From assembly GCA_003243915.1 (NCBI GenBank), contig QHCC01000043.1, forward strand, positions 1 to 59,914: DNA of 59,914 bases, given 5' to 3'. A program made the translations under genes and the position numbers. A model generated the notes under the pieces. That model saw only the letters and a list, made by a program, of their open reading frames with translations, had not been told where the DNA came from and did not search any database. The stretch comes from Pseudonocardiales bacterium. Its GTDB lineage: Bacteria > Actinomycetota > Actinomycetes > Mycobacteriales > Jatrophihabitantaceae. Shown here piece after piece: positions 1 through 59,914 of this stretch; the stretch's first letter is position 1, and each line of letters begins with the position of its first letter.

Positions 1-375
1 CAGGTGTACGAGGGCGACCTCTACGAGCCGCTACCCGCCTCGCTTCGGGGTCGCGTCGACGTCCTGGTCGTCAACGCGCCCTACGTGCCTACCGAGGCAA
101 TCGGAACGATGCCCCCGGAGGCCCGAACGTACGAGCCGCTGGTGGCGCTCGATGGTGGCGCAGACGGGCTCGACATCCTGCGGCGGGTGATCACCTCGGC
201 GCGACAGTGGCTGGCCCCCGGCGGTCACCTGCTGGTCGAAACGAGCGTCGGCCAGGCGCCACACGCCGTCGAGGCGTTCTCCGCCAATGGGCTGAACGCC
301 CGGGTGGCCCGTTCCGACGAGCTGAGCGCGACCGTGGTCATCGGAACCCGGGCGGCCACGCCGGAGAGTGGGTAG
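1..375 (+). CDS. HemK/PrmC-like methyltransferase, C-terminal part (5' end outside window)
   Basis: The reading frame is open from base 1, so the N-terminal part lies upstream of the window. The visible 124 residues carry VNAPYVPT, which is a variant of the NPPY catalytic motif that binds the target amide nitrogen in N5-glutamine or adenine methyltransferases, followed by the PEARTYEPLVALDGGADGLD segment typical of HemK/PrmC-type enzymes and a final beta-hairpin region (APGGHLLVE). The Asn-Pro-Pro-Tyr motif is Asn-Ala-Pro-Tyr here. The chromosomal prmC normally sits beside prfA, which cannot be judged here; a MarR gene follows after 61 bases. It is probably a paralogue annotated as putative protein N(5)-glutamine methyltransferase. 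Confidence 0.8.
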   Translation, partial: QVYEGDLYEPLPASLRGRVDVLVVNAPYVPTEAIGTMPPEARTYEPLVALDGGADGLDILRRVITSARQWLAPGGHLLVETSVGQAPHAVEAFSANGLNARVARSDELSATVVIGTRAATPESG

Positions 376-436
376 CAGCCGGCCCGGTCCGGGCCCTGCC
401 GCTGGCGGTCCCGCGAAAACCAGAGAGAATCACCAG

Positions 437-973
437 ATGAGCGAGCACCTCGCGAACCTCGTGGGCGTCGTCGCGCTCGACGTCGTCACCCGGACGACCG
501 CGGCGATCGAGGCGGCGACCGGGCTGACGATCGTAGAGGCCACGGCGCTTTCGGCGCTGGCCGTCTATGCGGAGGGCGACAGTGTCGAGTCGCTGCAACG
601 GGCTGTGGACCTGTCCCAGCCCGGCACCGTGCGCCTGGTCGATCGGCTGGTCGAGCGCGGGCTGGTCGAGCGACGCCACGCGAGGGGCGACCGCCGCGTC
701 ACAGCGGTACACCTGTCCTCACGCGGGCGCCGCACGGTCGCGACGATCCGCCGCACCCGGCTGGCGGTCATCGAGAGCTGGACCTCGCGGCTTACTGAGC
801 CCCAGCGCGAGGCCCTCGAGCCGGTGCTCGCGAACTGGGCCATCCGCGATGTCGAGGCGACGTCGGCAGGTGGTCTGGCCGCCGAATACCGCTGCCGGCT
901 GTGCGACCCCGATGCGTGCGGTCATCCAGTGGGCTGCCCGGTTACCGTCGCGGTTATGGGAGACCGCCCTTGA
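437..973 (+). CDS. MarR-family transcriptional regulator with C-terminal cysteine cluster
   Basis: A 178-residue winged-helix protein. The recognition region reads QPGTVRLVDRLVERGLVERR around residues 61-80 and the wing GDRRVTAVHLS follows, both standard MarR features. The C-terminus carries Cys153, Cys156, Cys161, His163 and Cys167, enough for a metal site or redox switch. The ATG at 437 is chosen because the family N-terminus starts there; a GTG at 368 in the same frame would add 23 unlikely residues. A promoter with a perfect palindrome starts at its stop codon and faces the secreted-protein gene at 1033, so repression or activation of that gene is likely. Ligand unknown. Confidence 0.85.
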   Translation: MSEHLANLVGVVALDVVTRTTAAIEAATGLTIVEATALSALAVYAEGDSVESLQRAVDLSQPGTVRLVDRLVERGLVERRHARGDRRVTAVHLSSRGRRTVATIRRTRLAVIESWTSRLTEPQREALEPVLANWAIRDVEATSAGGLAAEYRCRLCDPDACGHPVGCPVTVAVMGDRP

Positions 974-998
974 CCTAATATATGCGCGGCGCATACGT
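970..998 (+). promoter_or_regulatory. Promoter with palindromic operator in front of the secreted protein
   Basis: A TTGACC box at 970-975 (overlapping the MarR stop) and TACGTT about 18 bases later look like -35 and -10 boxes. Between them lies TATGCGC-G-GCGCATA at 981-995, a perfect 7-base inverted repeat with one-base spacer. Its position between the boxes fits repression by the MarR protein encoded just upstream. Confidence 0.6.
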
Positions 999-1032
999 TT
1001 AGTCTTTATCCTCTAGCGCAAGGAGAAAGCTG

Positions 1033-1581
1033 ATGCGGCGCCGTCTTCTCGTACTGGCGATGCTCGTGCTCTCGGTGATTGCACTCGGCGGCACCCCGGT
1101 TGCCACGGCCGGGGCGCCGCCGGCCCCCGCGGCAGTACCCGGGGCTTTCGGTGGAACGATCACCGGCCCGACACCTCAGGTCTATCCCCCGTTCGACGAC
1201 CCGGCTGGTCACACCTGCCCGTTCGCGTTGCACGGCGTCGACCTGGTGAACCACGTAGTCGCGTACACCTACACCAACTCGGCCGGACGTGACGTGGCCG
1301 CCTTCTACACCGGCGCGCTCTACCTCAAGCTGACCCGTGTCGACACGGGCCGCAGTGTCATCGCCAATCTGTCCGGCGACGCCCTGCAGACCTTCGCAGC
1401 CGACGGATCATCCGTGATCTACGGGTTCGGCCCGTTCAGCAGCAGCCAGCACCCCGGCGACAGTCCTGCGTCGGAGTTCGCCGTGTTGCACGGTTTCAGC
1501 GCGCTGGCCATCGCCGCTGACGGGCACAAGACGATCCTCTACAGCACCCGCGTCGAGGACCTCTGCAAGCAGCTCGCCTGA
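1033..1581 (+). CDS. Secreted hypothetical protein
   Basis: 182 residues with a clear Sec signal: RRR at the N-terminus, a hydrophobic core (LLVLAMLVLSVIALGG) and a likely cleavage site after TPVATAGA near residue 27. The mature part has only two cysteines seen (Cys62 and Cys178), which could form one disulfide. An AGGAGA ribosome site precedes ATG 1033. The fold is not recognised; the alternating strand pattern suggests a small beta protein. It follows a MarR regulator and a palindromic promoter, so it is probably induced by whatever the regulator senses. Confidence 0.75.
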   Translation: MRRRLLVLAMLVLSVIALGGTPVATAGAPPAPAAVPGAFGGTITGPTPQVYPPFDDPAGHTCPFALHGVDLVNHVVAYTYTNSAGRDVAAFYTGALYLKLTRVDTGRSVIANLSGDALQTFAADGSSVIYGFGPFSSSQHPGDSPASEFAVLHGFSALAIAADGHKTILYSTRVEDLCKQLA

Positions 1582-1656
1582 CGGGACGGCGCCGGGCCGC
1601 GTGAGGCACTCGACCCCACGGGTGCCCACTCGGCGGGCAAGGCGGAAACTCGAGCA

Positions 1657-2007
1657 ATGGAGAACGAGGACGTCGGCGAGGAACGCGAGCCTGATTACCG
1701 GATGAGCTTGGCGGCCGAGCGAACGTACTTGGCCTACCTTCGTACCGGCTTGGCGCTGTTGGCAGCCGGCGTCGCGGTCGTCGGCGCTCTTCCGGACGCC
1801 GGCGCGCAGGTGCTGCGTCGTGGTGTCGGGCTCGGGTTGGTCCTGGTTGGCGGGACGGTCTTGGCCACGGCCCGGCCGCGGTGGATCGCCGTCGATCAGG
1901 CGATGCGCCGCGGTGAGCCGTTGCCGCCGTCGCGGGTCGCCCGGTTCCTCGGTCTGGTGCTGGTCGCCGCGGCAGTGGCTGCCGGTGTGGTGGTCCTTTT
2001 CCTCTGA
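1657..2007 (+). CDS. DUF202 family membrane protein
   Basis: 116 residues. The DUF202 hallmark is present: RMSLAAERTYLAYLRTGLAL at residues about 13-32, followed by a hydrophobic span, a second span (GVGLGLVLVGGTVLATA) and a third at the C-terminus (VLVAAAVAAGVVVLFL). Such proteins are short integral membrane proteins of unknown role, common in Actinobacteria. It stands alone, 75 bases after the secreted protein and convergent with the ion-channel-like gene. Confidence 0.85.
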   Translation: MENEDVGEEREPDYRMSLAAERTYLAYLRTGLALLAAGVAVVGALPDAGAQVLRRGVGLGLVLVGGTVLATARPRWIAVDQAMRRGEPLPPSRVARFLGLVLVAAAVAAGVVVLFL

Positions 2008-2071
2008 TCGGCACCCGGTGCACCCGGCGAGGCGCAGCGAACACCGCACCGCGCCGCTGCGATGCGCCTGC

Positions 2072-3145
2072 TCAGCTGACGGCGTGGGCGGCGAGAGCGC
2101 TCGCGTTGGAACTGATCACCAACAGGACGTCGCCGGCGGCGATGGTGCGGGTACCGGCTGGGTTGAGGTCGAAGCCGTCCGCGACGGCGTTGTAGAAGCC
2201 GATGAGAAGGGCGTCGAACTTGTCCTTGATCGGGCTCAGGGCTTGGCTCATCGTCAGACCGACGAGCTCCAGGGGGACCTGGATGCGGTAGAACTCCGGC
2301 CCGCCGGGGCGGGTCACCAGGTCGCTGACCACCTTCGACAGGCCGTGGGTTCGGGCCGACGCACCGAGCAACGCGCCGGTGAGCTCGGCCGACACGATCA
2401 TCTCGTTCACCCGGGTCTGGGCGAAGTGCTGCCGATTCTCCGACCGAACCACCTCGACACAGCTGTAGACGTCGGGGCAGATGGATTCCACCGCGAGGCA
2501 GGTCAGCAGGGTCCGGGCGTCCTTGTCGCCTGCGGTGGCTGACGGGTCGGATTCGTCGGCCAGGACGATGGCGGTGCTGCAGCTGGGCAGCCCAGCGCGA
2601 TGCAGGTCGTCGGCGTCGGATGGGTCCCCGTGCAGGAACTCGACGGACTTGTCCTTGGTGGGGTCGTCGGTATGTCGCGACAGGACGACGATTCGCCGCT
2701 TGTCGGCTACCTCCTTGGCCCGCACTTCACGGACGATCTCCGAGCCCTTGCTACTCCATCCGCAGATCAGAATGTGGCCCTCGGCCTTGGTGGATCCCAT
2801 CCCCTTGCCTTTCAGGATGACGGTGGTGACGAGTCGTGACGCGATAGTGGCCGTGCCGAAGGCGATCAGGCTGACCCCGGCGATGCGGACGATGTAATAG
2901 ACGACGAAGCCCGGTCCGGTCCGCAACTTGTAGGCCGAAGCTGTCTCGAACAGAGTGCGGGCCAGCCACTGGTAGCCGGCCCCGATGGAGGCGATGTTCG
3001 GGTTGCGGTTCTTCTCGAACAGCCATATCGCCACCGGACAGATCACCAGGATCAGGACCGTGAGCCCGGTCAGGAGTTGGAAGCGCCGCCCCACTTGACG
3101 CCACGCCCGGACCTGCCGATCCGTGCTGCGGTTCGTGCTGGCCAC
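2072..3145 (-). CDS. Ion channel-like protein with RCK/TrkA-N domain, degenerate pore
   Basis: 357 residues from GTG 3145, which has GGAGGG nine bases upstream; longer starts lack a site. Residues 23-42 form a first membrane segment, 56-80 a pore-like loop and 80-112 a second segment. From residue 123 a Rossmann domain follows (GHILICGWSSKGSEIVRE), which in RCK/TrkA-N proteins binds NAD or similar ligands, then a regulatory C-terminal part. The K+ selectivity filter TVGYG is not seen: the loop reads FETASAYKLRTGPG. It may be a castor/pollux-like or other cation channel rather than a K+ channel. It is convergent with the DUF202 gene and divergent from the Mo regulator. Confidence 0.75.
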   Translation of the reverse strand: MASTNRSTDRQVRAWRQVGRRFQLLTGLTVLILVICPVAIWLFEKNRNPNIASIGAGYQWLARTLFETASAYKLRTGPGFVVYYIVRIAGVSLIAFGTATIASRLVTTVILKGKGMGSTKAEGHILICGWSSKGSEIVREVRAKEVADKRRIVVLSRHTDDPTKDKSVEFLHGDPSDADDLHRAGLPSCSTAIVLADESDPSATAGDKDARTLLTCLAVESICPDVYSCVEVVRSENRQHFAQTRVNEMIVSAELTGALLGASARTHGLSKVVSDLVTRPGGPEFYRIQVPLELVGLTMSQALSPIKDKFDALLIGFYNAVADGFDLNPAGTRTIAAGDVLLVISSNASALAAHAVS

Positions 3146-3375
3146 CCGATACGACCCTCCGACCCGTACAGTGCGGTTCCCCGGTGCAGTCCCGCTGAAA
3201 ATAGCAGCCGTGGCGAGCCGCTGATGGCGCTCGGCAGGGCGCAGCGTCCGCCTGCGGTGGTTACCCGCAAGCCGACACTCTTCGCACGCCTCACTTGCGG
3301 GTCTGAGGTGCCTCAGCATCTGTGCATGCGTATCAATAGCTGGAAATGTTACGCAGATGCGGATACGTTCGGGAC

Positions 3376-3810
3376 ATGCCGAAGTTCCGTCTCCGAGAGG
3401 CAGCCGAGCTGCTGGGCGTCAGCGATGACACCCTGCGCCGGTGGGCCGACGCCGGTCGGGTGCCCAGCACCACCGAGGCGGGACGGCGAGCGATCGATGG
3501 TGCCGCACTCGCCCGCTTCGCCGAGGAGCTAGCCGCAGGCGCCGAGCGCCCGGAATCTCGGCCGGTGGTGGCTGAGTCTGCGCGCAACCGCTTCACCGGC
3601 CTGGTGACCAACGTGGTGCGCGACACCGTGATGGCGCAGGTGGAGATGCAGGCCGGCCCGCACCGCATCGTGTCGTTGATGAGCCGGGAGGCCGCCGACG
3701 AGCTCAGGCTGGAGCCGGGCGTTCTCGCCGTCGCCTCGGTGAAGTCCACCAACGTCGTGATCGAAGTCCCTGAGAGCCGACCGCCGGGTAAGCGAGAACC
3801 GGCCACCTGA
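3376..3810 (+). CDS. Molybdate-responsive HTH-Mop (TOBE) regulator
   Basis: 144 residues. Residues 5-45 are a MerR/excisionase-like helix-turn-helix (LREAAELLGVSDDTLRRW), and residues 69-133 are a Mop/TOBE domain (NRFTGLVTNVVRDTVMAQVEM), which binds molybdate in ModE-type proteins. The start at 3376 matches the usual MPKxR N-terminus of this actinobacterial family; an ATG at 3346 in frame is possible. It lies 52 bases before modA in the same direction, so it probably controls molybdate uptake, although this family is much shorter than E. coli ModE. Confidence 0.85.
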   Translation: MPKFRLREAAELLGVSDDTLRRWADAGRVPSTTEAGRRAIDGAALARFAEELAAGAERPESRPVVAESARNRFTGLVTNVVRDTVMAQVEMQAGPHRIVSLMSREAADELRLEPGVLAVASVKSTNVVIEVPESRPPGKREPAT

Positions 3811-3862
3811 TCCACAGCGAACGCCACCGCAACCGTGCGCTCACCGCGCCGAGGAGAACCCG

Positions 3863-4690
3863 ATGTATCGTCCCCGCACCGTCGCCGTGGTCGCCCTGGC
3901 CGCGGTCGCGCTGTCCCTCGCCGGTTGCTCGTCGATCAAGAAGTCCGGGCCATCGAGTGCGAACCCACCCGGTGGATCGAGCACCGCGTCTGCCGGCGGG
4001 TCCACGACGCCGGCGGTCTCCGGCACGGTCACCGTGTTCGCCGCCGCATCCTTGACCGGGACGTTCAAAACCCTGGCCAAGCAATTCGAGGCTGCTCACC
4101 CGGGTGTGAGCGTCAAGCTCAACTTCGGCGCGAGCTCCACCCTGGCGCAGCAGATCGACCAGGGTGCCCCGGCGGATGTGTTCGCCTCCGCGTCGCCGAA
4201 GAACATGCAGCAGGTCATCGACGCGGGCGGCGCGTCGGCGTCGACGAACTTCGTCAAGAACATCCTGGAGATCGCGGTGCCGCCGAGCAACCCGGGACAC
4301 ATCACCGCGCTCGCCGACCTGGCCAAGAGCGGGATCAAGATCGCGCTGTGCCAGCCGCAGGTGCCCTGCGGGGTCGTCGCGGCGAGGGTCTTCAGCAACG
4401 CGAAGATCACCGTGAAGCCGGTGACCCTCGAGCAGGACGTCAAGTCCACCCTGACCAAGGTGGAGTTGAACGAGGTCGACGCCGGCATGGTCTACGTGAC
4501 CGATGTCCGCGCGGCCGGATCGAAGGTCAAGGGCATCCCGATCCCGGCGAACCTCAACGCCTCCACCGAATATCCGATCGCAGCACTGCGCAAGGCCGGT
4601 AACTCGGCCGGGGCGCAGGCCTTCGTCGCCTACGTGCTCTCACCTGCCGGGCAGGCCGTGCTCACCGCGGCCGGGTTCGAGCAACCCTGA
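3863..4690 (+). CDS. modA: Molybdate ABC transporter, substrate-binding lipoprotein
   Basis: 275 residues. A lipoprotein signal ends in LSLAGC with Cys22 as the lipid anchor. After a Ser/Gly/Thr linker the periplasmic-binding fold starts at VTVFAAASLTGTF, the classic ModA opening, with SSTLAQQIDQGAPADVFASA near residue 100 supplying the oxyanion-binding serines. VDAGMVYVTD and the YPIAAL stretch near the C-terminus also match ModA. ATG 3863 has GAGGAG upstream. First gene of modABC; binds molybdate or tungstate outside the membrane and passes it to ModB. Confidence 0.95.
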   Translation: MYRPRTVAVVALAAVALSLAGCSSIKKSGPSSANPPGGSSTASAGGSTTPAVSGTVTVFAAASLTGTFKTLAKQFEAAHPGVSVKLNFGASSTLAQQIDQGAPADVFASASPKNMQQVIDAGGASASTNFVKNILEIAVPPSNPGHITALADLAKSGIKIALCQPQVPCGVVAARVFSNAKITVKPVTLEQDVKSTLTKVELNEVDAGMVYVTDVRAAGSKVKGIPIPANLNASTEYPIAALRKAGNSAGAQAFVAYVLSPAGQAVLTAAGFEQP

Positions 4691-4800
4691 CGCCGACAGA
4701 GTCACCCCCGGCCCGCCGTGGTGTCGGCCGGGCCGGGGTTCGAGCGGGCCGGCGCTCGCCGGGCCGCCGGGGCGCGCCGGCTCTGATCGCTGCCCCGGCG

Positions 4801-5553
4801 TTGGTCGGGTTCGCGTTCCTGCTGCTGCCCCTGATCGCACTGCTGGTGCGCGCGCCTTGGCGCGGGCTGAGCAAGGTGCTGTCCGACAGTCAGGTGCTCA
4901 CCGCGTTGCGGCTCTCGCTGGAATGCGCCAGCGCGGCGACCGTCGCGTCGCTGGTGCTGGGAGTGCCATTGGCGTGGGTGCTGGCCCGAGCCCGTTTCCC
5001 CGGCCTGGCACTGCTGCGCGCGCTGGTCACGCTGCCGCTGGTGCTGCCCCCGGTCGTGGGCGGCGTAGCTCTGCTGCTGGCCTTCGGCCGCAACGGCGTG
5101 CTGGGTCGTTATCTGGACAGCTGGTTCGGGGTGACGCTGCCCTTCACCACGCCGGGGGTGATCGTTGCCGAGACGTTCGTCGCCATGCCGTTCCTCATCG
5201 TCACCGTCGAGGGCGCGCTGCGCTCCTCCGATCTCGGCCTGGAGGAGGCTGCCGCGACACTCGGCGCATCCCGCCTCACCGTCTATCGCCGGGTCACGTT
5301 GCCGCTGATCGGGCCATCGCTGCTCGCTGGGTCGGTGCTCTGCTGGGCCCGTGCGCTGGGTGAGTTCGGGGCCACGATCACGTTTGCCGGGAACTACCCC
5401 GGCACCACCCAGACGATGCCGCTCGCCGTGTACAACAAGCTGGAGACCGACCCACAGGCAGCGGTCGCACTCAGCCTGGTCTTGCTGGTGGTCGCGGTTG
5501 CCGTGCTCGCTGCGCTGCGCGGCCGATGGCTACGCGGCGGCGCGACGCCGTGA
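4801..5553 (+). CDS. modB: Molybdate ABC transporter permease (start probably further upstream)
   Basis: From TTG 4801 the protein is 250 residues with five or six membrane segments and the permease EAA-like loop EEAAATLGASRLTVYRRVTL, which docks onto ModC. ModB proteins usually carry 10-20 more residues with a basic patch before the first segment, and the frame here is open back beyond modA's stop, encoding RRSPGRRGAPALIAAPA. No ATG, GTG or TTG exists in that stretch, but a CTG at 4687 overlaps the modA stop as CTGA and would give MTPTES as N-terminus. True start is therefore uncertain. The gene overlaps modC by four bases. Confidence 0.92.
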   Translation: MVGFAFLLLPLIALLVRAPWRGLSKVLSDSQVLTALRLSLECASAATVASLVLGVPLAWVLARARFPGLALLRALVTLPLVLPPVVGGVALLLAFGRNGVLGRYLDSWFGVTLPFTTPGVIVAETFVAMPFLIVTVEGALRSSDLGLEEAAATLGASRLTVYRRVTLPLIGPSLLAGSVLCWARALGEFGATITFAGNYPGTTQTMPLAVYNKLETDPQAAVALSLVLLVVAVAVLAALRGRWLRGGATP

Positions 5554-6707
5554 GCGATCCCCGCCCGGACAGCTCGGCTGCCCCATCGACCCCGGCCGCT
5601 CGCCGCGGCTCCGGGCTCGTCGTGGACGCGACGCTCCAGCGCGGCACGTTCTGCCTGGACGTCGACTTCGATGTCGCGCCGGGCGAGGTGCTCGGAGTGC
5701 TCGGACCCAACGGCGCGGGCAAGACGACGCTGCTGCGTGCCCTGGCCGGCCTGACGGCACTCACCGCCGGCCGGATCACCCTCGACGGGGACCGCCTCGA
5801 TGACAGCGACGCGGGAGTGTTCATTCCCGCGGACCGGCGCCCGGTCGGATTCGTCTTCCAGAACTACCGCCTGTTCCCTCACCTGTCGGTACTCGACAAT
5901 GTCGCCTTCGCCCCCAGGTCCCGCCGGATGGGCCGCAGCTCCTCCAGGCAGGCCGCCGAGAAATGGCTCGAGCGTCTCGGGCTGCGCGAACTCGGCGACC
6001 GCAAGCCCGCCCAGCTGTCCGGTGGGCAGGCGCAGCGGGTCGCATTGGCCCGAGCCCTCGCGGCTGAGCCAGGGCTGCTGCTGCTTGACGAACCGCTCGC
6101 CGCGCTCGATGCCCGTACCAGACTCGAGGTCCGTGCCGAACTGCGGCGCCACCTCGAAGAATTTCCCGGACCGACGCTCATCGTCACCCACGACCCGCTC
6201 GAAGCGATGGTGATGACCGACCGGTTGCTCGTCATCGAAGACGGGCGGATCGTTCAGCAGGGCACCCCGGCCGCCGTCGCCCGCCGACCCGCCACCCAGT
6301 ACGTCGCGCGCCTGGTCGGGCTGAACCTCTACGCGGGCACCCGGGGCGACGCCGCAGGAATCCAACTCGACGACGGCGGAACCCTTACCGCCGCGGGCCA
6401 GCCCCGCGCTCACCAAGCCAGGGATGCACCGCCACCCACCGGACGCGTCCTGCTCGCGGTCCGCCCGAGCGCCATTGCGGTCCACACCACCCGACCCGAC
6501 CACTCCAGCCCGCGCAACGTCTGGCCAGGCACCGTCAGCGGCCTGGAACTGCTGACCGACCGCGTCCGGGTGCAGGTGACCGGGGCTCCCTCGGCCCTCG
6601 TCGACATCACTCCCGCTGCCGTCGCTGACCTCGGCCTGTCGAATGGCACCCCGGTCTGGCTCAGCGCCAAAGCCACCGACATCGACATCTACTCCGACGG
6701 CCCGTGA
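5550..6707 (+). CDS. modC: Molybdate ABC transporter ATP-binding protein
   Basis: Start taken at GTG 5550, overlapping the modB stop as GTGA; an ATG at 5526 would add eight residues. The ATPase shows Walker A GPNGAGKTT, a Q-loop (FQNYRLFPHLS), the signature LSGGQAQR, Walker B LLLLDEP and the switch His in VTHDPLEA. A C-terminal TOBE/Mop part (roughly the last 120 residues, VLLAVRPSAIAVH onward) fits ModC, which binds oxyanion to regulate transport. About 385 residues, within the range of the family. It drives ModAB uptake. Confidence 0.94.
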   Translation: MSDPRPDSSAAPSTPAARRGSGLVVDATLQRGTFCLDVDFDVAPGEVLGVLGPNGAGKTTLLRALAGLTALTAGRITLDGDRLDDSDAGVFIPADRRPVGFVFQNYRLFPHLSVLDNVAFAPRSRRMGRSSSRQAAEKWLERLGLRELGDRKPAQLSGGQAQRVALARALAAEPGLLLLDEPLAALDARTRLEVRAELRRHLEEFPGPTLIVTHDPLEAMVMTDRLLVIEDGRIVQQGTPAAVARRPATQYVARLVGLNLYAGTRGDAAGIQLDDGGTLTAAGQPRAHQARDAPPPTGRVLLAVRPSAIAVHTTRPDHSSPRNVWPGTVSGLELLTDRVRVQVTGAPSALVDITPAAVADLGLSNGTPVWLSAKATDIDIYSDGP

Positions 6708-6749
6708 CGCCGCCGCTGGTCTCGCAGTGGCTTCCCGATCTCTCGGCCT

Positions 6750-7238
6750 TCAGAGGAAGAGCCTGGCCACGGCGATCGTCGACGCCTGCGTACCGGTGTC
6801 CTGGTCCTCCACGACCGAGACTGCACGGTTGCCCGAATGCACGAAGACCATCGGCCCGTTCTTGGCATCGGCCGGCACCTGGAACGCCGCGTCGCCGACC
6901 CCGGCCAACGGCTCGAACCGGCGGCCCTCGGCGGTCGCCTTGACGATCCGTTGGAGCTCGTCGCGGTGGACACCGAAGGTGACCGACACGAACACGTTCG
7001 CACCGCCCGCTTTGACGTCCACGTAGGAGCAGATGAGGCTGCTTGATGCGACTGTCCCGCGGTGAGCGGCCGGAACGGTCTTGCCGAGCGCCGCGCTCAC
7101 CGCCGACGCCGCTGGGCACGTGAACTGCTTCGCCTGCCGTTCGGCGGCTGCCCGGTAGGCACCACCGGAGTTGGAGCCGCACCCCGCCGCTGAGAGGACG
7201 AGGACCGCGGCGAGACCGAGCCAAGATCGATTCACCAT
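6750..7238 (-). CDS. Putative lipoprotein, function unknown
   Basis: 162 residues with a lipoprotein signal ending in LSAAGC (Cys20). The mature part contains KQFTCPAASAVSAALG and SLICSYVDV, two cysteines in the arrangement seen in short DUF3558-like actinobacterial lipoproteins, and a C-terminal beta-rich section (GDAAFQVP ... VSVVEDQ). It lies convergent to modC with 42 bases between the stops. Likely outer-face membrane anchored; role unknown. Confidence 0.7.
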   Translation of the reverse strand: MVNRSWLGLAAVLVLSAAGCGSNSGGAYRAAAERQAKQFTCPAASAVSAALGKTVPAAHRGTVASSSLICSYVDVKAGGANVFVSVTFGVHRDELQRIVKATAEGRRFEPLAGVGDAAFQVPADAKNGPMVFVHSGNRAVSVVEDQDTGTQASTIAVARLFL

Positions 7239-7303
7239 GCCAGCGTAGAGCGGTGACTCATGCTCGCAGTGGGGCGCCCAAGTCCTTGCCCGGTCCGCCC
7301 GTG

Positions 7304-7525
7304 TCAGTGCACCAATTCATAGGTCAGCCCGAATATCGGCAGGAGCACGATCAGCATTTCCTCCGAGCCGTAGGCCGAGGACGAGATGGAGTCGCTCGAC
7401 AGCACACCCAGCGCTGCCTTCTTCGACAGCTTCTCCTCGCGCAAGTTGGCACTGACGAGTGGTTTGCCGAGCACCCGCTTCTTCAGCCGGTAGCTCACGC
7501 TTTCGGGGATGTCTAGCTCACTCAC
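7304..7525 (-). pseudogene. APC-family permease, N-terminal fragment
   Basis: 73 residues that read like the first part of a large APC amino-acid/K+ permease: an amphipathic head, GKPLVSANL, then LGVLSSDSISSSAYGSEEML and one hydrophobic stretch before a stop. Intact members of this family have about 600-650 residues and twelve or so membrane segments. Nothing downstream on the minus strand continues the family, so the gene was cut off here by rearrangement rather than by one frameshift. It lies on the kdp side of the modC region; a K+ transport link is possible but not shown. Confidence 0.7.
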
Positions 7526-7537
7526 GCGGGTGATCCG

Positions 7538-7759
7538 TCATCCCCGAGTCGAGTCGGAGGCGGGTGTCGGCGGTCCGGTGCGGGTGGTCGGCATCGACGT
7601 GACGCGATTGGCTGGCGGGGCGCGCCACGGCGCCGTCTTGGCCGCCAGCCGGTGCGGCGCTGCCTGTGCGGGGTCACTGCGCCGGAGCGACGCGGCGAGC
7701 ACCTGCGCGATGGCCACCCAGAGTCCGCCCAGCAGCACGATCGTCACGACGAGGGTCAT
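7538..7759 (-). CDS. Small membrane protein, unknown
   Basis: 73 residues: one N-terminal membrane segment (LVVTIVLLGGLWVAIAQVLAA) followed by a basic, proline- and threonine-rich tail. GGGAGGA lies 13 bases before ATG 7759, which is a long spacing. It sits between the kdpC stop and the APC fragment on the same strand, so it may be the last gene of the kdp transcript. The tail could also be degraded sequence. No family recognised. Confidence 0.45.
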   Translation of the reverse strand: MTLVVTIVLLGGLWVAIAQVLAASLRRSDPAQAAPHRLAAKTAPWRAPPANRVTSMPTTRTGPPTPASDSTRG

Positions 7760-7870
7760 TGCGCTCGCCAGTCCTCCCAGTTATCCGAGTCCTCAGCTCC
7801 TGAGCCAACACCCCGTGATCGGTCGTTCGGATGGCCGCGACGCGACCCTCACGGGTCATTCACGAGTTGC

Positions 7871-8773
7871 TCACGCCCGGTACGGGTAGGCACGGTCCAG
7901 CGCGAGATTGACCTGCAGGACGTTCACACGTGCCTCGCCGAGGAACCCGAGGTCGCGTCCCTTCCGGTACCGCTGAACCAGGGCTTCCACCTGGGCGATC
8001 GTGATGCGGCGGGTCTTGGCGACCAAGGCTTCCTGCAACGTCGCGAAGGCCGGACTGATCTCGGGGTCGAGTCCTGAACCGGATGCGGTCACTGCATCCG
8101 CCGGGACGGCTGGGTGCGCTGGCGCCGCCCCCCGGATCGGCACGATCTTGCCCCTCGAGTAGTCGGCGCCGGACTTTCCGCACTGCACGGGCACCCCTCG
8201 GTAGCGCGTCAGGAATGGCTTGGCCGGGCAGGCCTGGTTGACGCTCACGACGCGCGTGATGGAACCGTGGTAGCCGGGCCCGGCGTAGAAGACGGCCAGC
8301 ACCGCGCCGACGCCGTCCGGGGTGCAGAACGGGCGGGAACCGTCCACGCTATAGCGCTTGCCGATCTCCAGGCTGCGGGCGCATACCTGGGTCAGCAGGC
8401 TGTGCGTTCCGGTGTCGTCCTTCACCGCGGGGTCGGGCAGCACGTCCTGGATGGACTCGGGCCCGAGGTTGCTCGCGCTGGACGCGGTCGGGTCGTAGCC
8501 GCTGCCCGCGGCGGACGGGCGGCTCTGGAAGTACTGCGGCCGCGGGTTGCCCTTGTCGTCGGTGAAGCTCTGGCCGATGAGCTTGGACCCGACAATCTTT
8601 CCGTCCGCCTTGATCAGTGAACCGTCGGCCCGACTCTTCAGCCCGGGCACCTGCGCGATCAGCGTGATCAGCAGTGGATAGGCCACCCCCAGCACGACGG
8701 TGAAGATGAGCAGCATGCGCAGGGACGCTGCGAGTTGGCGGAGAGAGTTGAGCAGGGTTCGCATCGGGATCAC
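7871..8773 (-). CDS. kdpC: K+-transporting ATPase subunit C
   Basis: About 300 residues. The N-terminal membrane anchor ([20 protein letters not shown]) and the KdpC signatures [17 protein letters not shown] and the terminal ISPAFATLQ ... [11 protein letters not shown] are all present. KdpC is usually near 200 residues; here about 90 residues rich in Cys and Gly (roughly positions 120-215) are inserted between the SNLGP region and the C-terminal helix region, as in other actinobacterial KdpC proteins. GTG 8773 overlaps the kdpB stop (GTGA); ATG 8764 is an alternative. Stabilises the KdpFABC complex. Confidence 0.93.
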
Positions 8774-10935
8774 CGGATTCCGGGCAGGTACTGGATGATG
8801 AGATCGATGGCCTTGATGCCGAGGAACGGCAGCACAATGCCACCGAGGCCGTAGATGTAGAGGTTGCGGCGCAACATCGCGCTGGCACTGGCCGGGCGAT
8901 AGCGCACCCCTCGCAGGGCGAGCGGGATCAGCGCGACGATGATCAGGGCGTTGAAGATGACCGCGGACAGGATCGCCGACTGCGGCGAGTGCAGCCGCAT
9001 GACGTTCAGCTTGTCCAGGCCGGGGTACACCGCGGCGAACATCGCCGGGATGATCGCGAAATATTTCGCGACGTCGTTAGCGATGGAGAACGTCGTCAGC
9101 GCGCCGCGGGTGATCAGTAACTGCTTGCCGATCTCGACGATCTCGATGAGTTTGGTCGGATCGGAATCCAGATCGACCATGTTGCCGGCCTCCTTGGCTG
9201 CGGACGTCCCGGTGTTCATGGCGACACCGACGTCGGCCTGGGCCAGCGCAGGCGCGTCGTTGGTGCCGTCGCCGGTCATTGCGACGAGCTTGCCGCCGGC
9301 CTGCTCGCGCTTGATCAGCGCCATCTTGTCCTCGGGCGTGGCTTCGGCGAGGAAGTCGTCGACCCCGGCCTCGTCCGCGATCGACTTCGCGGTGAGGGGG
9401 TTGTCGCCGGTGATCATGACCGTACGAATGCCCATGCGACGCAGTTCGTCGAAGCGAGCACTCATCCCCTGCTTGACGATGTCTTTGAGCGCGATGACGC
9501 CGAGCACCCGGGGCGTAGCGCCGTCGACATGTTCGGCGACGACCAGTGGGGTGCCTCCGGCGGCGCTGATGCCGTCGACGATCTCGCCGGTGCGCGCGGG
9601 CACCTCGCCGCCGTTGTCGCGCACCCAGGCGATCACAGCTCCGGCAGCGCCCTTGCGCACCTCGCGCGCCGCCTCGGTGCCGACCGCGCTCAGGTCGACG
9701 CCGCTCATCCGGGTCTGGGCGGTGAAGGTGACGAACGTGGCGTGGGTCAGTTCGCCCGCGGCGCGTTCGCGCAGGCCGTAGAGCAGCTTGGCCAGCACCA
9801 CCACGGAGCGACCTTCCGGGGTCTCGTCGGCCAGCGAGGACAGCTGCGCCGCGTGGGCCAGGTCGTCGACCAGGACCTCGCCGACCGGGACGAAGTCGGT
9901 GGCCTGCCGGTTGCCCAGGGTGATCGTTCCGGTCTTGTCCAGCAGGAGCGTGTCGACGTCGCCGGCGGCCTCGACCGCCCGACCGCTCATCGCCAGCACG
10001 TTGCGTTGAACGAGGCGGTCCATGCCGGCGATGCCGATGGCCGAGAGCAACGCGCCGATCGTGGTCGGGATCAGGCACACCAGCAGCGATATCACCACGA
10101 TGCCGGTGATTCCGTTCTGGTTGAGGGCTGACGTGTCGGGGAGGCCCGGCTGGTTGGCCTTGGAGAAGATCGCCAGCGGCTGCAGGGTCACGGCGGCGAG
10201 CAGGAAGATGATCGTCAGCGAGGCGAGCAGGATATTCAACGCGATCTCGTTCGGGGTCTTCTGGCGGCTAGCTCCCTCGACTAGGGCGATCATGCGGTCG
10301 ATGAAGCTCTCGCCCGGCTTCTGCGTGATCTCGACGACGATTCGGTCCGAGAGCACCTTGGTGCCGCCGGTGACCGAACTCCGGTCACCGCCACTCTCGC
10401 GGATCACTGGCGCGCTCTCCCCGGTGATCGCGCTCTCGTCGACACTGGCGATGCCCTCGATCACGTCACCGTCGCCGGGGATGACGTTTCCGGCCTCGCA
10501 CACCACGAGGTCGCCCTGTTGGAGTTGCGGCGCGGGGACCGATTCCACTGCCCCGGAGAGGTCGTCTCGGTTAACGACACGGCGGGCGATCGTGTCGGTC
10601 TTCGCGCGCCGCAGCGCGTCGGCTTGGGCCTTGCCCCGGCCTTCGGCGACGGCTTCGGCCACGTTCGCGAACAGCACCGTCAGCCACAGCCACACGACGG
10701 CCAGCCACGCGAAGATGCTCGGCGTGCCGATCGCCAGCACGCTGCTGAACAGTGCCCCGACCTCGACCAGGAACATGACGGGGTTCTTGTAGAGCGTAAG
10801 CGGGTTGAGCTTGCGCGCGGCACCGGGCAGCGAGGTCCAGAGGATCTTGGGATCGAGTAGCCCGGCCTGGACACGGTGCCCGCCGGCATTCTCAGTGCCC
10901 CCTGTGGGTCCGGTGGACGTGGTCGTGGTGGTCAT
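8770..10935 (-). CDS. kdpB: K+-transporting P-type ATPase subunit B
   Basis: 721 residues, normal length. The phosphorylation motif is [12 protein letters not shown] with Asp333, the actuator motif TGES lies near 171-174, and the hinge and P-domain carry [10 protein letters not shown] and [13 protein letters not shown]. The Ser of TGES is the residue whose phosphorylation inhibits E. coli KdpB. Membrane spans flank these domains. ATG 10935 shares one base with the kdpA stop (TGATG), so the genes are translationally coupled. Hydrolyses ATP to energise K+ uptake through KdpA. Confidence 0.97.
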
Positions 10936-12596
10936 CAGTGCAGCCCCTCCGCAAGCGGACCCAGCGCGAGTGCCGGGAAATAGGTGAGGGCGACGACGAT
11001 CAGCGTGACGCCGGTGAGCATGCCGACAAACAGCAGGCGATGGGTCGGCAAGGTGCCCTCGGACGCGGGCACGGGCTTCTGCCGCGCCAGTGACCCGGCC
11101 AGGCCCAGGACGAACACGATCGGCAGGAAGCGGCCGAGCAGCATCACGATCCCGAGCACCGTGTTGTACCAGACCGTGTTCACCGAGATGCCGGCGAACG
11201 CCGACCCATTGTTGTTCGCTGCGGAGGTGAAGGAGTAGAGCACCTCGGACAGGCCGTGCGAACCGCTGTTCAACATCCCGGCCCGTTCACCGGGTAACGC
11301 CATCGCCACCGCCGTGCCGGTCAGCACCAACGCTGGGGTGGTCAGCAGGTACAGCGACGCGAACTTCACCTCCCGGCCGCCGAGTTTCTTGCCGAGGTAC
11401 TCCGGCGTTCGTCCGACCATCAACCCGGCGACGAACACGGTGATCACCGCGAGGATCAAGATGCCGTACATCCCTGATCCGGTGCCGCCGGGTGCCACCT
11501 CGCCCAGCATCATGTTGAGCAGGAGTACCGCCCCGCCCAAGCTGGTGTACGAATCGTGGAAGCTGTCGACCGCGCCGGTGGACGTCAGCGTCGTCCCGGT
11601 GGCGAAGACCGCGGAGTCCGGCACGCCGAAGCGGGTTTCGGTTCCTTCGCTCGACGTGCCCACTGCGCTCGGCACTGTGCCGTGATGTGCGCTCTGGGCG
11701 CCGAGTTGCAGCCCGACGCTGAGGATTGCGAGCACCGCCATGACGGCCACGATCGCCCGGCCCTGACGCCGGTCACCGACGATCGTGCCGAACGTCCGCG
11801 GCAGCGAGAACGAGATGCACAGCAGCAGGAAGATCTCCAGCCAATTCGTCCATATTGTGGGGTTCTCGAAGGGGTGCGCGGAGTTGGCGTTGAAAAACCC
11901 GCCCCCGTTGGTACCGAGTTCCTTGATGACTTCCTGGCTGGCCACCGGGCCGCCGGGCAGTGTCTGTGACCCGCCGGCGAGGGTGTGGATCGTGGAGTAA
12001 TGGTGGAGGTTTTCGATCATCCCAGCGCCGACGAACACGATCGCGAACACGACAGAGATCGGCAGCAGGATGCGCAGGCAGATGCGGGTCAGGTCCACCC
12101 AGAAGTTGCCGAGCCGGTCGGTCCTGTGCCGGGCGAACCCGCGCACCAGCGCGATCGCGACTGCGATCCCGACAGCGGCAGACAGGAAGTTCTGCACCGC
12201 CAGGCCGGCCATCTGCACGAGGTAGCCCAGCGTGTTCTCACCGGAGTAGGACTGCCAGTTCGTGTTCGTGACGAAGCTGGCCGCGGTGTCGAACGACTGG
12301 CTCCGAGACATCTGCGGCATCGGGTAGGGATGCCCGACCTTGTGCTGCAGGCGTAGGAATCCGTAGAGGAACAGCACACCCATCGCACTGAACGCGAGCA
12401 CGGAGCGCAGGTAGCGGCCCCACGTCTGATCCGCGTCCGGGTCTACGCCGCCGAGCTTGTAGACGACCTTCTCCGCACGCAGGTGCCGCGTGGCTGTGAG
12501 CACCCTGGCCAGGTAGTCACCCAACGGCTTGTGCACCAGCACGAGCGCGAGGACTAGCGTTGCCAGGAAGACGATCCCCGCCCAGGTCGAGGACAT
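10935..12596 (-). CDS. kdpA: K+-transporting ATPase subunit A (K+ channel subunit)
   Basis: 553 residues with ten or so membrane segments. Family motifs are visible: [29 protein letters not shown] and [13 protein letters not shown], which supply parts of the four selectivity-filter loops. The N-terminus ([25 protein letters not shown]) is typical. The start ATG at 12596 overlaps the kdpF stop by one base. It forms the K+-selective pore of KdpFABC in the cytoplasmic membrane. Confidence 0.97.
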
Positions 12597-12685
12597 CAGA
12601 ACCTCTCCGGGAACACCAGCGCGACCACCAGGAAGATCGTGAATGCCGCGGCGAGGATCAAACCCACGATGTTCGTAGCGCTCAC
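12596..12685 (-). CDS. kdpF: K+-transporting ATPase subunit F
   Basis: A 29-residue single-span peptide starting at GTG 12685. It reads [15 protein letters not shown], then hydrophobic residues, and ends FPERF; KdpF is a 25-30 residue lipid-like stabiliser of KdpFABC. Its GTG overlaps the preceding small gene's stop (GTGA) and its stop overlaps the kdpA start (TGATG). Position immediately ahead of kdpA confirms the assignment. Confidence 0.88.
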
Positions 12686-12765
12686 AGCTTCTCGACTCCC
12701 TTGGCGCACAGGGCCAGCAATCCGAAGATCGCGATGATCAGAAGAACGAACAGGACGTCATGCAC
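12682..12765 (-). CDS. 27-residue membrane peptide ahead of kdpF
   Basis: GTG 12765 to TGA 12682 encodes 27 residues: MHDV, a hydrophobic span ([18 protein letters not shown]) and GVEKL. GGAG lies ten bases upstream. The stop overlaps the kdpF start by four bases, so it is the first gene of the kdp transcript. Similar tiny proteins precede kdpF in other actinobacteria as far as I recall; function unknown, possibly a second KdpF-like subunit. Confidence 0.7.
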
Positions 12766-12994
12766 CGGTACTCGACTCCATCGGAGCAGACCGTGACGCC
12801 GGTCCCTGGGCGGCTCCCGGGAACCCTGGAGCGAGCGCAGTCAACGCCGCCGCGGGCGGACCTGTCGTCCTCGCGCACCGATATTCACGGGTTCATCACG
12901 CCATCGTCGCGCCATTGACGCGGCCAACGCGCTTGAGTGGGAGCCGGGTCGTCTGTGAACGACACTGACGATCGGGGACGGGAAAGGAAGTGCG

Positions 12995-15523
12995 ATGTCG
13001 ACGCGAGGGATGCTGCGCATCTATCTGGGTGCAGCGCCCGGGGTCGGCAAGACCTACGCGATGCTCGACGAGGGCCGGCGTCGCCGCGAGCGCGGCACTG
13101 ACGTTGTGGTGGGATTCGTCGAGGCTCATGGCCGGGCGCACACCGAGGCCCAGATCGGTGATCTACCGGTGGTGCCGCGCAAGCCGGTGACCTATCGTGA
13201 CGCAGCCTTCGAGGAGATGGACCTCGACGCCATCCTCGCCCGGCATCCCGAGCAGGTGCTCGTCGACGAACTCGCCCACACCAACATTCCGGGCTCGGGG
13301 GCGCACGCCAAGCGGTGGCAAGACGTCGAGGAGTTACTCGACGCCGGCATCGACGTCATCAGCACCGTCAACATCCAGCACCTCGAGTCGCTCAACGACG
13401 TCGTCCAGCACATCACCGGCGTCCCGCAGCGCGAGACCGTCCCGGACACTGTCGTTCGGGCCGCGGAGCAGGTCGAGCTGGTCGACATGACACCGGAGGC
13501 ACTGCGCCGTCGCATGGCGCACGGCAACATCTACCTTTCGGAGAAGATCGACGCCGCGCTGGGCAACTACTTCAGGCCCGGCAACCTCACCGCGTTGCGG
13601 GAACTCGCCCTGCTGTGGCTGGCCGACCGCGTCGAGGAGGGAATGCAGCGATACCGCGAAGAACACGGCATCACCGGGCCGTGGGAGACGCGCGAGCGCG
13701 TCGTTGTCGCCCTGACTGGTGGCCCCGAGGGCGACACGCTGATCCGGCGCGCCGCCCGAATCGCGGAGCGCACGGCCGGCGGAGACCTCATGGCGATCCA
13801 CGTCACGCGCAGCGACGGGCTGGCCGAGACCGGCTTGGCCGCCCTGGAATCGCAGCGACTGCTCGTCGAATCTCTCGGCGGCACGTACCACTCGGTGGTC
13901 GGAGACAGCGTACCTAGCGCACTGCTCGACTTCGCCCGCAGCGTGAACGCGACCCAGATCGTGCTCGGCGCGTCCCGGCGCCGCCAGTGGGCGGTGCTGT
14001 CCGGACCCGGCACGAGTGCAACCGTCACTCGGCTGTCCGGCCCGATCGACGTGCACCTAGTCAGCCACGGCTACGCCGGTCGGGGCCGTGCGCTGCCATC
14101 GCTCGGGTACGGCCTCACCGTTCGGCGCCGGATCGTCGGACTGATCAGCGGCACGCTCCTGCTGGTGGCCGCCACCCTGCTGCTGACCGTACTGCGCGCT
14201 CAGGTGACCTTCGCCAGTGATGTGGCCATCTACCTGCTCGTCGTCGTGATCACCAGCCTGATCGGTGGCTTCTACCCCGCTCTGCTGGCCGCGATGGCCG
14301 GCAGCCTGTTGCTGAACTTCTATTTCGTGGCGCCGTTGCACACGTTCACGATCGCCCAGGGCGAGAACATCGTCGCCCTGCTGATCTTCCTACTCGTGGC
14401 CGTCCTGGTCTCCCGCGTCGTGGACGTATCGGCTCGGCGCTCCGCGCTCGCCGCGCGCTCCAGCGCCGAGGCCGAGACGCTGTCGACGCTGGCCGGCAGC
14501 CTGCTGCGGGGGGAGCAGGCGCTGCCGGCACTGCTCGAGCGTGTTCAGGAGACCTTCGGGATGCGCAGCGTCAGCCTGCTGGGGCGCGCGGGCTCCGATC
14601 CGTCAGGTGGCGGCGGCATCTGGCAGGTGCTCGCCACGGTGGGTGCTGAGCCCCCGCAACGTCCGTCCGACGGCGACTCTACGGCCGAGATCGACGACAA
14701 CCAGGCGCTCGTGTTGCGGGGTCATCCGCTGCGCGCCGAGGATCAGCGGGTACTCGCCGCGTTCGCGACGCAGGTCGTCGTCGCCTACCGGCAACGCGAG
14801 CTGGTCCAGATGGCGCGAGCCATCGAGCCGTTGGCCGAGTCCGAGCGCGCCCGCACCGCCCTGCTCAACGCAGTCAGTCACGACCTGCGTACTCCGATCG
14901 CCGCCGCGAAGGCGGCTGTGTCCAGCCTGCGCGCCGGTGACGTCGCCTGGTCCGAGGAGGATCGCCACGAACTACTCACGACCGCAGACACGTCGATCGA
15001 CCGTCTCACCGACCTCGTCACCAACCTGCTCGACCTTTCCCGCCTGCAGGCGGGGGTGCTGCCGGTGCTGGCGAGCGCGGTCGGTCTCGACGACGTCGTC
15101 GCCCGCGCCCTGGACCATGTGGCTCCCGATGCACACCTCGACGTCAACGTGCCGGCCGATCTGCCCGAGGTGATCGCCGATGCGGGGCTGCTCGAGCGGG
15201 TGATTGCCAACCTCGTGCAGAACGCGGTGCGCTTCGCACCGACCGGCTCGCCGGTCCGGCTCAGCGGCAGTGCGCACGCAGGCCGAGTGGAGCTGCGCAT
15301 CGTGGACCGCGGCCCGGGCATCGCCACCGCGGATGCCGACGTGGTCTTTGCCGCATTCCAGCGCCGCGACGATTCCTCCGCGTCCGGCGCGGGGGTCGGG
15401 CTCGGGCTCGCGATCGCGCGCGGCTTCACCGAGGCGATGGGGGGATCGGTAACTGCTGAGGAGACGCCGGGCGGCGGCGCAACGCTCGTGGTGCGCCTTG
15501 CCGGCGTGGAGGCGGAATCGTGA
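12995..15523 (+). CDS. kdpD: Sensor histidine kinase of the K+ response
   Basis: 842 residues. N-terminal KdpD domain with Walker A-like GAAPGVGKT (12-20) and DELAHTN; a universal-stress-like domain (about 235-350); four DUF4118 membrane segments (about 380-480); a GAF-like linker; HisKA with NAVSHDLRTPIAA, phospho-acceptor His629; and HATPase_c (NLVQNAVRFAPTG, GPGIA, GVGLGLAIARG). AAGGAA precedes ATG 12995. It is divergent from kdpFABC across a 229-base gap that must hold both promoters and any KdpE site, where I could not define one. It phosphorylates KdpE when K+ is scarce. Confidence 0.96.
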   Translation: MSTRGMLRIYLGAAPGVGKTYAMLDEGRRRRERGTDVVVGFVEAHGRAHTEAQIGDLPVVPRKPVTYRDAAFEEMDLDAILARHPEQVLVDELAHTNIPGSGAHAKRWQDVEELLDAGIDVISTVNIQHLESLNDVVQHITGVPQRETVPDTVVRAAEQVELVDMTPEALRRRMAHGNIYLSEKIDAALGNYFRPGNLTALRELALLWLADRVEEGMQRYREEHGITGPWETRERVVVALTGGPEGDTLIRRAARIAERTAGGDLMAIHVTRSDGLAETGLAALESQRLLVESLGGTYHSVVGDSVPSALLDFARSVNATQIVLGASRRRQWAVLSGPGTSATVTRLSGPIDVHLVSHGYAGRGRALPSLGYGLTVRRRIVGLISGTLLLVAATLLLTVLRAQVTFASDVAIYLLVVVITSLIGGFYPALLAAMAGSLLLNFYFVAPLHTFTIAQGENIVALLIFLLVAVLVSRVVDVSARRSALAARSSAEAETLSTLAGSLLRGEQALPALLERVQETFGMRSVSLLGRAGSDPSGGGGIWQVLATVGAEPPQRPSDGDSTAEIDDNQALVLRGHPLRAEDQRVLAAFATQVVVAYRQRELVQMARAIEPLAESERARTALLNAVSHDLRTPIAAAKAAVSSLRAGDVAWSEEDRHELLTTADTSIDRLTDLVTNLLDLSRLQAGVLPVLASAVGLDDVVARALDHVAPDAHLDVNVPADLPEVIADAGLLERVIANLVQNAVRFAPTGSPVRLSGSAHAGRVELRIVDRGPGIATADADVVFAAFQRRDDSSASGAGVGLGLAIARGFTEAMGGSVTAEETPGGGATLVVRLAGVEAES

Positions 15524-16197
15524 CGCGGGTGCTCATCGTGGAGGACGAGCGCCCGCTGCGGCGCGCCCTCGCGATGAACCTGACCGCTCGCGGCTACGAG
15601 GTGATCGAGGCTGACACGGGGACCGCCGCGCTCAGTGCCGCGGCCAACGGCGAACACGACGTGATCCTGCTCGACCTGGGCCTGCCCGACCTCAGTGGCA
15701 TGGATGTGATCCGAGCGGTCCGCGCCTACGCGAGCACTCCGATCATCGTGCTATCGGCGCGTACCGGCAGCAGCGACAAGGTCGCCGCGCTCGACCTCGG
15801 TGCAGATGACTACGTCTCCAAGCCGTTCAGCATTGAGGAACTGCTCGCGCGCCTGCGGGCCGCGACGCGCCGGGCGACGTCTCTCGACGGACCGCGGGTG
15901 GTGCAGGTCGGGACCGCCAGCATCGATCTCGACGCCAAGACGGCCACCGGCGACGACGGCGAGCACGTCCACCTCACCCCGACCGAGTGGCATCTGCTCG
16001 AGGTCCTGGTTCGTCATCCCGGCAAGCTCGTCACCGGCCGGGCCCTGCTGACCGAACTGCGTGGCGGACCCGATCACACGGATCCGAGCTACCTGCGCAT
16101 CTACGTTGCGCAGCTGCGCCGCAAGCTGGAGCCTCAACCGAGCCGTCCGCGGCACCTGATCACCGAATCAGGAATGGGCTACCGCTTCCAGCCCTGA
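15520..16197 (+). CDS. kdpE: Response regulator of the K+ response, OmpR family
   Basis: 225 residues. Receiver domain with acidic pocket VEDE and phospho-acceptor Asp52 in LLDLGLPD, the Lys in DDYVSKPF, then an OmpR-type winged helix from about residue 125 (LTPTEWHLLEVLVRHPGKLVT ... YLRIYVAQLRRKLE). GTG 15520 overlaps the kdpD stop by four bases. Activated by KdpD and expected to switch on the divergent kdp operon. Confidence 0.96.
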   Translation: MTRVLIVEDERPLRRALAMNLTARGYEVIEADTGTAALSAAANGEHDVILLDLGLPDLSGMDVIRAVRAYASTPIIVLSARTGSSDKVAALDLGADDYVSKPFSIEELLARLRAATRRATSLDGPRVVQVGTASIDLDAKTATGDDGEHVHLTPTEWHLLEVLVRHPGKLVTGRALLTELRGGPDHTDPSYLRIYVAQLRRKLEPQPSRPRHLITESGMGYRFQP

Positions 16198-16213
16198 TCC
16201 GTGCGCCAGCCCG

Positions 16214-16789
16214 TCAGAGCGGGGTCTCGGCGCGGTCAGACGGCGAGAGCGGCGATGAGGTTGGCCGCGGCGTGAGCCGCAGTCGCGGGGCGACACTGCC
16301 TGAACGATGTCGTAGCCAGCCCAGCAGCCAGCCGGCGATCAGTTGGACGGGCAGGATGGGCCAGAGAGTGGGGCTGACGAGCAGCAGCAGGGTGTGCGGG
16401 GCCAGGAAGACGAGCGCCTGGATGGCGTTTCCCCGGGCAAATCCGAGCTTGCGGAACAGGACACCGGCGAGCCAGCCGCGAAAGAGCATCTCCTCGCCGG
16501 CGGCAAGCAGCACGATGGCGGCATAGCCGCCGGCCGTCGTGGGATGCCCGACGGCGGCGCCGTGCTGGGTGAGATCGGCGCGCGGAATGAGCGTGAGGGC
16601 GGCGTAGCCCAGGCCCGAGGTGATCACCGCGACGCCTGCAGCGGGCAGGGAGTCGCGGAGGTGTCCGAGCGTGAGGCCGACAGCTGTCGACGCCACGACT
16701 GCCGGGTGCCCGTGCTGGCGCAACCGTGAGCGGTAGATCAGCGAGGGCAGGCTGAGTACCAGGAACTCGAGCACGGCACCGAGCAGCAC
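16214..16789 (-). CDS. CPBP-family intramembrane metalloprotease
   Basis: 191 residues, several membrane segments. The CPBP/Abi motifs are visible: EEMLFRG (EExxxR) near residues 94-100 and FLAPH (FxxxH) about 30 residues later, which together bind zinc in glutamic-type intramembrane proteases. GTG 16789 is chosen because AGGGA lies seven bases upstream. The promoter region (16790-16867) is almost filled by a perfect 43-base palindrome that shares a 10-base core with the DUF2975 promoter, so co-regulation by the neighbouring XRE protein is likely. Convergent with kdpE. Confidence 0.85.
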   Translation of the reverse strand: MLLGAVLEFLVLSLPSLIYRSRLRQHGHPAVVASTAVGLTLGHLRDSLPAAGVAVITSGLGYAALTLIPRADLTQHGAAVGHPTTAGGYAAIVLLAAGEEMLFRGWLAGVLFRKLGFARGNAIQALVFLAPHTLLLLVSPTLWPILPVQLIAGWLLGWLRHRSGSVAPRLRLTPRPTSSPLSPSDRAETPL

Positions 16790-16815
16790 GACCGGTCCCT
16801 TTCACCATCCGTAAC

Positions 16816-16858
16816 GTATTGATAAACGATACGTCCAGGCCGTATCGTTTATCAATAC
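16816..16858. promoter_or_regulatory. Perfect 18-base inverted repeat (operator or stem-loop)
   Basis: GTATTGATAAACGATACG at 16816-16833, a seven-base spacer, then its exact reverse complement at 16841-16858. It lies between the XRE stop (minus strand, 16868) and the CPBP start (16789). The core AAACGATACG also occurs before the DUF2975 gene. There is no T-run after the stem, so a terminator is less likely than a double operator, although a bidirectional stem-loop remains possible. Confidence 0.8.
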
Positions 16859-16867
16859 CTCGGGCAG

Positions 16868-17140
16868 TCAGGCGCTCAGATCCCTGGCCGTCTGCGACCC
16901 TCGCACCGCGGCGCGTCGGCGACGGCGGGTCAGCTCGGGAGGGCGATAACTGATCAGCTCGCCAGGCTGACAGTCAAGCTCGCGGCACAGCGCCTCCAGG
17001 GTCGAGAAGCGGATCGCGCGGGCCCGGTTGTTCTTCAGGATCGACAGGTTCGCCACGGTGATGTCGATACGAGTAGCGAGTTCGGTCAGCGTCACCCCGC
17101 GCTCGGCGAGCAGGCGGTCGAGGTGCACGGCAATGGGCAT
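16868..17140 (-). CDS. XRE-family regulator (YozG-like)
   Basis: 90 residues. The helix-turn-helix reads GVTLTELATRIDITVANLSILKNN at residues about 15-38, and RFSTLEALCRELDCQPGELI continues the Cro/C1 domain, exactly the YozG type that accompanies DUF2975 proteins. It starts 15 bases after the DUF2975 stop, with AAGG before ATG 17140. The basic tail RRRRRAAV is unusual. It probably regulates its own operon and the CPBP gene through the shared AAACGATACG core. Confidence 0.88.
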   Translation of the reverse strand: MPIAVHLDRLLAERGVTLTELATRIDITVANLSILKNNRARAIRFSTLEALCRELDCQPGELISYRPPELTRRRRRAAVRGSQTARDLSA

Positions 17141-17154
17141 GGGTCGGCTGCCTT

Positions 17155-17799
17155 TCAGATCGTCAGGTCATGGTCGTCCTGCAGGCGGGCGCCGAGCCGG
17201 AATACCTCGCCGAGCAGCACCAGCATCAAGGCGAGCAGGAGCACGTCGATGCGCACCGGGAACACCTCACGAAACGCCAGCCCGGTTCCGTGCAGGTGGT
17301 TGTGTGCCCACCACGACGCGGCCGACAGCACCACCGCTCGAAGGAGCTCCGCGGCGAGCACGGCAACTGCGATGATGCGTACCCGGCGCGCGCTGTCGGC
17401 GGCGAACGCTCGCCCGCCCATCATCCCGGCGAGCAGCCGGCGCAGCTGGAACACCACCAGCCCGGCCAACCCCAGTCCGACGGCGATGACGGCGAACGTC
17501 ACCACCAGCAGCGTCCGGGAACCGGGAATGCTCAACTCCCCGGTGACGCCGTGCAACTCTGCGTGCCGCCCGGGGTACGCCGACGTGATCGGGTGAGTGG
17601 ACGGATCCAGGCTCAGGAACGCGGGGATGGAAATCCGCACGTGGCCTGGACGGAGCAGCCCCGCGATCACCAGGAGCACCGCCACGATGGCACCGGCAAG
17701 CAGCAGATACCACGCCGCGTCGAGGAAGCGCGCGACGGCTCGGGTGCCCACTCGGCGCCTCGCCATGGACTGACGTTCAGCGCCTGACCCAATCGACAT
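17155..17799 (-). CDS. DUF2975 membrane protein
   Basis: About 214 residues from ATG 17799, or 203 from ATG 17766. Four membrane segments: WYLLLAGAIVAVLLVIAGLL, TLLVVTFAVIAVGLGLAGLV, an internal span near AVAVLAAELLRAVVL and a C-terminal span (IDVLLLALMLVLLGEVFRLG). MGGRAFAADSARRVR between spans two and three is the DUF2975 signature. Upstream of 17799 the minus strand has TATCGT eight bases before the ATG, which would fit a leaderless transcript. First gene of the DUF2975-XRE pair; role unknown, often linked to the envelope. Confidence 0.82.
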   Translation of the reverse strand: MSIGSGAERQSMARRRVGTRAVARFLDAAWYLLLAGAIVAVLLVIAGLLRPGHVRISIPAFLSLDPSTHPITSAYPGRHAELHGVTGELSIPGSRTLLVVTFAVIAVGLGLAGLVVFQLRRLLAGMMGGRAFAADSARRVRIIAVAVLAAELLRAVVLSAASWWAHNHLHGTGLAFREVFPVRIDVLLLALMLVLLGEVFRLGARLQDDHDLTI

Positions 17800-17800
17800 G

Positions 17801-17817
17801 TCGAAAAACGATACGGC
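17801..17817 (-). promoter_or_regulatory. Operator/promoter core shared with the CPBP palindrome
   Basis: On the plus strand the bases read TCGAAAAACGATACGGC. The 10-base core AAACGATACG is identical to the core of both arms at 16816-16858, and on the minus strand it gives TATCGT at -10 distance from ATG 17799. It is therefore a candidate XRE binding site overlapping the promoter. Confidence 0.55.
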
Positions 17818-17861
17818 ACACGTCCGCGGTTCGGCCGCGCGATTGCGTGGCTCGATTCGTG

Positions 17862-18038
17862 TCAATCCGCTTCGGGATCGCGGTGGAGGTGGCTCAGGAT
17901 GTGTTCACGCGATGGGATGTGTGTGCCGCGCGCGCCACCGTGGTCGCGGGCATGGGCCTGGACTTGGGCGACGAGGTCATCGTCGTCCACTGCGACGATC
18001 GGTTCGCGGCAGCGCTTGCAGATCGTGCTGACGGTCAT
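17862..18038 (-). CDS. Small C2-H2 zinc-finger-like protein
   Basis: 58 residues from ATG 18038. It begins MTVSTICKRC and has Cys7, Cys10, then HARDH with His29 and His33, a Cx2C...Hx3H arrangement able to bind zinc. SREHILSHLHRDPEAD ends the protein. GGAG lies five bases before the ATG and the upstream membrane gene's stop is only 16 bases away, so the two are an operon. Third-position GC is high and the reading is unbroken. No named family recalled. Confidence 0.7.
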   Translation of the reverse strand: MTVSTICKRCREPIVAVDDDDLVAQVQAHARDHGGARGTHIPSREHILSHLHRDPEAD

Positions 18039-18054
18039 GCCGGCTCCAGAGGTG

Positions 18055-18219
18055 CTAGGCGTCGCGGCGGGTGATCAGGAGGAATCCGATGGTGAGAGCG
18101 GTCGCGGCGTACAGACAGAAGACGCCGAACCCAGACCAGGCATCGAGGCCGCCTGTCTCTCGGTGCAGGGAGTGGCGCCCAGGCTCGAGAGGGGGTCGGC
18201 GTCGGGGTAAATCAGCCAT
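18055..18219 (-). CDS. Small single-span membrane protein
   Basis: 54 residues from ATG 18219 with AGGAG seven bases upstream. A charged head (ADLPRRRPPLEPGRH), then GFGVFCLYAATALTIGFLLIT as a single membrane span and a TRRDA tail. It is the first gene after the palindromic promoter at 18271 and is divergent from a TetR gene, so it is probably a target of that regulator. No family recognised. Confidence 0.65.
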   Translation of the reverse strand: MADLPRRRPPLEPGRHSLHRETGGLDAWSGFGVFCLYAATALTIGFLLITRRDA

Positions 18220-18270
18220 CTGCCATCTCCTGCCGTCGACGGTCAGCGCGGTGTCTGCGCACGACGTCAG

Positions 18271-18286
18271 CTTTATATATACAAAG
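18271..18286. promoter_or_regulatory. Near-perfect AT palindrome between small-protein operon and TetR
   Basis: CTTTATATATACAAAG, seven of eight pairs match. It lies 36 bases before the TetR ATG and 52 bases before the divergent ATG at 18219 and is far more AT-rich than its surroundings, as expected of a TetR operator overlapping -10 elements. Confidence 0.6.
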
Positions 18287-18321
18287 TGTCGCTGTCAAAT
18301 CAGAATGTACTGAGGACGTCG

Positions 18322-18903
18322 ATGCGTCATACTGAGCCGGTGCCGAAGCTGTGGAGTCAGACGATCGCCACGCACCGCAGCGCGGTCCGTGACGCGACCC
18401 TGGACACCACCGCAGCCCTGGTGGCAGAACACGGACTGGCCTCAGTCACGATGTCGAAGATCGCCGAGCAGACTGGTATCGGCCGCGCGACACTGTACAA
18501 GTACTTTCCAGACGTCGAAGCGATCCTGACTGCTTGGCACGAACGCCAGATCTCCGCTCACCTGCAACAGCTCACCGAGATCCGGGATCACGCTGCAGCG
18601 CCCAGCGCGCGACTCGAAGCAGTGCTGGAGACATTCGCGTTCATCTCTCACCAGAATCACGACACGGAACTCGCGGCACTGCTCCATCGAGGTGAGCACG
18701 TCGCACGTGCTCAGCGCCACCTCGTCGAGTTCATCGCAGAGCTCATCTCCGTCGGAGCGAAGGCCGGCGAGCTGCGTGATGACATCCCGCCAGTTGAACT
18801 CGCGACCTACTGTCTGCACGCCCTCACCTCGGCCAGCAGCGTCCACTCCAAGGCCGCGGTCCGCCGCCTCGTCGCCGTCACCCTCGATGGGTTGCGGCCT
18901 TGA
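18322..18903 (+). CDS. TetR/AcrR-family regulator
   Basis: 193 residues from ATG 18322 (GAGG upstream). N-terminal TetR HTH: ALVAEHGLASVTMSKIAEQTGIGRATLYKYFPD, conserved Tyr-Phe at the end of the recognition helix. The C-terminal ligand part (about 75-190) is helical and has LHRGEHVARAQ. It faces two small genes across a palindrome and probably represses them and itself. Ligand unknown. Confidence 0.88.
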   Translation: MRHTEPVPKLWSQTIATHRSAVRDATLDTTAALVAEHGLASVTMSKIAEQTGIGRATLYKYFPDVEAILTAWHERQISAHLQQLTEIRDHAAAPSARLEAVLETFAFISHQNHDTELAALLHRGEHVARAQRHLVEFIAELISVGAKAGELRDDIPPVELATYCLHALTSASSVHSKAAVRRLVAVTLDGLRP

Positions 18904-19143
18904 TGCCAGTGCCCCACCGTCCACCGGCTGTGGGCCAACTCCGGTCTGCCCGGCGAGCTGCCGCATGGGCATCCCAGCCCCAAGCATTTTCGAGCAGGTG
19001 AGCCAGCCGGTCACCAGGACATGACGTGTGAGGCGATCACGTACGGCCCCGACCTCGTTTGCCATCTCGGATGCCTTCGGGCCGTTGCCGACGCCGGGCC
19101 TAGCCTGTGGGAATGCGGTTGGCGCTAGCCGGGAGCGACCTCG

Positions 19144-19554
19144 ATGGCTGACGCCGACGACGTACGCCAGGCGGCACTCGCCCTGCCTGACGTGACGCAG
19201 ATCGAGAGCGACGGCTTCGACTTCCGGGTGGCCAACAAGGGTTTCGTCTGGTCCTACCCCGAGCGCAGACCGGGCAAGGCGCGGCTCATCCGGACCGACA
19301 TCGCGGTGCTGTTCGTGGGTGACGAGGCCGAGAAGCAAGCTCTCCTGCTCGGCGAGCCCGAGGTCTTCTTCACCACCCCCGCCTACGACGGCTGGCCGCT
19401 GGTGATGCTGCGGCTGACGCAGGTCGATGTCGAGCGCCTGGGCGAGCTTGTGACCGACGCGTGGCGGATGCGTGCCCCGGACGCGCCGGTCAGAAGTCGG
19501 TCAACTCGCGCCGGAAGACTCCCACCACCTGAGTGGCGCGATCGACGCCGGTGA
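19144..19554 (+). CDS. MmcQ/YjbR family protein with altered C-terminus
   Basis: 136 residues. ADDVRQAALALPDVTQIES at the start, FRVANKGFVWSYPE and LLGEPEVFFTTPAYDGWPLVMLRL are the YjbR fold hallmarks (double wing, CyaY-like), ending VTDAWRMRAP where intact members soon stop. The last 27 residues after RAPDAP are Arg-rich and unlike the family. They overlap another frame that encodes the end of a different protein, so the gene seems joined to foreign sequence near 19485. Function of the family is uncertain, likely nucleic acid binding. Confidence 0.8.
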   Translation: MADADDVRQAALALPDVTQIESDGFDFRVANKGFVWSYPERRPGKARLIRTDIAVLFVGDEAEKQALLLGEPEVFFTTPAYDGWPLVMLRLTQVDVERLGELVTDAWRMRAPDAPVRSRSTRAGRLPPPEWRDRRR

Positions 19555-19813
19555 GGTGGCGGCCCGGCTTACCGAGCTCGCGCTTGACAAACCCGCCGGC
19601 CTGGTGCCGGACATGGGCGGCCCGCAGGCTTACCGCCTGGCCGACCTGCTGCGCGGATACCTTCGAGCCAGCCACCGACACCGCCCCATCGTGGCGATCC
19701 GCCAGCCGGGCCGGGCCGCCCGCGCGTTCCGGGACGGCGCCAATCTGGCACCCGAACATGCCGTGGGCCACCGATCCTGGGAAGACTTCCTGGCCGAACG
19801 GGTCGGCGCCTGA
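19472..19813 (+). pseudogene. NmrA/SDR-type NAD(P)-binding protein, C-terminal fragment
   Basis: In a frame different from the YjbR gene, residues EVAARLTELALDKPAGLVPDMGGP, then LADLLRGYLRA, and APEHAVGHRSWEDFLAERV match the C-terminal third of atypical SDR (NmrA-like) oxidoreductases. The NAD(P) motif GGTGxxG and everything else N-terminal are absent. It starts inside the 3' end of the YjbR gene. It is best read as a remnant left by a deletion that joined two genes. Confidence 0.65.
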
Positions 19814-19895
19814 CGCCGCAGTCCTCGTGAGGTCGCTGGGACGGTGTGCGCAGCGCCGCACCGCCTAGGACTGACTCTCCGCTTGAGATGTAATT

Positions 19896-19907
19896 ACGTA
19901 TTTACGT
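19896..19907. promoter_or_regulatory. Short palindrome before the ArsR-type gene
   Basis: ACGTA-TT-TACGT, a perfect five-base inverted repeat in an unusually AT-rich segment 15 bases before GTG 19922. Its place fits autoregulation by the ArsR-type protein, with the transcript starting close to the start codon. Confidence 0.4.
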
Positions 19908-19921
19908 GTTAATGTTATGCG

Positions 19922-20488
19922 GTGGCCACACGCGCAAGGAACATCTCGGGCAAGTTGGCCGAGGTCGAGAGGCGCGTCGCGGCGCTGGAGAACCAGTCCC
20001 CGCGGGCTGCGCCGCCGCCGCGTGGTCAGTGGTGGTTGCTGGACAGGCTCGCCGGGCACACCGGTGAGGGCTGGGAACGCGACGGAGTGGCCGGCGCTAT
20101 CGCGTTCGGCGGCCGGGTGCGCACACCTGGCAGCGGCGACGTGATGTGGCAGGTGGAGCAGCCGGCGCACGCTGCACTCGACGGCAATATCGAGGCAGCG
20201 ACAACGGTTCTTGCCGCCCTCGGGCATCCGGTGCGGCTCACCCTGCTGCGCGCCCTACTTCGTGGCGCGACGTCACTCGCCGATCTGATGGAGCTACCCG
20301 ACATGGGCACGACGGGCCAGCTCACGCACCACCTGCGCGAACTGCGTGCCGCGGGCCTCGTCGTCTCCGCGCGGCGAAACCACTACGCGGTGGCACCCGA
20401 CCGCGTCGTGCCCGTGCTCATCACGATCGCCGCCGCGCTCGGATCGATCAGCCTCACCGACAACGACGAAGGAAAGGAAGACTCGTGA
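19922..20488 (+). CDS. ArsR-type winged-helix regulator with N-terminal extension
   Basis: 188 residues. Residues about 1-90 form an Ala/Arg-rich and acidic extension, then LGHPVRLTLLRALLRGATSLADLMELPDMGTTGQLTHHLRELRAAGLV gives a clear ArsR wHTH, followed by the wing. The final helical part ends with GKEDS. GTG 19922 sits just downstream of a palindrome with little leader. The next gene overlaps by four bases and encodes a membrane peptide, so the two probably work together (sensor membrane pair). Confidence 0.8.
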   Translation: MATRARNISGKLAEVERRVAALENQSPRAAPPPRGQWWLLDRLAGHTGEGWERDGVAGAIAFGGRVRTPGSGDVMWQVEQPAHAALDGNIEAATTVLAALGHPVRLTLLRALLRGATSLADLMELPDMGTTGQLTHHLRELRAAGLVVSARRNHYAVAPDRVVPVLITIAAALGSISLTDNDEGKEDS

Positions 20489-20670
20489 ACACGTTGAGCA
20501 TGTCCCAGGTCCTGGTCACGTTCGTCTGCGTGGCCGTCTGCATCACCGTTGGTGCGATCGCCGACGGCGCAACCGGAGGCGCCATCGGTATCGCACTCGG
20601 TGTCGGGTTGGCGATCTTGGTCAACTCTGCGATCAAGGCGAGAAAGCTCGGCAAGGCCAGCCGCGGTTGA
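20485..20670 (+). CDS. Small membrane protein coupled to ArsR gene
   Basis: 61 residues from GTG 20485, GGAAAGGA upstream, start overlapping the ArsR stop as GTGA. Two short hydrophobic segments (VLVTFVCVAVCITVGAIADG and AIGIALGVGLAILVNSAI) joined by a Gly turn, then a basic tail KARKLGKASRG. Resembles small hairpin membrane proteins; function unknown. Confidence 0.7.
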   Translation: MNTLSMSQVLVTFVCVAVCITVGAIADGATGGAIGIALGVGLAILVNSAIKARKLGKASRG

Positions 20671-20695
20671 TCTCGCAACCCAGCGTCGCGCGACA

Positions 20696-21253
20696 CTAGG
20701 CCTCGAGCCGGCTCAGGACCAACTCCAACACGTCCGCGCGGCTGCGCGCACCGTGATCGGCGGCCATGAAGTGATTGCCGATCCACAGCGTGAAGGCGAG
20801 CATGCTGCGGGCCTCGACGTCGTCCTCGTCGGGGCAGATGGCACCGAACAGCGAGCGCAGGTAGTCCATTCGCCGGTTGTCGACGCGTCGGAGGCGATCG
20901 GCGACCGTCTGCTCACGCCGGGACCAGTCGCGGACGGCGAGGTCGGTCGTGATGTCGATCGTCAGCCCGGCGCCGGAGGAGGCGAGCGCGAACAGCCGCC
21001 GCAACCTGGCCCTGGCGTCCCCGCCCTCGCCCTCGACGCGCTCGATCACCTCCTCGGTGCTCGCCCGCTCCCACGTGTCGAGCATGGCGACGAGCAGCGC
21101 GCGCCGGTCGGCGAAGTGCCAGTAGAAGCCGCCCTTGGTCACGCCGATCGCCTGCGCCAGCGGCTCGATCCGGACGGCATCCGGGCCGCCTGCGGCGAGG
21201 GCGCGCAGCCCCTCATCGATCCACCTGCTGCGAGGCGTGCGGGTGATGGCCAC
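20696..21253 (-). CDS. TetR-family regulator
   Basis: 185 residues. HTH reads GLRALAAGGPDAVRIEPLAQAIGVTKGGFYWHFADR with the conserved Gly-Phe-Tyr-Trp-His-Phe recognition end. The C-terminal part has FTLWIGNHFMAADHG, typical of short TetR proteins. Divergent from the DUF2867 gene; the shared gap has TTGACA and a palindrome (21317-21330). Likely repressor of the DUF2867 gene. Confidence 0.88.
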   Translation of the reverse strand: MAITRTPRSRWIDEGLRALAAGGPDAVRIEPLAQAIGVTKGGFYWHFADRRALLVAMLDTWERASTEEVIERVEGEGGDARARLRRLFALASSGAGLTIDITTDLAVRDWSRREQTVADRLRRVDNRRMDYLRSLFGAICPDEDDVEARSMLAFTLWIGNHFMAADHGARSRADVLELVLSRLEA

Positions 21254-21316
21254 CGTCTATCTGTATCGCTTTCCGCGCAGAATTGACACCGCAGAAGATG
21301 ATGCTAAGTTCATTGT

Positions 21317-21330
21317 ATACGCTACCGTAT
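21317..21330. promoter_or_regulatory. Palindrome in TetR/DUF2867 divergent promoter
   Basis: ATACG-CTAC-CGTAT, 16 bases upstream of ATG 21346 and downstream of a TTGACA box (about 21284). Position after the -10 region fits a repressor site. Confidence 0.4.
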
Positions 21331-21345
21331 GGACGGAGGTCCGCG

Positions 21346-21963
21346 ATGAGGCTCCCGAATACCGCGCACACCTCCCGGCCCTGGCGGATCCACGAGCTCA
21401 CCCGCGACTTCCGGCTCGAGGACGTGTGGGCGCTCCCGACGCCGGGCGGCCCGGACGACTTCCCACGGTTGGTGCAGGAATTCTCTCGGCTGGCGAAGGG
21501 GATTGACTCCGGTGCCCGGCCGCAGGGCTCGTCCCGCGCCTCCAGCGCGCTCTTTGCGATCCGGTGGAAGATCGGGGCGCTGCTCGGCTGGGACGGTCCG
21601 GACACCGGCCTTGGCACCAGGGTGCCGACACTCCGCGACCGGTTGCCCGCCGATCTGCGCGCCGCCCCAGCCGGCCGGGACCTGCATCGTTTCACCTCGC
21701 TGTACCTGCTCGAGGACGAGTGGGCCGCGGAGATCGCCAACCGGACCGTTCACGGCGTCCTACACATCGGCTGGGTCCCGGACGGGACCGGCGGCTACCG
21801 AGGCGAGATGGCCGTCTACGCGAAGCCGAACGGGCTGCTCGGGACCGCTTACATGGCCGCGATCACGCCGTTCCGGCACCTGATCGTGTACCCGTCGATG
21901 ATGCGACAGATCGGGCGGGAGTGGCAGGCCCGCTCGGACGATCCGACCCGGCCGCACGCGTAG
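21346..21963 (+). CDS. DUF2867 family protein
   Basis: 205 residues. ATG 21346 is preceded by GGAGGT at ideal distance, so the longer start at 21283 is rejected. RPWRIHELTRDFRLEDVWALPTPGG is the usual DUF2867 N-terminus; later WAAEIANRTVHGVLHIGWV and VYAKPNGLLGTAYMAAITPFRHLIVYP are also conserved. DUF2867 proteins are often fused or adjacent to SDR proteins and probably bind a small ligand. Divergent TetR gene probably controls it. Confidence 0.85.
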   Translation: MRLPNTAHTSRPWRIHELTRDFRLEDVWALPTPGGPDDFPRLVQEFSRLAKGIDSGARPQGSSRASSALFAIRWKIGALLGWDGPDTGLGTRVPTLRDRLPADLRAAPAGRDLHRFTSLYLLEDEWAAEIANRTVHGVLHIGWVPDGTGGYRGEMAVYAKPNGLLGTAYMAAITPFRHLIVYPSMMRQIGREWQARSDDPTRPHA

Positions 21964-22086
21964 CAGGTGCGGGTTGCCACCACGCACACGGTATTGAGCC
22001 TTGCTCCGGCCGGCTGGCCGACGTGACGGCGGCCGGGCCGCCGGTGAGATGATCCGTTCGCAGTATGTTGCTCTTCCTCATGGACG

Positions 22087-22668
22087 GTGAGCATGTTCGC
22101 GATACCGCTGGGCAACGATGGCGCGGAGCTGCGCCCGCTCGAGCCGTGGCGAGCCGAGGAGTTCTTGGCCCACATGGACCGAGGACGGGAGTTCGTTGGG
22201 GAGCACATCGCGCTACCGGACGTTGTCACGGACCTGGAGTCGAGCCGCTCGTTCCTCCGGGCATACGCGGACAAGGCCGCGGCCGACGCCGGGCGGATCT
22301 ACGGCATTTGGACAGAGGGCACCCTGGTCGGCGGAGTCCTCTTCAGGACGATGGACGTCGAGGGCCGCACCGCAGAAGCGGGCTGCTGGCTGGAGCCGTC
22401 AGCGGTGGGCAGCGGTCTGGCGACCAGAGCCGCGCGCGTGATCATCAATTGGGCCATCGAGGAGCGGGGCATCCACCGTGTGGAGTGGTTGGTCGCGGCG
22501 GCGAATGGGGCCAGCATCGCCGTGGCCCAACGGCTCGGGATGAGGAAAGACGGCGTGCTGCGCGAGAGCTACCTGTACCGCGGGAAGCGACATGACATCG
22601 AGGTCTGGTCCGTGCTGGCACCGGAGTGGCGGGCCAGCAGGGCGCCGCGGCGGTCGAGGGGCGGGTAG
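22087..22668 (+). CDS. GNAT N-acetyltransferase, RimJ/RimL type
   Basis: 193 residues from GTG 22087 (ATG 22093 possible). RPLEPWRAEEFLAHMDRGREFVGEHI and GCWLEPSAVGSGLATRAARVI (acetyl-CoA loop, GSGLATRA) plus WLVAAANGASIAVAQRLGMRKDGVLRE are GNAT motifs A and B in ribosomal-protein-serine acetyltransferase style. Substrate unknown. The 3' end lies next to the DUF5701 gene. Confidence 0.88.
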   Translation: MSMFAIPLGNDGAELRPLEPWRAEEFLAHMDRGREFVGEHIALPDVVTDLESSRSFLRAYADKAAADAGRIYGIWTEGTLVGGVLFRTMDVEGRTAEAGCWLEPSAVGSGLATRAARVIINWAIEERGIHRVEWLVAAANGASIAVAQRLGMRKDGVLRESYLYRGKRHDIEVWSVLAPEWRASRAPRRSRGG

Positions 22669-22723
22669 CCGTCGTGCGACGGACCTGGGCCGTTTCTCGA
22701 TGACGCGTTCTGGAGGTAACCGC

Positions 22724-23374
22724 GTGCCAGCCGCGCCGCAGATCCTGCCGACGCTCAGCGAACAAGCCGAGCGGTTGATCAAGCTCGGCGTGCACGAGAT
22801 CGGGGGCCTGTCCGCCGCGGAACTTCGCGCAGTTGCGGCGAGCAGCGACTCCGAGCACACGCTCCTGGTGATGCATCCGGACCGGGTCCCCGCGTCGGCT
22901 CTCGCGCCGTTGCTCGAGCGCGCCGGCAAGCCGGGCTTCGTGGTCGTGGACATGCCTGATGTCGATGACTTCTCCGCGATCGAGTCTGTCGTCCTGCCTG
23001 CCGGACCCGGGTACTTCGTCCAGAACCTCGACCGAGGCGACGCGATGGTGAACTGGAGTCCCGACGAAGCGCTACCGGCGATCGCCGCCGCCGCGCGGAC
23101 GCCGCTCACCCTTGGAGAAGGCCTTCATTGGCTGCTCCAGCAGCCCGGAGTGCTGGAGCGCAACCACTGCTTCATGACGATCGGGTCTCGTCTGCCCAAG
23201 GCCAACGGCGCGCTCGACGCGCGAACGCCGGCGCTGTGGATCAGCAACGGCACCGGTCGGGACGGCGCCGAGCACCGCAACGCCGCGAAAGTTGGATGGT
23301 GCTGGGCCGGCAATCGCCACACCTGGCTGGGCTTCGCATCAGCGTCAATGCGCACCCGAGGGTGCCAGTCATAG
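22724..23374 (+). CDS. DUF5701 family protein
   Basis: 216 residues from GTG 22724, which has GGAGG eight bases upstream; earlier in-frame starts lie in the preceding gene. LPTLSEQAERLIKLGVHEIGGLSAAELRA and the end with RNAAKVGWCWAGNRHTWLGFASA are the family marks. Function unknown; the family is restricted to actinobacteria as far as I recall. Confidence 0.8.
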   Translation: MPAAPQILPTLSEQAERLIKLGVHEIGGLSAAELRAVAASSDSEHTLLVMHPDRVPASALAPLLERAGKPGFVVVDMPDVDDFSAIESVVLPAGPGYFVQNLDRGDAMVNWSPDEALPAIAAAARTPLTLGEGLHWLLQQPGVLERNHCFMTIGSRLPKANGALDARTPALWISNGTGRDGAEHRNAAKVGWCWAGNRHTWLGFASASMRTRGCQS

Positions 23375-23470
23375 TTAGGTCGTTCGCCTCTGCCGGTGGG
23401 CCGTTCGTGGCGGCAGGCTTGCGGGATGAGCAATGGGATCGGAACCAGGCGGCGTCGAATGGAGAAAGCT

Positions 23471-24355
23471 ATGACAACCGAACGCTTCCCGGTCGTCGTC
23501 GGAGTTGACGAGTCCCCGGGCGCATATCGAGCCCTAGGGTGGGCGGTCGACGAGGCGCGCTCACGCGGGGTCGCGATTCGACTGGTCTACGCCTACGGGT
23601 CGGCGCTGCACTACGGGATCATGCCGATCTACGGCGACCTGCCGTTGCCCGACCTGTCAGACGTTCGTGCCTTCGGGATCGAACTGCTCGAGAACGCTGC
23701 TGCCCGGGTCGCGGAACTCGCGCCCGAGGTCGAGGTCAGCACGCACGCCGTCGACGACGACGCGGCCCGGTTCCTGATCGAGGAATCCGCCCGGGCCTCG
23801 TTGATCGTGCTTGGTTCACGGCGTCTCGCCAGCGTCGGATCCGTTCTGCTCGGCTCAGTGAGCGCGGCCGTGTCGGCCCGCGCGCAGTGTCCGGTTGTGG
23901 TGCTCCGTGGGCCCGCCGGTATGGCAGCCGAGCGAGCCGCGGTGGTCATCGGCGTCGATGGGCACCCCAGCTCTGAATCGGTCATCGAATTCGGCTTCGA
24001 CTACGCGAGCCGGCGCTCGGTGCCGCTGAATGCAGTCCTGTGCTGGCACCCCGATCTCCTCACCGAGATGACCTGGCGGCCCAGTCCGCCCGCCCCGGCC
24101 CGCGCCGAGGCATGGCTGTCCGAGACGCTGGCGGTCTGGCGGGAGAAGTATCCCGATGTCGTGGTGCACAGCGGTGTCCCACGCGAGCACCCCGTCTCCG
24201 GGCTCGTTGCCGCGTCCGCGGCACAGGATCTGCTCGTCGTCGGCAGCCGCGGGCGGCACGCGCTGGCCGGCACGCTGCTGGGATCGGTCAGCCAGGGCGT
24301 CCTGCACCACGCGAACTGTCCGGTCGCCATCGTCCCGTCGGAACAGCACACCTGA
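23471..24355 (+). CDS. Tandem universal stress protein
   Basis: 294 residues from ATG 23471 (GGAGA upstream). Two UspA domains: residues about 8-145 ending GSVSAAVSARAQCPVVVLRG, and about 155-294 ending VGSRGRHALAGTLLGSVSQGVLHHANCPVAIV. The second carries the ATP-binding G2xG9xGS pattern; the first has the similar LGSRRLASVGSVLLGSVS. Cytoplasmic, commonly induced in hypoxia or stasis. Stands alone. Confidence 0.92.
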   Translation: MTTERFPVVVGVDESPGAYRALGWAVDEARSRGVAIRLVYAYGSALHYGIMPIYGDLPLPDLSDVRAFGIELLENAAARVAELAPEVEVSTHAVDDDAARFLIEESARASLIVLGSRRLASVGSVLLGSVSAAVSARAQCPVVVLRGPAGMAAERAAVVIGVDGHPSSESVIEFGFDYASRRSVPLNAVLCWHPDLLTEMTWRPSPPAPARAEAWLSETLAVWREKYPDVVVHSGVPREHPVSGLVAASAAQDLLVVGSRGRHALAGTLLGSVSQGVLHHANCPVAIVPSEQHT

Positions 24356-24524
24356 GGTCCGTCCCTGAGGGGCGAGGCACTGGAACGCCCCCGTGCTGCT
24401 CTCGGTCGAGGGTGTCGACGCCTCTGCCGGGAAAGGTGACGGGCTGCGGGGCTGGCTCAGTCGTTTCGCTCTCCGGTTCACGCCATCGCTCTTCGTCGAC
24501 GTGATCAACCTGCTCAGGTTCCGG

Positions 24525-25265
24525 TCAACCATCCGCTCGTAAAACGACGGGGATTGTCTCGGAAGCGAGTGCTGATTCGGTCGCCCCGCTTTCCTCCCGT
24601 CGGTCCGATGTGCTGGGGTCGGTCGCTGGGTCGCGTTCGAGCAAGGCGTCGACGAGCGATTCGCCGACGAACTCGCCGTAGCGTTCTGGTGACCAGCCGC
24701 GGGTGAGGACGAGCAACCGGTAGAGCTCGGGCGAGCTGTAGGCCCACATGACGTCGGCGGCCTGTTCGACCGATCGACCAGCGCGCAGCTGTGTCTTGCC
24801 GGCCAGAGCCCGGGCGACCTGGGTCATCCGGGCCAACCGGGCGGTCTCGAGGTCGGCCCGCAGCGCGGCCAGCGCGGGGTCGGACTCCGCGGCCGTGGCC
24901 AGCAGCAGTAGCGGGGCGATCCGCGGCGCGACCTCGGTGGTGAGCGTGCCCAGGCCGCGCAGCAGTCTTGCGGGGTCGGACTCGGCGGCCTGCATCGCGT
25001 CCGAGCGCTCCTCGGCGGGGACCGGACCGGCCCCAGTCAGCGCGTCCTCGCACATCGCGCGCAGCAGCCCGGCCTTACCCCCGAAGGTCTTGTAGATCGT
25101 GTCCGCCGATGCTCCGGCGTCGGCGGCGACCGATGTAATCGTTGTCGCGGTGTAGCCGTCGTGCAGGAATCGGTGCCGCGCGGCGTCGATGATCGCATGC
25201 CTGGTGCGGCGCGCTTGTTCGCGGCGGCGGCTGGCGTCGTATCGGCGTGGCTTGACAGACTCCAT
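24525..25265 (-). CDS. TetR-family regulator
   Basis: 246 residues. HTH: HAIIDAARHRFLHDGYTATTITSVAADAGASADTIYKTFGGKAGLL. Long C-terminal tail rich in Asp, Ser and Thr after residue 205. Divergent from the NTF2-like and SDR genes across an 18-base palindrome (25291-25308), so it is their likely repressor. It is similar in layout to the TetR at 26715, which also has a Thr-Ile-Tyr helix end; they look like paralogous control genes. Confidence 0.9.
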   Translation of the reverse strand: MESVKPRRYDASRRREQARRTRHAIIDAARHRFLHDGYTATTITSVAADAGASADTIYKTFGGKAGLLRAMCEDALTGAGPVPAEERSDAMQAAESDPARLLRGLGTLTTEVAPRIAPLLLLATAAESDPALAALRADLETARLARMTQVARALAGKTQLRAGRSVEQAADVMWAYSSPELYRLLVLTRGWSPERYGEFVGESLVDALLERDPATDPSTSDRREESGATESALASETIPVVLRADG

Positions 25266-25290
25266 GGGTTGACTCCATAGTGATAGAACG

Positions 25291-25308
25291 AATCCAGCTC
25301 GCTGGATT
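25291..25308. promoter_or_regulatory. TetR operator candidate (perfect palindrome)
   Basis: AATCCAGC-TC-GCTGGATT, eight perfect pairs, 26 bases before the TetR start and 71 before the NTF2-like ATG. GACTCCAT also occurs twice nearby (25257-25278). The position in a divergent promoter strongly fits an operator. Confidence 0.7.
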
Positions 25309-25378
25309 AGAATAGGTCGTCAGCCGGTGAGCCGCAACCACGAGGTCCGCCTGCTGCCGGTCTTGCGATAGGAGAGTC

Positions 25379-25813
25379 ATGTCCCAGCCCGCTGTGCGCA
25401 CAGACCCCATCGCGGTCGTTGAGCGGCTGCGCGATGCCACCAACGCCCATGATCTCGACGGAATCGTCGCCTGCTTTGCACCTGATTACCGAAACGAGAC
25501 ACCGCTGCACCCAGCGCGCGGCTTCGCCGGCAACGACCAGGTGCGCCGGAACTGGACGCACATCCTGGCCTCGATACCGGACGTGTCGACCGAGATCGTC
25601 GCGTCCCTCGCCGCGGTCGACACGGTGTGGACCGAATGGGAGCACCGCGGCACCCGCCCGGACGGCTCGGCGCACCTGATGCGCGGCGTGATCGTCTTCG
25701 GCGTACGCGCCGGAGTGATTGCGACCGCACGGTTCTTCCTCGAACCGGTCGGTGACGCCGGCGATGACGTCGACGCCGCCGTTCAGCGCCAGGTTAGACC
25801 GGGATCATCGTGA
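25379..25813 (+). CDS. NTF2/SnoaL-like protein
   Basis: 144 residues. PIAVVERLRDATNAHDLDGIVACFAPDYRNETPLHPARGFAGNDQVRRNW and later WTEWEHRGTRPDGSAHLMRGVIVF match the SnoaL-like/NTF2 cone fold, used by polyketide cyclases, isomerases and many small-molecule binders. AGGAGA lies before ATG 25379. It overlaps the SDR gene by four bases (GTGA), so the two act together under the divergent TetR. Confidence 0.88.
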   Translation: MSQPAVRTDPIAVVERLRDATNAHDLDGIVACFAPDYRNETPLHPARGFAGNDQVRRNWTHILASIPDVSTEIVASLAAVDTVWTEWEHRGTRPDGSAHLMRGVIVFGVRAGVIATARFFLEPVGDAGDDVDAAVQRQVRPGSS

Positions 25814-26685
25814 CCGGCCCGGTGCTGGTCGCGGGCGGCACCGGTCGTCTCGGAACCCTCGTCGTCACAGCTCTCGCGGCGCGCGGAGTGGACGTGCGGG
25901 TGATGACCCGCGACCTGCGGCGAGCGGCCCATCTCGACGGTGGGCACGTCGAAACGGTCCTGGGCGACGTGCGTGACCCGGCCAGCACTGCGGCGGCCGT
26001 CGCCGGCACCGCCATCGTGGTCTCGGCCGTACACGGTTTCGCCGGGCCGGGCCGCGTCTCGCCCGCATCAGTGGACCGGGACGGCAACATCCACCTGATC
26101 CAGGCCGCCCGCGCTGCCGGCGCCGACGTGGTGCTCATGTCCGGGGTCGGGGCGGCATCGGACAGCCCGCTGGAGTTGTTCCGGATGAAACACGCCGCCG
26201 AGACCGCGCTCGCCGCCAGTGCAGTGCCGGCCACCATCGTGCGGGCGACGGCGTTTCTCGAGCTGTGGATCGACCTGCTGCGCCGCACGGCCGGGCGGTC
26301 CCACCGCCCCCTGGTGTTCGGCCGCGGCCAGAACCCGATCAACTTCGTCTCCGTGCCTGACGTCGCCGCCCTCGTCGTCCGCGTCGTCACCGACCCGGCC
26401 ACCCGCGGTGAGACCCTCGAGATCGGCGGACCGGACAACCTCACCCTCGACCAGCTGGCCCGCATGGTCGCCGCCAGCGGAGGCGACTCGGCGAAGCCGC
26501 GACATGTGCCCCGGGCGGCGCTGCACACCATGGCTGCCACCGTCGGCCGGCTGCGGCCCGAACTCGGGCGGCAGGCGCGCGCGGCATTGGCGATGGACCG
26601 CGACGACATGACCTTCGACGGCCACGCGACGCGCACCCGGTTCGTCGACCTACCGTGTACATCCGCCGCGGAGCTCCTGCCATGA
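25810..26685 (+). CDS. Atypical SDR (NmrA-like) NAD(P)-binding protein
   Basis: 291 residues from GTG 25810. VLVAGGTGRLGTLVV gives the GGTGxxG dinucleotide motif, MTRD at the end of strand 2 binds the cofactor, and the middle VLMSGVGA and FRMKHAAETAL retain a reductase-like core (Lys but no Tyr-x-x-x-Lys). C-terminal half holds the substrate pocket. Pairs with the NTF2 protein; reaction unknown, likely reduction or isomerisation of a xenobiotic. Confidence 0.9.
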   Translation: MTGPVLVAGGTGRLGTLVVTALAARGVDVRVMTRDLRRAAHLDGGHVETVLGDVRDPASTAAAVAGTAIVVSAVHGFAGPGRVSPASVDRDGNIHLIQAARAAGADVVLMSGVGAASDSPLELFRMKHAAETALAASAVPATIVRATAFLELWIDLLRRTAGRSHRPLVFGRGQNPINFVSVPDVAALVVRVVTDPATRGETLEIGGPDNLTLDQLARMVAASGGDSAKPRHVPRAALHTMAATVGRLRPELGRQARAALAMDRDDMTFDGHATRTRFVDLPCTSAAELLP

Positions 26686-26714
26686 CGGCTGTCCGTCCCC
26701 TGGTGAGCGGACCC

Positions 26715-27380
26715 TCAGGGGCCGCGAAGCAGGAGACGCGCCCAGGCGTCGGTGATCCAGTCCCGGAACTGATCGGGGGTCCAGGCGCGTTCGCGCACGA
26801 GCAGGTCCCAGTACTCGGCGGCGTTCATGCTCCAGATGATGTCGGCGACCTGGTCGTCGGTGAGGTCGTCGCGCAGTTGGCCGGTGCTGCGTAGGTCGGC
26901 GGCGAAGGCCCGCATGTTGGTGGCCCTGCGCTTCGCGATCTCGGCCCACAGCGCGGCGCAGTCCGGGTCGGTGGCGGCGGCGTCGCGCAAGGCCAGGAAC
27001 ACCGGTGCCATGCGCTGCTGGATCGCCGCGAGGGCCTGGGCGTAGATGGTGATCTTGTCGATGGCGGTGGCGGCGGCGCCGATCCGGGTCACGTAGTCGC
27101 GTTGCTCGGCGGGGACGGCCTGCGCAGTCCCGGAGATCGCGGTCTCGACGAGTTCGCGCAGCAGGGCTGGCTTGCGGCCGACCGTGGCGTAGATCGTGTC
27201 AAGGGACACCCGCGCGCGAGCGGCGATGTCGGCGATGGTGGTCGCGCTGTAGCCGTTAGTGACGAACAGCTCTCGTGCCGCGGACAGCACCGCAGCGCGG
27301 GTCGCAGCGGCCTGCTCGACGCGGCGCGGCGAATGGTAGCCGCGCTTGCCGGCAGGTGGGGTCTTGACGTTCTCACTCAT
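26715..27380 (-). CDS. TetR-family regulator
   Basis: 221 residues from ATG 27380. HTH: VLSAARELFVTNGYSATTIADIAARARVSLDTIYATVGRK. C-terminal part includes VADIIWSMNAAEYWDLLV, matching the TetR at 24525 (VMWAYSSPELYRLLV) in position. A palindrome (27403-27421) lies just upstream, shared with the divergent 101-aa gene, its probable target. Confidence 0.9.
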   Translation of the reverse strand: MSENVKTPPAGKRGYHSPRRVEQAAATRAAVLSAARELFVTNGYSATTIADIAARARVSLDTIYATVGRKPALLRELVETAISGTAQAVPAEQRDYVTRIGAAATAIDKITIYAQALAAIQQRMAPVFLALRDAAATDPDCAALWAEIAKRRATNMRAFAADLRSTGQLRDDLTDDQVADIIWSMNAAEYWDLLVRERAWTPDQFRDWITDAWARLLLRGP

Positions 27381-27402
27381 CCGCCGTACGGTCCCTCTAT
27401 TC

Positions 27403-27421
27403 ATCCGAAACAGATTCGGAT
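27403..27421. promoter_or_regulatory. TetR operator candidate (perfect palindrome)
   Basis: ATCCGAA-ACAGA-TTCGGAT, seven perfect pairs with a five-base centre. It is 23 bases from the TetR start and 24 from the divergent start, with TAAATAT adjoining, a typical operator over a -10 box. Confidence 0.7.
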
Positions 27422-27444
27422 AAATATACCAGGAGGACCGTCGC

Positions 27445-27750
27445 ATGGTCTACGCCTACATCCAAGACGTCCCCATCGGGGAAGATCTCTACCGCAGGAT
27501 CATCGACAAGATCGGGCCAGAACCGCTTCCCGGGCAGCTGGTGCATCTGTGTGTCCGCCAGCCCGACGGCGCGCTCCGCTACGTCGACGTCTGGGAATCG
27601 GAGGACGCCTGCACGCAGGCTTTCGAGGAGCGGATCCATCCCGCCGTCGATGCCGCGTTCGGTGGCGAGCGGCCCTCGAGCGAACCGACGGTGCATCACC
27701 TGGACGTGCTGCACGCCAGCGGCGCCCTGCTCGAGTCGAACTGGTCCTGA
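27445..27750 (+). CDS. Small dimeric alpha-beta barrel-like protein
   Basis: 101 residues, AGGAGG ideal site before ATG 27445. MVYAYIQDVPIGEDLYRRIIDKIG then LHLCVRQ-type strand, DVWESEDACTQAFEERIHPAV: this alternation suggests a ferredoxin-like ABM fold as in monooxygenases of antibiotic synthesis or similar ligand binders. No catalytic residues can be named. Likely controlled by the divergent TetR. Confidence 0.75.
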   Translation: MVYAYIQDVPIGEDLYRRIIDKIGPEPLPGQLVHLCVRQPDGALRYVDVWESEDACTQAFEERIHPAVDAAFGGERPSSEPTVHHLDVLHASGALLESNWS

Positions 27751-27810
27751 GCGTGGCCGGCGGTCGGGCGCCGCGACGACACCACCCCGCAGTCCCAAAC
27801 TCGCCCTGCC

Positions 27811-27836
27811 CAAAATCGCCGCCGGCCGGCTCTGAG
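27811..27836 (+). repeat. Decayed duplicate of the downstream lipoprotein 3' end
   Basis: Bases 27811-27836 match 28437-28462 at 24 of 26 positions and, in frame, both encode a KIAAGRL tail followed by a TGA stop. Here the tail has no gene in front of it, so this is the last trace of a second copy of the lipoprotein gene at 27868. Confidence 0.55.
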
Positions 27837-27867
27837 CCACTCGACACGTCAACGTCCGGAGAATGTC

Positions 27868-28461
27868 ATGACCACTTGTCACCCACGCACCCTCGCTACC
27901 CTGGCTGTGGCCGCGACCGGCGTGGTGCTTGCCGCCTGTAGCAGCGGTGCGACCGCCCACGTCAACACCGCCGACGGCCACGCCCGCAGCGGTGCAACCT
28001 TCGCCGTGACCTCGCCTGCGGCCAGCGCGGTTGGTACTCCGGTCGGCGCGGCCACCCCGGCAGCTCCCGCCGCAGCCGCCAGCGCTTGCGCGCTGGTCAC
28101 CGAGCAGGAGTTGACCCCGCTTCTGGGCGCTGACCCGGGACCCGGGCAAGCCACGTCAGACAGCACCACGGTCTCGTGCGCGTATACCCGGGGCGTCGCC
28201 GTCACGATCGTCGTCGACCACAGCGGCGGCAGGAGCCAGTTCGACCTGTTCTGCAGCACCAACCAGCCCCAGCCGAACATCCACAACGTGAGCGGTGTCG
28301 CAGACGGCGCCTGCCTCACCATTGTCGGCGGCCCCATCGCCGCCATGTACATCCTCAAGGGGTCCGACCTCATGTCGATCAACATCCAGGCAGGCCTCGA
28401 CACCAAGATCACTCCCGAGGCGCTGAGCGCGCTCGGCAAGATCGCCGCCGGCAGGCTCTGA
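27868..28461 (+). CDS. DUF3558-like lipoprotein
   Basis: 197 residues. Lipoprotein signal ends VVLAAC (Cys24). A Thr/Ala/Pro linker follows, then ASACALVTEQELTPLLG, which is the DUF3558 opening, and CAYTRGVAVTIVV with paired cysteines. Mature domain is about 115 residues with the DUF3558 Cys pattern. Surface-anchored; role unknown. Confidence 0.78.
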   Translation: MTTCHPRTLATLAVAATGVVLAACSSGATAHVNTADGHARSGATFAVTSPAASAVGTPVGAATPAAPAAAASACALVTEQELTPLLGADPGPGQATSDSTTVSCAYTRGVAVTIVVDHSGGRSQFDLFCSTNQPQPNIHNVSGVADGACLTIVGGPIAAMYILKGSDLMSINIQAGLDTKITPEALSALGKIAAGRL

Positions 28462-28534
28462 GGACTGATCGTCACATCAGCGCACGCCGTGGCTCCTACC
28501 GGCTGCTGCCATGGATCAGCCGTCGGAATAGGGG

Positions 28535-28939
28535 TTATCCGGTGTTGGTCACGGGCTCGGTGCCTATGTCGTGGCGACGGCGGGCGGCCTCCACGTCGGG
28601 CATATGGGTGATCGCCCATTGGCACAACTCCCGGCAGACGGGACGGATGCTCTCGCCGATCGCGGACAGCGTGTAGTCCACGCGCAGTGGGACGGACCTG
28701 TGGTCATGGCGTTCGATCAGGCCGTCGTGTTCCAACGCGCGCAGCGTGCGCGTGAGTGCCTTCTGGGAGATACCGCCGACGCGGCGCAGCAATTGGCCGT
28801 TGCGGTGATTTCCGTCGGCGATGGCCGAGAGCACGAGGACTGACCACTTGTCGGCGATGAGAGCCAGCACTTGTCGCGATGGGCAGTCGGCGTCCAGCGG
28901 GTCGGGAGTCCACCCAGCGTGACCGATCGGGATCGGCAT
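28535..28939 (-). CDS. HxlR-family regulator
   Basis: 134 residues from ATG 28939. Cys near the N-terminus (DADCPSRQVLALIADKWSVLVLSAIADG) is the redox/aldehyde-sensing Cys of HxlR proteins; GGISQKALTRTLRALEHDGLIERH is the wHTH recognition region and PLRVDYTLSAIGES the wing. Divergent from the DUF3224-ABM pair, which it probably controls. Confidence 0.9.
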   Translation of the reverse strand: MPIPIGHAGWTPDPLDADCPSRQVLALIADKWSVLVLSAIADGNHRNGQLLRRVGGISQKALTRTLRALEHDGLIERHDHRSVPLRVDYTLSAIGESIRPVCRELCQWAITHMPDVEAARRRHDIGTEPVTNTG

Positions 28940-29123
28940 GGGCCGACTGTATAGGGAAAAGATTGTCCGTACTTGTGGCCTTCGGGGTGGGGGATCACGA
29001 TGGCCCCTGCCGAGCGGAGCCGGCCGGTCCATCTGCTCGGGGCCTCCGGGGAGAAGGCAATTCTGGAGCGGGTGACCTCATTATTCGCCGTACCCACCGA
29101 CCGTGCCGACATCAAGGAGCATC

Positions 29124-29540
29124 ATGACCGCCACGTCCGACCGCACCCACGCCACCGGCCATATCCAGGTTCAGTCCTATGAGCCGACGCCCTACGACGA
29201 GCCAGCCGATGGCCCGAGCTTGGTCGAGGTCCACGTCAGCGAGACGTTCTCCGGTGACATTCAAGGCCAGGGCACGGTTCGTTTCCTGCAGACCGTGCGC
29301 AGTGACGGGTCAGCCAGCTTCGTCGGCCACGAACGCGTCGCCGGTTCTGTCGGTGAGCGAGCTGGCAGCTTCGTGCTGCAGGACGAGGGCACGTTGCAGG
29401 GATCGACCGTCTCGGGCAACTGGTTCGTCGTTCCTGGTTCAGGAACCGGGCAGCTCGCCGGCCTGCGTGGCGAGGGCGGGTTCACCGCCCAGGTGGGTGA
29501 GAATGCCGAGATCACCTTGGACTACTGGTTCGAGGAGTGA
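29124..29540 (+). CDS. DUF3224 family protein
   Basis: 138 residues from ATG 29124, AAGGAG upstream. VHVSETFSGDIQGQGTVRFLQT and GSFVLQDEGTLQGSTVSGNWFVVPGSGTGQLAGLRGEGGF match DUF3224, an allene-oxide-cyclase-like barrel. It overlaps the next gene by four bases. HxlR regulator is divergent. Role unknown. Confidence 0.9.
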   Translation: MTATSDRTHATGHIQVQSYEPTPYDEPADGPSLVEVHVSETFSGDIQGQGTVRFLQTVRSDGSASFVGHERVAGSVGERAGSFVLQDEGTLQGSTVSGNWFVVPGSGTGQLAGLRGEGGFTAQVGENAEITLDYWFEE

Positions 29541-30148
29541 CCGGCGCCGCATTGCCACAACCAGTCACCGTGGTCCTGACCCGGCGGGTCCGGCCTGGCT
29601 CAGAGCAGGGCTTCGAGTCGGTGCTGCGCCGGATCAGCGATGAGGCGGTGCGCTTCCCCGGGCACGGCGGGGTGACGATCCTGCGTCCTGAGCCAGGTGG
29701 TCGGACGGCGTACGTCATCGTCATCCACTTTCGGTCCAGGCCTGAACTGCAGGCGTGGACGGACTCACCGGTTCGCGCCCAGCTGGTGGCCGAGGCCGAT
29801 TCCTACAGCGAAGACCGCCTCGACAGCCAGCAGAGCTCCGGCCTGGAGGGGTGGTTCCGGCTGCCCGGTGCGCAGTTGGTGCGTCCGCCCACCCGGTTCA
29901 AGATGGCGATCACGGCGTGGATCGGGATAGTGCCCCTCCTGGTGCCGATCACCCTGTACGTGGCGCCTCGCCTGACGGCGGTGCCGCTGGCCTTGCGACC
30001 CGTCCTGGCCGCACTGGTCACCACTTTCGCCATGACGTACCTGGTGATGCCGCTGCTCACTCGAGCGCTGCACTTCTGGCTCTGGCCGGAGGGGGAACAC
30101 GCTGGGCGCGGCACCCGGCCTGCGTCAGGCGCGCCTGAAGCGGGATGA
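29537..30148 (+). CDS. ABM-domain protein with membrane anchor
   Basis: 203 residues, GTG 29537 overlapping the DUF3224 stop. Residues 1-110 form an antibiotic-biosynthesis-monooxygenase-like domain (VTVVLTRRVRPGSEQGFESVLRRI ... FPGHGGVTIL), and three hydrophobic segments follow (about 126-185, WIGIVPLLVPITLYV, VLAALVTTFAMTYLVMPLL). The fusion tethers the barrel to the membrane. A C-terminal Gly/Ala tail ends it. Function unknown, maybe haem or quinone related. Confidence 0.83.
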   Translation: MTGAALPQPVTVVLTRRVRPGSEQGFESVLRRISDEAVRFPGHGGVTILRPEPGGRTAYVIVIHFRSRPELQAWTDSPVRAQLVAEADSYSEDRLDSQQSSGLEGWFRLPGAQLVRPPTRFKMAITAWIGIVPLLVPITLYVAPRLTAVPLALRPVLAALVTTFAMTYLVMPLLTRALHFWLWPEGEHAGRGTRPASGAPEAG

Positions 30149-30463
30149 GTCAACGTCGGTGCGGGTCGGGATGCCACGGGGTGTGGTCGCGGCTCGCAGC
30201 CGGCGCGCGGGCGGCCTGGAGCTGGTAATCGGTGATCCCGCCGGTTTCCCACGGGCCGGCCGAGCCGGCGGCCAGCGCGGCGGCACTCCTCGGGCTCAGC
30301 GTCACCTCTTCCCGCACGACCGCGCCCGGCTGGCCAGGTCGATCCAGCCGACGTCCAGGAACCTCGATCTGTTCCCAATCGCGGGTGCTGCATGCATCCA
30401 ACTATGTTTCCGCGGCGAGGTTTCGCTGGCCGGGCGCTGGTCACGCTGGTGCACACTGCGCAT
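30149..30463. other. 315-base gap; nothing certain seen
   Basis: A minus-strand reading frame (30401 to 30150, 83 codons) is open but without a ribosome site or recognisable motif. The gap probably contains the promoter of the downstream lipoprotein gene. I do not call a gene here. Confidence 0.3.
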
Positions 30464-31756
30464 ATGGGTGCAGGCAATGAGCGGTATCGGCGACTGGGGG
30501 GGATTGTCGCGCTGCTCGGCGCAGCAGGTTCGGGGCTGATGGGATGCAGCCACCACACTCATCCGGTCGCCACGGCCGCCACGATGTCGGTCGTCCCGCA
30601 GACCGCGCTGCTGGACGAGGCGGTCGCGGTGTCGCTGCACGGGCTGCCCGCCGGCGCGCGGATCACCGTGACCGCGAAAGCGACCGATGCCGACGGCACC
30701 AGCTGGGCATCCTCGGCCCAGTTCACCGCATCCCCGGCGGGCGCGGTGTCCCTGTCGCAGGCGTCGGTGGGCGGCAGTTACTCCGGCGTGAATCCGATGG
30801 GGTTGTTCGTGTTCATGGCCCCTGCGTCTGCGGGCTCTGCCGCGACGACGTTCCTCAGCCCCGCGTCGGGTTATGACGTGAGCCTGCGAGCGACCGTCGA
30901 CGGACGGGTGGCCGGCACTGCCATCGCTCATCGACGCAGCGCTCCCAGCCTCGGGCTCATCAAGAAGGATCTCCGTCCCAGCACCAGTGGCATTTACGGC
31001 GAGCTGTACCTACCCGCCAAGCCGATCCGAGCGAGACCCGCGGTGCTGATATTCGGCGGATCTGACGGCGGGCTCAGCCCCTTTGCCGCCACTCTGCTGG
31101 CAGCGCACGGCTACCCGGTCCTGGCCCTGGCGTATTTCAAGGAACCCGGCCTGCCCCAAACACTCGCCAACATTCCCCTGGAGTACTTCGCCAAGGCCCT
31201 CACGGTGCTGCGGGCGCAGCCCGGCGTCGACCCCCACCACGTGCTCGTCAAGGGTGTGTCCCGCGGTGGCGAAGTCGCGCTGCTGCTCGGCGCGACCTAT
31301 CCACAACTGATCAACGGCGTCGTCGCAAACGTACCCAGTTCATTGGTGAACACGGGATACCCCGATGCAAGCAAACCGGCGTGGACGCTGCACGGGCAGC
31401 CGCTGCCCAATGTTGGCCCGAATGGCTTCGGCAACGCGTCCCCGGCGCAACACCCACAGGCCGTCATCGCGGTTGAGAAGATCCGCGGTCCGGTCCTGCT
31501 CACCTGCGGAGCCGAGGACCTCATCTGGCCGTCGTGCCGCTACGTCGACGCGATTACCACCCGCCTGCATGCCCAGCACTTCGCCTATCCCGTCACGGCA
31601 TTGCACTATGCCGATGCCGGCCACGTCGACGCCATTTCCTACTACAGCGCCACGCTCGCTGCGTTCGCCCGTTTCGGCGGCACGCTCAGCGGCGACCAGG
31701 CCGCACAGATCGATGGCCACAGGCAACTACTCGCCTTCCTCACCGCCCAGGACTGA
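30464..31756 (+). CDS. BAAT/acyl-CoA thioesterase-like lipoprotein hydrolase
   Basis: 430 residues from GTG/ATG 30464, where a lipoprotein signal ends in GLMGC (Cys28). An N-terminal Ig-like thioesterase domain (about 45-180) is followed by an alpha/beta-hydrolase domain: nucleophile Ser in KGVSRGGE, acid in TCGAEDLIWPS, His in DAGHVDA. This is the acyl-CoA thioester hydrolase / bile-acid-CoA amino-acid N-acyltransferase layout, here at the cell surface where CoA substrates are absent. The ATG at 30392 would destroy the signal peptide. Substrate unknown. Confidence 0.85.
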   Translation: MGAGNERYRRLGGIVALLGAAGSGLMGCSHHTHPVATAATMSVVPQTALLDEAVAVSLHGLPAGARITVTAKATDADGTSWASSAQFTASPAGAVSLSQASVGGSYSGVNPMGLFVFMAPASAGSAATTFLSPASGYDVSLRATVDGRVAGTAIAHRRSAPSLGLIKKDLRPSTSGIYGELYLPAKPIRARPAVLIFGGSDGGLSPFAATLLAAHGYPVLALAYFKEPGLPQTLANIPLEYFAKALTVLRAQPGVDPHHVLVKGVSRGGEVALLLGATYPQLINGVVANVPSSLVNTGYPDASKPAWTLHGQPLPNVGPNGFGNASPAQHPQAVIAVEKIRGPVLLTCGAEDLIWPSCRYVDAITTRLHAQHFAYPVTALHYADAGHVDAISYYSATLAAFARFGGTLSGDQAAQIDGHRQLLAFLTAQD

Positions 31757-31831
31757 GCGTTGCCCCCAGGTCGACTGCGGTGCCCGGCCACGAGGTCACC
31801 GCAGTCGAGACGTTGGGCTCGGAGGTCCATG

Positions 31832-32272
31832 ATGGCCCGCATGCGCTATTTCATTCGCGGCAAGAACCCCGACCTGGCCGAGACGGGAGCGGCGGTTCTG
31901 TTCCGGCTCGAAGACGGCGCGCCGTGGGCGCTCGGGGAAGCCATCGGACCGGACGGGGAGTGGTTCTCCGACGATGAACTCGCGCGTTACTACCTCCTTG
32001 ACTCCAGCATCAACATCAACGAGATCGACGCCGAGCGGGCCCGCAAGATTCTGCTGGCCTGGCACGAGAACGGACGTCAGAGAGTCCTGCCCTCGTTCCT
32101 GCCCGGCGACGACGGCGAGCAGAACCCGGCGCGCACACCAGAGGAGTCAGCCGAGCGCGAGAAACTTCGCGCCAGAGCGCAATCGGTGCAGGACCGCATC
32201 AATCAGCGGTGGGCGCAGGTGCCAACCCCCGAGGGTGCGGAGTCAGTCGGTCGGCCCTCGACGAACGACTAG
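31832..32272 (+). CDS. Hypothetical protein, possibly truncated by a frameshift
   Basis: 146 residues from ATG 31832 with GGAGG six bases before; YFIRGKNPDLAETGAAVLFRLEDG and FSDDELARYYLLDSSININEIDAERARK are seen, followed by an acidic C-terminal part. Unrecognised. If one C were restored in the CCC run near 32253-32257 the frame would run on to a TGA at 32370 and add an HTH-like tail (ALAAAFGCSKELIAGIIKGRV). The open frame 1 in that region supports this. Confidence 0.6.
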   Translation: MARMRYFIRGKNPDLAETGAAVLFRLEDGAPWALGEAIGPDGEWFSDDELARYYLLDSSININEIDAERARKILLAWHENGRQRVLPSFLPGDDGEQNPARTPEESAEREKLRARAQSVQDRINQRWAQVPTPEGAESVGRPSTND

Positions 32273-32430
32273 CACCCCACGAATCCGACACCTGGTCCTA
32301 CAGCGCCCTCGCTGCTGCCTTCGGCTGCAGCAAAGAACTCATCGCCGGCATCATCAAGGGTCGCGTCTGATGGGAACCGTTCCGGGGGGCCGACAACCGG
32401 GTCCATGACCGTAGGGACGCGTGATGAGAG

Positions 32431-33327
32431 ATGACATGTGATCGCGAGCAATCGGGACGGTCGACAATTCTTGGTGACCGAACGCTACCGGCCGGCTTTG
32501 ACCATCCGCACGCCTCGGAGCAGGCCCGACGCATCGCAGAACAGGGCACGATCCTGCGGGCCCAGGTCGGCTCCGGAGTCCACGGGACATCGATCGCCGG
32601 GCAGGACGACCGCGACGAGATGGGGATCTGCCTCGAGCCGCCGGAGTACGTCACCGGCATTGCCCGGGTGCCAGCGGGTGTGGACGCAGAGACCACCACA
32701 GTCGAGTTCGAGCAATACCAGCGCCACACTGTGTGGGATCAGCCCGGCGGCCTGGCCAACCGATCCGGCGCAGGCGATCTCGACGTCGTCATCTACTCTG
32801 CCCGCAAATGGGCGCGACTCGCGTTGGCTGGCAATCCAACCGTTCTGCTGGTGCTGTTCGTGCCCGACGAAGAGGTCGTTTACCGAGACGAGGCCGGCGC
32901 CGAACTCGTCAGCAACGCTCATCGTTTCGTCTCTCAGCTCGCGGCTGACCGGTTCCTCGGCTACCTCGCCGCCCAGCGAAGCGCGATGACTGGACAGTCC
33001 GGGGCGCACACCAATCGTCCCGAACTCGTGGCCGAACACGGCTACGACACCAAATTCGCGATGCACGCCCTACGCCTCGGGGTGCAGGGCATCGAACTGC
33101 TCAGCACCGGCAGGATCACGCTTCCGGTGCCCGAATCCGACCGCGAATACCTCCGCTCGATCCGGCGCGGCGAGATCCCGCTCTACGAGGTCGTCGCCGC
33201 CATCGACAACGCCGAGCAGAAATTGATCAGCCTGCGGGAGAGCTCAGCCGTCGCGGCCGAGCCTGACCGCGAATGGGTCAACGCCTGGCTACACCGCTCC
33301 TACCTCGACCACTGGCGCCGGACCTAG
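32431..33327 (+). CDS. Predicted nucleotidyltransferase (YcgL-like)
   Basis: 298 residues. The nucleotidyltransferase core reads QVGSGVHGTSIAGQDDRDEMGI, with the GS motif and the DxD-like acidic residues, then KWARLALAGNPTVLLVLFVP, a fold seen in phage- and actinobacterial YcgL-like Pol-beta superfamily proteins. C-terminal part (about 180-298) is helical. Start 32431 is uncertain; the N-terminal 35 residues are weakly conserved. Substrate unknown, maybe nucleotide transfer to RNA or protein. Confidence 0.8.
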   Translation: MTCDREQSGRSTILGDRTLPAGFDHPHASEQARRIAEQGTILRAQVGSGVHGTSIAGQDDRDEMGICLEPPEYVTGIARVPAGVDAETTTVEFEQYQRHTVWDQPGGLANRSGAGDLDVVIYSARKWARLALAGNPTVLLVLFVPDEEVVYRDEAGAELVSNAHRFVSQLAADRFLGYLAAQRSAMTGQSGAHTNRPELVAEHGYDTKFAMHALRLGVQGIELLSTGRITLPVPESDREYLRSIRRGEIPLYEVVAAIDNAEQKLISLRESSAVAAEPDREWVNAWLHRSYLDHWRRT

Positions 33328-33456
33328 ACCGGCCGCCTGGCCGCGACCCTTCAAGTCCCCGCTTCGAGCGAACATTCCCCCGGGCCGGAGCATCACTGTG
33401 GCCGTGATTCGGCGCGGTCCGCGCACGACTGGCAACCTTAGATCTGAGGACGCTTC

Positions 33457-33967
33457 GTGGTTCTGCAGCCCGAATCGGTCCAATCGATGCTGTCAAAGAC
33501 CGCTTCGGCAACCTCGTCACGGGTGAGACTGTCCACGGCGACCTCGACATCAGCAACGCCCGAGGCATCGAATGCTTACCGAGCCCAGCCGGGGATTCTT
33601 CTTCGACATCTTCAACCGGCAACTCGCCCACAACCTCAATGGTGACCCACGCGTGACGATCCTGGCCGTCGATAGCAGCAAGCGCCTGTGGCTGCGCTCA
33701 TTGATACAGGGCAGCTTTCCCCGGCCGCCAGGATTGCGACTGGTGGGCACCGCAGGGCCGCGACGCCTCGCGACGGAATTGGAGGTCCAACGTTGGCAGC
33801 GTGTAGTGCGACCCCTACTCCGAACCCGCGGCGGACGCATCCTGTGGGGCCATCTGCGTTACGTACGCGACCTCACCATCGACACCACCGTCCCGATACA
33901 CATCGGCGCGATGACCAGGCGCCACTCGATCATGTCGCAAGCTGGAACCGCGACCCAGCCCACATAG
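33457..33967 (+). pseudogene. Flavin/PPOX-like protein broken by frameshifts
   Basis: Three frames must be joined: MVLQPESVQSMLSKT (frame from 33457), then FGNLVTGETVHGDLDISNARG (another frame), then MLTEPSRGFFFDIFNRQLAHN from 33572 to 33967. Restoring one C near 33500 (accgc) and one A near 33571 (gaatg) gives one continuous protein of about 170 residues. The reading LNGDPRVTILAVDSS ... WLRSL suggests a pyridoxamine-phosphate-oxidase-like FMN protein, but that is an uncertain guess. Both missing bases lie in homopolymers. Confidence 0.5.
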
Positions 33968-34142
33968 GAACCACTTCGGCACGCCGTTGGCCTCGGACGC
34001 GGTCGGCGTGCTGGAGTATCAAGGGCGTCCCCGTACGCCGCCCTGGGCAGGCATCGGGCGCTGGTTTCAGCAATGACACGTGGTGGGTTGGGAGGCCGTC
34101 GATGGCGGAGGGCCCCGGCCGCAGCTCACCGATCAGGCGTAT

Positions 34143-35495
34143 TCAGCGCGCGAGTGCCCCCATCGGGTCCCATGCAGGCAATACGATGGGCTCGTCGTCG
34201 AGTTGATCTTGCAGGGCCGGGGGCAGCGCGTCACGACGGACAGCGGTCTCGAAGACGTGTTCGGTGAACCACGAATCGTTCATCGTCCAGAAGCCCTTGT
34301 CCGCCTTTTCGTCGCCCCAACTGTTCTCCACCCGCCATCCGCGCGGCGCACCGTCGACGACGTCGACGCCGGTGAGCAACATGGCATGGGTCATTGCGGT
34401 GCCGTGATGAAGTAACCGGTCGGCCTTGTCCAAGGCGGTCGTGTGCCGGTAAATACTGTCGTAGTCGTAGAGCGACGCGTCCCAGATGCCCTGCTCCGCG
34501 TCGTACATCTGGCCGACGTCACAGCCGAACCACACCGGTTCGCCATTCACGATGCTGTCCATGGCGAGTCGCTTGATCAGGTCGATCTCAACGTTCAGGT
34601 AGGTCACCGGCGGTGCGCCAACGACGTTCCCGAGAGCCTCGACAGTGAACGTCCGACCGACAGGGCTGGAAGCGCGCGGGTCGTGAACGACGCAGACGTA
34701 GTCATCCACGGGCAGCATCACGTACCTGTTCGCGAACTCCAGCGGAGTGACCTGACCGTCGCGGTGAAACTCCTTCTCGCTGTCGCGCCACTGCCACCAG
34801 AACCGCTCGGGAGGCGTACCGAGATGCAGCGACAGCATTCGGTGCACCACCGACAGCGTCTCGGACTTCCGTTCCGCGAGCTCGTCGGCCGAGGCGCCGT
34901 TCGCCGCGTACGCCCGCAGGTCTCTGCCGGCCTGACGCAACACGGCGGACAGATCGCGATTCAGCGGCCCGGTGGCCGAGGACGAGACCGTCTCCGGCAT
35001 CACCGACTTCGGCACCAACCCATGCTTACGCACCAAGGCCGCGAACATGTTCCACTGCCCACCGTCCTCGGCAGGAGTTCTCATCAAGTGCGCCACGGTG
35101 CGGTCGTCAACGTCCCGCCCGGCGGTGGCCAGCACCTGCTCGAGCCAAAAGTTGGCCTTCTCAAGCCGGTCCCAGAACTGCAGGTAGCTGTGCGAGAACT
35201 CGAAGTCCTTGACACCAAGCTTGGCCGCCGCACCAACGCGCAGCAGGTTCAGGCCGGCGAACATCCAGCAGCGACCGCTCTTCTTCTGGTTGGTGACCGA
35301 CCAGTCGTCGAGCTGATGCGACATGGAGCGATCCAGCGAGACCGCCACCCGGTGATCGAGCGCCACCTCGTCGATCTTGTTGGCGGTCACGGCATTCTGC
35401 AACAGACGGTTACGGGGCTCTGCGTCGAACTCCTTGGTCAACCGCTCCAGCAGCACAGGGTCCAAGTCACGCGTCACTATCGGTCTCCCAGTCAT
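34143..35495 (-). CDS. pepC: C1-family cysteine aminopeptidase (bleomycin hydrolase type)
   Basis: 450 residues from ATG 35495. The active-site Cys is Cys76 in QKKSGRCWMFA, the His lies in THAMLLTGV near residue 365 and the Asn in RVENSWGDEK near residue 390. Length equals PepC/bleomycin hydrolase (about 440-450). Hexameric cytoplasmic aminopeptidase cleaving N-terminal residues and able to inactivate bleomycin. An upstream ATG (35573) is possible but has no homologous head. It is next to the two unusual genes at 35760 and 37212. Confidence 0.95.
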   Translation of the reverse strand: MTGRPIVTRDLDPVLLERLTKEFDAEPRNRLLQNAVTANKIDEVALDHRVAVSLDRSMSHQLDDWSVTNQKKSGRCWMFAGLNLLRVGAAAKLGVKDFEFSHSYLQFWDRLEKANFWLEQVLATAGRDVDDRTVAHLMRTPAEDGGQWNMFAALVRKHGLVPKSVMPETVSSSATGPLNRDLSAVLRQAGRDLRAYAANGASADELAERKSETLSVVHRMLSLHLGTPPERFWWQWRDSEKEFHRDGQVTPLEFANRYVMLPVDDYVCVVHDPRASSPVGRTFTVEALGNVVGAPPVTYLNVEIDLIKRLAMDSIVNGEPVWFGCDVGQMYDAEQGIWDASLYDYDSIYRHTTALDKADRLLHHGTAMTHAMLLTGVDVVDGAPRGWRVENSWGDEKADKGFWTMNDSWFTEHVFETAVRRDALPPALQDQLDDEPIVLPAWDPMGALAR

Positions 35496-35612
35496 CGGTT
35501 CGTTCGCCAGCGGCAGCACAGCCGCCCCTTGCTCGACGCTAGCCGCAGCGACCCCAAGCGTCGATCGTCCCACTCGGCGATCGCTTATCGACGACTCGTG
35601 CGTTCCGGTTCG

Positions 35613-35759
35613 CTACTCACCGACCGTTGCGTCGATCGCTTTGCGGATGACGTCTGCATGGCCGGCGCGACGGGCGGTTTCCGCGACCAGGTTCAGCTCG
35701 CCACCGAACGCGGCACGGCTCACCGCCCCGGAGAATCGGTCACGAGCCTGGCTACGACG
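35613..35759 (-). pseudogene. DinB/DUF664-like C-terminal fragment
   Basis: Immediately downstream, in frame with the stop of the 444-aa gene, an open stretch ends FGGELNLVAETARRAGHADV then IRKAIDATVGE and a TAG at 35613. ETARxxGHADxxRxxID is the C-terminal helix signature of DUF664/DinB-type metal proteins, but the other three quarters of such a protein are missing. It looks like a remnant at the join between the PepC region and the unusual pair. Confidence 0.45.
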
Positions 35760-37094
35760 TCATGGCGGAAGCAACTCCCAACCGAACTCGCTCAATACAC
35801 CCGCGTGGCGGTATTCGGTGAGGTCGTCCAGCCCGTAGGTCCAGTTGGGCAGGACCAATTGGTGCTGCCGCAGCACCAGCGCCGCGGCGTTGCGCTCCTT
35901 GCCCGACGGCTTGTTCGTCAGGCCGTTCGCCCAGGTCACCAGGTCGACCGGCGCGCTGGGCAACCCCTTCGGCACCGCCGTAATCGCCTTGCTCGCCGCG
36001 CTTGCCGACACGGTGCCGCGGGGCGGTAGGCCCGCCTTGATCGCGTCCTGATGCGGCGCCGGCGCATCATTCAGTGCGATCAATCCGGCCTTGATGCCCA
36101 GGCTCAGGTAGCGGCACAGCAACAGCATGTCGAGAGCGTCGTAGGGCGACCATGCGGCGCTCGACGCGGCCGATTGCACGCGCAGGTCGATCAGGTTGGC
36201 GATCTCCACCACCGGCCGGGTGCCCGATCGGACCAGCTTCGGGCTCTTGCCTGTCGTGAAGATGGCGTAGCGCGGGCTGCCGCCCTGCGTGGCCGAATAG
36301 CCGGCGACCACGCAGGACTTGTTCGCTGCGAGTAGCCGGGCTATCGCGCGACGGGTATTGAACGGGGTCGCCCGGAACGCGCCGTGGCCCTCGTCCAGCA
36401 CCTGCTGACCCGGCGCGAGCGACGTGAACTCCGGCCGGTCCTTGGTGGTCAGCGTCGCGGGCGGATCGCCCTGCGCGAGGGCCGGACTGTCGCAGCGGTA
36501 GAGGCAGTCGAACAGCACCAGTCGCTTGACCGGGGCCAGCGGGACCAGGTCGTTGTTGATGGTCTGCGCGACGCCGTAGCCGGTGCTGTAGCCGGCCAGC
36601 ACCTGCACCTGCGGCGTGCCCTTGAGCCCCGCGCCGGAACAGATGCCCTCGATGGCCTTCTGGCCGATGCCTTGGTTCCATCGACCACCGCTGTCGCCGC
36701 CCTCCCGGCCCGACAGGCACAGCAAGGCTCCCGTGCCGGCCCGCTCGAAGTAGACCCGCAGGCCATACCCCACTTCCTCGGAGCTGCGCCCGAGCAGGAC
36801 CGTCAGCGCGATCGTCGGAGGCTTCTTGGCTGCATCGGCTTTCAGGATCGCGGACGGGACGAAGAGCGACCACGTCACCAGATCCTGTTGGTCGAAGGCG
36901 GCAGGGACGTTCTCGGGCTGGTGCACCGTGCCGGTGGCCAACCGCGGATTCAATTCGTTGGGCAAACCGGCGCTCGATTTGGCCCACAGCACCTTGTCCT
37001 TCCCTGGCCAGGTGCCCGTCCACTTCGAGCCGGACATGGTGACGGGTATCGGCTCGTCGTCGAAGAAGGCCGTGCTCGACGTCCGATTGGCCAC
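35760..37094 (-). CDS. Unrecognised protein, alpha/beta-hydrolase-like core
   Basis: 444 residues from GTG 37094, placed by AAGG eight bases upstream; GTG 37103 is alternative. No signal peptide or membrane segment. LRVYFERAGTGALLCLSG (about 110-125), VQVLAGYSTGYGVAQTI (G-x-S-x-G like a nucleophile elbow) and VKRLVLFDCLYRCDSPA follow each other in the order expected of strand-5, Ser and strand-6 with acid in a hydrolase. EGHGAFR could supply His. The rest (about 300-444) is unfamiliar. Divergent from the 903-aa gene, so they may be partners. Confidence 0.7.
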   Translation of the reverse strand: MANRTSSTAFFDDEPIPVTMSGSKWTGTWPGKDKVLWAKSSAGLPNELNPRLATGTVHQPENVPAAFDQQDLVTWSLFVPSAILKADAAKKPPTIALTVLLGRSSEEVGYGLRVYFERAGTGALLCLSGREGGDSGGRWNQGIGQKAIEGICSGAGLKGTPQVQVLAGYSTGYGVAQTINNDLVPLAPVKRLVLFDCLYRCDSPALAQGDPPATLTTKDRPEFTSLAPGQQVLDEGHGAFRATPFNTRRAIARLLAANKSCVVAGYSATQGGSPRYAIFTTGKSPKLVRSGTRPVVEIANLIDLRVQSAASSAAWSPYDALDMLLLCRYLSLGIKAGLIALNDAPAPHQDAIKAGLPPRGTVSASAASKAITAVPKGLPSAPVDLVTWANGLTNKPSGKERNAAALVLRQHQLVLPNWTYGLDDLTEYRHAGVLSEFGWELLPP

Positions 37095-37211
37095 TGCGGT
37101 CACCTTCCCTCGGCAATCAGGAGACGCGGCGCGGTCTACAGATACGGTGCCGCCGACGCCGGTATCAGGACGGGTCGACCTGCCTCCTTCCCAGCAACAG
37201 AAGGGCAGAGC

Positions 37212-39923
37212 ATGAAGCGACTCAGCGACTTGACCGACTACAAGGGCGTGCTGCCGAGCGCGTCGGAGATCTTCGGGGTGTATCAGCCGCTGCTCGGCTG
37301 GAAATCCGGGCGGATGCAGCGTCGGATCGACACCGGCGTGCGCACCCGGCTCGGCGACTCGGTCGCCCGGTTGGCCGGTGCCGTCCGACCCGACTACGCG
37401 GTGTCGTTCGCCCCCGCTGACTGCGCGCTCGAGGTCGGTTCCATCGGGCCAGGCCAATTGAGCGGGGCGCCGTCCTTCGGCGGTGTCGTCGCCACCCAGA
37501 TCACCCAGGACCTACCGTCGAAGAAGGACTACACGCCCGCGGTCTGGAAGAAACTCGCCGGGGCCGACTACTTGGGCGAGCTGTTGACGGCGAAAGTGAC
37601 GCCCGCGGCCGTCGCGCTCTACACCGAGTTGTGCTCCAAACCGGCCCTCACCCGTGAGATGGAACGCGGCAGCCATGGCGGAGAAGTCGAGGTGCGGGCG
37701 TTGCTGGAGCGCGAATCGCGCACCGCAGGCCTCGTGCAGAGCCTGGCCAAGAACGGACGATTCAGCGTTCTGGAGCAGATGTTCTACGGCCAGGTCGACA
37801 ACAAGATCGCCCTGTGGGATCTGCTCGGTCAGGTGGATGACCCGTTCGCCACCATCGATCCGAAGCATGATCTGAACCGCGTCGGCCTGTCCCCACTGGG
37901 CGTCGCGCACCTGTTCCGCGAATACTTCTTCGAACTCGACACATTTCTGGGCACGCCGGTCGGGCATGTCTGGCTGGCGCCCGGCGCGACCGTCGAACTC
38001 ATCGAGATCCAGACCCGCCGGGTGCTGACCGAACAGTCCTTCGAGCAGGCGACCGAGACGAGTCGCAAGTCAGAGAACTCGGCCACCCAACAGGACGACC
38101 TCTCCGACGCTGTGAAGGACGAAAACCGCAGTGACGTCAAACTCGGCGTCAATGTTTCCTCGAACCAGAGCTGGGGATGGGGCAGCGCGGCCGAGTCGGC
38201 CAGCTTCGGGATGGACAACACCCAGTCCCACGCGCGGGAACAGACCCACAAGAGCATGCGGCAGCAGTCCAGCAAACTCTCCGAGGAGATCAAGCAGAAC
38301 TTCAAGACGACATTCAAGACGTCGACCGAGACCACCGATACCCAGAGCAAGCGCTACCTGCTCACCAACGCCGGCGGCGAGCTCATCAACTACGAGATGC
38401 GTCGCAAGATGCGCCACCTGGCCGTGCAAGTGCAGGACATCGGCAGCTATCTCTGCTGGCAGACCTACGTGGACGATCCCGGTGCCCATCTCGGTGTGTC
38501 GCGGCTCGTGCACGTGGGCAGTCCGCCGGACACCTCGCGCATCCCGATCCCGGAGATGGTCGTGCCGCCCAAGGCATTCAGCCAGGACGTCAACATCACC
38601 ATCCCCTTCATCAGCCTGGACGACGCCTCCAACGACGACGACTTCGACAACGGCTCGGAGACCAGCTTGGGGTTCCTGGACTCGACCAACCACATCGAAG
38701 CAAACATCAAACAGGGCCCGGTGCGGTGCGAGCAGTCTGGTTTCATCCTGGCCAGCGTCGCCGTCGACGCCCAAGGCGCCGACGCGCGGATGCACGTGGA
38801 GGCAACCTCGATCTCAGCCGATCCGGGCACGCCGGGCGCCTACACGTTCACGGTGCATCTGGACCATGTGAACTTCGGCAGCCAGAACAGCCTCAACGCC
38901 AAGGCGACGCTGAACTGGGAACCGGTGGTCGACCAGACGGCCATCGACACCGAGAATGCCAAACGGCTGGCCATGTTCACTGCCAAGGAGCAGGAACTGT
39001 TCCGGCAGGCGTTCATCGACGAGTCCCGCACCCGCATCAAGATCGCGAGTGATCTGCAGCCTCGCGCGGCCGAGGACCTGCGCGGTGAGGAGCGGATCGT
39101 GGTCTACCGACGCCTGATCCAGGACATGCTCACGCCGTCGGCGTTCGTCCCGCAACCGGACGCGCAGACCCAGCACGTCGTGGCCGAGCTGATCGATTCG
39201 ATATTCGACGTGGACAAGATGCTGTACTTCGTCTCACCGGAGTGGTGGCGGCCACGCCTGCACCACGGTCATCAGGAGACCGGCGGCTTCGACTCCTACA
39301 CCGACCCCGTCACCGGCCAGCCGGTTGCCGTACCGAACTCGATCCCAGCCGAGGACACCTTCGGTTGGGGCGACGGGGCAACCCGTGAGGACAACTACTA
39401 CGTCACCGAAGAGTCCAAACCGGCCCGGTTGGGCAGTTCGCTGGGGTGGTTGTTGCAACTGGACGGCGATGACATGCGCAACGCCTTCCTGAACGCTCCG
39501 TGGGTCAAGGCGGTGTTGCCGATCCGCCCGGGCCAGGAGCGGGTGGCGTTGAACTGGCTACAACACGTCGAAGGCACGAACGGGATCACCGACACTGACA
39601 TCTACGAGGGCCCGGAGCCGGCGTGGAAGGGCACCAAGACGGTGTTCGAGGTGCTCCAGATCCTGGCCGACGGCGTGGCGGCGAAATACCAGCAAGGGCT
39701 CACCACGACGGACTTCCCCGACCCGCTCGATGATGCGAGCACCGTGCGGGCCACTCCGCTCGACCGCGTCTTCGAGACCGGTTTCGACCCGCTGCAAGGT
39801 GGCTTCAAGGCCGGGGTGGACGGCAACTTCGAGGTGTTCGACCAGTGGATCGAGATCCTGCCCACCGATCAAGTCGTCGCAGTCGAGGTCAGCTACGACC
39901 CCAAGACCGGGCGCCAGCTATAG
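37212..39923 (+). CDS. Large unrecognised protein with Ser/Gln-rich amphipathic region
   Basis: 903 residues from ATG 37212 (GGGCAG upstream). No signal peptide or hydrophobic span. Residues 1-280 look globular; about 280-370 (SENSATQQDDLSDAVKDENR ... SAAESASFGMDNTQSHAREQ) are Ser/Gln/Glu-rich and partly alternating polar-apolar, then a long coiled or beta-hairpin region (KLSEEIKQNFKTTF) and LLTNAGGELINYEMRRKMRH. C-terminal part ends DQWIEILPTDQVVAVEVSYDP. I recall related unnamed proteins in other actinobacteria but no function. A pore, adhesion or filament role is only a guess. Confidence 0.75.
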   Translation: MKRLSDLTDYKGVLPSASEIFGVYQPLLGWKSGRMQRRIDTGVRTRLGDSVARLAGAVRPDYAVSFAPADCALEVGSIGPGQLSGAPSFGGVVATQITQDLPSKKDYTPAVWKKLAGADYLGELLTAKVTPAAVALYTELCSKPALTREMERGSHGGEVEVRALLERESRTAGLVQSLAKNGRFSVLEQMFYGQVDNKIALWDLLGQVDDPFATIDPKHDLNRVGLSPLGVAHLFREYFFELDTFLGTPVGHVWLAPGATVELIEIQTRRVLTEQSFEQATETSRKSENSATQQDDLSDAVKDENRSDVKLGVNVSSNQSWGWGSAAESASFGMDNTQSHAREQTHKSMRQQSSKLSEEIKQNFKTTFKTSTETTDTQSKRYLLTNAGGELINYEMRRKMRHLAVQVQDIGSYLCWQTYVDDPGAHLGVSRLVHVGSPPDTSRIPIPEMVVPPKAFSQDVNITIPFISLDDASNDDDFDNGSETSLGFLDSTNHIEANIKQGPVRCEQSGFILASVAVDAQGADARMHVEATSISADPGTPGAYTFTVHLDHVNFGSQNSLNAKATLNWEPVVDQTAIDTENAKRLAMFTAKEQELFRQAFIDESRTRIKIASDLQPRAAEDLRGEERIVVYRRLIQDMLTPSAFVPQPDAQTQHVVAELIDSIFDVDKMLYFVSPEWWRPRLHHGHQETGGFDSYTDPVTGQPVAVPNSIPAEDTFGWGDGATREDNYYVTEESKPARLGSSLGWLLQLDGDDMRNAFLNAPWVKAVLPIRPGQERVALNWLQHVEGTNGITDTDIYEGPEPAWKGTKTVFEVLQILADGVAAKYQQGLTTTDFPDPLDDASTVRATPLDRVFETGFDPLQGGFKAGVDGNFEVFDQWIEILPTDQVVAVEVSYDPKTGRQL

Positions 39924-40139
39924 CCAGGCAGCCCTGACGGTTTGCTCGTGAGCAGGCCACGCACCGCCCAGCACGGCTGGGCCGTGTGCGCCTGGGCGTG
40001 GAAGCTGCGGTGGACGAGGGAGTTGCCATCGACGGCGAGCACGAGCGGGGCGGCCACGATGTCGACCCTCCAACCCTGTGCAGATAAACGCACTGAATGC
40101 TGCACCGGCCTGGCGCACCGGATGGGGCACACTGCTGTC

Positions 40140-40880
40140 GTGAAACCCGACTGGTACCCCGACCCGTACGCATCCGGAATGCTGCGCTGGTGGGACGGGT
40201 CCGCCTGGACCGCGGACGTGCGGCCGATCCCCGTGGGCTGGGGGGTGCCGGCAGATCCGGGCGCCGACCTGGCCGAGGAACGTAAGTGGGCCGCGCGAGC
40301 GTCGATGATGGTGTTCGTCAGCGCCGCGATCCTGGCGGTCGAGTACCTCGTGATCGCCACAGTGTTCGGTCACCTCGTGCACACGCTCGTGCGCGAGGTA
40401 CGTGACGCAACCCGCGCCACAGCGGCCCAGCCGCACGTGTTCCGGGGCTTCGGCATCGGCCAGACGCTGCTGATCGACCTGTCCGGCCTGGTGGCACTCG
40501 GCGTGCAGGTGATCTTCATGACCTGGCTCTACCAGGCCGCGACCATCTCCCGCCGGGCCGGGCTGCCCGCGCGGCGTGAGCCCGTCTGGGCGTTCGTGGG
40601 CTTCCTCGTCCCTATCGTCAGCATCTGGTTCCCGTACCAGGTCGCGGCCGACCTCTTCGCACCAGATGACTCCAACCGCCGGCTGGCCGGGCGGTGGTGG
40701 GGGTTGTACCTCAGCCAGGGCTTCGCGGTCATGCTCATCCTGATCATCGCGGCCATCTCGACGCCGGTCGCCGTGATCGTGGCGCTCGCCTGCACGGTGC
40801 TGCCGATCATGACGGCGATGACCGCCCGCGCCATGATCGCCGCCGTCGGCCACGCCCATTCCCGGCTGCTGGTGCCCTAG
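40140..40880 (+). CDS. DUF2510-DUF4328 membrane protein
   Basis: 246 residues from GTG 40140 (ATG 40122 possible). The head KPDWYPDPYASGMLRWWDGSAWT is the DUF2510 signature, then four membrane spans with WLYQAATISRRAG and FVPYQVAADLF-like parts typical of DUF4328. Typical actinobacterial envelope protein; function unknown. Confidence 0.88.
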   Translation: MKPDWYPDPYASGMLRWWDGSAWTADVRPIPVGWGVPADPGADLAEERKWAARASMMVFVSAAILAVEYLVIATVFGHLVHTLVREVRDATRATAAQPHVFRGFGIGQTLLIDLSGLVALGVQVIFMTWLYQAATISRRAGLPARREPVWAFVGFLVPIVSIWFPYQVAADLFAPDDSNRRLAGRWWGLYLSQGFAVMLILIIAAISTPVAVIVALACTVLPIMTAMTARAMIAAVGHAHSRLLVP

Positions 40881-41042
40881 CCCGGACGCTGGCGCGAGCG
40901 CTGCGGCGGTACGCGGCTACGCTCGACGTTTCGACCTCATCAGCGCCGTGCTGATGGTCGCCGCGTGCTCGTCGAAGGCCAAGTCCGGATCGTCCTCCTG
41001 GCCAGGCCAGAGTCGCGAGCGAACTGGCTGAGCCTCTTGGTG

Positions 41043-41711
41043 TCAGGAGGAAAACAGCTTCCAGTGCCCCTCGGAGACGACGTCGACGGTGCCGTCGGTC
41101 ACCCTGATGGCGGTCTCGTCGTCGATCGCGTACGCCGGACCCGAGATCTCGGCCGCCCATCTCTCTGCCTCGGCCATGGTGTTCTCCGGCAGGAGTTCGT
41201 GATCCAGGTGCGGGAAGATCGAGAAGTCGACGATGCCCAGCGTGCTGTCGCCACCGGTGGGCGGCTTCCACCCGACGAAGTCCTCCCCGATACGGGGGGT
41301 CATCACCATGCTCCCGGCGCTCAGCCCCACCCAGACGGTCTCGCGCAGCGACGGCAGGAGATCCGCCAGCCCGGACTCCCGCATCCAGTGGCACAGGTAC
41401 AGGGCGTCGCCGCCATTCACCAGCAGGACGTCTGTCTCTCGGACCCAGGGCACCCAGCGTTCTTTCTCGATGCTGGGCAGCGCGGTGAGCTCCAGCACTC
41501 CCAAGGACTTCCAACCCAGCTCGCACATGGGTGTGGAGGACTGACCGGTGATGAAACGCCATGCCCCCCCAGGACTGCCCTGGGGGTGCCCGTACCCCGC
41601 AGTGGGGATACAGAGGGCGTTGGAGTCGGCGATCGGTTTGCCGATTAGGTCGACCAGCGCGTTTTGGATGCTTGGGTTCTTGACGCCAGCGGAAGTGAGA
41701 AGAAGCCTCAC
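41043..41711 (-). CDS. Peptidase E-like protein (S51, class I GATase-like)
   Basis: 222 residues from GTG 41711 with AGGAGG six bases upstream. LLVNGGDALYL and WVGLSAGSMVMTP (nucleophile Ser in GLSAGS) plus IFPHLDHE (likely His) are peptidase S51 features; the family is aspartyl dipeptidase or cyanophycinase-like. Catalytic Ser-His pair is seen, Glu/Asp third residue not named. Single gene; function likely dipeptide hydrolysis. Confidence 0.88.
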   Translation of the reverse strand: MRLLLTSAGVKNPSIQNALVDLIGKPIADSNALCIPTAGYGHPQGSPGGAWRFITGQSSTPMCELGWKSLGVLELTALPSIEKERWVPWVRETDVLLVNGGDALYLCHWMRESGLADLLPSLRETVWVGLSAGSMVMTPRIGEDFVGWKPPTGGDSTLGIVDFSIFPHLDHELLPENTMAEAERWAAEISGPAYAIDDETAIRVTDGTVDVVSEGHWKLFSS

Positions 41712-41999
41712 GCTTGCCTCCTGTATGTAGCGGTCATGACGCTCCACTCGAGAATCGAGAGATCGGGTGCATGGGAAGGCACACTAAGCGACCGGGTGGG
41801 GACTTGCCGAGACGTTGGAGCCCCGGATCGAGCCGATGACCAACAAGACCGTCGTCTTGTCGTCGGCGATCGCGGTCAGCTGGGCGATCCGCTGCTCGTG
41901 GCGACGCTTCATCCCCGCCGCGTGTCCGCGCCGAAGACTTCCACGTCGAGCGGTTGTCGATGACGCGGTGCTGGTCGTAACAGAGCCCGTCGGGCTCGG

Positions 42000-42407
42000 T
42001 CAGTCGTGCAGCTGCTCGAGCAGGCCGAGGTCGTCGCGGCATGCCCAGTGCTCAACGATTGTTTCGTCAACAATCCGCCAGATGTGGATGAACGTCCACG
42101 CCACGGGGCGGCCAGCGACCGTCTCGTGGGCGAGCAGTGGCATCGTCGAGGCTCGATGGGTCCCGTGCAGCGTGAGATGCTGCGCGACGATGTCACCCTC
42201 ACCGACGAGATGATGCTGCTCGGCAGTGACTGGGCCGAGGTCGGCGTCGATCGTGCGGAGGATGCGCTTCAAGCCCTCGCGGCCTTGGGGACCAGCGGCG
42301 TGGTTGACGAGGTCCGCTGCGACGAGATCGTCGAGCACGCTGTCGTCACCTGCCTGCTGTCGGCGGAACATTTCGTCGATCACGTCTTTCGCGCTGCGTT
42401 CGGTCAT
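42000..42407 (-). CDS. SnoaL-like ester cyclase/NTF2 protein
   Basis: 135 residues from ATG 42407, GGAGG upstream. VIDEMFRRQQAGDDSVLDDLVAADLVNHAAGPQGREGLKRILR is a SnoaL-like head; GTHRASTMPLLAHETVAGRPVAWTFIHIWRIVDETIVEHWACRDDLGLLEQL ends the family. Such proteins act as cyclases or limonene-epoxide-like hydrolases. Separated by a 284-base gap from the DHFR-family genes, so likely with its own promoter. Confidence 0.9.
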   Translation of the reverse strand: MTERSAKDVIDEMFRRQQAGDDSVLDDLVAADLVNHAAGPQGREGLKRILRTIDADLGPVTAEQHHLVGEGDIVAQHLTLHGTHRASTMPLLAHETVAGRPVAWTFIHIWRIVDETIVEHWACRDDLGLLEQLHD

Positions 42408-42691
42408 GGTGCTTACCTCCGTGCGATATGGCTAGGTGCGCGCGAAAGCGAACCCAGGGGATGGGATCCACTCGGCCTTCGCCTGATTCGTGGACGGGCT
42501 CCATGCTGACGAATTCGTCCCGGAAGCCTTGAGCACCCGTCAGAGACTGACCGACTGTGCCGGCGCACCTCACCGAGCACCTGGTAGCCGACGGACGGGT
42601 AGCACGCGACCGATCGCCCCAAGTCCGCGACCGCAGGCCGACATGCAGGGTTCTCACCAGCTTCCCTCTCTCGGCGGTGCGCGGGCGCGCG

Positions 42692-43261
42692 TCAGACGCT
42701 GAAACGCAAATGCGTCGCGGAGGGCGTCGCCACCACGTCAGTGCGCTGCAGGCTGATCGCTTCGGCAAGCCGTGCGAACAACGGCGTCCCGCCGCCGACC
42801 AGGACCGAGACCACGTGGAGCCGGAACTCGTCCACCAGCCCAAGCGGCAGGGCCTGCTGCATGACCGTCGCGCCGTGCAGCCCGACCGCCCTGTCGCCGG
42901 CGACCTCCTTCGCCTGCGCGATCGCCGCCTCGACTCCGTCGGTGACGAACGTGTACGCCGGCGGGTGTTGCCGCTCGGGCGGGTTGTGCGTGAGGACGAA
43001 GCAGGGCGTGTCACCGAGCGGCCCTCCGTCGCCCCAGCCCGCGTCGCCCTCGTTCTTGTCGAACGACCGGCGTCCCATCACGATCGCCCCGGTGCCGTCG
43101 ATGTAGTCGCGCAGGAGCGCCCGGTCGGCGTCGGTCGCGGCGTCGGAGAGCCAATCGTGCAGCGTGTGCGCGCCGTCGCCGAATGGATTATCCCGGCTGT
43201 CATTCGGCCCGGTGACGTAGCCGTCGAGTGATACGGACATGTCGCAGATGACGAGTGCCAT
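42692..43261 (-). CDS. Dihydrofolate reductase family protein (copy 3)
   Basis: 189 residues from ATG 43261, AGGAA upstream. MALVICDMSVSLDGYVTGPN start, DGTGAIVMGRRSFDK and PPERQHPPAYTFVTDGVEAAI are RibD C-terminal/DHFR-like marks with NADPH pocket GATVMQQAL. These proteins are deaminase-reductase relatives, often of unknown substrate. Third of three tandem paralogues. Confidence 0.9.
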   Translation of the reverse strand: MALVICDMSVSLDGYVTGPNDSRDNPFGDGAHTLHDWLSDAATDADRALLRDYIDGTGAIVMGRRSFDKNEGDAGWGDGGPLGDTPCFVLTHNPPERQHPPAYTFVTDGVEAAIAQAKEVAGDRAVGLHGATVMQQALPLGLVDEFRLHVVSVLVGGGTPLFARLAEAISLQRTDVVATPSATHLRFSV

Positions 43262-43315
43262 GGATTTCCTGCCTTCTTTCCGGTAGAGAAGTCGGTCGGA
43301 GCGATTGGTCTGTCC

Positions 43316-43897
43316 TCATTGCACGACGCGGTAGCGCAGGTGCGTGACCTGCTGTTCGCGGTTCTCGGCGTTCGGGGTCAGGCAGCGGACCAGCTCGAGC
43401 TCGAAGCGCTTGGCCGGCAAATTGTCGAAGAGCCGGCGGCCGCTTCCTAGCAGGACGGGAACGACGTGCAGCTCGAGTTCGTCGAGCTCCCCGGCGCCCA
43501 ACAGGGCTTGCGCTACGCCGGCTCCCATCGCCACGACGTCGCCGTCGCCGGCGGCTGCGCGGGCCGCTTCGGCGCACTCTCGCACGTCGGTGACGTAGCT
43601 GACGGTGCCGGGCGGGGGATCATCTGGGACGCCGTGCGTCAGCACGAAGATTGGCACGCCGTCGTGGTGATCGCCGTTCCAGCGACCGGCGTTCTCGTAC
43701 GTGCGGCGCCCCGAAATGACGGCCCGCGTCGCCATGACTTCGTTGAACACCAGCCCGTTCTCGTCCGGTTCGTGACGTCGGTCGAGCCAGTTGAACAGGC
43801 GGAAACCGCCGACGCCCATGGGTTCAGCGGCGCCGTCCTGCGGCCCGGCAACGAAGCCGTCCAAAGACACGGTCATGTCAAGCCGGATGACGGTCAT
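43316..43897 (-). CDS. Dihydrofolate reductase family protein (copy 2)
   Basis: 193 residues from ATG 43897, overlapping the previous gene by four bases (ATGA). MTVIRLDMTVSLDGFVAGPQDGA, TRAVISGRRTYENAGRWNGD and VVAMGAGVAQALL are the family pattern, and RLFDNLPAKRFELELVRC closes the fold. Middle gene of three; likely reductase with NADPH. Confidence 0.9.
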   Translation of the reverse strand: MTVIRLDMTVSLDGFVAGPQDGAAEPMGVGGFRLFNWLDRRHEPDENGLVFNEVMATRAVISGRRTYENAGRWNGDHHDGVPIFVLTHGVPDDPPPGTVSYVTDVRECAEAARAAAGDGDVVAMGAGVAQALLGAGELDELELHVVPVLLGSGRRLFDNLPAKRFELELVRCLTPNAENREQQVTHLRYRVVQ

Positions 43898-44442
43898 CGT
43901 GGCCGCCGGTAGATCGAGATGACGGTCCCGTCGGGGTACGGCGTGACCTCGGCCAATCGGAGGCGACGCTCCACCGGGAGGTCCTTGAACAACGGCTCGC
44001 CACTGCCGAGCGCAACGGGGCGTATCACTAGGCGGTACTCGTCCACCAGGTTCGCCCGAGTGAGGGCTTGGACGAGCGTGTAACCGCCGTAGACGATGAT
44101 CTCGCCGCCAGGCTGAGCTTTGAGGTTTGAGACCTGCTCGGCGAGGTCGCGGCCGGCGATCGTGGTCGTCGGCCAGCTGGCGCGGGTGAGCGTTCTGGAG
44201 AACACCACCTTCGGGATGTCGTTCATGGGTTTGGCGCAGTCGGCGGTGGATGTTGGCCAGAAGCCGGCCATCTCCTCGTAGGTGACTCGGCCCATCGCAT
44301 GGACCCCTGCGTGGCTGACCCATGCCATTTTCCTGGCGACGACGTCGGTGTGCTCCGGCTCGCCCGCCCCGATATCTTCCTCGGGACCGCCGGACACGTA
44401 TCCGTCGATCGAGATGCCCATCTGCACGACCACGTTGCGCAT
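43894..44442 (-). CDS. Dihydrofolate reductase family protein (copy 1)
   Basis: 182 residues from ATG 44442. MRNVVVQMGISIDGYVSGGPEED, HAMGRVTYEEMAGFWP and GGEIIVYGGYTLVQALTRANLVDEYRLVIRPVALG match the RibD-C/DHFR family. First of three tandem copies and longest intact start to share the operon after the CDGSH gene. Confidence 0.9.
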   Translation of the reverse strand: MRNVVVQMGISIDGYVSGGPEEDIGAGEPEHTDVVARKMAWVSHAGVHAMGRVTYEEMAGFWPTSTADCAKPMNDIPKVVFSRTLTRASWPTTTIAGRDLAEQVSNLKAQPGGEIIVYGGYTLVQALTRANLVDEYRLVIRPVALGSGEPLFKDLPVERRLRLAEVTPYPDGTVISIYRRPR

Positions 44443-44558
44443 ATCGTTCTCCTCACGTCGTACCGCAGGTCGCTAGTGCGTCGAGCTAACTGCGCGTCTC
44501 GACACCTATCCGGGATTGCTCTCGCCCTGTCGGGCTGATGACGGTGGCTCGTCATGGG

Positions 44559-44761
44559 TCACCGGTCGTTCTCGGTCCATCCGCACCGGGCGTGCGAGCC
44601 GTCGCAGAACGGCTTCGTGGCCGAATGGCCGCAACGACACAAATAGACCGTGTCCGTCGGCGGCTCGATCACCTGTCCGTCCGCATCGACGATCTCCATG
44701 ACGCCGGTCACCGATACGGCCCGTCCCTTAGCGGGACGAGCTGAGCCGGTCGTTGCGTCAT
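44559..44761 (-). pseudogene. CDGSH iron-sulfur protein, single-base frameshift
   Basis: From ATG 44761 the frame reads MTQRPAQLVPLRDGPYR then TGA; one base lost (CGGTGACC for CGGGTGACC near 44712) and the frame changes to VTGVMEIVDADGQ ... YLCRCGHSATKPFCDGSHA and TGA 44559. The CxCx2Sx3PxCDGSH cluster motif is perfect. Restored length about 63 residues. If not frameshifted, translation could start at ATG 44699 (46 residues, whole cluster present). A 2Fe-2S redox protein; here beside the flavoenzyme and DHFR-type reductases. Confidence 0.75.
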
Positions 44762-44844
44762 GATGACGAAACCCACCGTTGCGAGGCGTCTCTGACTACG
44801 CCGCCTGCGTGCACTCTGCGCATCTTCGTGGTCCTTCCTAGAGG

Positions 44845-46170
44845 TCAGATTGCCTGGGGGAACTGAAAGAACCGGTCGGGGTCGTAGGTGTGCTTGGCGG
44901 CGCGGAGACGAGCGAGGTTGTCGCCGTGGTACGCGGTCGCCCAGTCGTTCAGCTCGAGGTCGGGGAAGTTCGGGTACACCCCACCCGAGCCGTAGACGTG
45001 GGCTATCGCCCATGAACGCTCGACCCATTGCCCACCCTCATCGGTGACGTGCTCGAGCAGAAACTGCTCGCTGCGGTGGACGAACGCTGTCGCGTCCGGA
45101 CCCACCCGGTTGTACGCGCCACCCAGCGCTGTGAAGTTCAGCTCGCGTCGGCCCTGAGACACGTCGACCAACCCGTCGAGCAGCGTTGCGATCGCAGCGG
45201 TCGGGAGCGGGTCGGCGAAGAATTCGGACCGGCCGATCCTGACCCGCGCGCTGTCCGTCCGTTGGACAGAAGTGGCCAGCGCGCGCTTGAGATCGCGGAA
45301 GGTCGAGCCGTCACATACGCGAACTCCTGGGCGCGTGCCAACTGCGGCGACCAACTCGTCCACCATGGTCGACGTCGCGTCCCCGTCACGGAGCACGGCA
45401 CCGAAGACGACCACGCGCAGGGGGCGGCCGGGTTCGGCGACGACAGTCAGGTTGGCGGTGATGTCGTCTGGCGCGATCGGCGCCCACTGCTGCCACGCGG
45501 CGATGACCGCAGCGGCGGCGCCGTCGGTCCAGTGCAGCTCGAAGCGGGTAGCGTGCGGCTCCGCGACTGTGGCGAAGACGAGCGAGGTAACCACGCCGAA
45601 CTGCCCGCCGCCCGCGCCGCGCAACGCCCAGAACAGTTCTGGATCGCGTTGCGTGTCGCATTCGAGTACTCGTCCGTCGGCGAGCACGACCTGCGCGCTT
45701 ACCAGCGCGTCGCAGGTCAGCCCGTGTACCCGTCCCAGCAGGCCCAGCCCGCCGCCCAGGGTTAGCCCGGCTATCCCAACCGTCGGGCCGCAGCCGGCCG
45801 GGATGGTCCGCCCATGCTGATGCAGCGCGTTATAGACGTGCGCCAGCCGCGCGCCGGCACCGATCGTCGCTCGCCCGTCCGCGTTGACCGCAATCGCGTC
45901 GAGTCGGCCGAGATCGAGCAACAGGCCCTCAGTCGAGGAGCGCCCCGCGAAGCAGTGCCCACCTCCCCGGGGGACAGCGCGCACACCGGTGGCCTGTGCG
46001 TAAGCGATCGTGCGGGCCACGTCTCGGGTTGATATGCATTGAACAACTGCCCTCGGACGCACCTCCCGATAGTGAGCGATCGCGGGACGTCGGGCTGCGT
46101 CATAGCTCGACGAACCAGGTGTATGCAGGTCGCCATCGAGCGCCGCCTGTAGCCGGCCGACATCGTCCAC
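44845..46170 (-). CDS. BBE-type FAD-linked oxidoreductase
   Basis: 441 residues. FAD domain: RGGGHCFAGRSST with His72, the 8-alpha-histidyl site; IPAGCGPTVGIAGLTLGGGLG follows, where the usual cysteine link is one residue off (Cys127), so mono-covalent FAD is likely. Substrate domain in the middle; C-terminal berberine-bridge tail (YHGDNLARLRAAKHTYDPDRFF). No signal peptide, so cytoplasmic. Oxidises an alcohol or sugar-like or polyketide substrate. Near an AraC regulator. Confidence 0.92.
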   Translation of the reverse strand: MDDVGRLQAALDGDLHTPGSSSYDAARRPAIAHYREVRPRAVVQCISTRDVARTIAYAQATGVRAVPRGGGHCFAGRSSTEGLLLDLGRLDAIAVNADGRATIGAGARLAHVYNALHQHGRTIPAGCGPTVGIAGLTLGGGLGLLGRVHGLTCDALVSAQVVLADGRVLECDTQRDPELFWALRGAGGGQFGVVTSLVFATVAEPHATRFELHWTDGAAAAVIAAWQQWAPIAPDDITANLTVVAEPGRPLRVVVFGAVLRDGDATSTMVDELVAAVGTRPGVRVCDGSTFRDLKRALATSVQRTDSARVRIGRSEFFADPLPTAAIATLLDGLVDVSQGRRELNFTALGGAYNRVGPDATAFVHRSEQFLLEHVTDEGGQWVERSWAIAHVYGSGGVYPNFPDLELNDWATAYHGDNLARLRAAKHTYDPDRFFQFPQAI

Positions 46171-46223
46171 GCAGCCGACGCTAGAGCGATGCTAGAGCGA
46201 GGGCTTGAACAGAACGCGCGTCC

Positions 46224-47069
46224 TCAACCCGTCGGGAGCACCCGTGGACGACCAGCCAGGAACGGCAGATACGACGCCGAATGGTCGTGGCCACACCCGC
46301 ACCGGTCGATGCCGCCGCTGAGCAACTCTCGCGGCGTGAGACCGGTCAGGCGCAGGCACTCGCGGCTCAAGTGCGGATGGTCGGCATAGCCCGCTTCGGC
46401 GGCAAGATCGGCCAACTGGCCGCGAGGAACTGACCTGTCAAGCATTGAGGCGGCCTGCGCGAGCGCGAGGTAACCCTGGAAGCGCAGGGTTCGCTGCAGG
46501 CTCTTCGGCCCCACGCCGACGGTGGTCAGGAGACGGCGCCGCAGTTGACTTGCAGAGATCGCCAGCCCTGTCGTCAGCGAACCGACTTCGACGTGCGGCC
46601 ACGGCATCAGTCGGCGCACGGCCTCAGCTACGAGCGGGTCCGGGTCATCGGCACGCTCTTGCCGACGACAGATGTAACGCTGCAGCCGATCCAGCGCTGC
46701 GTCAGGACCGGACGCGTCAGCGAGCAGCTCGCCAAGACGCACCGCCGCGCCGCCCCACACGTCGTCGGCAGGTACGGCCAAGTCGACCAGCTCCCCGGCA
46801 GGCAGACCGAGCAGCGGCGCCGCCGTACCAGGCCAGAACCGGACACCAACGATCGTCGTATGAGCCGGCACGAGGTGCATGTTGGCCGACGTCAAGGGTC
46901 CGACCAGCCGCGGCACACCACCGATCGAGCAGTGCAACTCGACACCTCCGGTGGGCAGGTTGCGCTGCAGATACGGTCGCGGCCCGATGCGCTCGATCCA
47001 GACCGTGCGCACCCGGCCAGCCAGAGCCGGCACCGCCACCCGCTCGTCATAGGTCTGTGCGCGATTCAC
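46224..47069 (-). CDS. AraC-family regulator with DUF6597-like N-terminal part
   Basis: 281 residues from GTG 47069. The N-terminal part (VNRAQTYDERVAVPALAGRVRTVWIER ... LVGVRFWPGTAAPLLGLPAGEL) is a DUF6597-type sensor domain; C-terminal AraC HTH at about 180-265 (SASQLRRRLLTTVGVGPKSLQRTLRFQG; LADLAAEAGYADHPHLSRECLRLTGLTPREL). GCGCGHDHSASY at the end is a possible metal-binding tail. Upstream GTG (47129) rejected. Confidence 0.88.
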   Translation of the reverse strand: MNRAQTYDERVAVPALAGRVRTVWIERIGPRPYLQRNLPTGGVELHCSIGGVPRLVGPLTSANMHLVPAHTTIVGVRFWPGTAAPLLGLPAGELVDLAVPADDVWGGAAVRLGELLADASGPDAALDRLQRYICRRQERADDPDPLVAEAVRRLMPWPHVEVGSLTTGLAISASQLRRRLLTTVGVGPKSLQRTLRFQGYLALAQAASMLDRSVPRGQLADLAAEAGYADHPHLSRECLRLTGLTPRELLSGGIDRCGCGHDHSASYLPFLAGRPRVLPTG

Positions 47070-47157
47070 GGACCGAGCGTAGGGGTTGCCCGCAGATTGA
47101 AGCGTCCGAATTTCGCCCTTCGGCACCATCCGCTCAGGTAGCCGCTAGGAGCGCTTG

Positions 47158-47271
47158 CTAGTGCCTGATCGAGGATCGATTTACGGGCCGCCGCGCCAGC
47201 CGGTGGCCCTGCTCATCGACGATCTCCACATCATGATGATCTTCAGCCCAGTCATTCCCGTCGAACAACAC
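47158..47271 (-). mobile_element. IS110-family transposase N-terminal fragment
   Basis: 37 codons from GTG 47271 to TAG 47158. VLFDGNDWAEDHHDVEIVDE then QGHRLARR matches the DEDD-type N-terminus of IS110 transposases, whose first catalytic Asp lies in the DWAE stretch. After RPVNRS the match is lost and the frame stops. Both IS ends and the rest of the transposase are missing. A degenerate scar; its neighbour is a pseudogene, consistent with local rearrangement. Confidence 0.6.
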
Positions 47272-47526
47272 TCGCGACCTCCCGCGTCCGTTGCCCGGAC
47301 CGGAACCCAGCAGCGTGGAGGAGACATCCAGCGGCCTGATGGTCAGGTGCGCACCGACAACAACGCCCGGGGCACAACATCCCAGCAGCAGTTACATCCC
47401 CTCACGACCAGCGGGCGCACGATCTGTTGCACGACCTCACCCAAGATCAGCGCCCAAGAGTGCTGACCCGCCAGCCGCCACCAGAATCGAGCCCGTCAAA
47501 CGGCCCCGGTAAATGCCGTTTGTACC

Positions 47527-47814
47527 CCATGGCCTGCTCGGGCGGCCGCTCATAGGTGCTGTCGGCCGGGTTTGTAGACAACGTAGCCGCCGGCCGCCTG
47601 TTGCCGAGCCACTCACGGACGTAGCGCTCGGTGGTGCCGGTGCGCCAGCGTGGTCGAGGTGATCGGGCCGGCGCCAGCCATCGCCATGTACGGCCCCAGC
47701 CGGTCGCCGATGTGCAGAGCAACCCGGAGATCGCTGCGCCCATGTCGACGACTGCCTGCCCGACGAATGCCTCGAGTTTCGCTCGTCGATGGTCGGGATG
47801 TCGGTTGTCGTCAT
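47527..47814 (-). pseudogene. 5' part of the class I methyltransferase at 58649, frame-broken
   Basis: From ATG 47814 on the minus strand the DNA follows the 58649 gene: ACACGAATGACGACAAC, then GCGATCTCCGGGTTGCTC, ACCACCGAGCGCTACGT and GAGCAGGCCATGG (matching up to about codon 105). At least three single-base losses compared with the intact gene shift the frame. Similarity also covers about 28 bases upstream of the ATG. The downstream 250 residues including the SAM motif are absent. A partial duplication, now dead. Confidence 0.75.
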
Positions 47815-48006
47815 TCGTGTCTTCGATCTTTGGGCAGCTCCCGGCCTGCGGGCAGGAGCGTCTCCGTAGACGTGGTTGGAGGGCATCCGTGCCGAGTACG
47901 GACTCCCGATTCCGTGGCGGGCACGGATGTCCTCTGGCCGGCTCTGACAGAGGGTTGGCACTGACCGACTGACGGTCGCAGCTAGACCACACGAAGGAGC
48001 AGGCTC

Positions 48007-48189
48007 ATGACCCCGGACCACGCCGTCGCCGACCTGGCGTCCGCACGGCGCACCACCTTGCTGGCCGAGGCGCAGACCTTCCGGCTGGCTCGGCAAGCCC
48101 GGTCCCGCCGGCAGCAGCCCAGCTCCCCGGGCAACCGCCGGTCCCCGCTGCGGCGGGCCCGTGTCCCGTTGGCCGAGGCGTGCCGATGA
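48007..48189 (+). CDS. Small Arg/Ala-rich protein
   Basis: 60 residues from ATG 48007 with AGGAGC upstream. MTPDHAVADLASARRTTLLAEAQTFRLARQARS then a basic, proline-containing tail. Short helical proteins of this type are frequent in actinobacteria and have no name. Its stop overlaps the GNAT start by four bases (ATGA), so it is co-translated. Confidence 0.6.
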   Translation: MTPDHAVADLASARRTTLLAEAQTFRLARQARSRRQQPSSPGNRRSPLRRARVPLAEACR

Positions 48190-48743
48190 CCGCGCAATTG
48201 GTGACCCGGCCCGACATCGCCGACGTTGTGGTGGTGCGGGACGGGTCGCCGGTCCAGGTGAGGCAGCTAACCGGCTGTGACCAGGAGCTGCTGGCGGATG
48301 GCTTTGCCCGACTGAGCCTCGAGTCCCGGATGTTTCGGTTCCTGACCGGAAAGCCTCGATTGTCTGCGGCGGAGCTGAAGTACCTCACGGCGATCGACCA
48401 CCGCGACCACGAGGCGCTCATCGTGTTGAGTGTCGGCGACGGACGTGGCGTGGGCGTCGCTCGCTACATCCGGTCTGCCACCGACTCCCAGCTCGCCGAT
48501 GTGGCCGTTGCCGTCGTCGACGAGTGGCACGGTCGAGGGATCGGTACCGAATTGCTGACCCGACTCATCGACATCGCTGTCACTGAAGGCATCCGCCGCT
48601 TCAGCGCCCTTATTGCTGCTGACAACATCGCGGTGCTCAGAGTGCTGCGAAACCTCAGCGTGGATTACGTGATCGTGAACTACGCGGACGGCATCGTGGA
48701 ATACGAGATCATGCTTCCGCCGCCACAGGATGATGCGGCGTGA
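48186..48743 (+). CDS. GNAT N-acetyltransferase
   Basis: 185 residues from ATG 48186. VAVAVVDEWHGRGIGTELLTRLIDIA gives the acetyl-CoA loop (RGIGT), and FSALIAADNIAVLRVLRNL the helix after it. VRQLTGCDQELLADGFARLSLESRMFRFL before it resembles the GNAT domain appended to acyl-CoA synthetase-like acetyltransferases. Stop overlaps the next small gene by four bases. Substrate unknown. Confidence 0.88.
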   Translation: MTAQLVTRPDIADVVVVRDGSPVQVRQLTGCDQELLADGFARLSLESRMFRFLTGKPRLSAAELKYLTAIDHRDHEALIVLSVGDGRGVGVARYIRSATDSQLADVAVAVVDEWHGRGIGTELLTRLIDIAVTEGIRRFSALIAADNIAVLRVLRNLSVDYVIVNYADGIVEYEIMLPPPQDDAA

Positions 48744-48913
48744 GCTCGATCATCGAGCGGCATTCCACGAGGCAGGCCAGCCTCATGACGCCGAGCGAAC
48801 AGTGCGCCCATCAATGCCCAGCAGCAGTCCACCCACCACGCCGTGGCTGGAACGACTGGTTCAACCGGCACCGGCTGCGCGAGATCAACGGCGACCTCCC
48901 CGCAGACGATTGA
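48740..48913 (+). CDS. Small protein coupled to GNAT gene
   Basis: 57 residues from GTG 48740, start overlapping the GNAT stop (GTGA). MSSIIERHSTRQASLMTPSE, QCAHQCPAAVHPP with two Cys, then RRGWNDWFNRHRLREING and an acidic tail. No family known. Coupling across three genes (48007-48913) implies a common function. Confidence 0.6.
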   Translation: MSSIIERHSTRQASLMTPSEQCAHQCPAAVHPPRRGWNDWFNRHRLREINGDLPADD

Positions 48914-48976
48914 ACCGCAGCTGTGGCCAGACTGTCGCCCGCCACTCGGGCGGGCACGACCGAGAGGAACACCGCT

Positions 48977-49540
48977 ATGCACAAAACGATCCGATGGGCC
49001 GCAGTCGCCATCGCGGCTGGAACGCTCGTCGCGGCCACCGCCGCCGCGGCAAGCGGTAGCAGCAAGGCGCCCGACGAGGTGCATCTGAAGCTCACCCCGT
49101 CCTCGGCGCAGCTCGCCGCCTGTATCCCGCACGCCCGGGTCACCGTCGAAGTCGAGCTGACCACTGACCGGGTCGGCTCCGACGAGTTCGAGGTCCACGC
49201 GTCGGGGCTGCCGCCGAAGACGGCGTTCACCGTCTTCCTCCTGCAGACAGCCGGTGCGCCGTTCGGCGCCTCCGAGTACATCGGCGACCTCACCAGCGAC
49301 CGGCACGGCAACGCGAAGAACTCGTTCCACCTGATTGTTCAGGAGGCCTTCGCCTCCACATTGGTTAACGGCAACCGGGTGCGGGTGGATCTCAACCGGG
49401 TCGGCATGTGGTTCGCCGACCCGACAGCCGACGACTTCTGCCTCGGCGCGAACAGCCCGGTGACCCCGTTCGACGGCGACAACCAGGCCGGCGTGCAGGC
49501 CTTCAACTCCGCGAACGCCGCACTTCTGCCGGCACCCTGA
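48977..49540 (+). CDS. Secreted protein of unknown function
   Basis: 187 residues from ATG 48977, GAGGAA upstream. Signal peptide MHKTIRWAAVAIAAGTLVAATAAAASG with cleavage near residue 26. Mature part: VTVEVELTTDRVGSDEFEVHASGLPPKTAFTVFLLQ suggests a Ig-like beta domain; ASEYIGDLTSDRHGNAKNSFHLIV and WFADPTADDFCL at the end. Two Cys likely make a disulfide. Follows the GNAT trio after 63 bases. Confidence 0.78.
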   Translation: MHKTIRWAAVAIAAGTLVAATAAAASGSSKAPDEVHLKLTPSSAQLAACIPHARVTVEVELTTDRVGSDEFEVHASGLPPKTAFTVFLLQTAGAPFGASEYIGDLTSDRHGNAKNSFHLIVQEAFASTLVNGNRVRVDLNRVGMWFADPTADDFCLGANSPVTPFDGDNQAGVQAFNSANAALLPAP

Positions 49541-50066
49541 GGAACCTGGACCCGGCCAGTTCGAGGGGGCGATCTGATCGAACTGTCACCGTGCGTGGGA
49601 ACAAATCCCAGCACGCGCTTCCCCACACAGGCTTCCGCGTCCGGCGGTTGAGGAATCCCAGACCCAGCGACCATCCCGAACGGCGAACCCGAGGCTTCCC
49701 AACCGGACCAAAGCCGAGGCGTGGTGCGCGGCCGCGCAGGACGATTGATCCAGCGAACCGTTAGGAAGTCATGCTCGGTGCACGGCTTGCGCCACTGGCG
49801 AGCGGTCAACCGCCGCGCGGTTCGGGTCGATGGGCGAGGTGCCGGCCAGTGGTGGTTGAGCCATGAACTTGACTCGCTCGCCGTGGTGACATTGGGCAGC
49901 GCCTGACTCAAGTGCGACTCACTTGAGGGACCGCTTGCGGCGCTGACGGGGTGCTCTGCGGGACGTTCTTGATCTTCGGGCATTCGCCGGCGTCGCCCGT
50001 GCGGCCAAAGCGACACCGGATGCGCCGCATTGCGATCCCGCAACCGGTCGCCCGGAAACCGATCGG
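49541..50066. other. 526-base intergenic stretch
   Basis: Between a secreted-protein gene and the convergent frameshifted methyltransferase. No gene could be supported on either strand; the longest readings have no ribosome site and unlikely composition. The only structured element is the palindrome at 49908-49926. The length is unusual for this window and may be decayed sequence. Confidence 0.5.
49908..49926. repeat. Inverted repeat
   Basis: TCAAGTG-CGACT-CACTTGA, seven perfect pairs. It could be an operator or a short terminator stem; there is no T-run. It lies 140 bases from the end of the frameshifted methyltransferase, which reads toward it. Confidence 0.55.
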
Positions 50067-50725
50067 CTACCGAGGACGCCAGGTCATCAGGTACCGCCAG
50101 AACAGTCCTCGCCGCAGCCTGGCTCCGGGTAGTCGAGTGGCTATGGCCGCTCGCAGCTCGCTGAGCGTGGTTGACGGCGGAAGCACTGGCACGTGCTCGT
50201 CATCGGGCTTGCCGGAGCGGCCCCGCAACGCCGGCGCGGCACCGACCGCTCCGTTGGCAGGCAGGCCGACCATCTCCAGCAGCCGGTCGCCGGTCGTAGC
50301 CGGCCGATAGTGACCCACGACGACCAAGACCCCGTCGGGGCGTAGCAATCCGACCAGCCGCTCAAGCGCGTCCCCCAACGGTATGTGATGCAGGCTCGAC
50401 ACCGCGGTAATGGCGTCGTACCCGTCGTCGGGATGCGGGAGCCGAGAGTCGAGCAGGTCGCCCCCCGCCACCTCACGTTCCCTGCCTCCGGGCAGCGCCG
50501 GCGGGCCCTATCGATCATGACCGGCGAGCGGTCGAGCCCGTCGACGTGCTCCGCCCGGACGGCGAGTGTGGCCGCCAACCGGCCGGCGCCGCAACCGACG
50601 TCGAGCACGCGTTCAGGTCGCGATGGCAGCTGCCGCACTACCCAGCGGTGGTAGTGCGCGTTGTGATCCCACCAGAGACGCTCTGGCAGCTGCGGGGCCC
50701 GCACCGAGATGACAGGAGACCGCAT
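50067..50725 (-). pseudogene. Class I SAM methyltransferase, one-base frameshift
   Basis: From ATG 50725: VLDVGCGAGRLAATL is the SAM motif I, LDRSPVMIDRARRRCPE motif II; then near 50461 a run of six C (plus strand) where seven would keep frame; the continuation DLLDSRLPHPDDGYDAITAVSSLHHI ... VGLLRPDGVLVVVGHYRP is read in another frame to 50067. Rejoined it is a normal methyltransferase of about 220 residues with a C-terminal WRYLMTWRPR tail. The break in a homopolymer may be a sequencing error rather than decay. Confidence 0.75.
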
Positions 50726-50881
50726 CGTGGCTGTACCGCAGCGGGATCGTCTGCGGGCACCCGCCCGGTCGCGGGGCGTCATACGGGACTGCGGTGATCA
50801 TCCATGGATCGCTAACGCCGCGAGCCGAGGCTTGGCCCGAGGACGTTCCCCCGCGGGACAGTCCTAGCGGTTGTCAACATC

Positions 50882-51829
50882 TTGACGGTGTCGACCGATG
50901 TGCCGATTGCGGCTGACCGCAAGCGGGTGGTCGCAAGGCTATCGATCGCCGCAAGCATTTCTCTTACAGGCACCGCGCTCGTTGCCGCCGCACGTCCGAC
51001 TTCGGGCGAGTTAGGGTCTTGGACTGTGGTTTCGGGGATCGAGCGGGGAACGTTTGCGGGCGTCCCTTTCGCGGCCAGCGGGGTCGGCCGACCGTTAGTT
51101 GTGCTCCCGGGCTTATCACCGATGACTGGCGTCGGCAGTGATCAGCTTGTGCGGGGCAGCTTAGCGCCGGTACGCAAGCTTGCGGGGCGACGTCGTTTGG
51201 TGCTGCTGAACCGCTGGCCCGACCTTCCTCGGGATCTCACTATGGGTGCTCTTGCGCGTGGGCATGCGGACGCCATCCGGGAGGGGTTCGGCGCGGAGCC
51301 GATAGACCTGGTGGGGACGTCGACCGGCGGGAGCATTGCACAACAGATCGCGGCCGAGTACCCCGATGTGGTGCGCAGACTCGTGCTGGTGAGTACGGGG
51401 TGTCGACTCGGACCGGTCGGCCGGCGCGGCCAGGCACGTGTCGCCGACCTGCTGCGCGCAGGCGACCTGCGCGCGGCCTGCCGTTTCGCGGGCGCCAGTC
51501 TGGTGCCGCTCCCGTTTAAGCCGTTCGGCGCAGCCGTCGGCGGGTTGGCCGCCAAGCGTGTCTTCGACTCCACGGGGGCCGCCGCCGACTTGCTTGCCAC
51601 TCTCGATGCCGAGGACGCCTTCGACTTGACGAGTTGCAGCGACACCATTCGCGCACCGACTCTCATCGTCGCCGGTGGTCGAGATCGCTTCTACGGCCGC
51701 GATCTGTTCGAAGAGACGCAGCAGCTGATTCCCCAGAGTCGCTTGTACCTCCGCCCGCACCGTGGACACATCACTGTGACCTTCGACCGCAAGGCCGTCG
51801 CCACCCTTCAGAGCTTCCTGGTCCACTGA
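50882..51829 (+). CDS. Alpha/beta hydrolase
   Basis: The domain begins at about VVSGIERGTFAGVPFAASGVGRPLVVLPGL. The nucleophile is in DLVGTSTGGSIAQQ, the acid in VAGGRDRFYG (Asp), the His in RPHRGHITV. Length from TTG 50882 is 315, but the first 48 residues are weak, so a GTG at 51026 may be the real start (268 residues). Substrate unknown. Confidence 0.88.
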   Translation: MTVSTDVPIAADRKRVVARLSIAASISLTGTALVAAARPTSGELGSWTVVSGIERGTFAGVPFAASGVGRPLVVLPGLSPMTGVGSDQLVRGSLAPVRKLAGRRRLVLLNRWPDLPRDLTMGALARGHADAIREGFGAEPIDLVGTSTGGSIAQQIAAEYPDVVRRLVLVSTGCRLGPVGRRGQARVADLLRAGDLRAACRFAGASLVPLPFKPFGAAVGGLAAKRVFDSTGAAADLLATLDAEDAFDLTSCSDTIRAPTLIVAGGRDRFYGRDLFEETQQLIPQSRLYLRPHRGHITVTFDRKAVATLQSFLVH

Positions 51830-51924
51830 CCGGACCGCGCTGCGACCGGCGCAGCGCGTCGTACAATCCGATCCGCGATCCCGAGTCTGGCGTCGGGCTG
51901 CGCTGGGCTGGCAAGGTTGACGGC

Positions 51925-52455
51925 ATGCGGACCAGGGCGATCGGCTCGGTCATTGGCGCGATCGGCGGGGTGGTCTTCGTGCTTGTCAATGCTGGAGCTG
52001 TCCCGGCCTCGGTTGTGTGGCGCATTACAGCCGCCGTCGCATTCGCCGCCATCGCCTGGTTGGTGGTCGTGCGCGGACCCGAGATCGACCAAGCACCGCC
52101 GAGCCGGGCGGCGATGCGGACCTATTGGGTTTCCGTAGCGGCCATGGTCGTGGCCATTCCGATCGGCGCTGCGGTGATCAGCAACGCCCTACACAAGCCG
52201 AATGCCGTGCTCGTGTGGGTGGTGTTCGTGGTAGGGGCGCATTTCGTGCCCTTCTCCCGCGCCTTCGGGCTGCCCGTGTTCGTCTGGCTGTCGGTGAGCC
52301 TGATCGTCGTCGCGGCCGTCAGCGCAGTTCCCGCTCTCGCTTACAACAGCGCAGTCGCAGCCGGCTGGTGCGGCGTCGTGGCCGGGTTCGTGCTGCTGTT
52401 CTTCGCCGGGGTCGGGCCAAGGCTGATCCCAGGCACCGCGACGAAGACGAGCTGA
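51925..52455 (+). CDS. Integral membrane protein, unknown
   Basis: 176 residues from ATG 51925. Five or so spans: AIGSVIGAIGGVVFVLVNAG, ITAAVAFAAIAWLVVV, VSVAAMVVAIPIGAAVI, AVLVWVVFVVGAHFVPFSRAF, VSLIVVAAVSAVPAL and a C-terminal one. FVVGAHFVPFSRAFGLPVFVWLS is recalled from a small family of actinobacterial hypothetical proteins. No function assigned. Confidence 0.75.
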   Translation: MRTRAIGSVIGAIGGVVFVLVNAGAVPASVVWRITAAVAFAAIAWLVVVRGPEIDQAPPSRAAMRTYWVSVAAMVVAIPIGAAVISNALHKPNAVLVWVVFVVGAHFVPFSRAFGLPVFVWLSVSLIVVAAVSAVPALAYNSAVAAGWCGVVAGFVLLFFAGVGPRLIPGTATKTS

Positions 52456-52577
52456 TTCGGACCGGTAGTGGATCCTTGCGCGCGAAGCGCAGAGCGATCG
52501 GCTGTCGGCATCGACGGGCAGGCGGGATGCCGCTGTGGTTACGTAGCCAGATGCCTGGTAGCCGATGGACGATCGCG

Positions 52578-53594
52578 TCATAGTCTTGGCGCGGCCAGGG
52601 CTGGCATCGCGGGCAGAGTCGACCCATCCGGCGCATTCCTGGGCCTGGGTGTCGCGGCGGTCGGGGCGAGGGCGTCGAGGATGTGATCGAGTTCCTCGAC
52701 GCTCCGGTTTGGCGGCAGCGTGATGATTGGCATGTCGGCGCCTGCGGCATGGAGGCGTTCCAGTCCGGCCCGGGCGGTTGCGGCGTCGCCGCACAGCGTC
52801 AGCTCGTCCAGCAGGATTTCGGGAATTTGTCCCGTTCCGGTCACGACCTCGTCGACCGCCGTGGTGAAGCCGAGCTGCCGCAGCCGGGTGGGGTAGAGCG
52901 GCCCCATTTTGGTCAGGTAGAAGTCGACCCACCAGGACGCCAGTGCCCGGGCCTGGTCCGGGTGGGGCGACACCGCTGCCGGGACGCACGGATACACCTG
53001 CGGCAGCGGCCGTCCGGCGGCGCTGCGTTCCAGCATCCGGATCCCGTCCTTCAACGCGGAGGCGGGGGACAGGAACGGGGCCCAGCCGTCCGCGACCTGG
53101 CCGCAGACTCGGATCGCCGCCGGGCCGAGCGCGGCCAGCGTGATCGGGACGGGGGATGGGCCGACGGCGAGCCGCAGCCCGCGGCTGCCGTTTGCGGGCG
53201 AGAGCCGCTCGCCGTCGAGCAGCGCACGCACCTGACGCGTCATCGCCGCGAGCCGCGGCACAGGAGCGCAGAACTCGACGTCGTGCAAGCCCTCGGCCAG
53301 CATCGGGCTGCCCGCGCCCAGGCCGAGGACAAACCGTCCCTGCGAGATCTCGTGGAGACTTGTGGCGAGCATCGCGATCTGTGCGGCACTGCGTCCCCAG
53401 ATGTTCAGGACGCCTGTCCCGATCCGGATCCGGCTGGTCCGGGTCGCGACCTCGGTCAACAACACGGATGCGTCGTGCCCCCAGCCCTCGGCCAGGAAGA
53501 ACGCGTCGTAGCCGAGGGATTCGGCGCGGGTGGCGATGTGCAGCACGACGTCGCGCCGGGTTTCCATCGGGGTGAGGCCGATGCCGAGTCTCAT
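52578..53594 (-). CDS. LLM class flavin-dependent oxidoreductase
   Basis: 338 residues from ATG 53594. MRLGIGLTPMETRRD, ESLGYDAFFLAEGWGHDASVLLTEVATRTSRIRIGTGVLN and LHEISQGRFVLGLGAGSP are luciferase-like (F420 or FMN) features. ATG overlaps the methyltransferase stop by four bases (ATGA), making a two-gene operon that diverges from the SARP gene. Function perhaps oxidation in a secondary pathway. Confidence 0.92.
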   Translation of the reverse strand: MRLGIGLTPMETRRDVVLHIATRAESLGYDAFFLAEGWGHDASVLLTEVATRTSRIRIGTGVLNIWGRSAAQIAMLATSLHEISQGRFVLGLGAGSPMLAEGLHDVEFCAPVPRLAAMTRQVRALLDGERLSPANGSRGLRLAVGPSPVPITLAALGPAAIRVCGQVADGWAPFLSPASALKDGIRMLERSAAGRPLPQVYPCVPAAVSPHPDQARALASWWVDFYLTKMGPLYPTRLRQLGFTTAVDEVVTGTGQIPEILLDELTLCGDAATARAGLERLHAAGADMPIITLPPNRSVEELDHILDALAPTAATPRPRNAPDGSTLPAMPALAAPRL

Positions 53595-54601
53595 GGTGAT
53601 GCCTTTCGGGCCAGGATCGTCTTGGTTGTGTCGGGGATGAGTACTTCAGTTTCCGCGGGCGTGAAGCCGTGGTGGCGCAGCCGCCCGGATAGGGCGCCGG
53701 CGGAGAAGGAGATCCCGTCGCCGCGGAAGGCGAGGTACTGCAGGAACCAGAGTGCGGCAGAGGCGGGTCCTGAGGCGTCGTCGTGGATCATGAAGTCGTG
53801 GACGATGAGCAGGCCGCCGGCTGCCAGACTGGTGTAAGCCTTCGCGAGCACCATGTCGATCTCGGTCGCACCCAGTGCGCTGAGCAGGTACGACAGCAGG
53901 ACGACGTCCTGGTCGGCTGGCCAGGGGGTGTGCACGGCGTCGCCGGATAGCAGGTCGATGCGCGCCCCGAGGCCGGCCTCGTCGATGTAGGTTCGGGCGA
54001 CGTCGATCACGGCGGGAAAGTCCAGGACTGCTGCCCGCAGGCGCGGGTTGCGTGTGCACAGGGCGATGGAGAGCGCTCCGCTGCCGCCTCCGACGTCCAG
54101 CATCGTGCGGGCGCCCCCGAGCGGGGTCCTTTTGGCGAGGACATGGGCGGCGCCGCGCGACCCGGCGTGCTGGGCGGCGGTGAACGTGCGGGCTTCGTCG
54201 GGCCGTGACAGCAGGTCGGCGAAGGTGTCGGACGCGGCGCCGGTGCCGGTCAGCCCGGCGTCGAGCTGCAGGAGCGCCGGATAGATCTGCTGGCCCAACT
54301 GAAGGCGGAAGTACTCGCCGAACTCGTCGGGCGCGCCCTGCGCCAGGTAGCGCTGGCAGGCCGGCGCATTGGTGTAGGAGTGCCCCTCGGCGACGATGAG
54401 ACCGACCGCCGACAGTGCATGCAGCAGCGTCTGCAGCGGGGACGCCGCGATACCGGTGTCGTGCGACAGCTCAGCCGTGGTGCGTGGCCCGGAGGCCAGG
54501 TGGGTGAACGGGCCGACCCCTAGTGCGGCGAACAACGCCTTCGAGGCGATGAACCCGTAGGCGATGCTCGACAGCTCGCGGCGCTCGGTGATGGCCCGCA
54601 T
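53591..54601 (-). CDS. O-methyltransferase, plant-type with dimerisation domain
   Basis: 336 residues. Residues 1-100 are an N-terminal winged-helix dimerisation part (ELSSIAYGFIASKALFAALGVGPFTHLASGPRTTAELSHDTGI), followed by motif I LDVGGGSGALSIALC and ADQDVVLLSYLLSALGATEID, VHDFMIHDDASGPASAAL. Matches small-molecule O-methyltransferases of polyketide or phenazine-like pathways. Shares an operon with the LLM gene; upstream gap holds the SARP repeats. Confidence 0.9.
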   Translation of the reverse strand: MRAITERRELSSIAYGFIASKALFAALGVGPFTHLASGPRTTAELSHDTGIAASPLQTLLHALSAVGLIVAEGHSYTNAPACQRYLAQGAPDEFGEYFRLQLGQQIYPALLQLDAGLTGTGAASDTFADLLSRPDEARTFTAAQHAGSRGAAHVLAKRTPLGGARTMLDVGGGSGALSIALCTRNPRLRAAVLDFPAVIDVARTYIDEAGLGARIDLLSGDAVHTPWPADQDVVLLSYLLSALGATEIDMVLAKAYTSLAAGGLLIVHDFMIHDDASGPASAALWFLQYLAFRGDGISFSAGALSGRLRHHGFTPAETEVLIPDTTKTILARKASP

Positions 54602-54662
54602 CTAACGCTCCTTCAGCTCGGTCGGTCTGACGCTCGGTGGGATTACTGTGGCGGGGCTGGCT

Positions 54663-54677
54663 TGCAATCAGATTGCA
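54663..54677. promoter_or_regulatory. SARP-type direct repeat, 11-base spacing
   Basis: TTGCA at 54662-54666 and again at 54673-54677 (TGCA starting 54663 and 54674), exactly 11 bases apart. It also forms a palindrome (TGCAATC-A-GATTGCA). It sits in the divergent promoter of the O-methyltransferase and the SARP gene. Confidence 0.6.
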
Positions 54678-54701
54678 GCGCACGACGAGTGGGGATCAAC
54701 C

Positions 54702-57539
54702 GTGCAGTTTCGGATCCTGGGGCCGCTGGAGGTTGTCGCGGACGGGGTGCCGATCGCCGTTGGCGGACCGAAGCCGCGCGCCCTGCTGGCCGCGCTGCTC
54801 ATCCAGCCCGGGACGGTCGTGTCCACCGACCGCCTGATGCAGGCCATCTGGGGCGACGAGCCGCCCGTCGACGCGCTGAACGCGTTGCGGGCCTACGTCT
54901 CTCGGGTGCGGACGGCCCTGGGCCCGCCGGTCCGGCTGTTCCACCGCGCGCCGGGCTACTTTCTCGAGGTCGCCGACGGTGAGCTGGACGCCGCGCAGTT
55001 CGTCCACCTGCTCGGCGCGGCCCGAGCGCACGTGGCTGCGGGCGAGCACGATCGTGTCGTCCAGACCCTCGACGGCGCGCTCGCGCTCTGGCGCGGCGAC
55101 GCGCTCGCGGAGTTCGCCGACTTCGACTTCGCGGTCACCGAGATCGCCCGCCTCGATGACCTGCGACTCGTCGCCGTCGAGGAACGGATCGACGCGCTGC
55201 TGCACCTGGACCGGGACGCCGAGGTCGTCGCCGAGCTCGACGGACTCGTCCGCCGGTTCCCCGACCGCGAGCGTCTTGCGGTCCAGCTGATGCGCGGGCT
55301 GTACCGCTGCGGGCGGCAGACCGATGCGCTGGCCGTGTACCGGCAGCTTCGGAGGCGGCTCGTCGACGAGCTCGGTGTCGAGCCGTCGCAGCAGGCCCAG
55401 GAGCTGCACCGCCAAGTGCTGGCGCACGATCCGGCGCTCGGGCCGTCCCGCGCCGCCACGAGCGGCAACCTCCCGCGGCGGGCGACGAGCTTCGTCGCTC
55501 GGCACGCGGAGCTCGCCGGGGTGGGCGCCGCGACCGAAGCGGCACCGCTGGTGACTCTCACCGGCGCCGGTGGGGTGGGCAAGTCCCGACTCGCCCTGGA
55601 GGTGGCCGAGCGGGTGCGGTCGCGTTTCACCGACGGGGCCTGGTTGTGTGAGCTCGCTCCGCTGGCCGACACCGGCCCCGTCAGTCACGCCGTCGCGGCT
55701 GCGCTCGGTGTGCGGCAGCGCCACGGCCTGTCGATCGAGCAGACGCTCATCGAGTACCTGCGCGCGCGGACGCTGCTGCTCGTCCTGGACAACTGCGAGC
55801 ACGTGCTGGCCGCGGCGGCCCGGCTCGTCGGTGCGATCGTGGCGGACTGCGCGGGCGTCGTCGTGATTGCGACGAGCCGCGAGGCGCTCGGCGTCGACGG
55901 CGAGCAGGTATGGCCGGTGCCGCCGCTGTCGGTCGACGACGCGACGACGCTGTTCGTGCACCGGGCGCGCAGCACCCGGCCCGACTTCGACCCGGACCGG
56001 GAGACCGGCGGCGCCGTCACCGAGATCTGCCTGCGACTCGACGGACTGCCACTCGCGATCGAGCTCGCCGCGGCCCGGATGCGGATGATGACTGCGACCG
56101 AAGTCGCGCAGCGGCTCGACGACAGCTTGCTCCTGGTCGGCGGTCCGCGCACCGCCCAGCCGTGGCACCACAGCCTGACCGCGGCCATCGACTGGTCCTA
56201 CCAGCTGCTGGCCCACCCGGAGCAGACTCTGTTCGCGCGGATGTCGGTGTTCGCGGGCGGCGCCGACCTCGCCGGGGTCCATGGGGTGTGTGCCGACCCG
56301 CACACCACCGACGGCCAGGTGCTCGAGTTGCTCACCGGGCTCGTCGACAAATCGATGGTGGTCGCCACCCCCGGCCGGGTGGGCACCCGCTACCGGATGC
56401 TGGAGACCCTGCGCGCCCACGGCCGCGAGCGCCTGCGCGAGTGTGGTGAGGACGTCGCGCTCGCTCGTCGTCATGCCGAGTACTTCACCGATCTGGCCGA
56501 ACGAGCAGCGCGGGGCGTCCAGGGACCCGACGAGCAGGCCTGGGTCGAGCGCACGCTGCCCGACCGCGACAACCTGCGCGTCGCGTTCGACCAGTCCTTC
56601 GCCGACCGGAACGAGGAAGTGGTACTGCGCCTGGTCACGTCGCTGGCCGAGGTGCTGGCCCTGCGGATCGGGTATGAGTCGGCGGCCTGGGCGTCGCGCG
56701 GCCTGGACATTGCACCTGGCGACCATCCGCTGCGCGCGGCGGCCGCCGGCGCGGCCGCGCGTGGTGCATGGGCCCGCGGTGACTTCACCCACGCGCGCAG
56801 GCTGGCCGCCCGGGCGGGTGCTCTGGTCCCGAGCCGGGGAACCGCCCGCATCGCCTATCCCGCCGACGTAGTCGCGGATGTCGCCTTGTACGAGGGTGAC
56901 ATCGAGTCCGCGCTGCGGCACTGGGAGGCCGGCGTGATCGCTGCTCGCCGGGACGACGACCCGATCCGGCTGGTCTGGACGTTGTACTACGTCGCCGTCT
57001 GCCACGCCGTGCGTCGGGAGCCCCGATTCGGCGTCGCGGCCGCGCGGGAGTCGGTGCAGGTGGCGGACAGCACGGGCAATCCGACGGCGCGCTCAATGGC
57101 CCGCTACGCCCTCGCTCTGGTGGGCAAGAAAGTCGATCCGGACCACGCGTTGGCGCTGTTCGACGAGGCCGCCGGGCTGGCCGCGCAGGTGCACAACTAC
57201 TGGTGGCACGGGATCGCCACGATGGAGGCGGCGGCCACCCGCGCGGTGCACGGCGATCCGGCCGTGGCGGCCCGGGCGCTCCTTGAGGTTCTCGATTACT
57301 GGGACCGACTCGGCGACTGGACCCAGCAGTGCCTGAACCTGCGCTACGTCGTGCGGCTGCTCGTCCGGATCGGAGCCGACGAAGAGGCCCGGGAGCTGCA
57401 CGCTTTCCTCGTCGCGGCCGGAAGGCCTTCGCCGCTCGATGAACCCGGCCGCGGTATCGCTGTGTCGCAGGCGAGACCCGCGCTCAGCGGCGTCGATGCC
57501 GTGGACCTGGCCAGGCTCACCCTCAACCGCTTGGTGTGA
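54702..57539 (+). CDS. SARP/AfsR-type regulator with NB-ARC-like ATPase
   Basis: 945 residues from GTG 54702. Residues 1-95 OmpR-like DNA-binding (VQFRILGPLEVVADGVPIAVGG); 96-245 bacterial transcriptional activation domain (ADGELDAAQFVHLL ... VYRQLRRRLVDELGVEPS); about 285-560 NTPase with Walker A LTGAGGVGKSRLA and LLVLDNCEHVL Walker B; the rest helical TPR-like. Typical BTAD/NB-ARC regulators activate secondary-metabolite genes and bind ATP. Start 54702 fits the family; the ATG at 54648 adds 18 residues across the repeats. Confidence 0.93.
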   Translation: MQFRILGPLEVVADGVPIAVGGPKPRALLAALLIQPGTVVSTDRLMQAIWGDEPPVDALNALRAYVSRVRTALGPPVRLFHRAPGYFLEVADGELDAAQFVHLLGAARAHVAAGEHDRVVQTLDGALALWRGDALAEFADFDFAVTEIARLDDLRLVAVEERIDALLHLDRDAEVVAELDGLVRRFPDRERLAVQLMRGLYRCGRQTDALAVYRQLRRRLVDELGVEPSQQAQELHRQVLAHDPALGPSRAATSGNLPRRATSFVARHAELAGVGAATEAAPLVTLTGAGGVGKSRLALEVAERVRSRFTDGAWLCELAPLADTGPVSHAVAAALGVRQRHGLSIEQTLIEYLRARTLLLVLDNCEHVLAAAARLVGAIVADCAGVVVIATSREALGVDGEQVWPVPPLSVDDATTLFVHRARSTRPDFDPDRETGGAVTEICLRLDGLPLAIELAAARMRMMTATEVAQRLDDSLLLVGGPRTAQPWHHSLTAAIDWSYQLLAHPEQTLFARMSVFAGGADLAGVHGVCADPHTTDGQVLELLTGLVDKSMVVATPGRVGTRYRMLETLRAHGRERLRECGEDVALARRHAEYFTDLAERAARGVQGPDEQAWVERTLPDRDNLRVAFDQSFADRNEEVVLRLVTSLAEVLALRIGYESAAWASRGLDIAPGDHPLRAAAAGAAARGAWARGDFTHARRLAARAGALVPSRGTARIAYPADVVADVALYEGDIESALRHWEAGVIAARRDDDPIRLVWTLYYVAVCHAVRREPRFGVAAARESVQVADSTGNPTARSMARYALALVGKKVDPDHALALFDEAAGLAAQVHNYWWHGIATMEAAATRAVHGDPAVAARALLEVLDYWDRLGDWTQQCLNLRYVVRLLVRIGADEEARELHAFLVAAGRPSPLDEPGRGIAVSQARPALSGVDAVDLARLTLNRLV

Positions 57540-57563
57540 TGCGTCGCTGGAGTTGACGGCCGC

Positions 57564-57589
57564 TGCATCCGGGTTGCAAGCCCGCTGCA
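57564..57589. promoter_or_regulatory. Three SARP-type direct repeats, 11-base spacing
   Basis: TGCA at 57564, 57575 and 57586, each 11 bases apart, within GCTGCATC, GTTGCAAG and GCTGCAAC. Triplet direct repeats at helix-turn spacing are the classical SARP binding arrangement, and the same core occurs before the SARP gene itself. It lies 55 bases before GTG 57644. Confidence 0.65.
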
Positions 57590-57643
57590 ACACCCCTGCC
57601 CCACGCTTGGCTCCTCAACCGACAACGACACTCGGGAGTCGAC

Positions 57644-57712
57644 GTGACCGAAACACTGGACGCGGAGCGGTCCACGGCACCGAGCCGGTGGGTCGGGCGG
57701 TCAAGCGGGGAT
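57644..57712 (+). pseudogene. Beginning of a truncated gene downstream of SARP sites
   Basis: GTG 57644, preceded by CGGGAG, starts VTETLDAERSTAPSRW and then the frame continues only as an accidental reading across the HxlR gene that is on the other strand. It looks like the start of a former SARP target whose body was replaced by the HxlR gene. The first ten residues look like a normal start; everything else is inference. Confidence 0.35.
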
Positions 57713-58408
57713 GGCATCAGCGAGCCGACGCTGTTGTGCCCGTCGCAGGCTGTGGGAGAACATTGCGGTGTCGAACCAGGTGGGGAAGGCCGTGGCCAGT
57801 CGGCTCGGTCCAAGGAAGCGAGCGCGTCCGTTGGCGACGAGGTCACGGAAGGGCACAAGCCCGACGAGCCACCGGTGCATCTCTGCGGTGTCGGCCTCGA
57901 GGGCGAGATCGACGGCCAGGCCTTGATCTTCTTTGCAGACCGTGATGCCCGGACGCTGGATGTCGAGCCAGCCTTGGGCGCCTCCTACCCCGGTCAGCAC
58001 GAGGTGCACCACGGTTCGGGTCTCGGGCAGCTTGGCTGGGATGGCAAGTTGGTGCGTGCGCCAGATCAGAGTCAGGCCATCGCAGTGCTCGTCGCTCGGG
58101 TCGCCGAACATCCATTCCGCCGCCCAGGCGCCCATTGCCCACACGATCGGCGTCAGCGCCTGACCGGCCGCGGTCAACGCATAGCCTCCCGACCGTCCCG
58201 GTCGGCCGGTCTCATGCCTCACCAGCCCGCGTCGCTCCAGCTCGCGCAACCGTTGCGCGAGCAGGGTGCGACTCGCCCGAGGGATCCCACGATGGATTTC
58301 ATTGAAGCCGGTGGCACCGACCATCAGCTCGCGAATGACCAAGGGGGTCCAGCGGTCCCCCAGCACCTCGACGCTCGCGGCGATCGGGCAGTAGTCCCTG
58401 TGATTCAT
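57701..58408 (-). CDS. HxlR-family regulator with C-terminal SCP2-like part
   Basis: 235 residues from ATG 58408. HRDYCPIAASVEVLGDRWTPLVIREL (Cys at position 6) is the HxlR head, RGIPRASRTLLAQRLRELERRGLVRH the wHTH, GRSGGYALTAAGQAL the wing; after residue 125 a sterol-carrier-like domain adds about 100 residues. Senses small ligands or electrophiles. Ends inside a rearrangement join with the truncated SARP target. Confidence 0.92.
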   Translation of the reverse strand: MNHRDYCPIAASVEVLGDRWTPLVIRELMVGATGFNEIHRGIPRASRTLLAQRLRELERRGLVRHETGRPGRSGGYALTAAGQALTPIVWAMGAWAAEWMFGDPSDEHCDGLTLIWRTHQLAIPAKLPETRTVVHLVLTGVGGAQGWLDIQRPGITVCKEDQGLAVDLALEADTAEMHRWLVGLVPFRDLVANGRARFLGPSRLATAFPTWFDTAMFSHSLRRAQQRRLADAIPA

Positions 58409-58648
58409 CTGGCCATCGTGCCCCAGTAAGGCACCACCGGGTAGTACGAATCCTGTACCGCCGACGTCCCGCCCACCTGGGACCTCATCCGAAAATTCGC
58501 CCGATTCGTCCGGTTGGCCAACCGCCTCGGTGCGATCTGTGGCGGTACGAAATCCTCACTCGTTCCGCCGGTGCGTTCACCGCATCCTCGCTCTGACAGG
58601 CATTCACGCAGCTCCATCGGAGAGCTGCATCTAAGAACGGAGACACGA

Positions 58649-59725
58649 ATGACGACAACGGACATTCCGGCAATCGACGAGGCGAAGCTTGAGGCCTTCG
58701 TCGGGCAGGCGGTCGTCGATATGGGCGCAGCGATCTCCGGGTTGCTGCTGCACATCGGCGATCGGCTGGGGCTGTACAAGGCGATGGCCGGTGCCGGACC
58801 GATCACCTCGGCGACGCTGGCGCACCGGACCGGTACCACCGAGCGCTACGTGCGTGAGTGGCTCGCCAACCAAGCGGCCGGCGGCTATGTCGTCTACGAC
58901 CCAGCGGCGGGCACCCACGAGCTGCCCGCTGAACAGGCCATGGTGCTCGCGAACGAGAACAGCCCGGTGTTCCTCGCCGGCGCGTTCGAGACCATCGCCT
59001 CGTGCTACACCGACCACGACACCTTCATCGATGCCTTCCGCACCGGAGCGGGCGTCAGCTGGGGCGATCACGACGACCGTCTGTACTCCGGCGCGTTGCG
59101 ATTGTTCCGCCCTGGCTATGCAGCCAATCTCGTCAGTGGGTGGCTGCCGACGCTCGACGGGGTGAGCGAGAGACTGCAGGCCGGCGCCAGCGTTGTGGAC
59201 ATTGGTTGCGGGCTCGGGGCGTCGACGATCATCATGGCGGAGGCGTTCGAACACTCGTCCTTCGTCGGATACGACTCGCACGAGGCATCGATCGTCGCCG
59301 CACGGAAGGCGGCGGCCGACGCCGGAGTGGATCATCGAGCGAAGTTCGAGGTGGCGACGGCCAAGGACTTCCCCGGCACCGGCTTCGACCTCGTGTGCAT
59401 GTTCGACTGCTTGCACGACATGGGCGATCCGGTGGGCGCAGCCCGTCACATCCGGGAGTCCCTGGCGTCGGACGGGACGTTGCTGCTCGTCGAGCCGGCG
59501 GCAGGCGAACGGTTGGAGGACAACCTGAATCCGGTCGGACGAGCCTTCTACGGCTTGTCCACGGTGATCTGCACACCCAGCTCGCTGGCCCAGGAAGTGG
59601 GGCTAGGACTGGGCGGGCAGGCCGGTGAACGCCAGCTCGCAATCGTGCTGCGCGAGGCGGGATTCACGCACGTGCGGCGAGCCACCGAAACCCCGTTCAA
59701 CATCGTTCTGGAGGCCAAACCATAG
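58649..59725 (+). CDS. Class I SAM methyltransferase with N-terminal winged helix
   Basis: 358 residues from ATG 58649, AACGGAG upstream. Residues 1-115 form a winged-helix dimer part (LEAFVGQAVVDMGAAISGLLLHIGDRLGLYKAMAGAG ... GTTERYVREWLANQAAGGYV); the SAM domain has motif I VVDIGCGLGASTIIMAEAF, motif II VGYDSHEASI and motif IV-like CMFDCLHDMGDP. Similar to Rv2258c-type enzymes as far as I can recall. A frame-broken partial copy lies at 47527-47814. Confidence 0.93.
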   Translation: MTTTDIPAIDEAKLEAFVGQAVVDMGAAISGLLLHIGDRLGLYKAMAGAGPITSATLAHRTGTTERYVREWLANQAAGGYVVYDPAAGTHELPAEQAMVLANENSPVFLAGAFETIASCYTDHDTFIDAFRTGAGVSWGDHDDRLYSGALRLFRPGYAANLVSGWLPTLDGVSERLQAGASVVDIGCGLGASTIIMAEAFEHSSFVGYDSHEASIVAARKAAADAGVDHRAKFEVATAKDFPGTGFDLVCMFDCLHDMGDPVGAARHIRESLASDGTLLLVEPAAGERLEDNLNPVGRAFYGLSTVICTPSSLAQEVGLGLGGQAGERQLAIVLREAGFTHVRRATETPFNIVLEAKP

Positions 59726-59914
59726 GCCTAGCACCCGTCGCCGATGCACCGACCCGCCGCTAGCCCGGCGCTCCTCGACGAAGACGAGCGTCCGGGCACA
59801 CGGGTAGCGGAAGCCGCCACCCCACGCCGCGTTATCGCAACACAGCACAGCCGGACTCCCGGACCTAGCGCCTCCCGCCGGTAGGTCCGGGTGGGCCGCC
59901 TGATGGACAGCATT

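What the first reader, a model, noticed from the sequence alone, without database searches (positions are those of the whole stretch)
35760..39923. Divergent pair of large unrecognised proteins (444 and 903 aa)
Two long genes start from a 117-base gap in opposite directions and neither fits a family I can name, although both are clean, well-composed and full length. The 903-aa protein has a Ser/Gln/Glu-rich amphipathic middle region without any signal or membrane span, resembling pore- or filament-forming regions; the 444-aa protein has a hydrolase-like elbow. They sit beside a PepC peptidase. This could be a toxin/immunity-like, surface or stress system, but that is a guess.
Basis: partly seen in the sequence, partly recalled or inferred. 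Interest (0 to 1): 0.8.

Follow-up and report, generated by a model that had tools for sequence, protein, structure and literature searches.

The report
Conserved carrier with swappable hydrolase partner
The two genes belong to an apparently undescribed two-gene system, scattered over about a dozen bacterial phyla, in which one conserved ~900-residue protein is paired with an exchangeable enzyme (here a lipase-like hydrolase), an arrangement that looks like a weapon with interchangeable warheads.

Summary
In detail: a 903-aa gene (37212-39923 +) and a 444-aa gene (35760-37094 -) diverge from a 117-bp gap, and neither matches Pfam, NCBIfam, PHROGs, PADLOC or PDB. They are a pair. Relatives of the 903-aa protein (35-50% identity, full length) occur patchily in about a dozen phyla. 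In 76 of 82 loci a partner gene was assigned, usually immediately downstream. The 903-aa protein is constant; the partner varies: alpha/beta-hydrolases with Ser-Asp-His, phospholipase D, N-acetylmuramoyl amidase, PhoD phosphatase, nuclease. The 444-aa gene is one such partner, an alpha/beta-hydrolase also found beside the carrier in Lysobacterales, Microvirga, Larkinella, Actinomadura and Sphaerisporangium. Carriers 95-97% identical have unrelated partners, with DNA homology ending at the carrier stop codon and, in two comparisons, resuming beyond the partner: cassette exchange. Three very remote carriers keep a known partner family; a fourth sits in a toxin-immunity locus. Best reading: a polymorphic two-component effector system, carrier plus swappable hydrolase, probably toxic. 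Neither secretion nor a pore is shown, and the main family has no linked immunity gene. The payload logic resembles known polymorphic toxins; the carrier family seems new.

The parts
37212..39923 (+). Carrier (constant component), 903 aa, no named domain
   Evidence: Intact ORF; full-length relatives at 35-50% identity in about a dozen phyla; 76-row alignment A5
35760..37094 (-). Variable component, 444 aa, alpha/beta-hydrolase-like (GTG start)
   Evidence: Intact ORF; homologues sit beside the carrier in five other genomes; fold matches are alpha/beta-hydrolases
37095..37211 (.). 117-bp divergent intergenic region
   Evidence: Sequence; divergent layout in 7 of 76 loci, downstream co-directional in 65
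37887..38498 (+). Core module of carrier, residues 226-429: long predicted beta strands (229-255, 260-273, 372-385, 392-421) flanking an insert
   Evidence: Model m3cce1703dd83; the region that aligns to remote superfamily members
38031..38324 (+). Thr/Ser/Glu/Lys/Gln-rich insert, residues 274-371, mostly low model confidence but strongly conserved; includes an alternating segment at about 305-335
   Evidence: Composition and alignment; beta-moment up to 0.45 against a mean of 0.27; pLDDT mostly under 50
39465..39560 (+). Conserved C-terminal motif, residues 752-783 (DGDxxRNAFLNAPWVKAVxPIRPGxE)
   Evidence: Nearly invariant in A5; weakly recognisable in the remote families, where it is below significance against A5
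36579..36593 (-). Nucleophile elbow GYSTG of the hydrolase, Ser170 at 36585-36587
   Evidence: S-T-G invariant in six homologues
36507..36509 (-). Candidate catalytic Asp196 (FDCL)
   Evidence: Invariant in six homologues
35805..35807 (-). Candidate catalytic His430, near the C terminus
   Evidence: Invariant in six homologues

Best explanation
The pair is one instance of a polymorphic two-component effector system. The 903-aa protein is the constant carrier; the 444-aa protein is one of many interchangeable hydrolase payloads, here an alpha/beta-hydrolase with a candidate Ser170-Asp196-His430 triad, probably lipase/esterase-like. SHOWN by computation: conserved carrier, adjacent variable partner, retained catalytic residues in several partner families, repeated partner replacement next to near-identical carriers, and a remote carrier in a toxin-immunity locus. 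INFERRED: the carrier and payload act together outside the producer; the carrier brings the payload to or across a target envelope; the hydrolase then attacks lipid, peptidoglycan, nucleic acid or another polymer depending on the payload. LEAST SURE: that the carrier itself makes an oligomeric beta pore or translocator, for which the long beta strands and the Ser/Thr/Glu/Lys-rich insert are only suggestive. How the proteins leave the producer (no signal peptide evident) is unknown; lysis release is the simplest guess.
For: Carrier relatives in about a dozen phyla. Of 76 loci with an assigned partner, 65 have it downstream and co-directional, 57 within 120 bp; the upstream neighbour lies within 120 bp in only 14 of 78. 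Partner types: alpha/beta-hydrolase-like families (31 loci), PLD (8), Amidase_2 (6), nuclease related to Tox-REase-5 (4), PhoD (2) and others. Catalytic residues kept: Ser/Asp/His in three partner families, HxKxxxxD in all eight PLDs. Partner type changes at least 41 times on the carrier tree. Cassette exchange: L008/L025 carriers 96.8% identical, DNA homology stops 3 bp before the stop codon and resumes at 82% beyond unrelated partners; same for L008/L010; homology also stops at the carrier end in L009/L012 and L074/L075. In 201 genomes of one actinomycete family the 444-aa type occurs twice, both beside the carrier. Three remote carriers (hhalign 2e-10) have the Embleya-type partner directly downstream. 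A still more remote carrier (hhalign 6e-6 and, through the intermediate, 8e-12) heads a locus with a papain-fold toxin (E 6e-16) and an Imm35-like gene.
Against: No experiment. No recurring immunity gene in the main family: 5 of 52 loci have a small co-directional gene after the partner, all unrelated. No signal peptide or secretion genes recur. Carriers with different partners show no partner-specific positions, so a specific docking surface is not evident. The carrier fold has no significant PDB match and the insert is poorly modelled. Some partners (zincin-like, beta-helix, several without any match) are not obvious toxins. All main-family loci were found through the carrier, so partners living alone are under-sampled.
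Confidence: 0.6

Rival explanations
1. Anti-phage defence: the carrier is an intracellular sensor and the partner an abortive-infection effector, with effectors swapped as in CBASS or Avs systems.
For: Polymorphic effectors, patchy distribution, no signal peptides, no immunity gene; the nuclease domain of one partner (L064) matches PADLOC candidate-defence models PDC-M17A.
Against: No ATPase, cyclase, sensor or other defence domain in the carrier; peptidoglycan amidase, PhoD and glycosidase-like payloads are odd for a cytosolic effector; no defence genes recur nearby.
Confidence: 0.13
2. Non-toxic extracellular or cell-surface scaffold that displays hydrolases for nutrient acquisition or envelope remodelling.
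For: Most recognised partners are hydrolases; two resemble glycosidases by eye (L035, L082); many hosts are free-living soil or water bacteria.
Against: No signal peptides, no anchor domains; nuclease and lipase-type payloads and the toxin-immunity context of a remote carrier fit conflict better; wholesale cassette exchange is typical of conflict genes.
Confidence: 0.13
3. Cargo or spike pair that rides on a contractile injection system (T6SS or extracellular contractile injection system).
For: The payload range (amidase, lipase, PLD, nuclease) overlaps the T6SS repertoire; some partners start with proline-rich tails or a transthyretin-like pattern.
Against: Phage_sheath_1 is found in 8 of 25 host genomes and not in the window's own (82% complete) genome, against 3 of 14 controls; no VgrG, PAAR or sheath genes recur beside the pair.
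Confidence: 0.08
4. Two unrelated genes that happen to lie side by side.
For: In the window they are divergent rather than in one operon.
Against: Homologues of the 444-aa protein lie beside the carrier in five other genomes of three phyla and in no genome of two further samples without the carrier.
Confidence: 0.02

Closest known systems
Polymorphic toxin systems (Zhang et al. 2012, PMC3482391)
   Same: Constant delivery part kept while toxic part is exchanged by cassette recombination; overlapping payload kinds (nuclease, lipid-active, peptidoglycan-active enzymes); patchy spread
   Different: Constant and variable parts are separate proteins, not one polypeptide; no linked immunity gene in the main family; none of the described trafficking domains detected
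Bacterial binary (AB) toxins such as the clostridial and Bacillus binary enterotoxins (PMC4179152)
   Same: Two separately encoded proteins: a large non-enzymatic-looking one and a ~45-60 kDa enzyme; two members of that group also lack signal peptides
   Different: Payloads here are many unrelated hydrolases, not one ADP-ribosyltransferase family; no sequence or significant fold similarity of the carrier to their B components; distribution over about a dozen phyla
T6SS / eCIS PAAR and VgrG carriers with swappable effectors (PMC8651086)
   Same: One carrier family associated with many toxin families
   Different: Carrier is not PAAR or VgrG; most host genomes tested lack a contractile sheath
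Tpp/Cry35-like and Cry78 aerolysin-type pore-forming proteins
   Same: Weak structural resemblance of the carrier model (Foldseek probability 0.2-0.54, E 0.09-0.7); long beta strands
   Different: Not significant; carrier is two to three times larger; no sequence match

Membership tests
Polymorphic toxin system | Variable toxin part exchanged while constant part is retained | tested here: met
   Cassette exchange beside 90-97% identical carriers; at least 41 partner changes on the tree
Polymorphic toxin system | Toxin domain carried at the C terminus of the same polypeptide as the trafficking part | tested here: not met
   Partner is a separate gene in the loci examined; complete carriers are about 850-980 aa
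Polymorphic toxin system | Immunity gene directly downstream of the toxin | tested here: not met
   5 of 52 loci, unrelated genes; only the remote G1289 locus has an Imm35-like gene (E 0.003, below the Pfam cut-off)
Polymorphic toxin system | Payloads from recognised toxin families | tested here: inconclusive
   Amidase_2, PLD and PhoD match; Tox-REase-5 in L064 only at E 7e-4, below cut-off; many partners without any match
Binary AB toxin (B component) | Homology or fold match of the large component to known B components | tested here: not met
   No Pfam or PDB sequence hit; no such structure in the listed Foldseek matches
Binary AB toxin (B component) | Large component oligomerises into a pore and translocates the enzyme | not testable with these tools
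   Needs biochemistry
Alpha/beta-hydrolase (444-aa protein) | Nucleophile elbow G/A-x-S-x-G on a central beta strand followed by a helix | tested here: met
   GYSTG at 168-172 with strand 160-169 and helix 173-180 in the model; Foldseek hits are alpha/beta-hydrolases, best E 9e-4; model confidence low (pLDDT 52)
Alpha/beta-hydrolase (444-aa protein) | Conserved Ser-acid-His | tested here: met
   S170, D196, H430 invariant in six homologues; their geometry is not confirmed
Contractile injection system component | Presence of contractile sheath in host genome or locus | tested here: not met
   8 of 25 host genomes; absent from own genome, which is 82% complete
Known anti-phage defence system | Match to a defence model | tested here: not met
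   No PADLOC match for either window protein

The most novel reading that the evidence does not exclude
The ~900-aa carrier is the founding member of an undescribed, self-contained protein-delivery device: a single protein, without Sec signal, contractile machine or dedicated immunity, that carries arbitrary hydrolases supplied by a swappable neighbouring gene into or onto other cells.
Probability: 0.3. Interest if true: 0.92.

Novelty: new variant of a known kind. Interest (0 to 1): 0.8.

Why it matters
A single conserved protein paired with exchangeable enzymes in about a dozen phyla would be a new and simple effector platform. It gives a function lead for a ~900-aa family without a name and for several partner families without a name, and the natural swap pairs (same carrier, different payload) provide ready-made experiments on how a carrier accepts unrelated cargo.

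Tried and rejected
Pfam, NCBIfam, PHROGs, PADLOC and PDB searches of both proteins: nothing significant. Fold search of the carrier: no significant PDB match; the best viral hit, an uncharacterised giant-virus protein (E 1.5e-3), was uninformative. Phage origin: no phage record matches; the one viral-contig hit is the same locus as the Nitrosomonas communis record (L005/L006), with transposase-like genes around it. Contractile-system dependence: not supported. PepC as a third component: no recurrence. Partner-specific residues in the carrier as a docking site: none found. Island by base composition: GC of the pair (0.63-0.69) is like its surroundings. Literature searches by concept found no description of this pairing; absence there is weak evidence because only open-licence papers are held.
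Full report
OBSERVATION. The window holds two intact divergent genes at the stated places: 903 aa (37212-39923 +) and 444 aa (35760-37094 -, GTG start), with 117 bp between them. Neither has a significant match in Pfam, NCBIfam, PHROGs, PADLOC or PDB sequences. The PepC neighbour is genuine but does not recur beside relatives.

RELATIVES. The 903-aa protein was first found elsewhere on an Embleya megaplasmid (40%, residues 225-903) and in a Nitrosomonas contig (50%, full length). A profile of the three found 116 related stretches in GTDB species genomes; 80 loci were kept. By record titles they span Pseudomonadota, Actinomycetota, Bacillota, Bacteroidota, Chloroflexota, Dormibacterota, Planctomycetota, Nitrospirota, Rokubacteria, Desulfobacterota, Dadabacteria and Myxococcota. 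The family is rare: 1 of 24 genomes in the window's own taxonomic family, 1 of 396 across its phylum, and 10 full members among 201 genomes of the family of Actinomadura hibisca. Related species usually lack it, which fits horizontal spread (inference).

THE PARTNER GENE. Of 82 loci, a partner was assigned in 76. In 65 it is the downstream, co-directional neighbour, 57 of these within 120 bp and seven overlapping by 4 bp; in 7 it is divergent upstream, as in the window; in 4 it is upstream and co-directional. Three of the upstream cases are 0.85-2.6 kb away. The upstream neighbour is within 120 bp in only 14 of 78 loci. 67 of the 76 partners belong to a family seen at two or more loci; nine are singletons assigned by adjacency alone. 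Gene calls were my own, corrected by tblastn.

PARTNER KINDS. Pfam identifies phospholipase D, Amidase_2 (above cut-off in L007, just below in L023 and L032), PhoD, a right-handed beta helix, DUF6345 and, below cut-off, AstE/AspA, Amidase_6 and Tox-REase-5. Three further groups without Pfam match, together 31 loci, share an [AG]-[YFH]-S elbow. In three alignments a Ser, an Asp 26-46 residues later and a His near the C terminus are invariant (A6, A7, A8). A7 and A8 are homologous (hhalign 97.9%, 4e-13); A6 and A9 are not demonstrably so. All eight PLD partners keep an HxKxxxxD motif. That these enzymes are active is inferred from motif retention.

THE 444-AA PROTEIN is one partner type. Homologues (26-31% identity) lie directly beside the carrier in a Lysobacterales MAG, Microvirga antarctica, Larkinella terrae, Actinomadura hibisca and Sphaerisporangium corydalis. 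Each of those five genomes has one copy, next to the carrier. Searching with this partner alone found it in 2 of 201 genomes of one family, both beside the carrier, and in 1 of 396 genomes of the phylum, the window's own. Its model is poor overall (pLDDT 52) but has the alpha/beta-hydrolase layout around Ser170, and fold matches are cholinesterases, lipases and other alpha/beta-hydrolases (best E 9e-4).

CASSETTE EXCHANGE. On a tree of 76 carriers, partner type changes at least 41 times (a quick tree with long branches, so the number is approximate). The close pairs are decisive. L008 and L025 carriers are 96.8% identical; DNA homology (91%) runs to 3 bp before the stop codon, the next genes are unrelated (414 and 492 aa), and homology resumes at 82% beyond them. 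L008 and L010 show the same. L009/L012 (90% DNA identity) and L074/L075 (91%) also lose homology at the carrier end. No carrier position distinguishes the two partner types among the Nitrosomonas-group carriers, so if the proteins bind, the carrier must use a generic mode.

REMOTE RELATIVES. Searching with the full profile found three 870-930 aa proteins that align to residues 226-429 only (E about 1e-13; hhalign 96.8%, 2e-10), with a weak trace of the C-terminal motif. All three have, directly downstream, a gene 40-42% identical to the Embleya partner. A core-only profile found a 1217-aa Bacteroidota protein (E 5e-6) that aligns to the core (hhalign 85%, 6e-6) and, through the intermediate family, over the C-terminal region (97.5%, 8e-12). 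Its co-directional downstream genes include a 729-aa protein ending in papain-fold toxin 1 (PF15644, E 6e-16) and a 117-aa Imm35-like protein (E 0.003, below cut-off). This toxin-immunity context is the most direct pointer to conflict.

CARRIER STRUCTURE. The model (pLDDT 71) shows unusually long beta strands (229-255, 260-273, 372-385, 392-421, 875-893) around a conserved, Thr/Ser/Glu/Lys-rich, poorly modelled insert at 274-371. An alternating polar/apolar stretch near 305-335 has a raised beta moment, but higher values occur elsewhere in the protein. No PDB match is significant; Tpp80, Cry78 and Cry35, aerolysin-type pore formers, are among the weak ones. A beta pore is therefore a hypothesis, not a result.

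MECHANISM. Best reading: carrier plus interchangeable hydrolase, acting together against other cells. Shown: pairing, exchange, retained catalytic motifs, toxin context of a remote member. Inferred: release, delivery, toxicity. Against: no linked immunity genes in the main family (5 of 52, unrelated) and no evident export signal. Zhang et al. note effectors that resemble polymorphic toxins but lack immunity genes (PMC3482391), and two clostridial binary toxins lack signal peptides because they are released by lysis (PMC4179152); so neither point is fatal. A contractile system is not required by genome content.

NOVELTY. The logic (constant delivery part, exchangeable payload) is known; a separate ~900-aa carrier of this family, with payloads as independent genes, is not described in any library or paper I could search. 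I file it as a new variant of polymorphic effector systems rather than as a member: two defining features, one polypeptide and linked immunity, were tested and not met.

Noticed in passing
window 42692-44442 (-): Three consecutive genes each carry a RibD_C (dihydrofolate-reductase-like) domain, a tandem triplet of divergent copies.
   Followed up: no
window 32431-33327 (+): RlaP family protein (RNA repair pathway, DNA polymerase beta family nucleotidyltransferase), E 1.6e-25.
   Followed up: no
window 30392-31756 (+): Acyl-CoA thioesterase / BAAT-like protein with both BAAT domains, a family best known from animals.
   Followed up: no
L126 376-8730 (-): Bacteroidota locus: 1217-aa remote carrier, 520-aa fibre-like protein, 159 aa, 729-aa protein ending in papain-fold toxin 1, Imm35-like 117 aa; no contractile genes in the 13 kb read.
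   Followed up: partly
L116 6010-9924, L117, L118: Remote 870-930 aa carrier family in actinomycetes, 77% identical among themselves, always with an alpha/beta-hydrolase-like partner directly downstream.
   Followed up: partly
L010 10835-12313 and L008 10839-12083: Two unrelated partner families (492 and 414 aa) without any Pfam match, exchanged beside near-identical Nitrosomonas-group carriers.
   Followed up: partly
L043 and L044, about 14 bp upstream of the carrier: A 656-aa VWA-domain gene lies between the carrier and a distant nuclease-type partner; its role is unknown.
   Followed up: no
Carriers of Streptomyces/Actinomadura type (L065-L085): The N terminus differs: a different ~145-aa domain precedes the 'LPYASEVFGVYQPL' motif, and the ~190-aa helical segment that follows the motif in the window protein is largely missing.
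   Followed up: no
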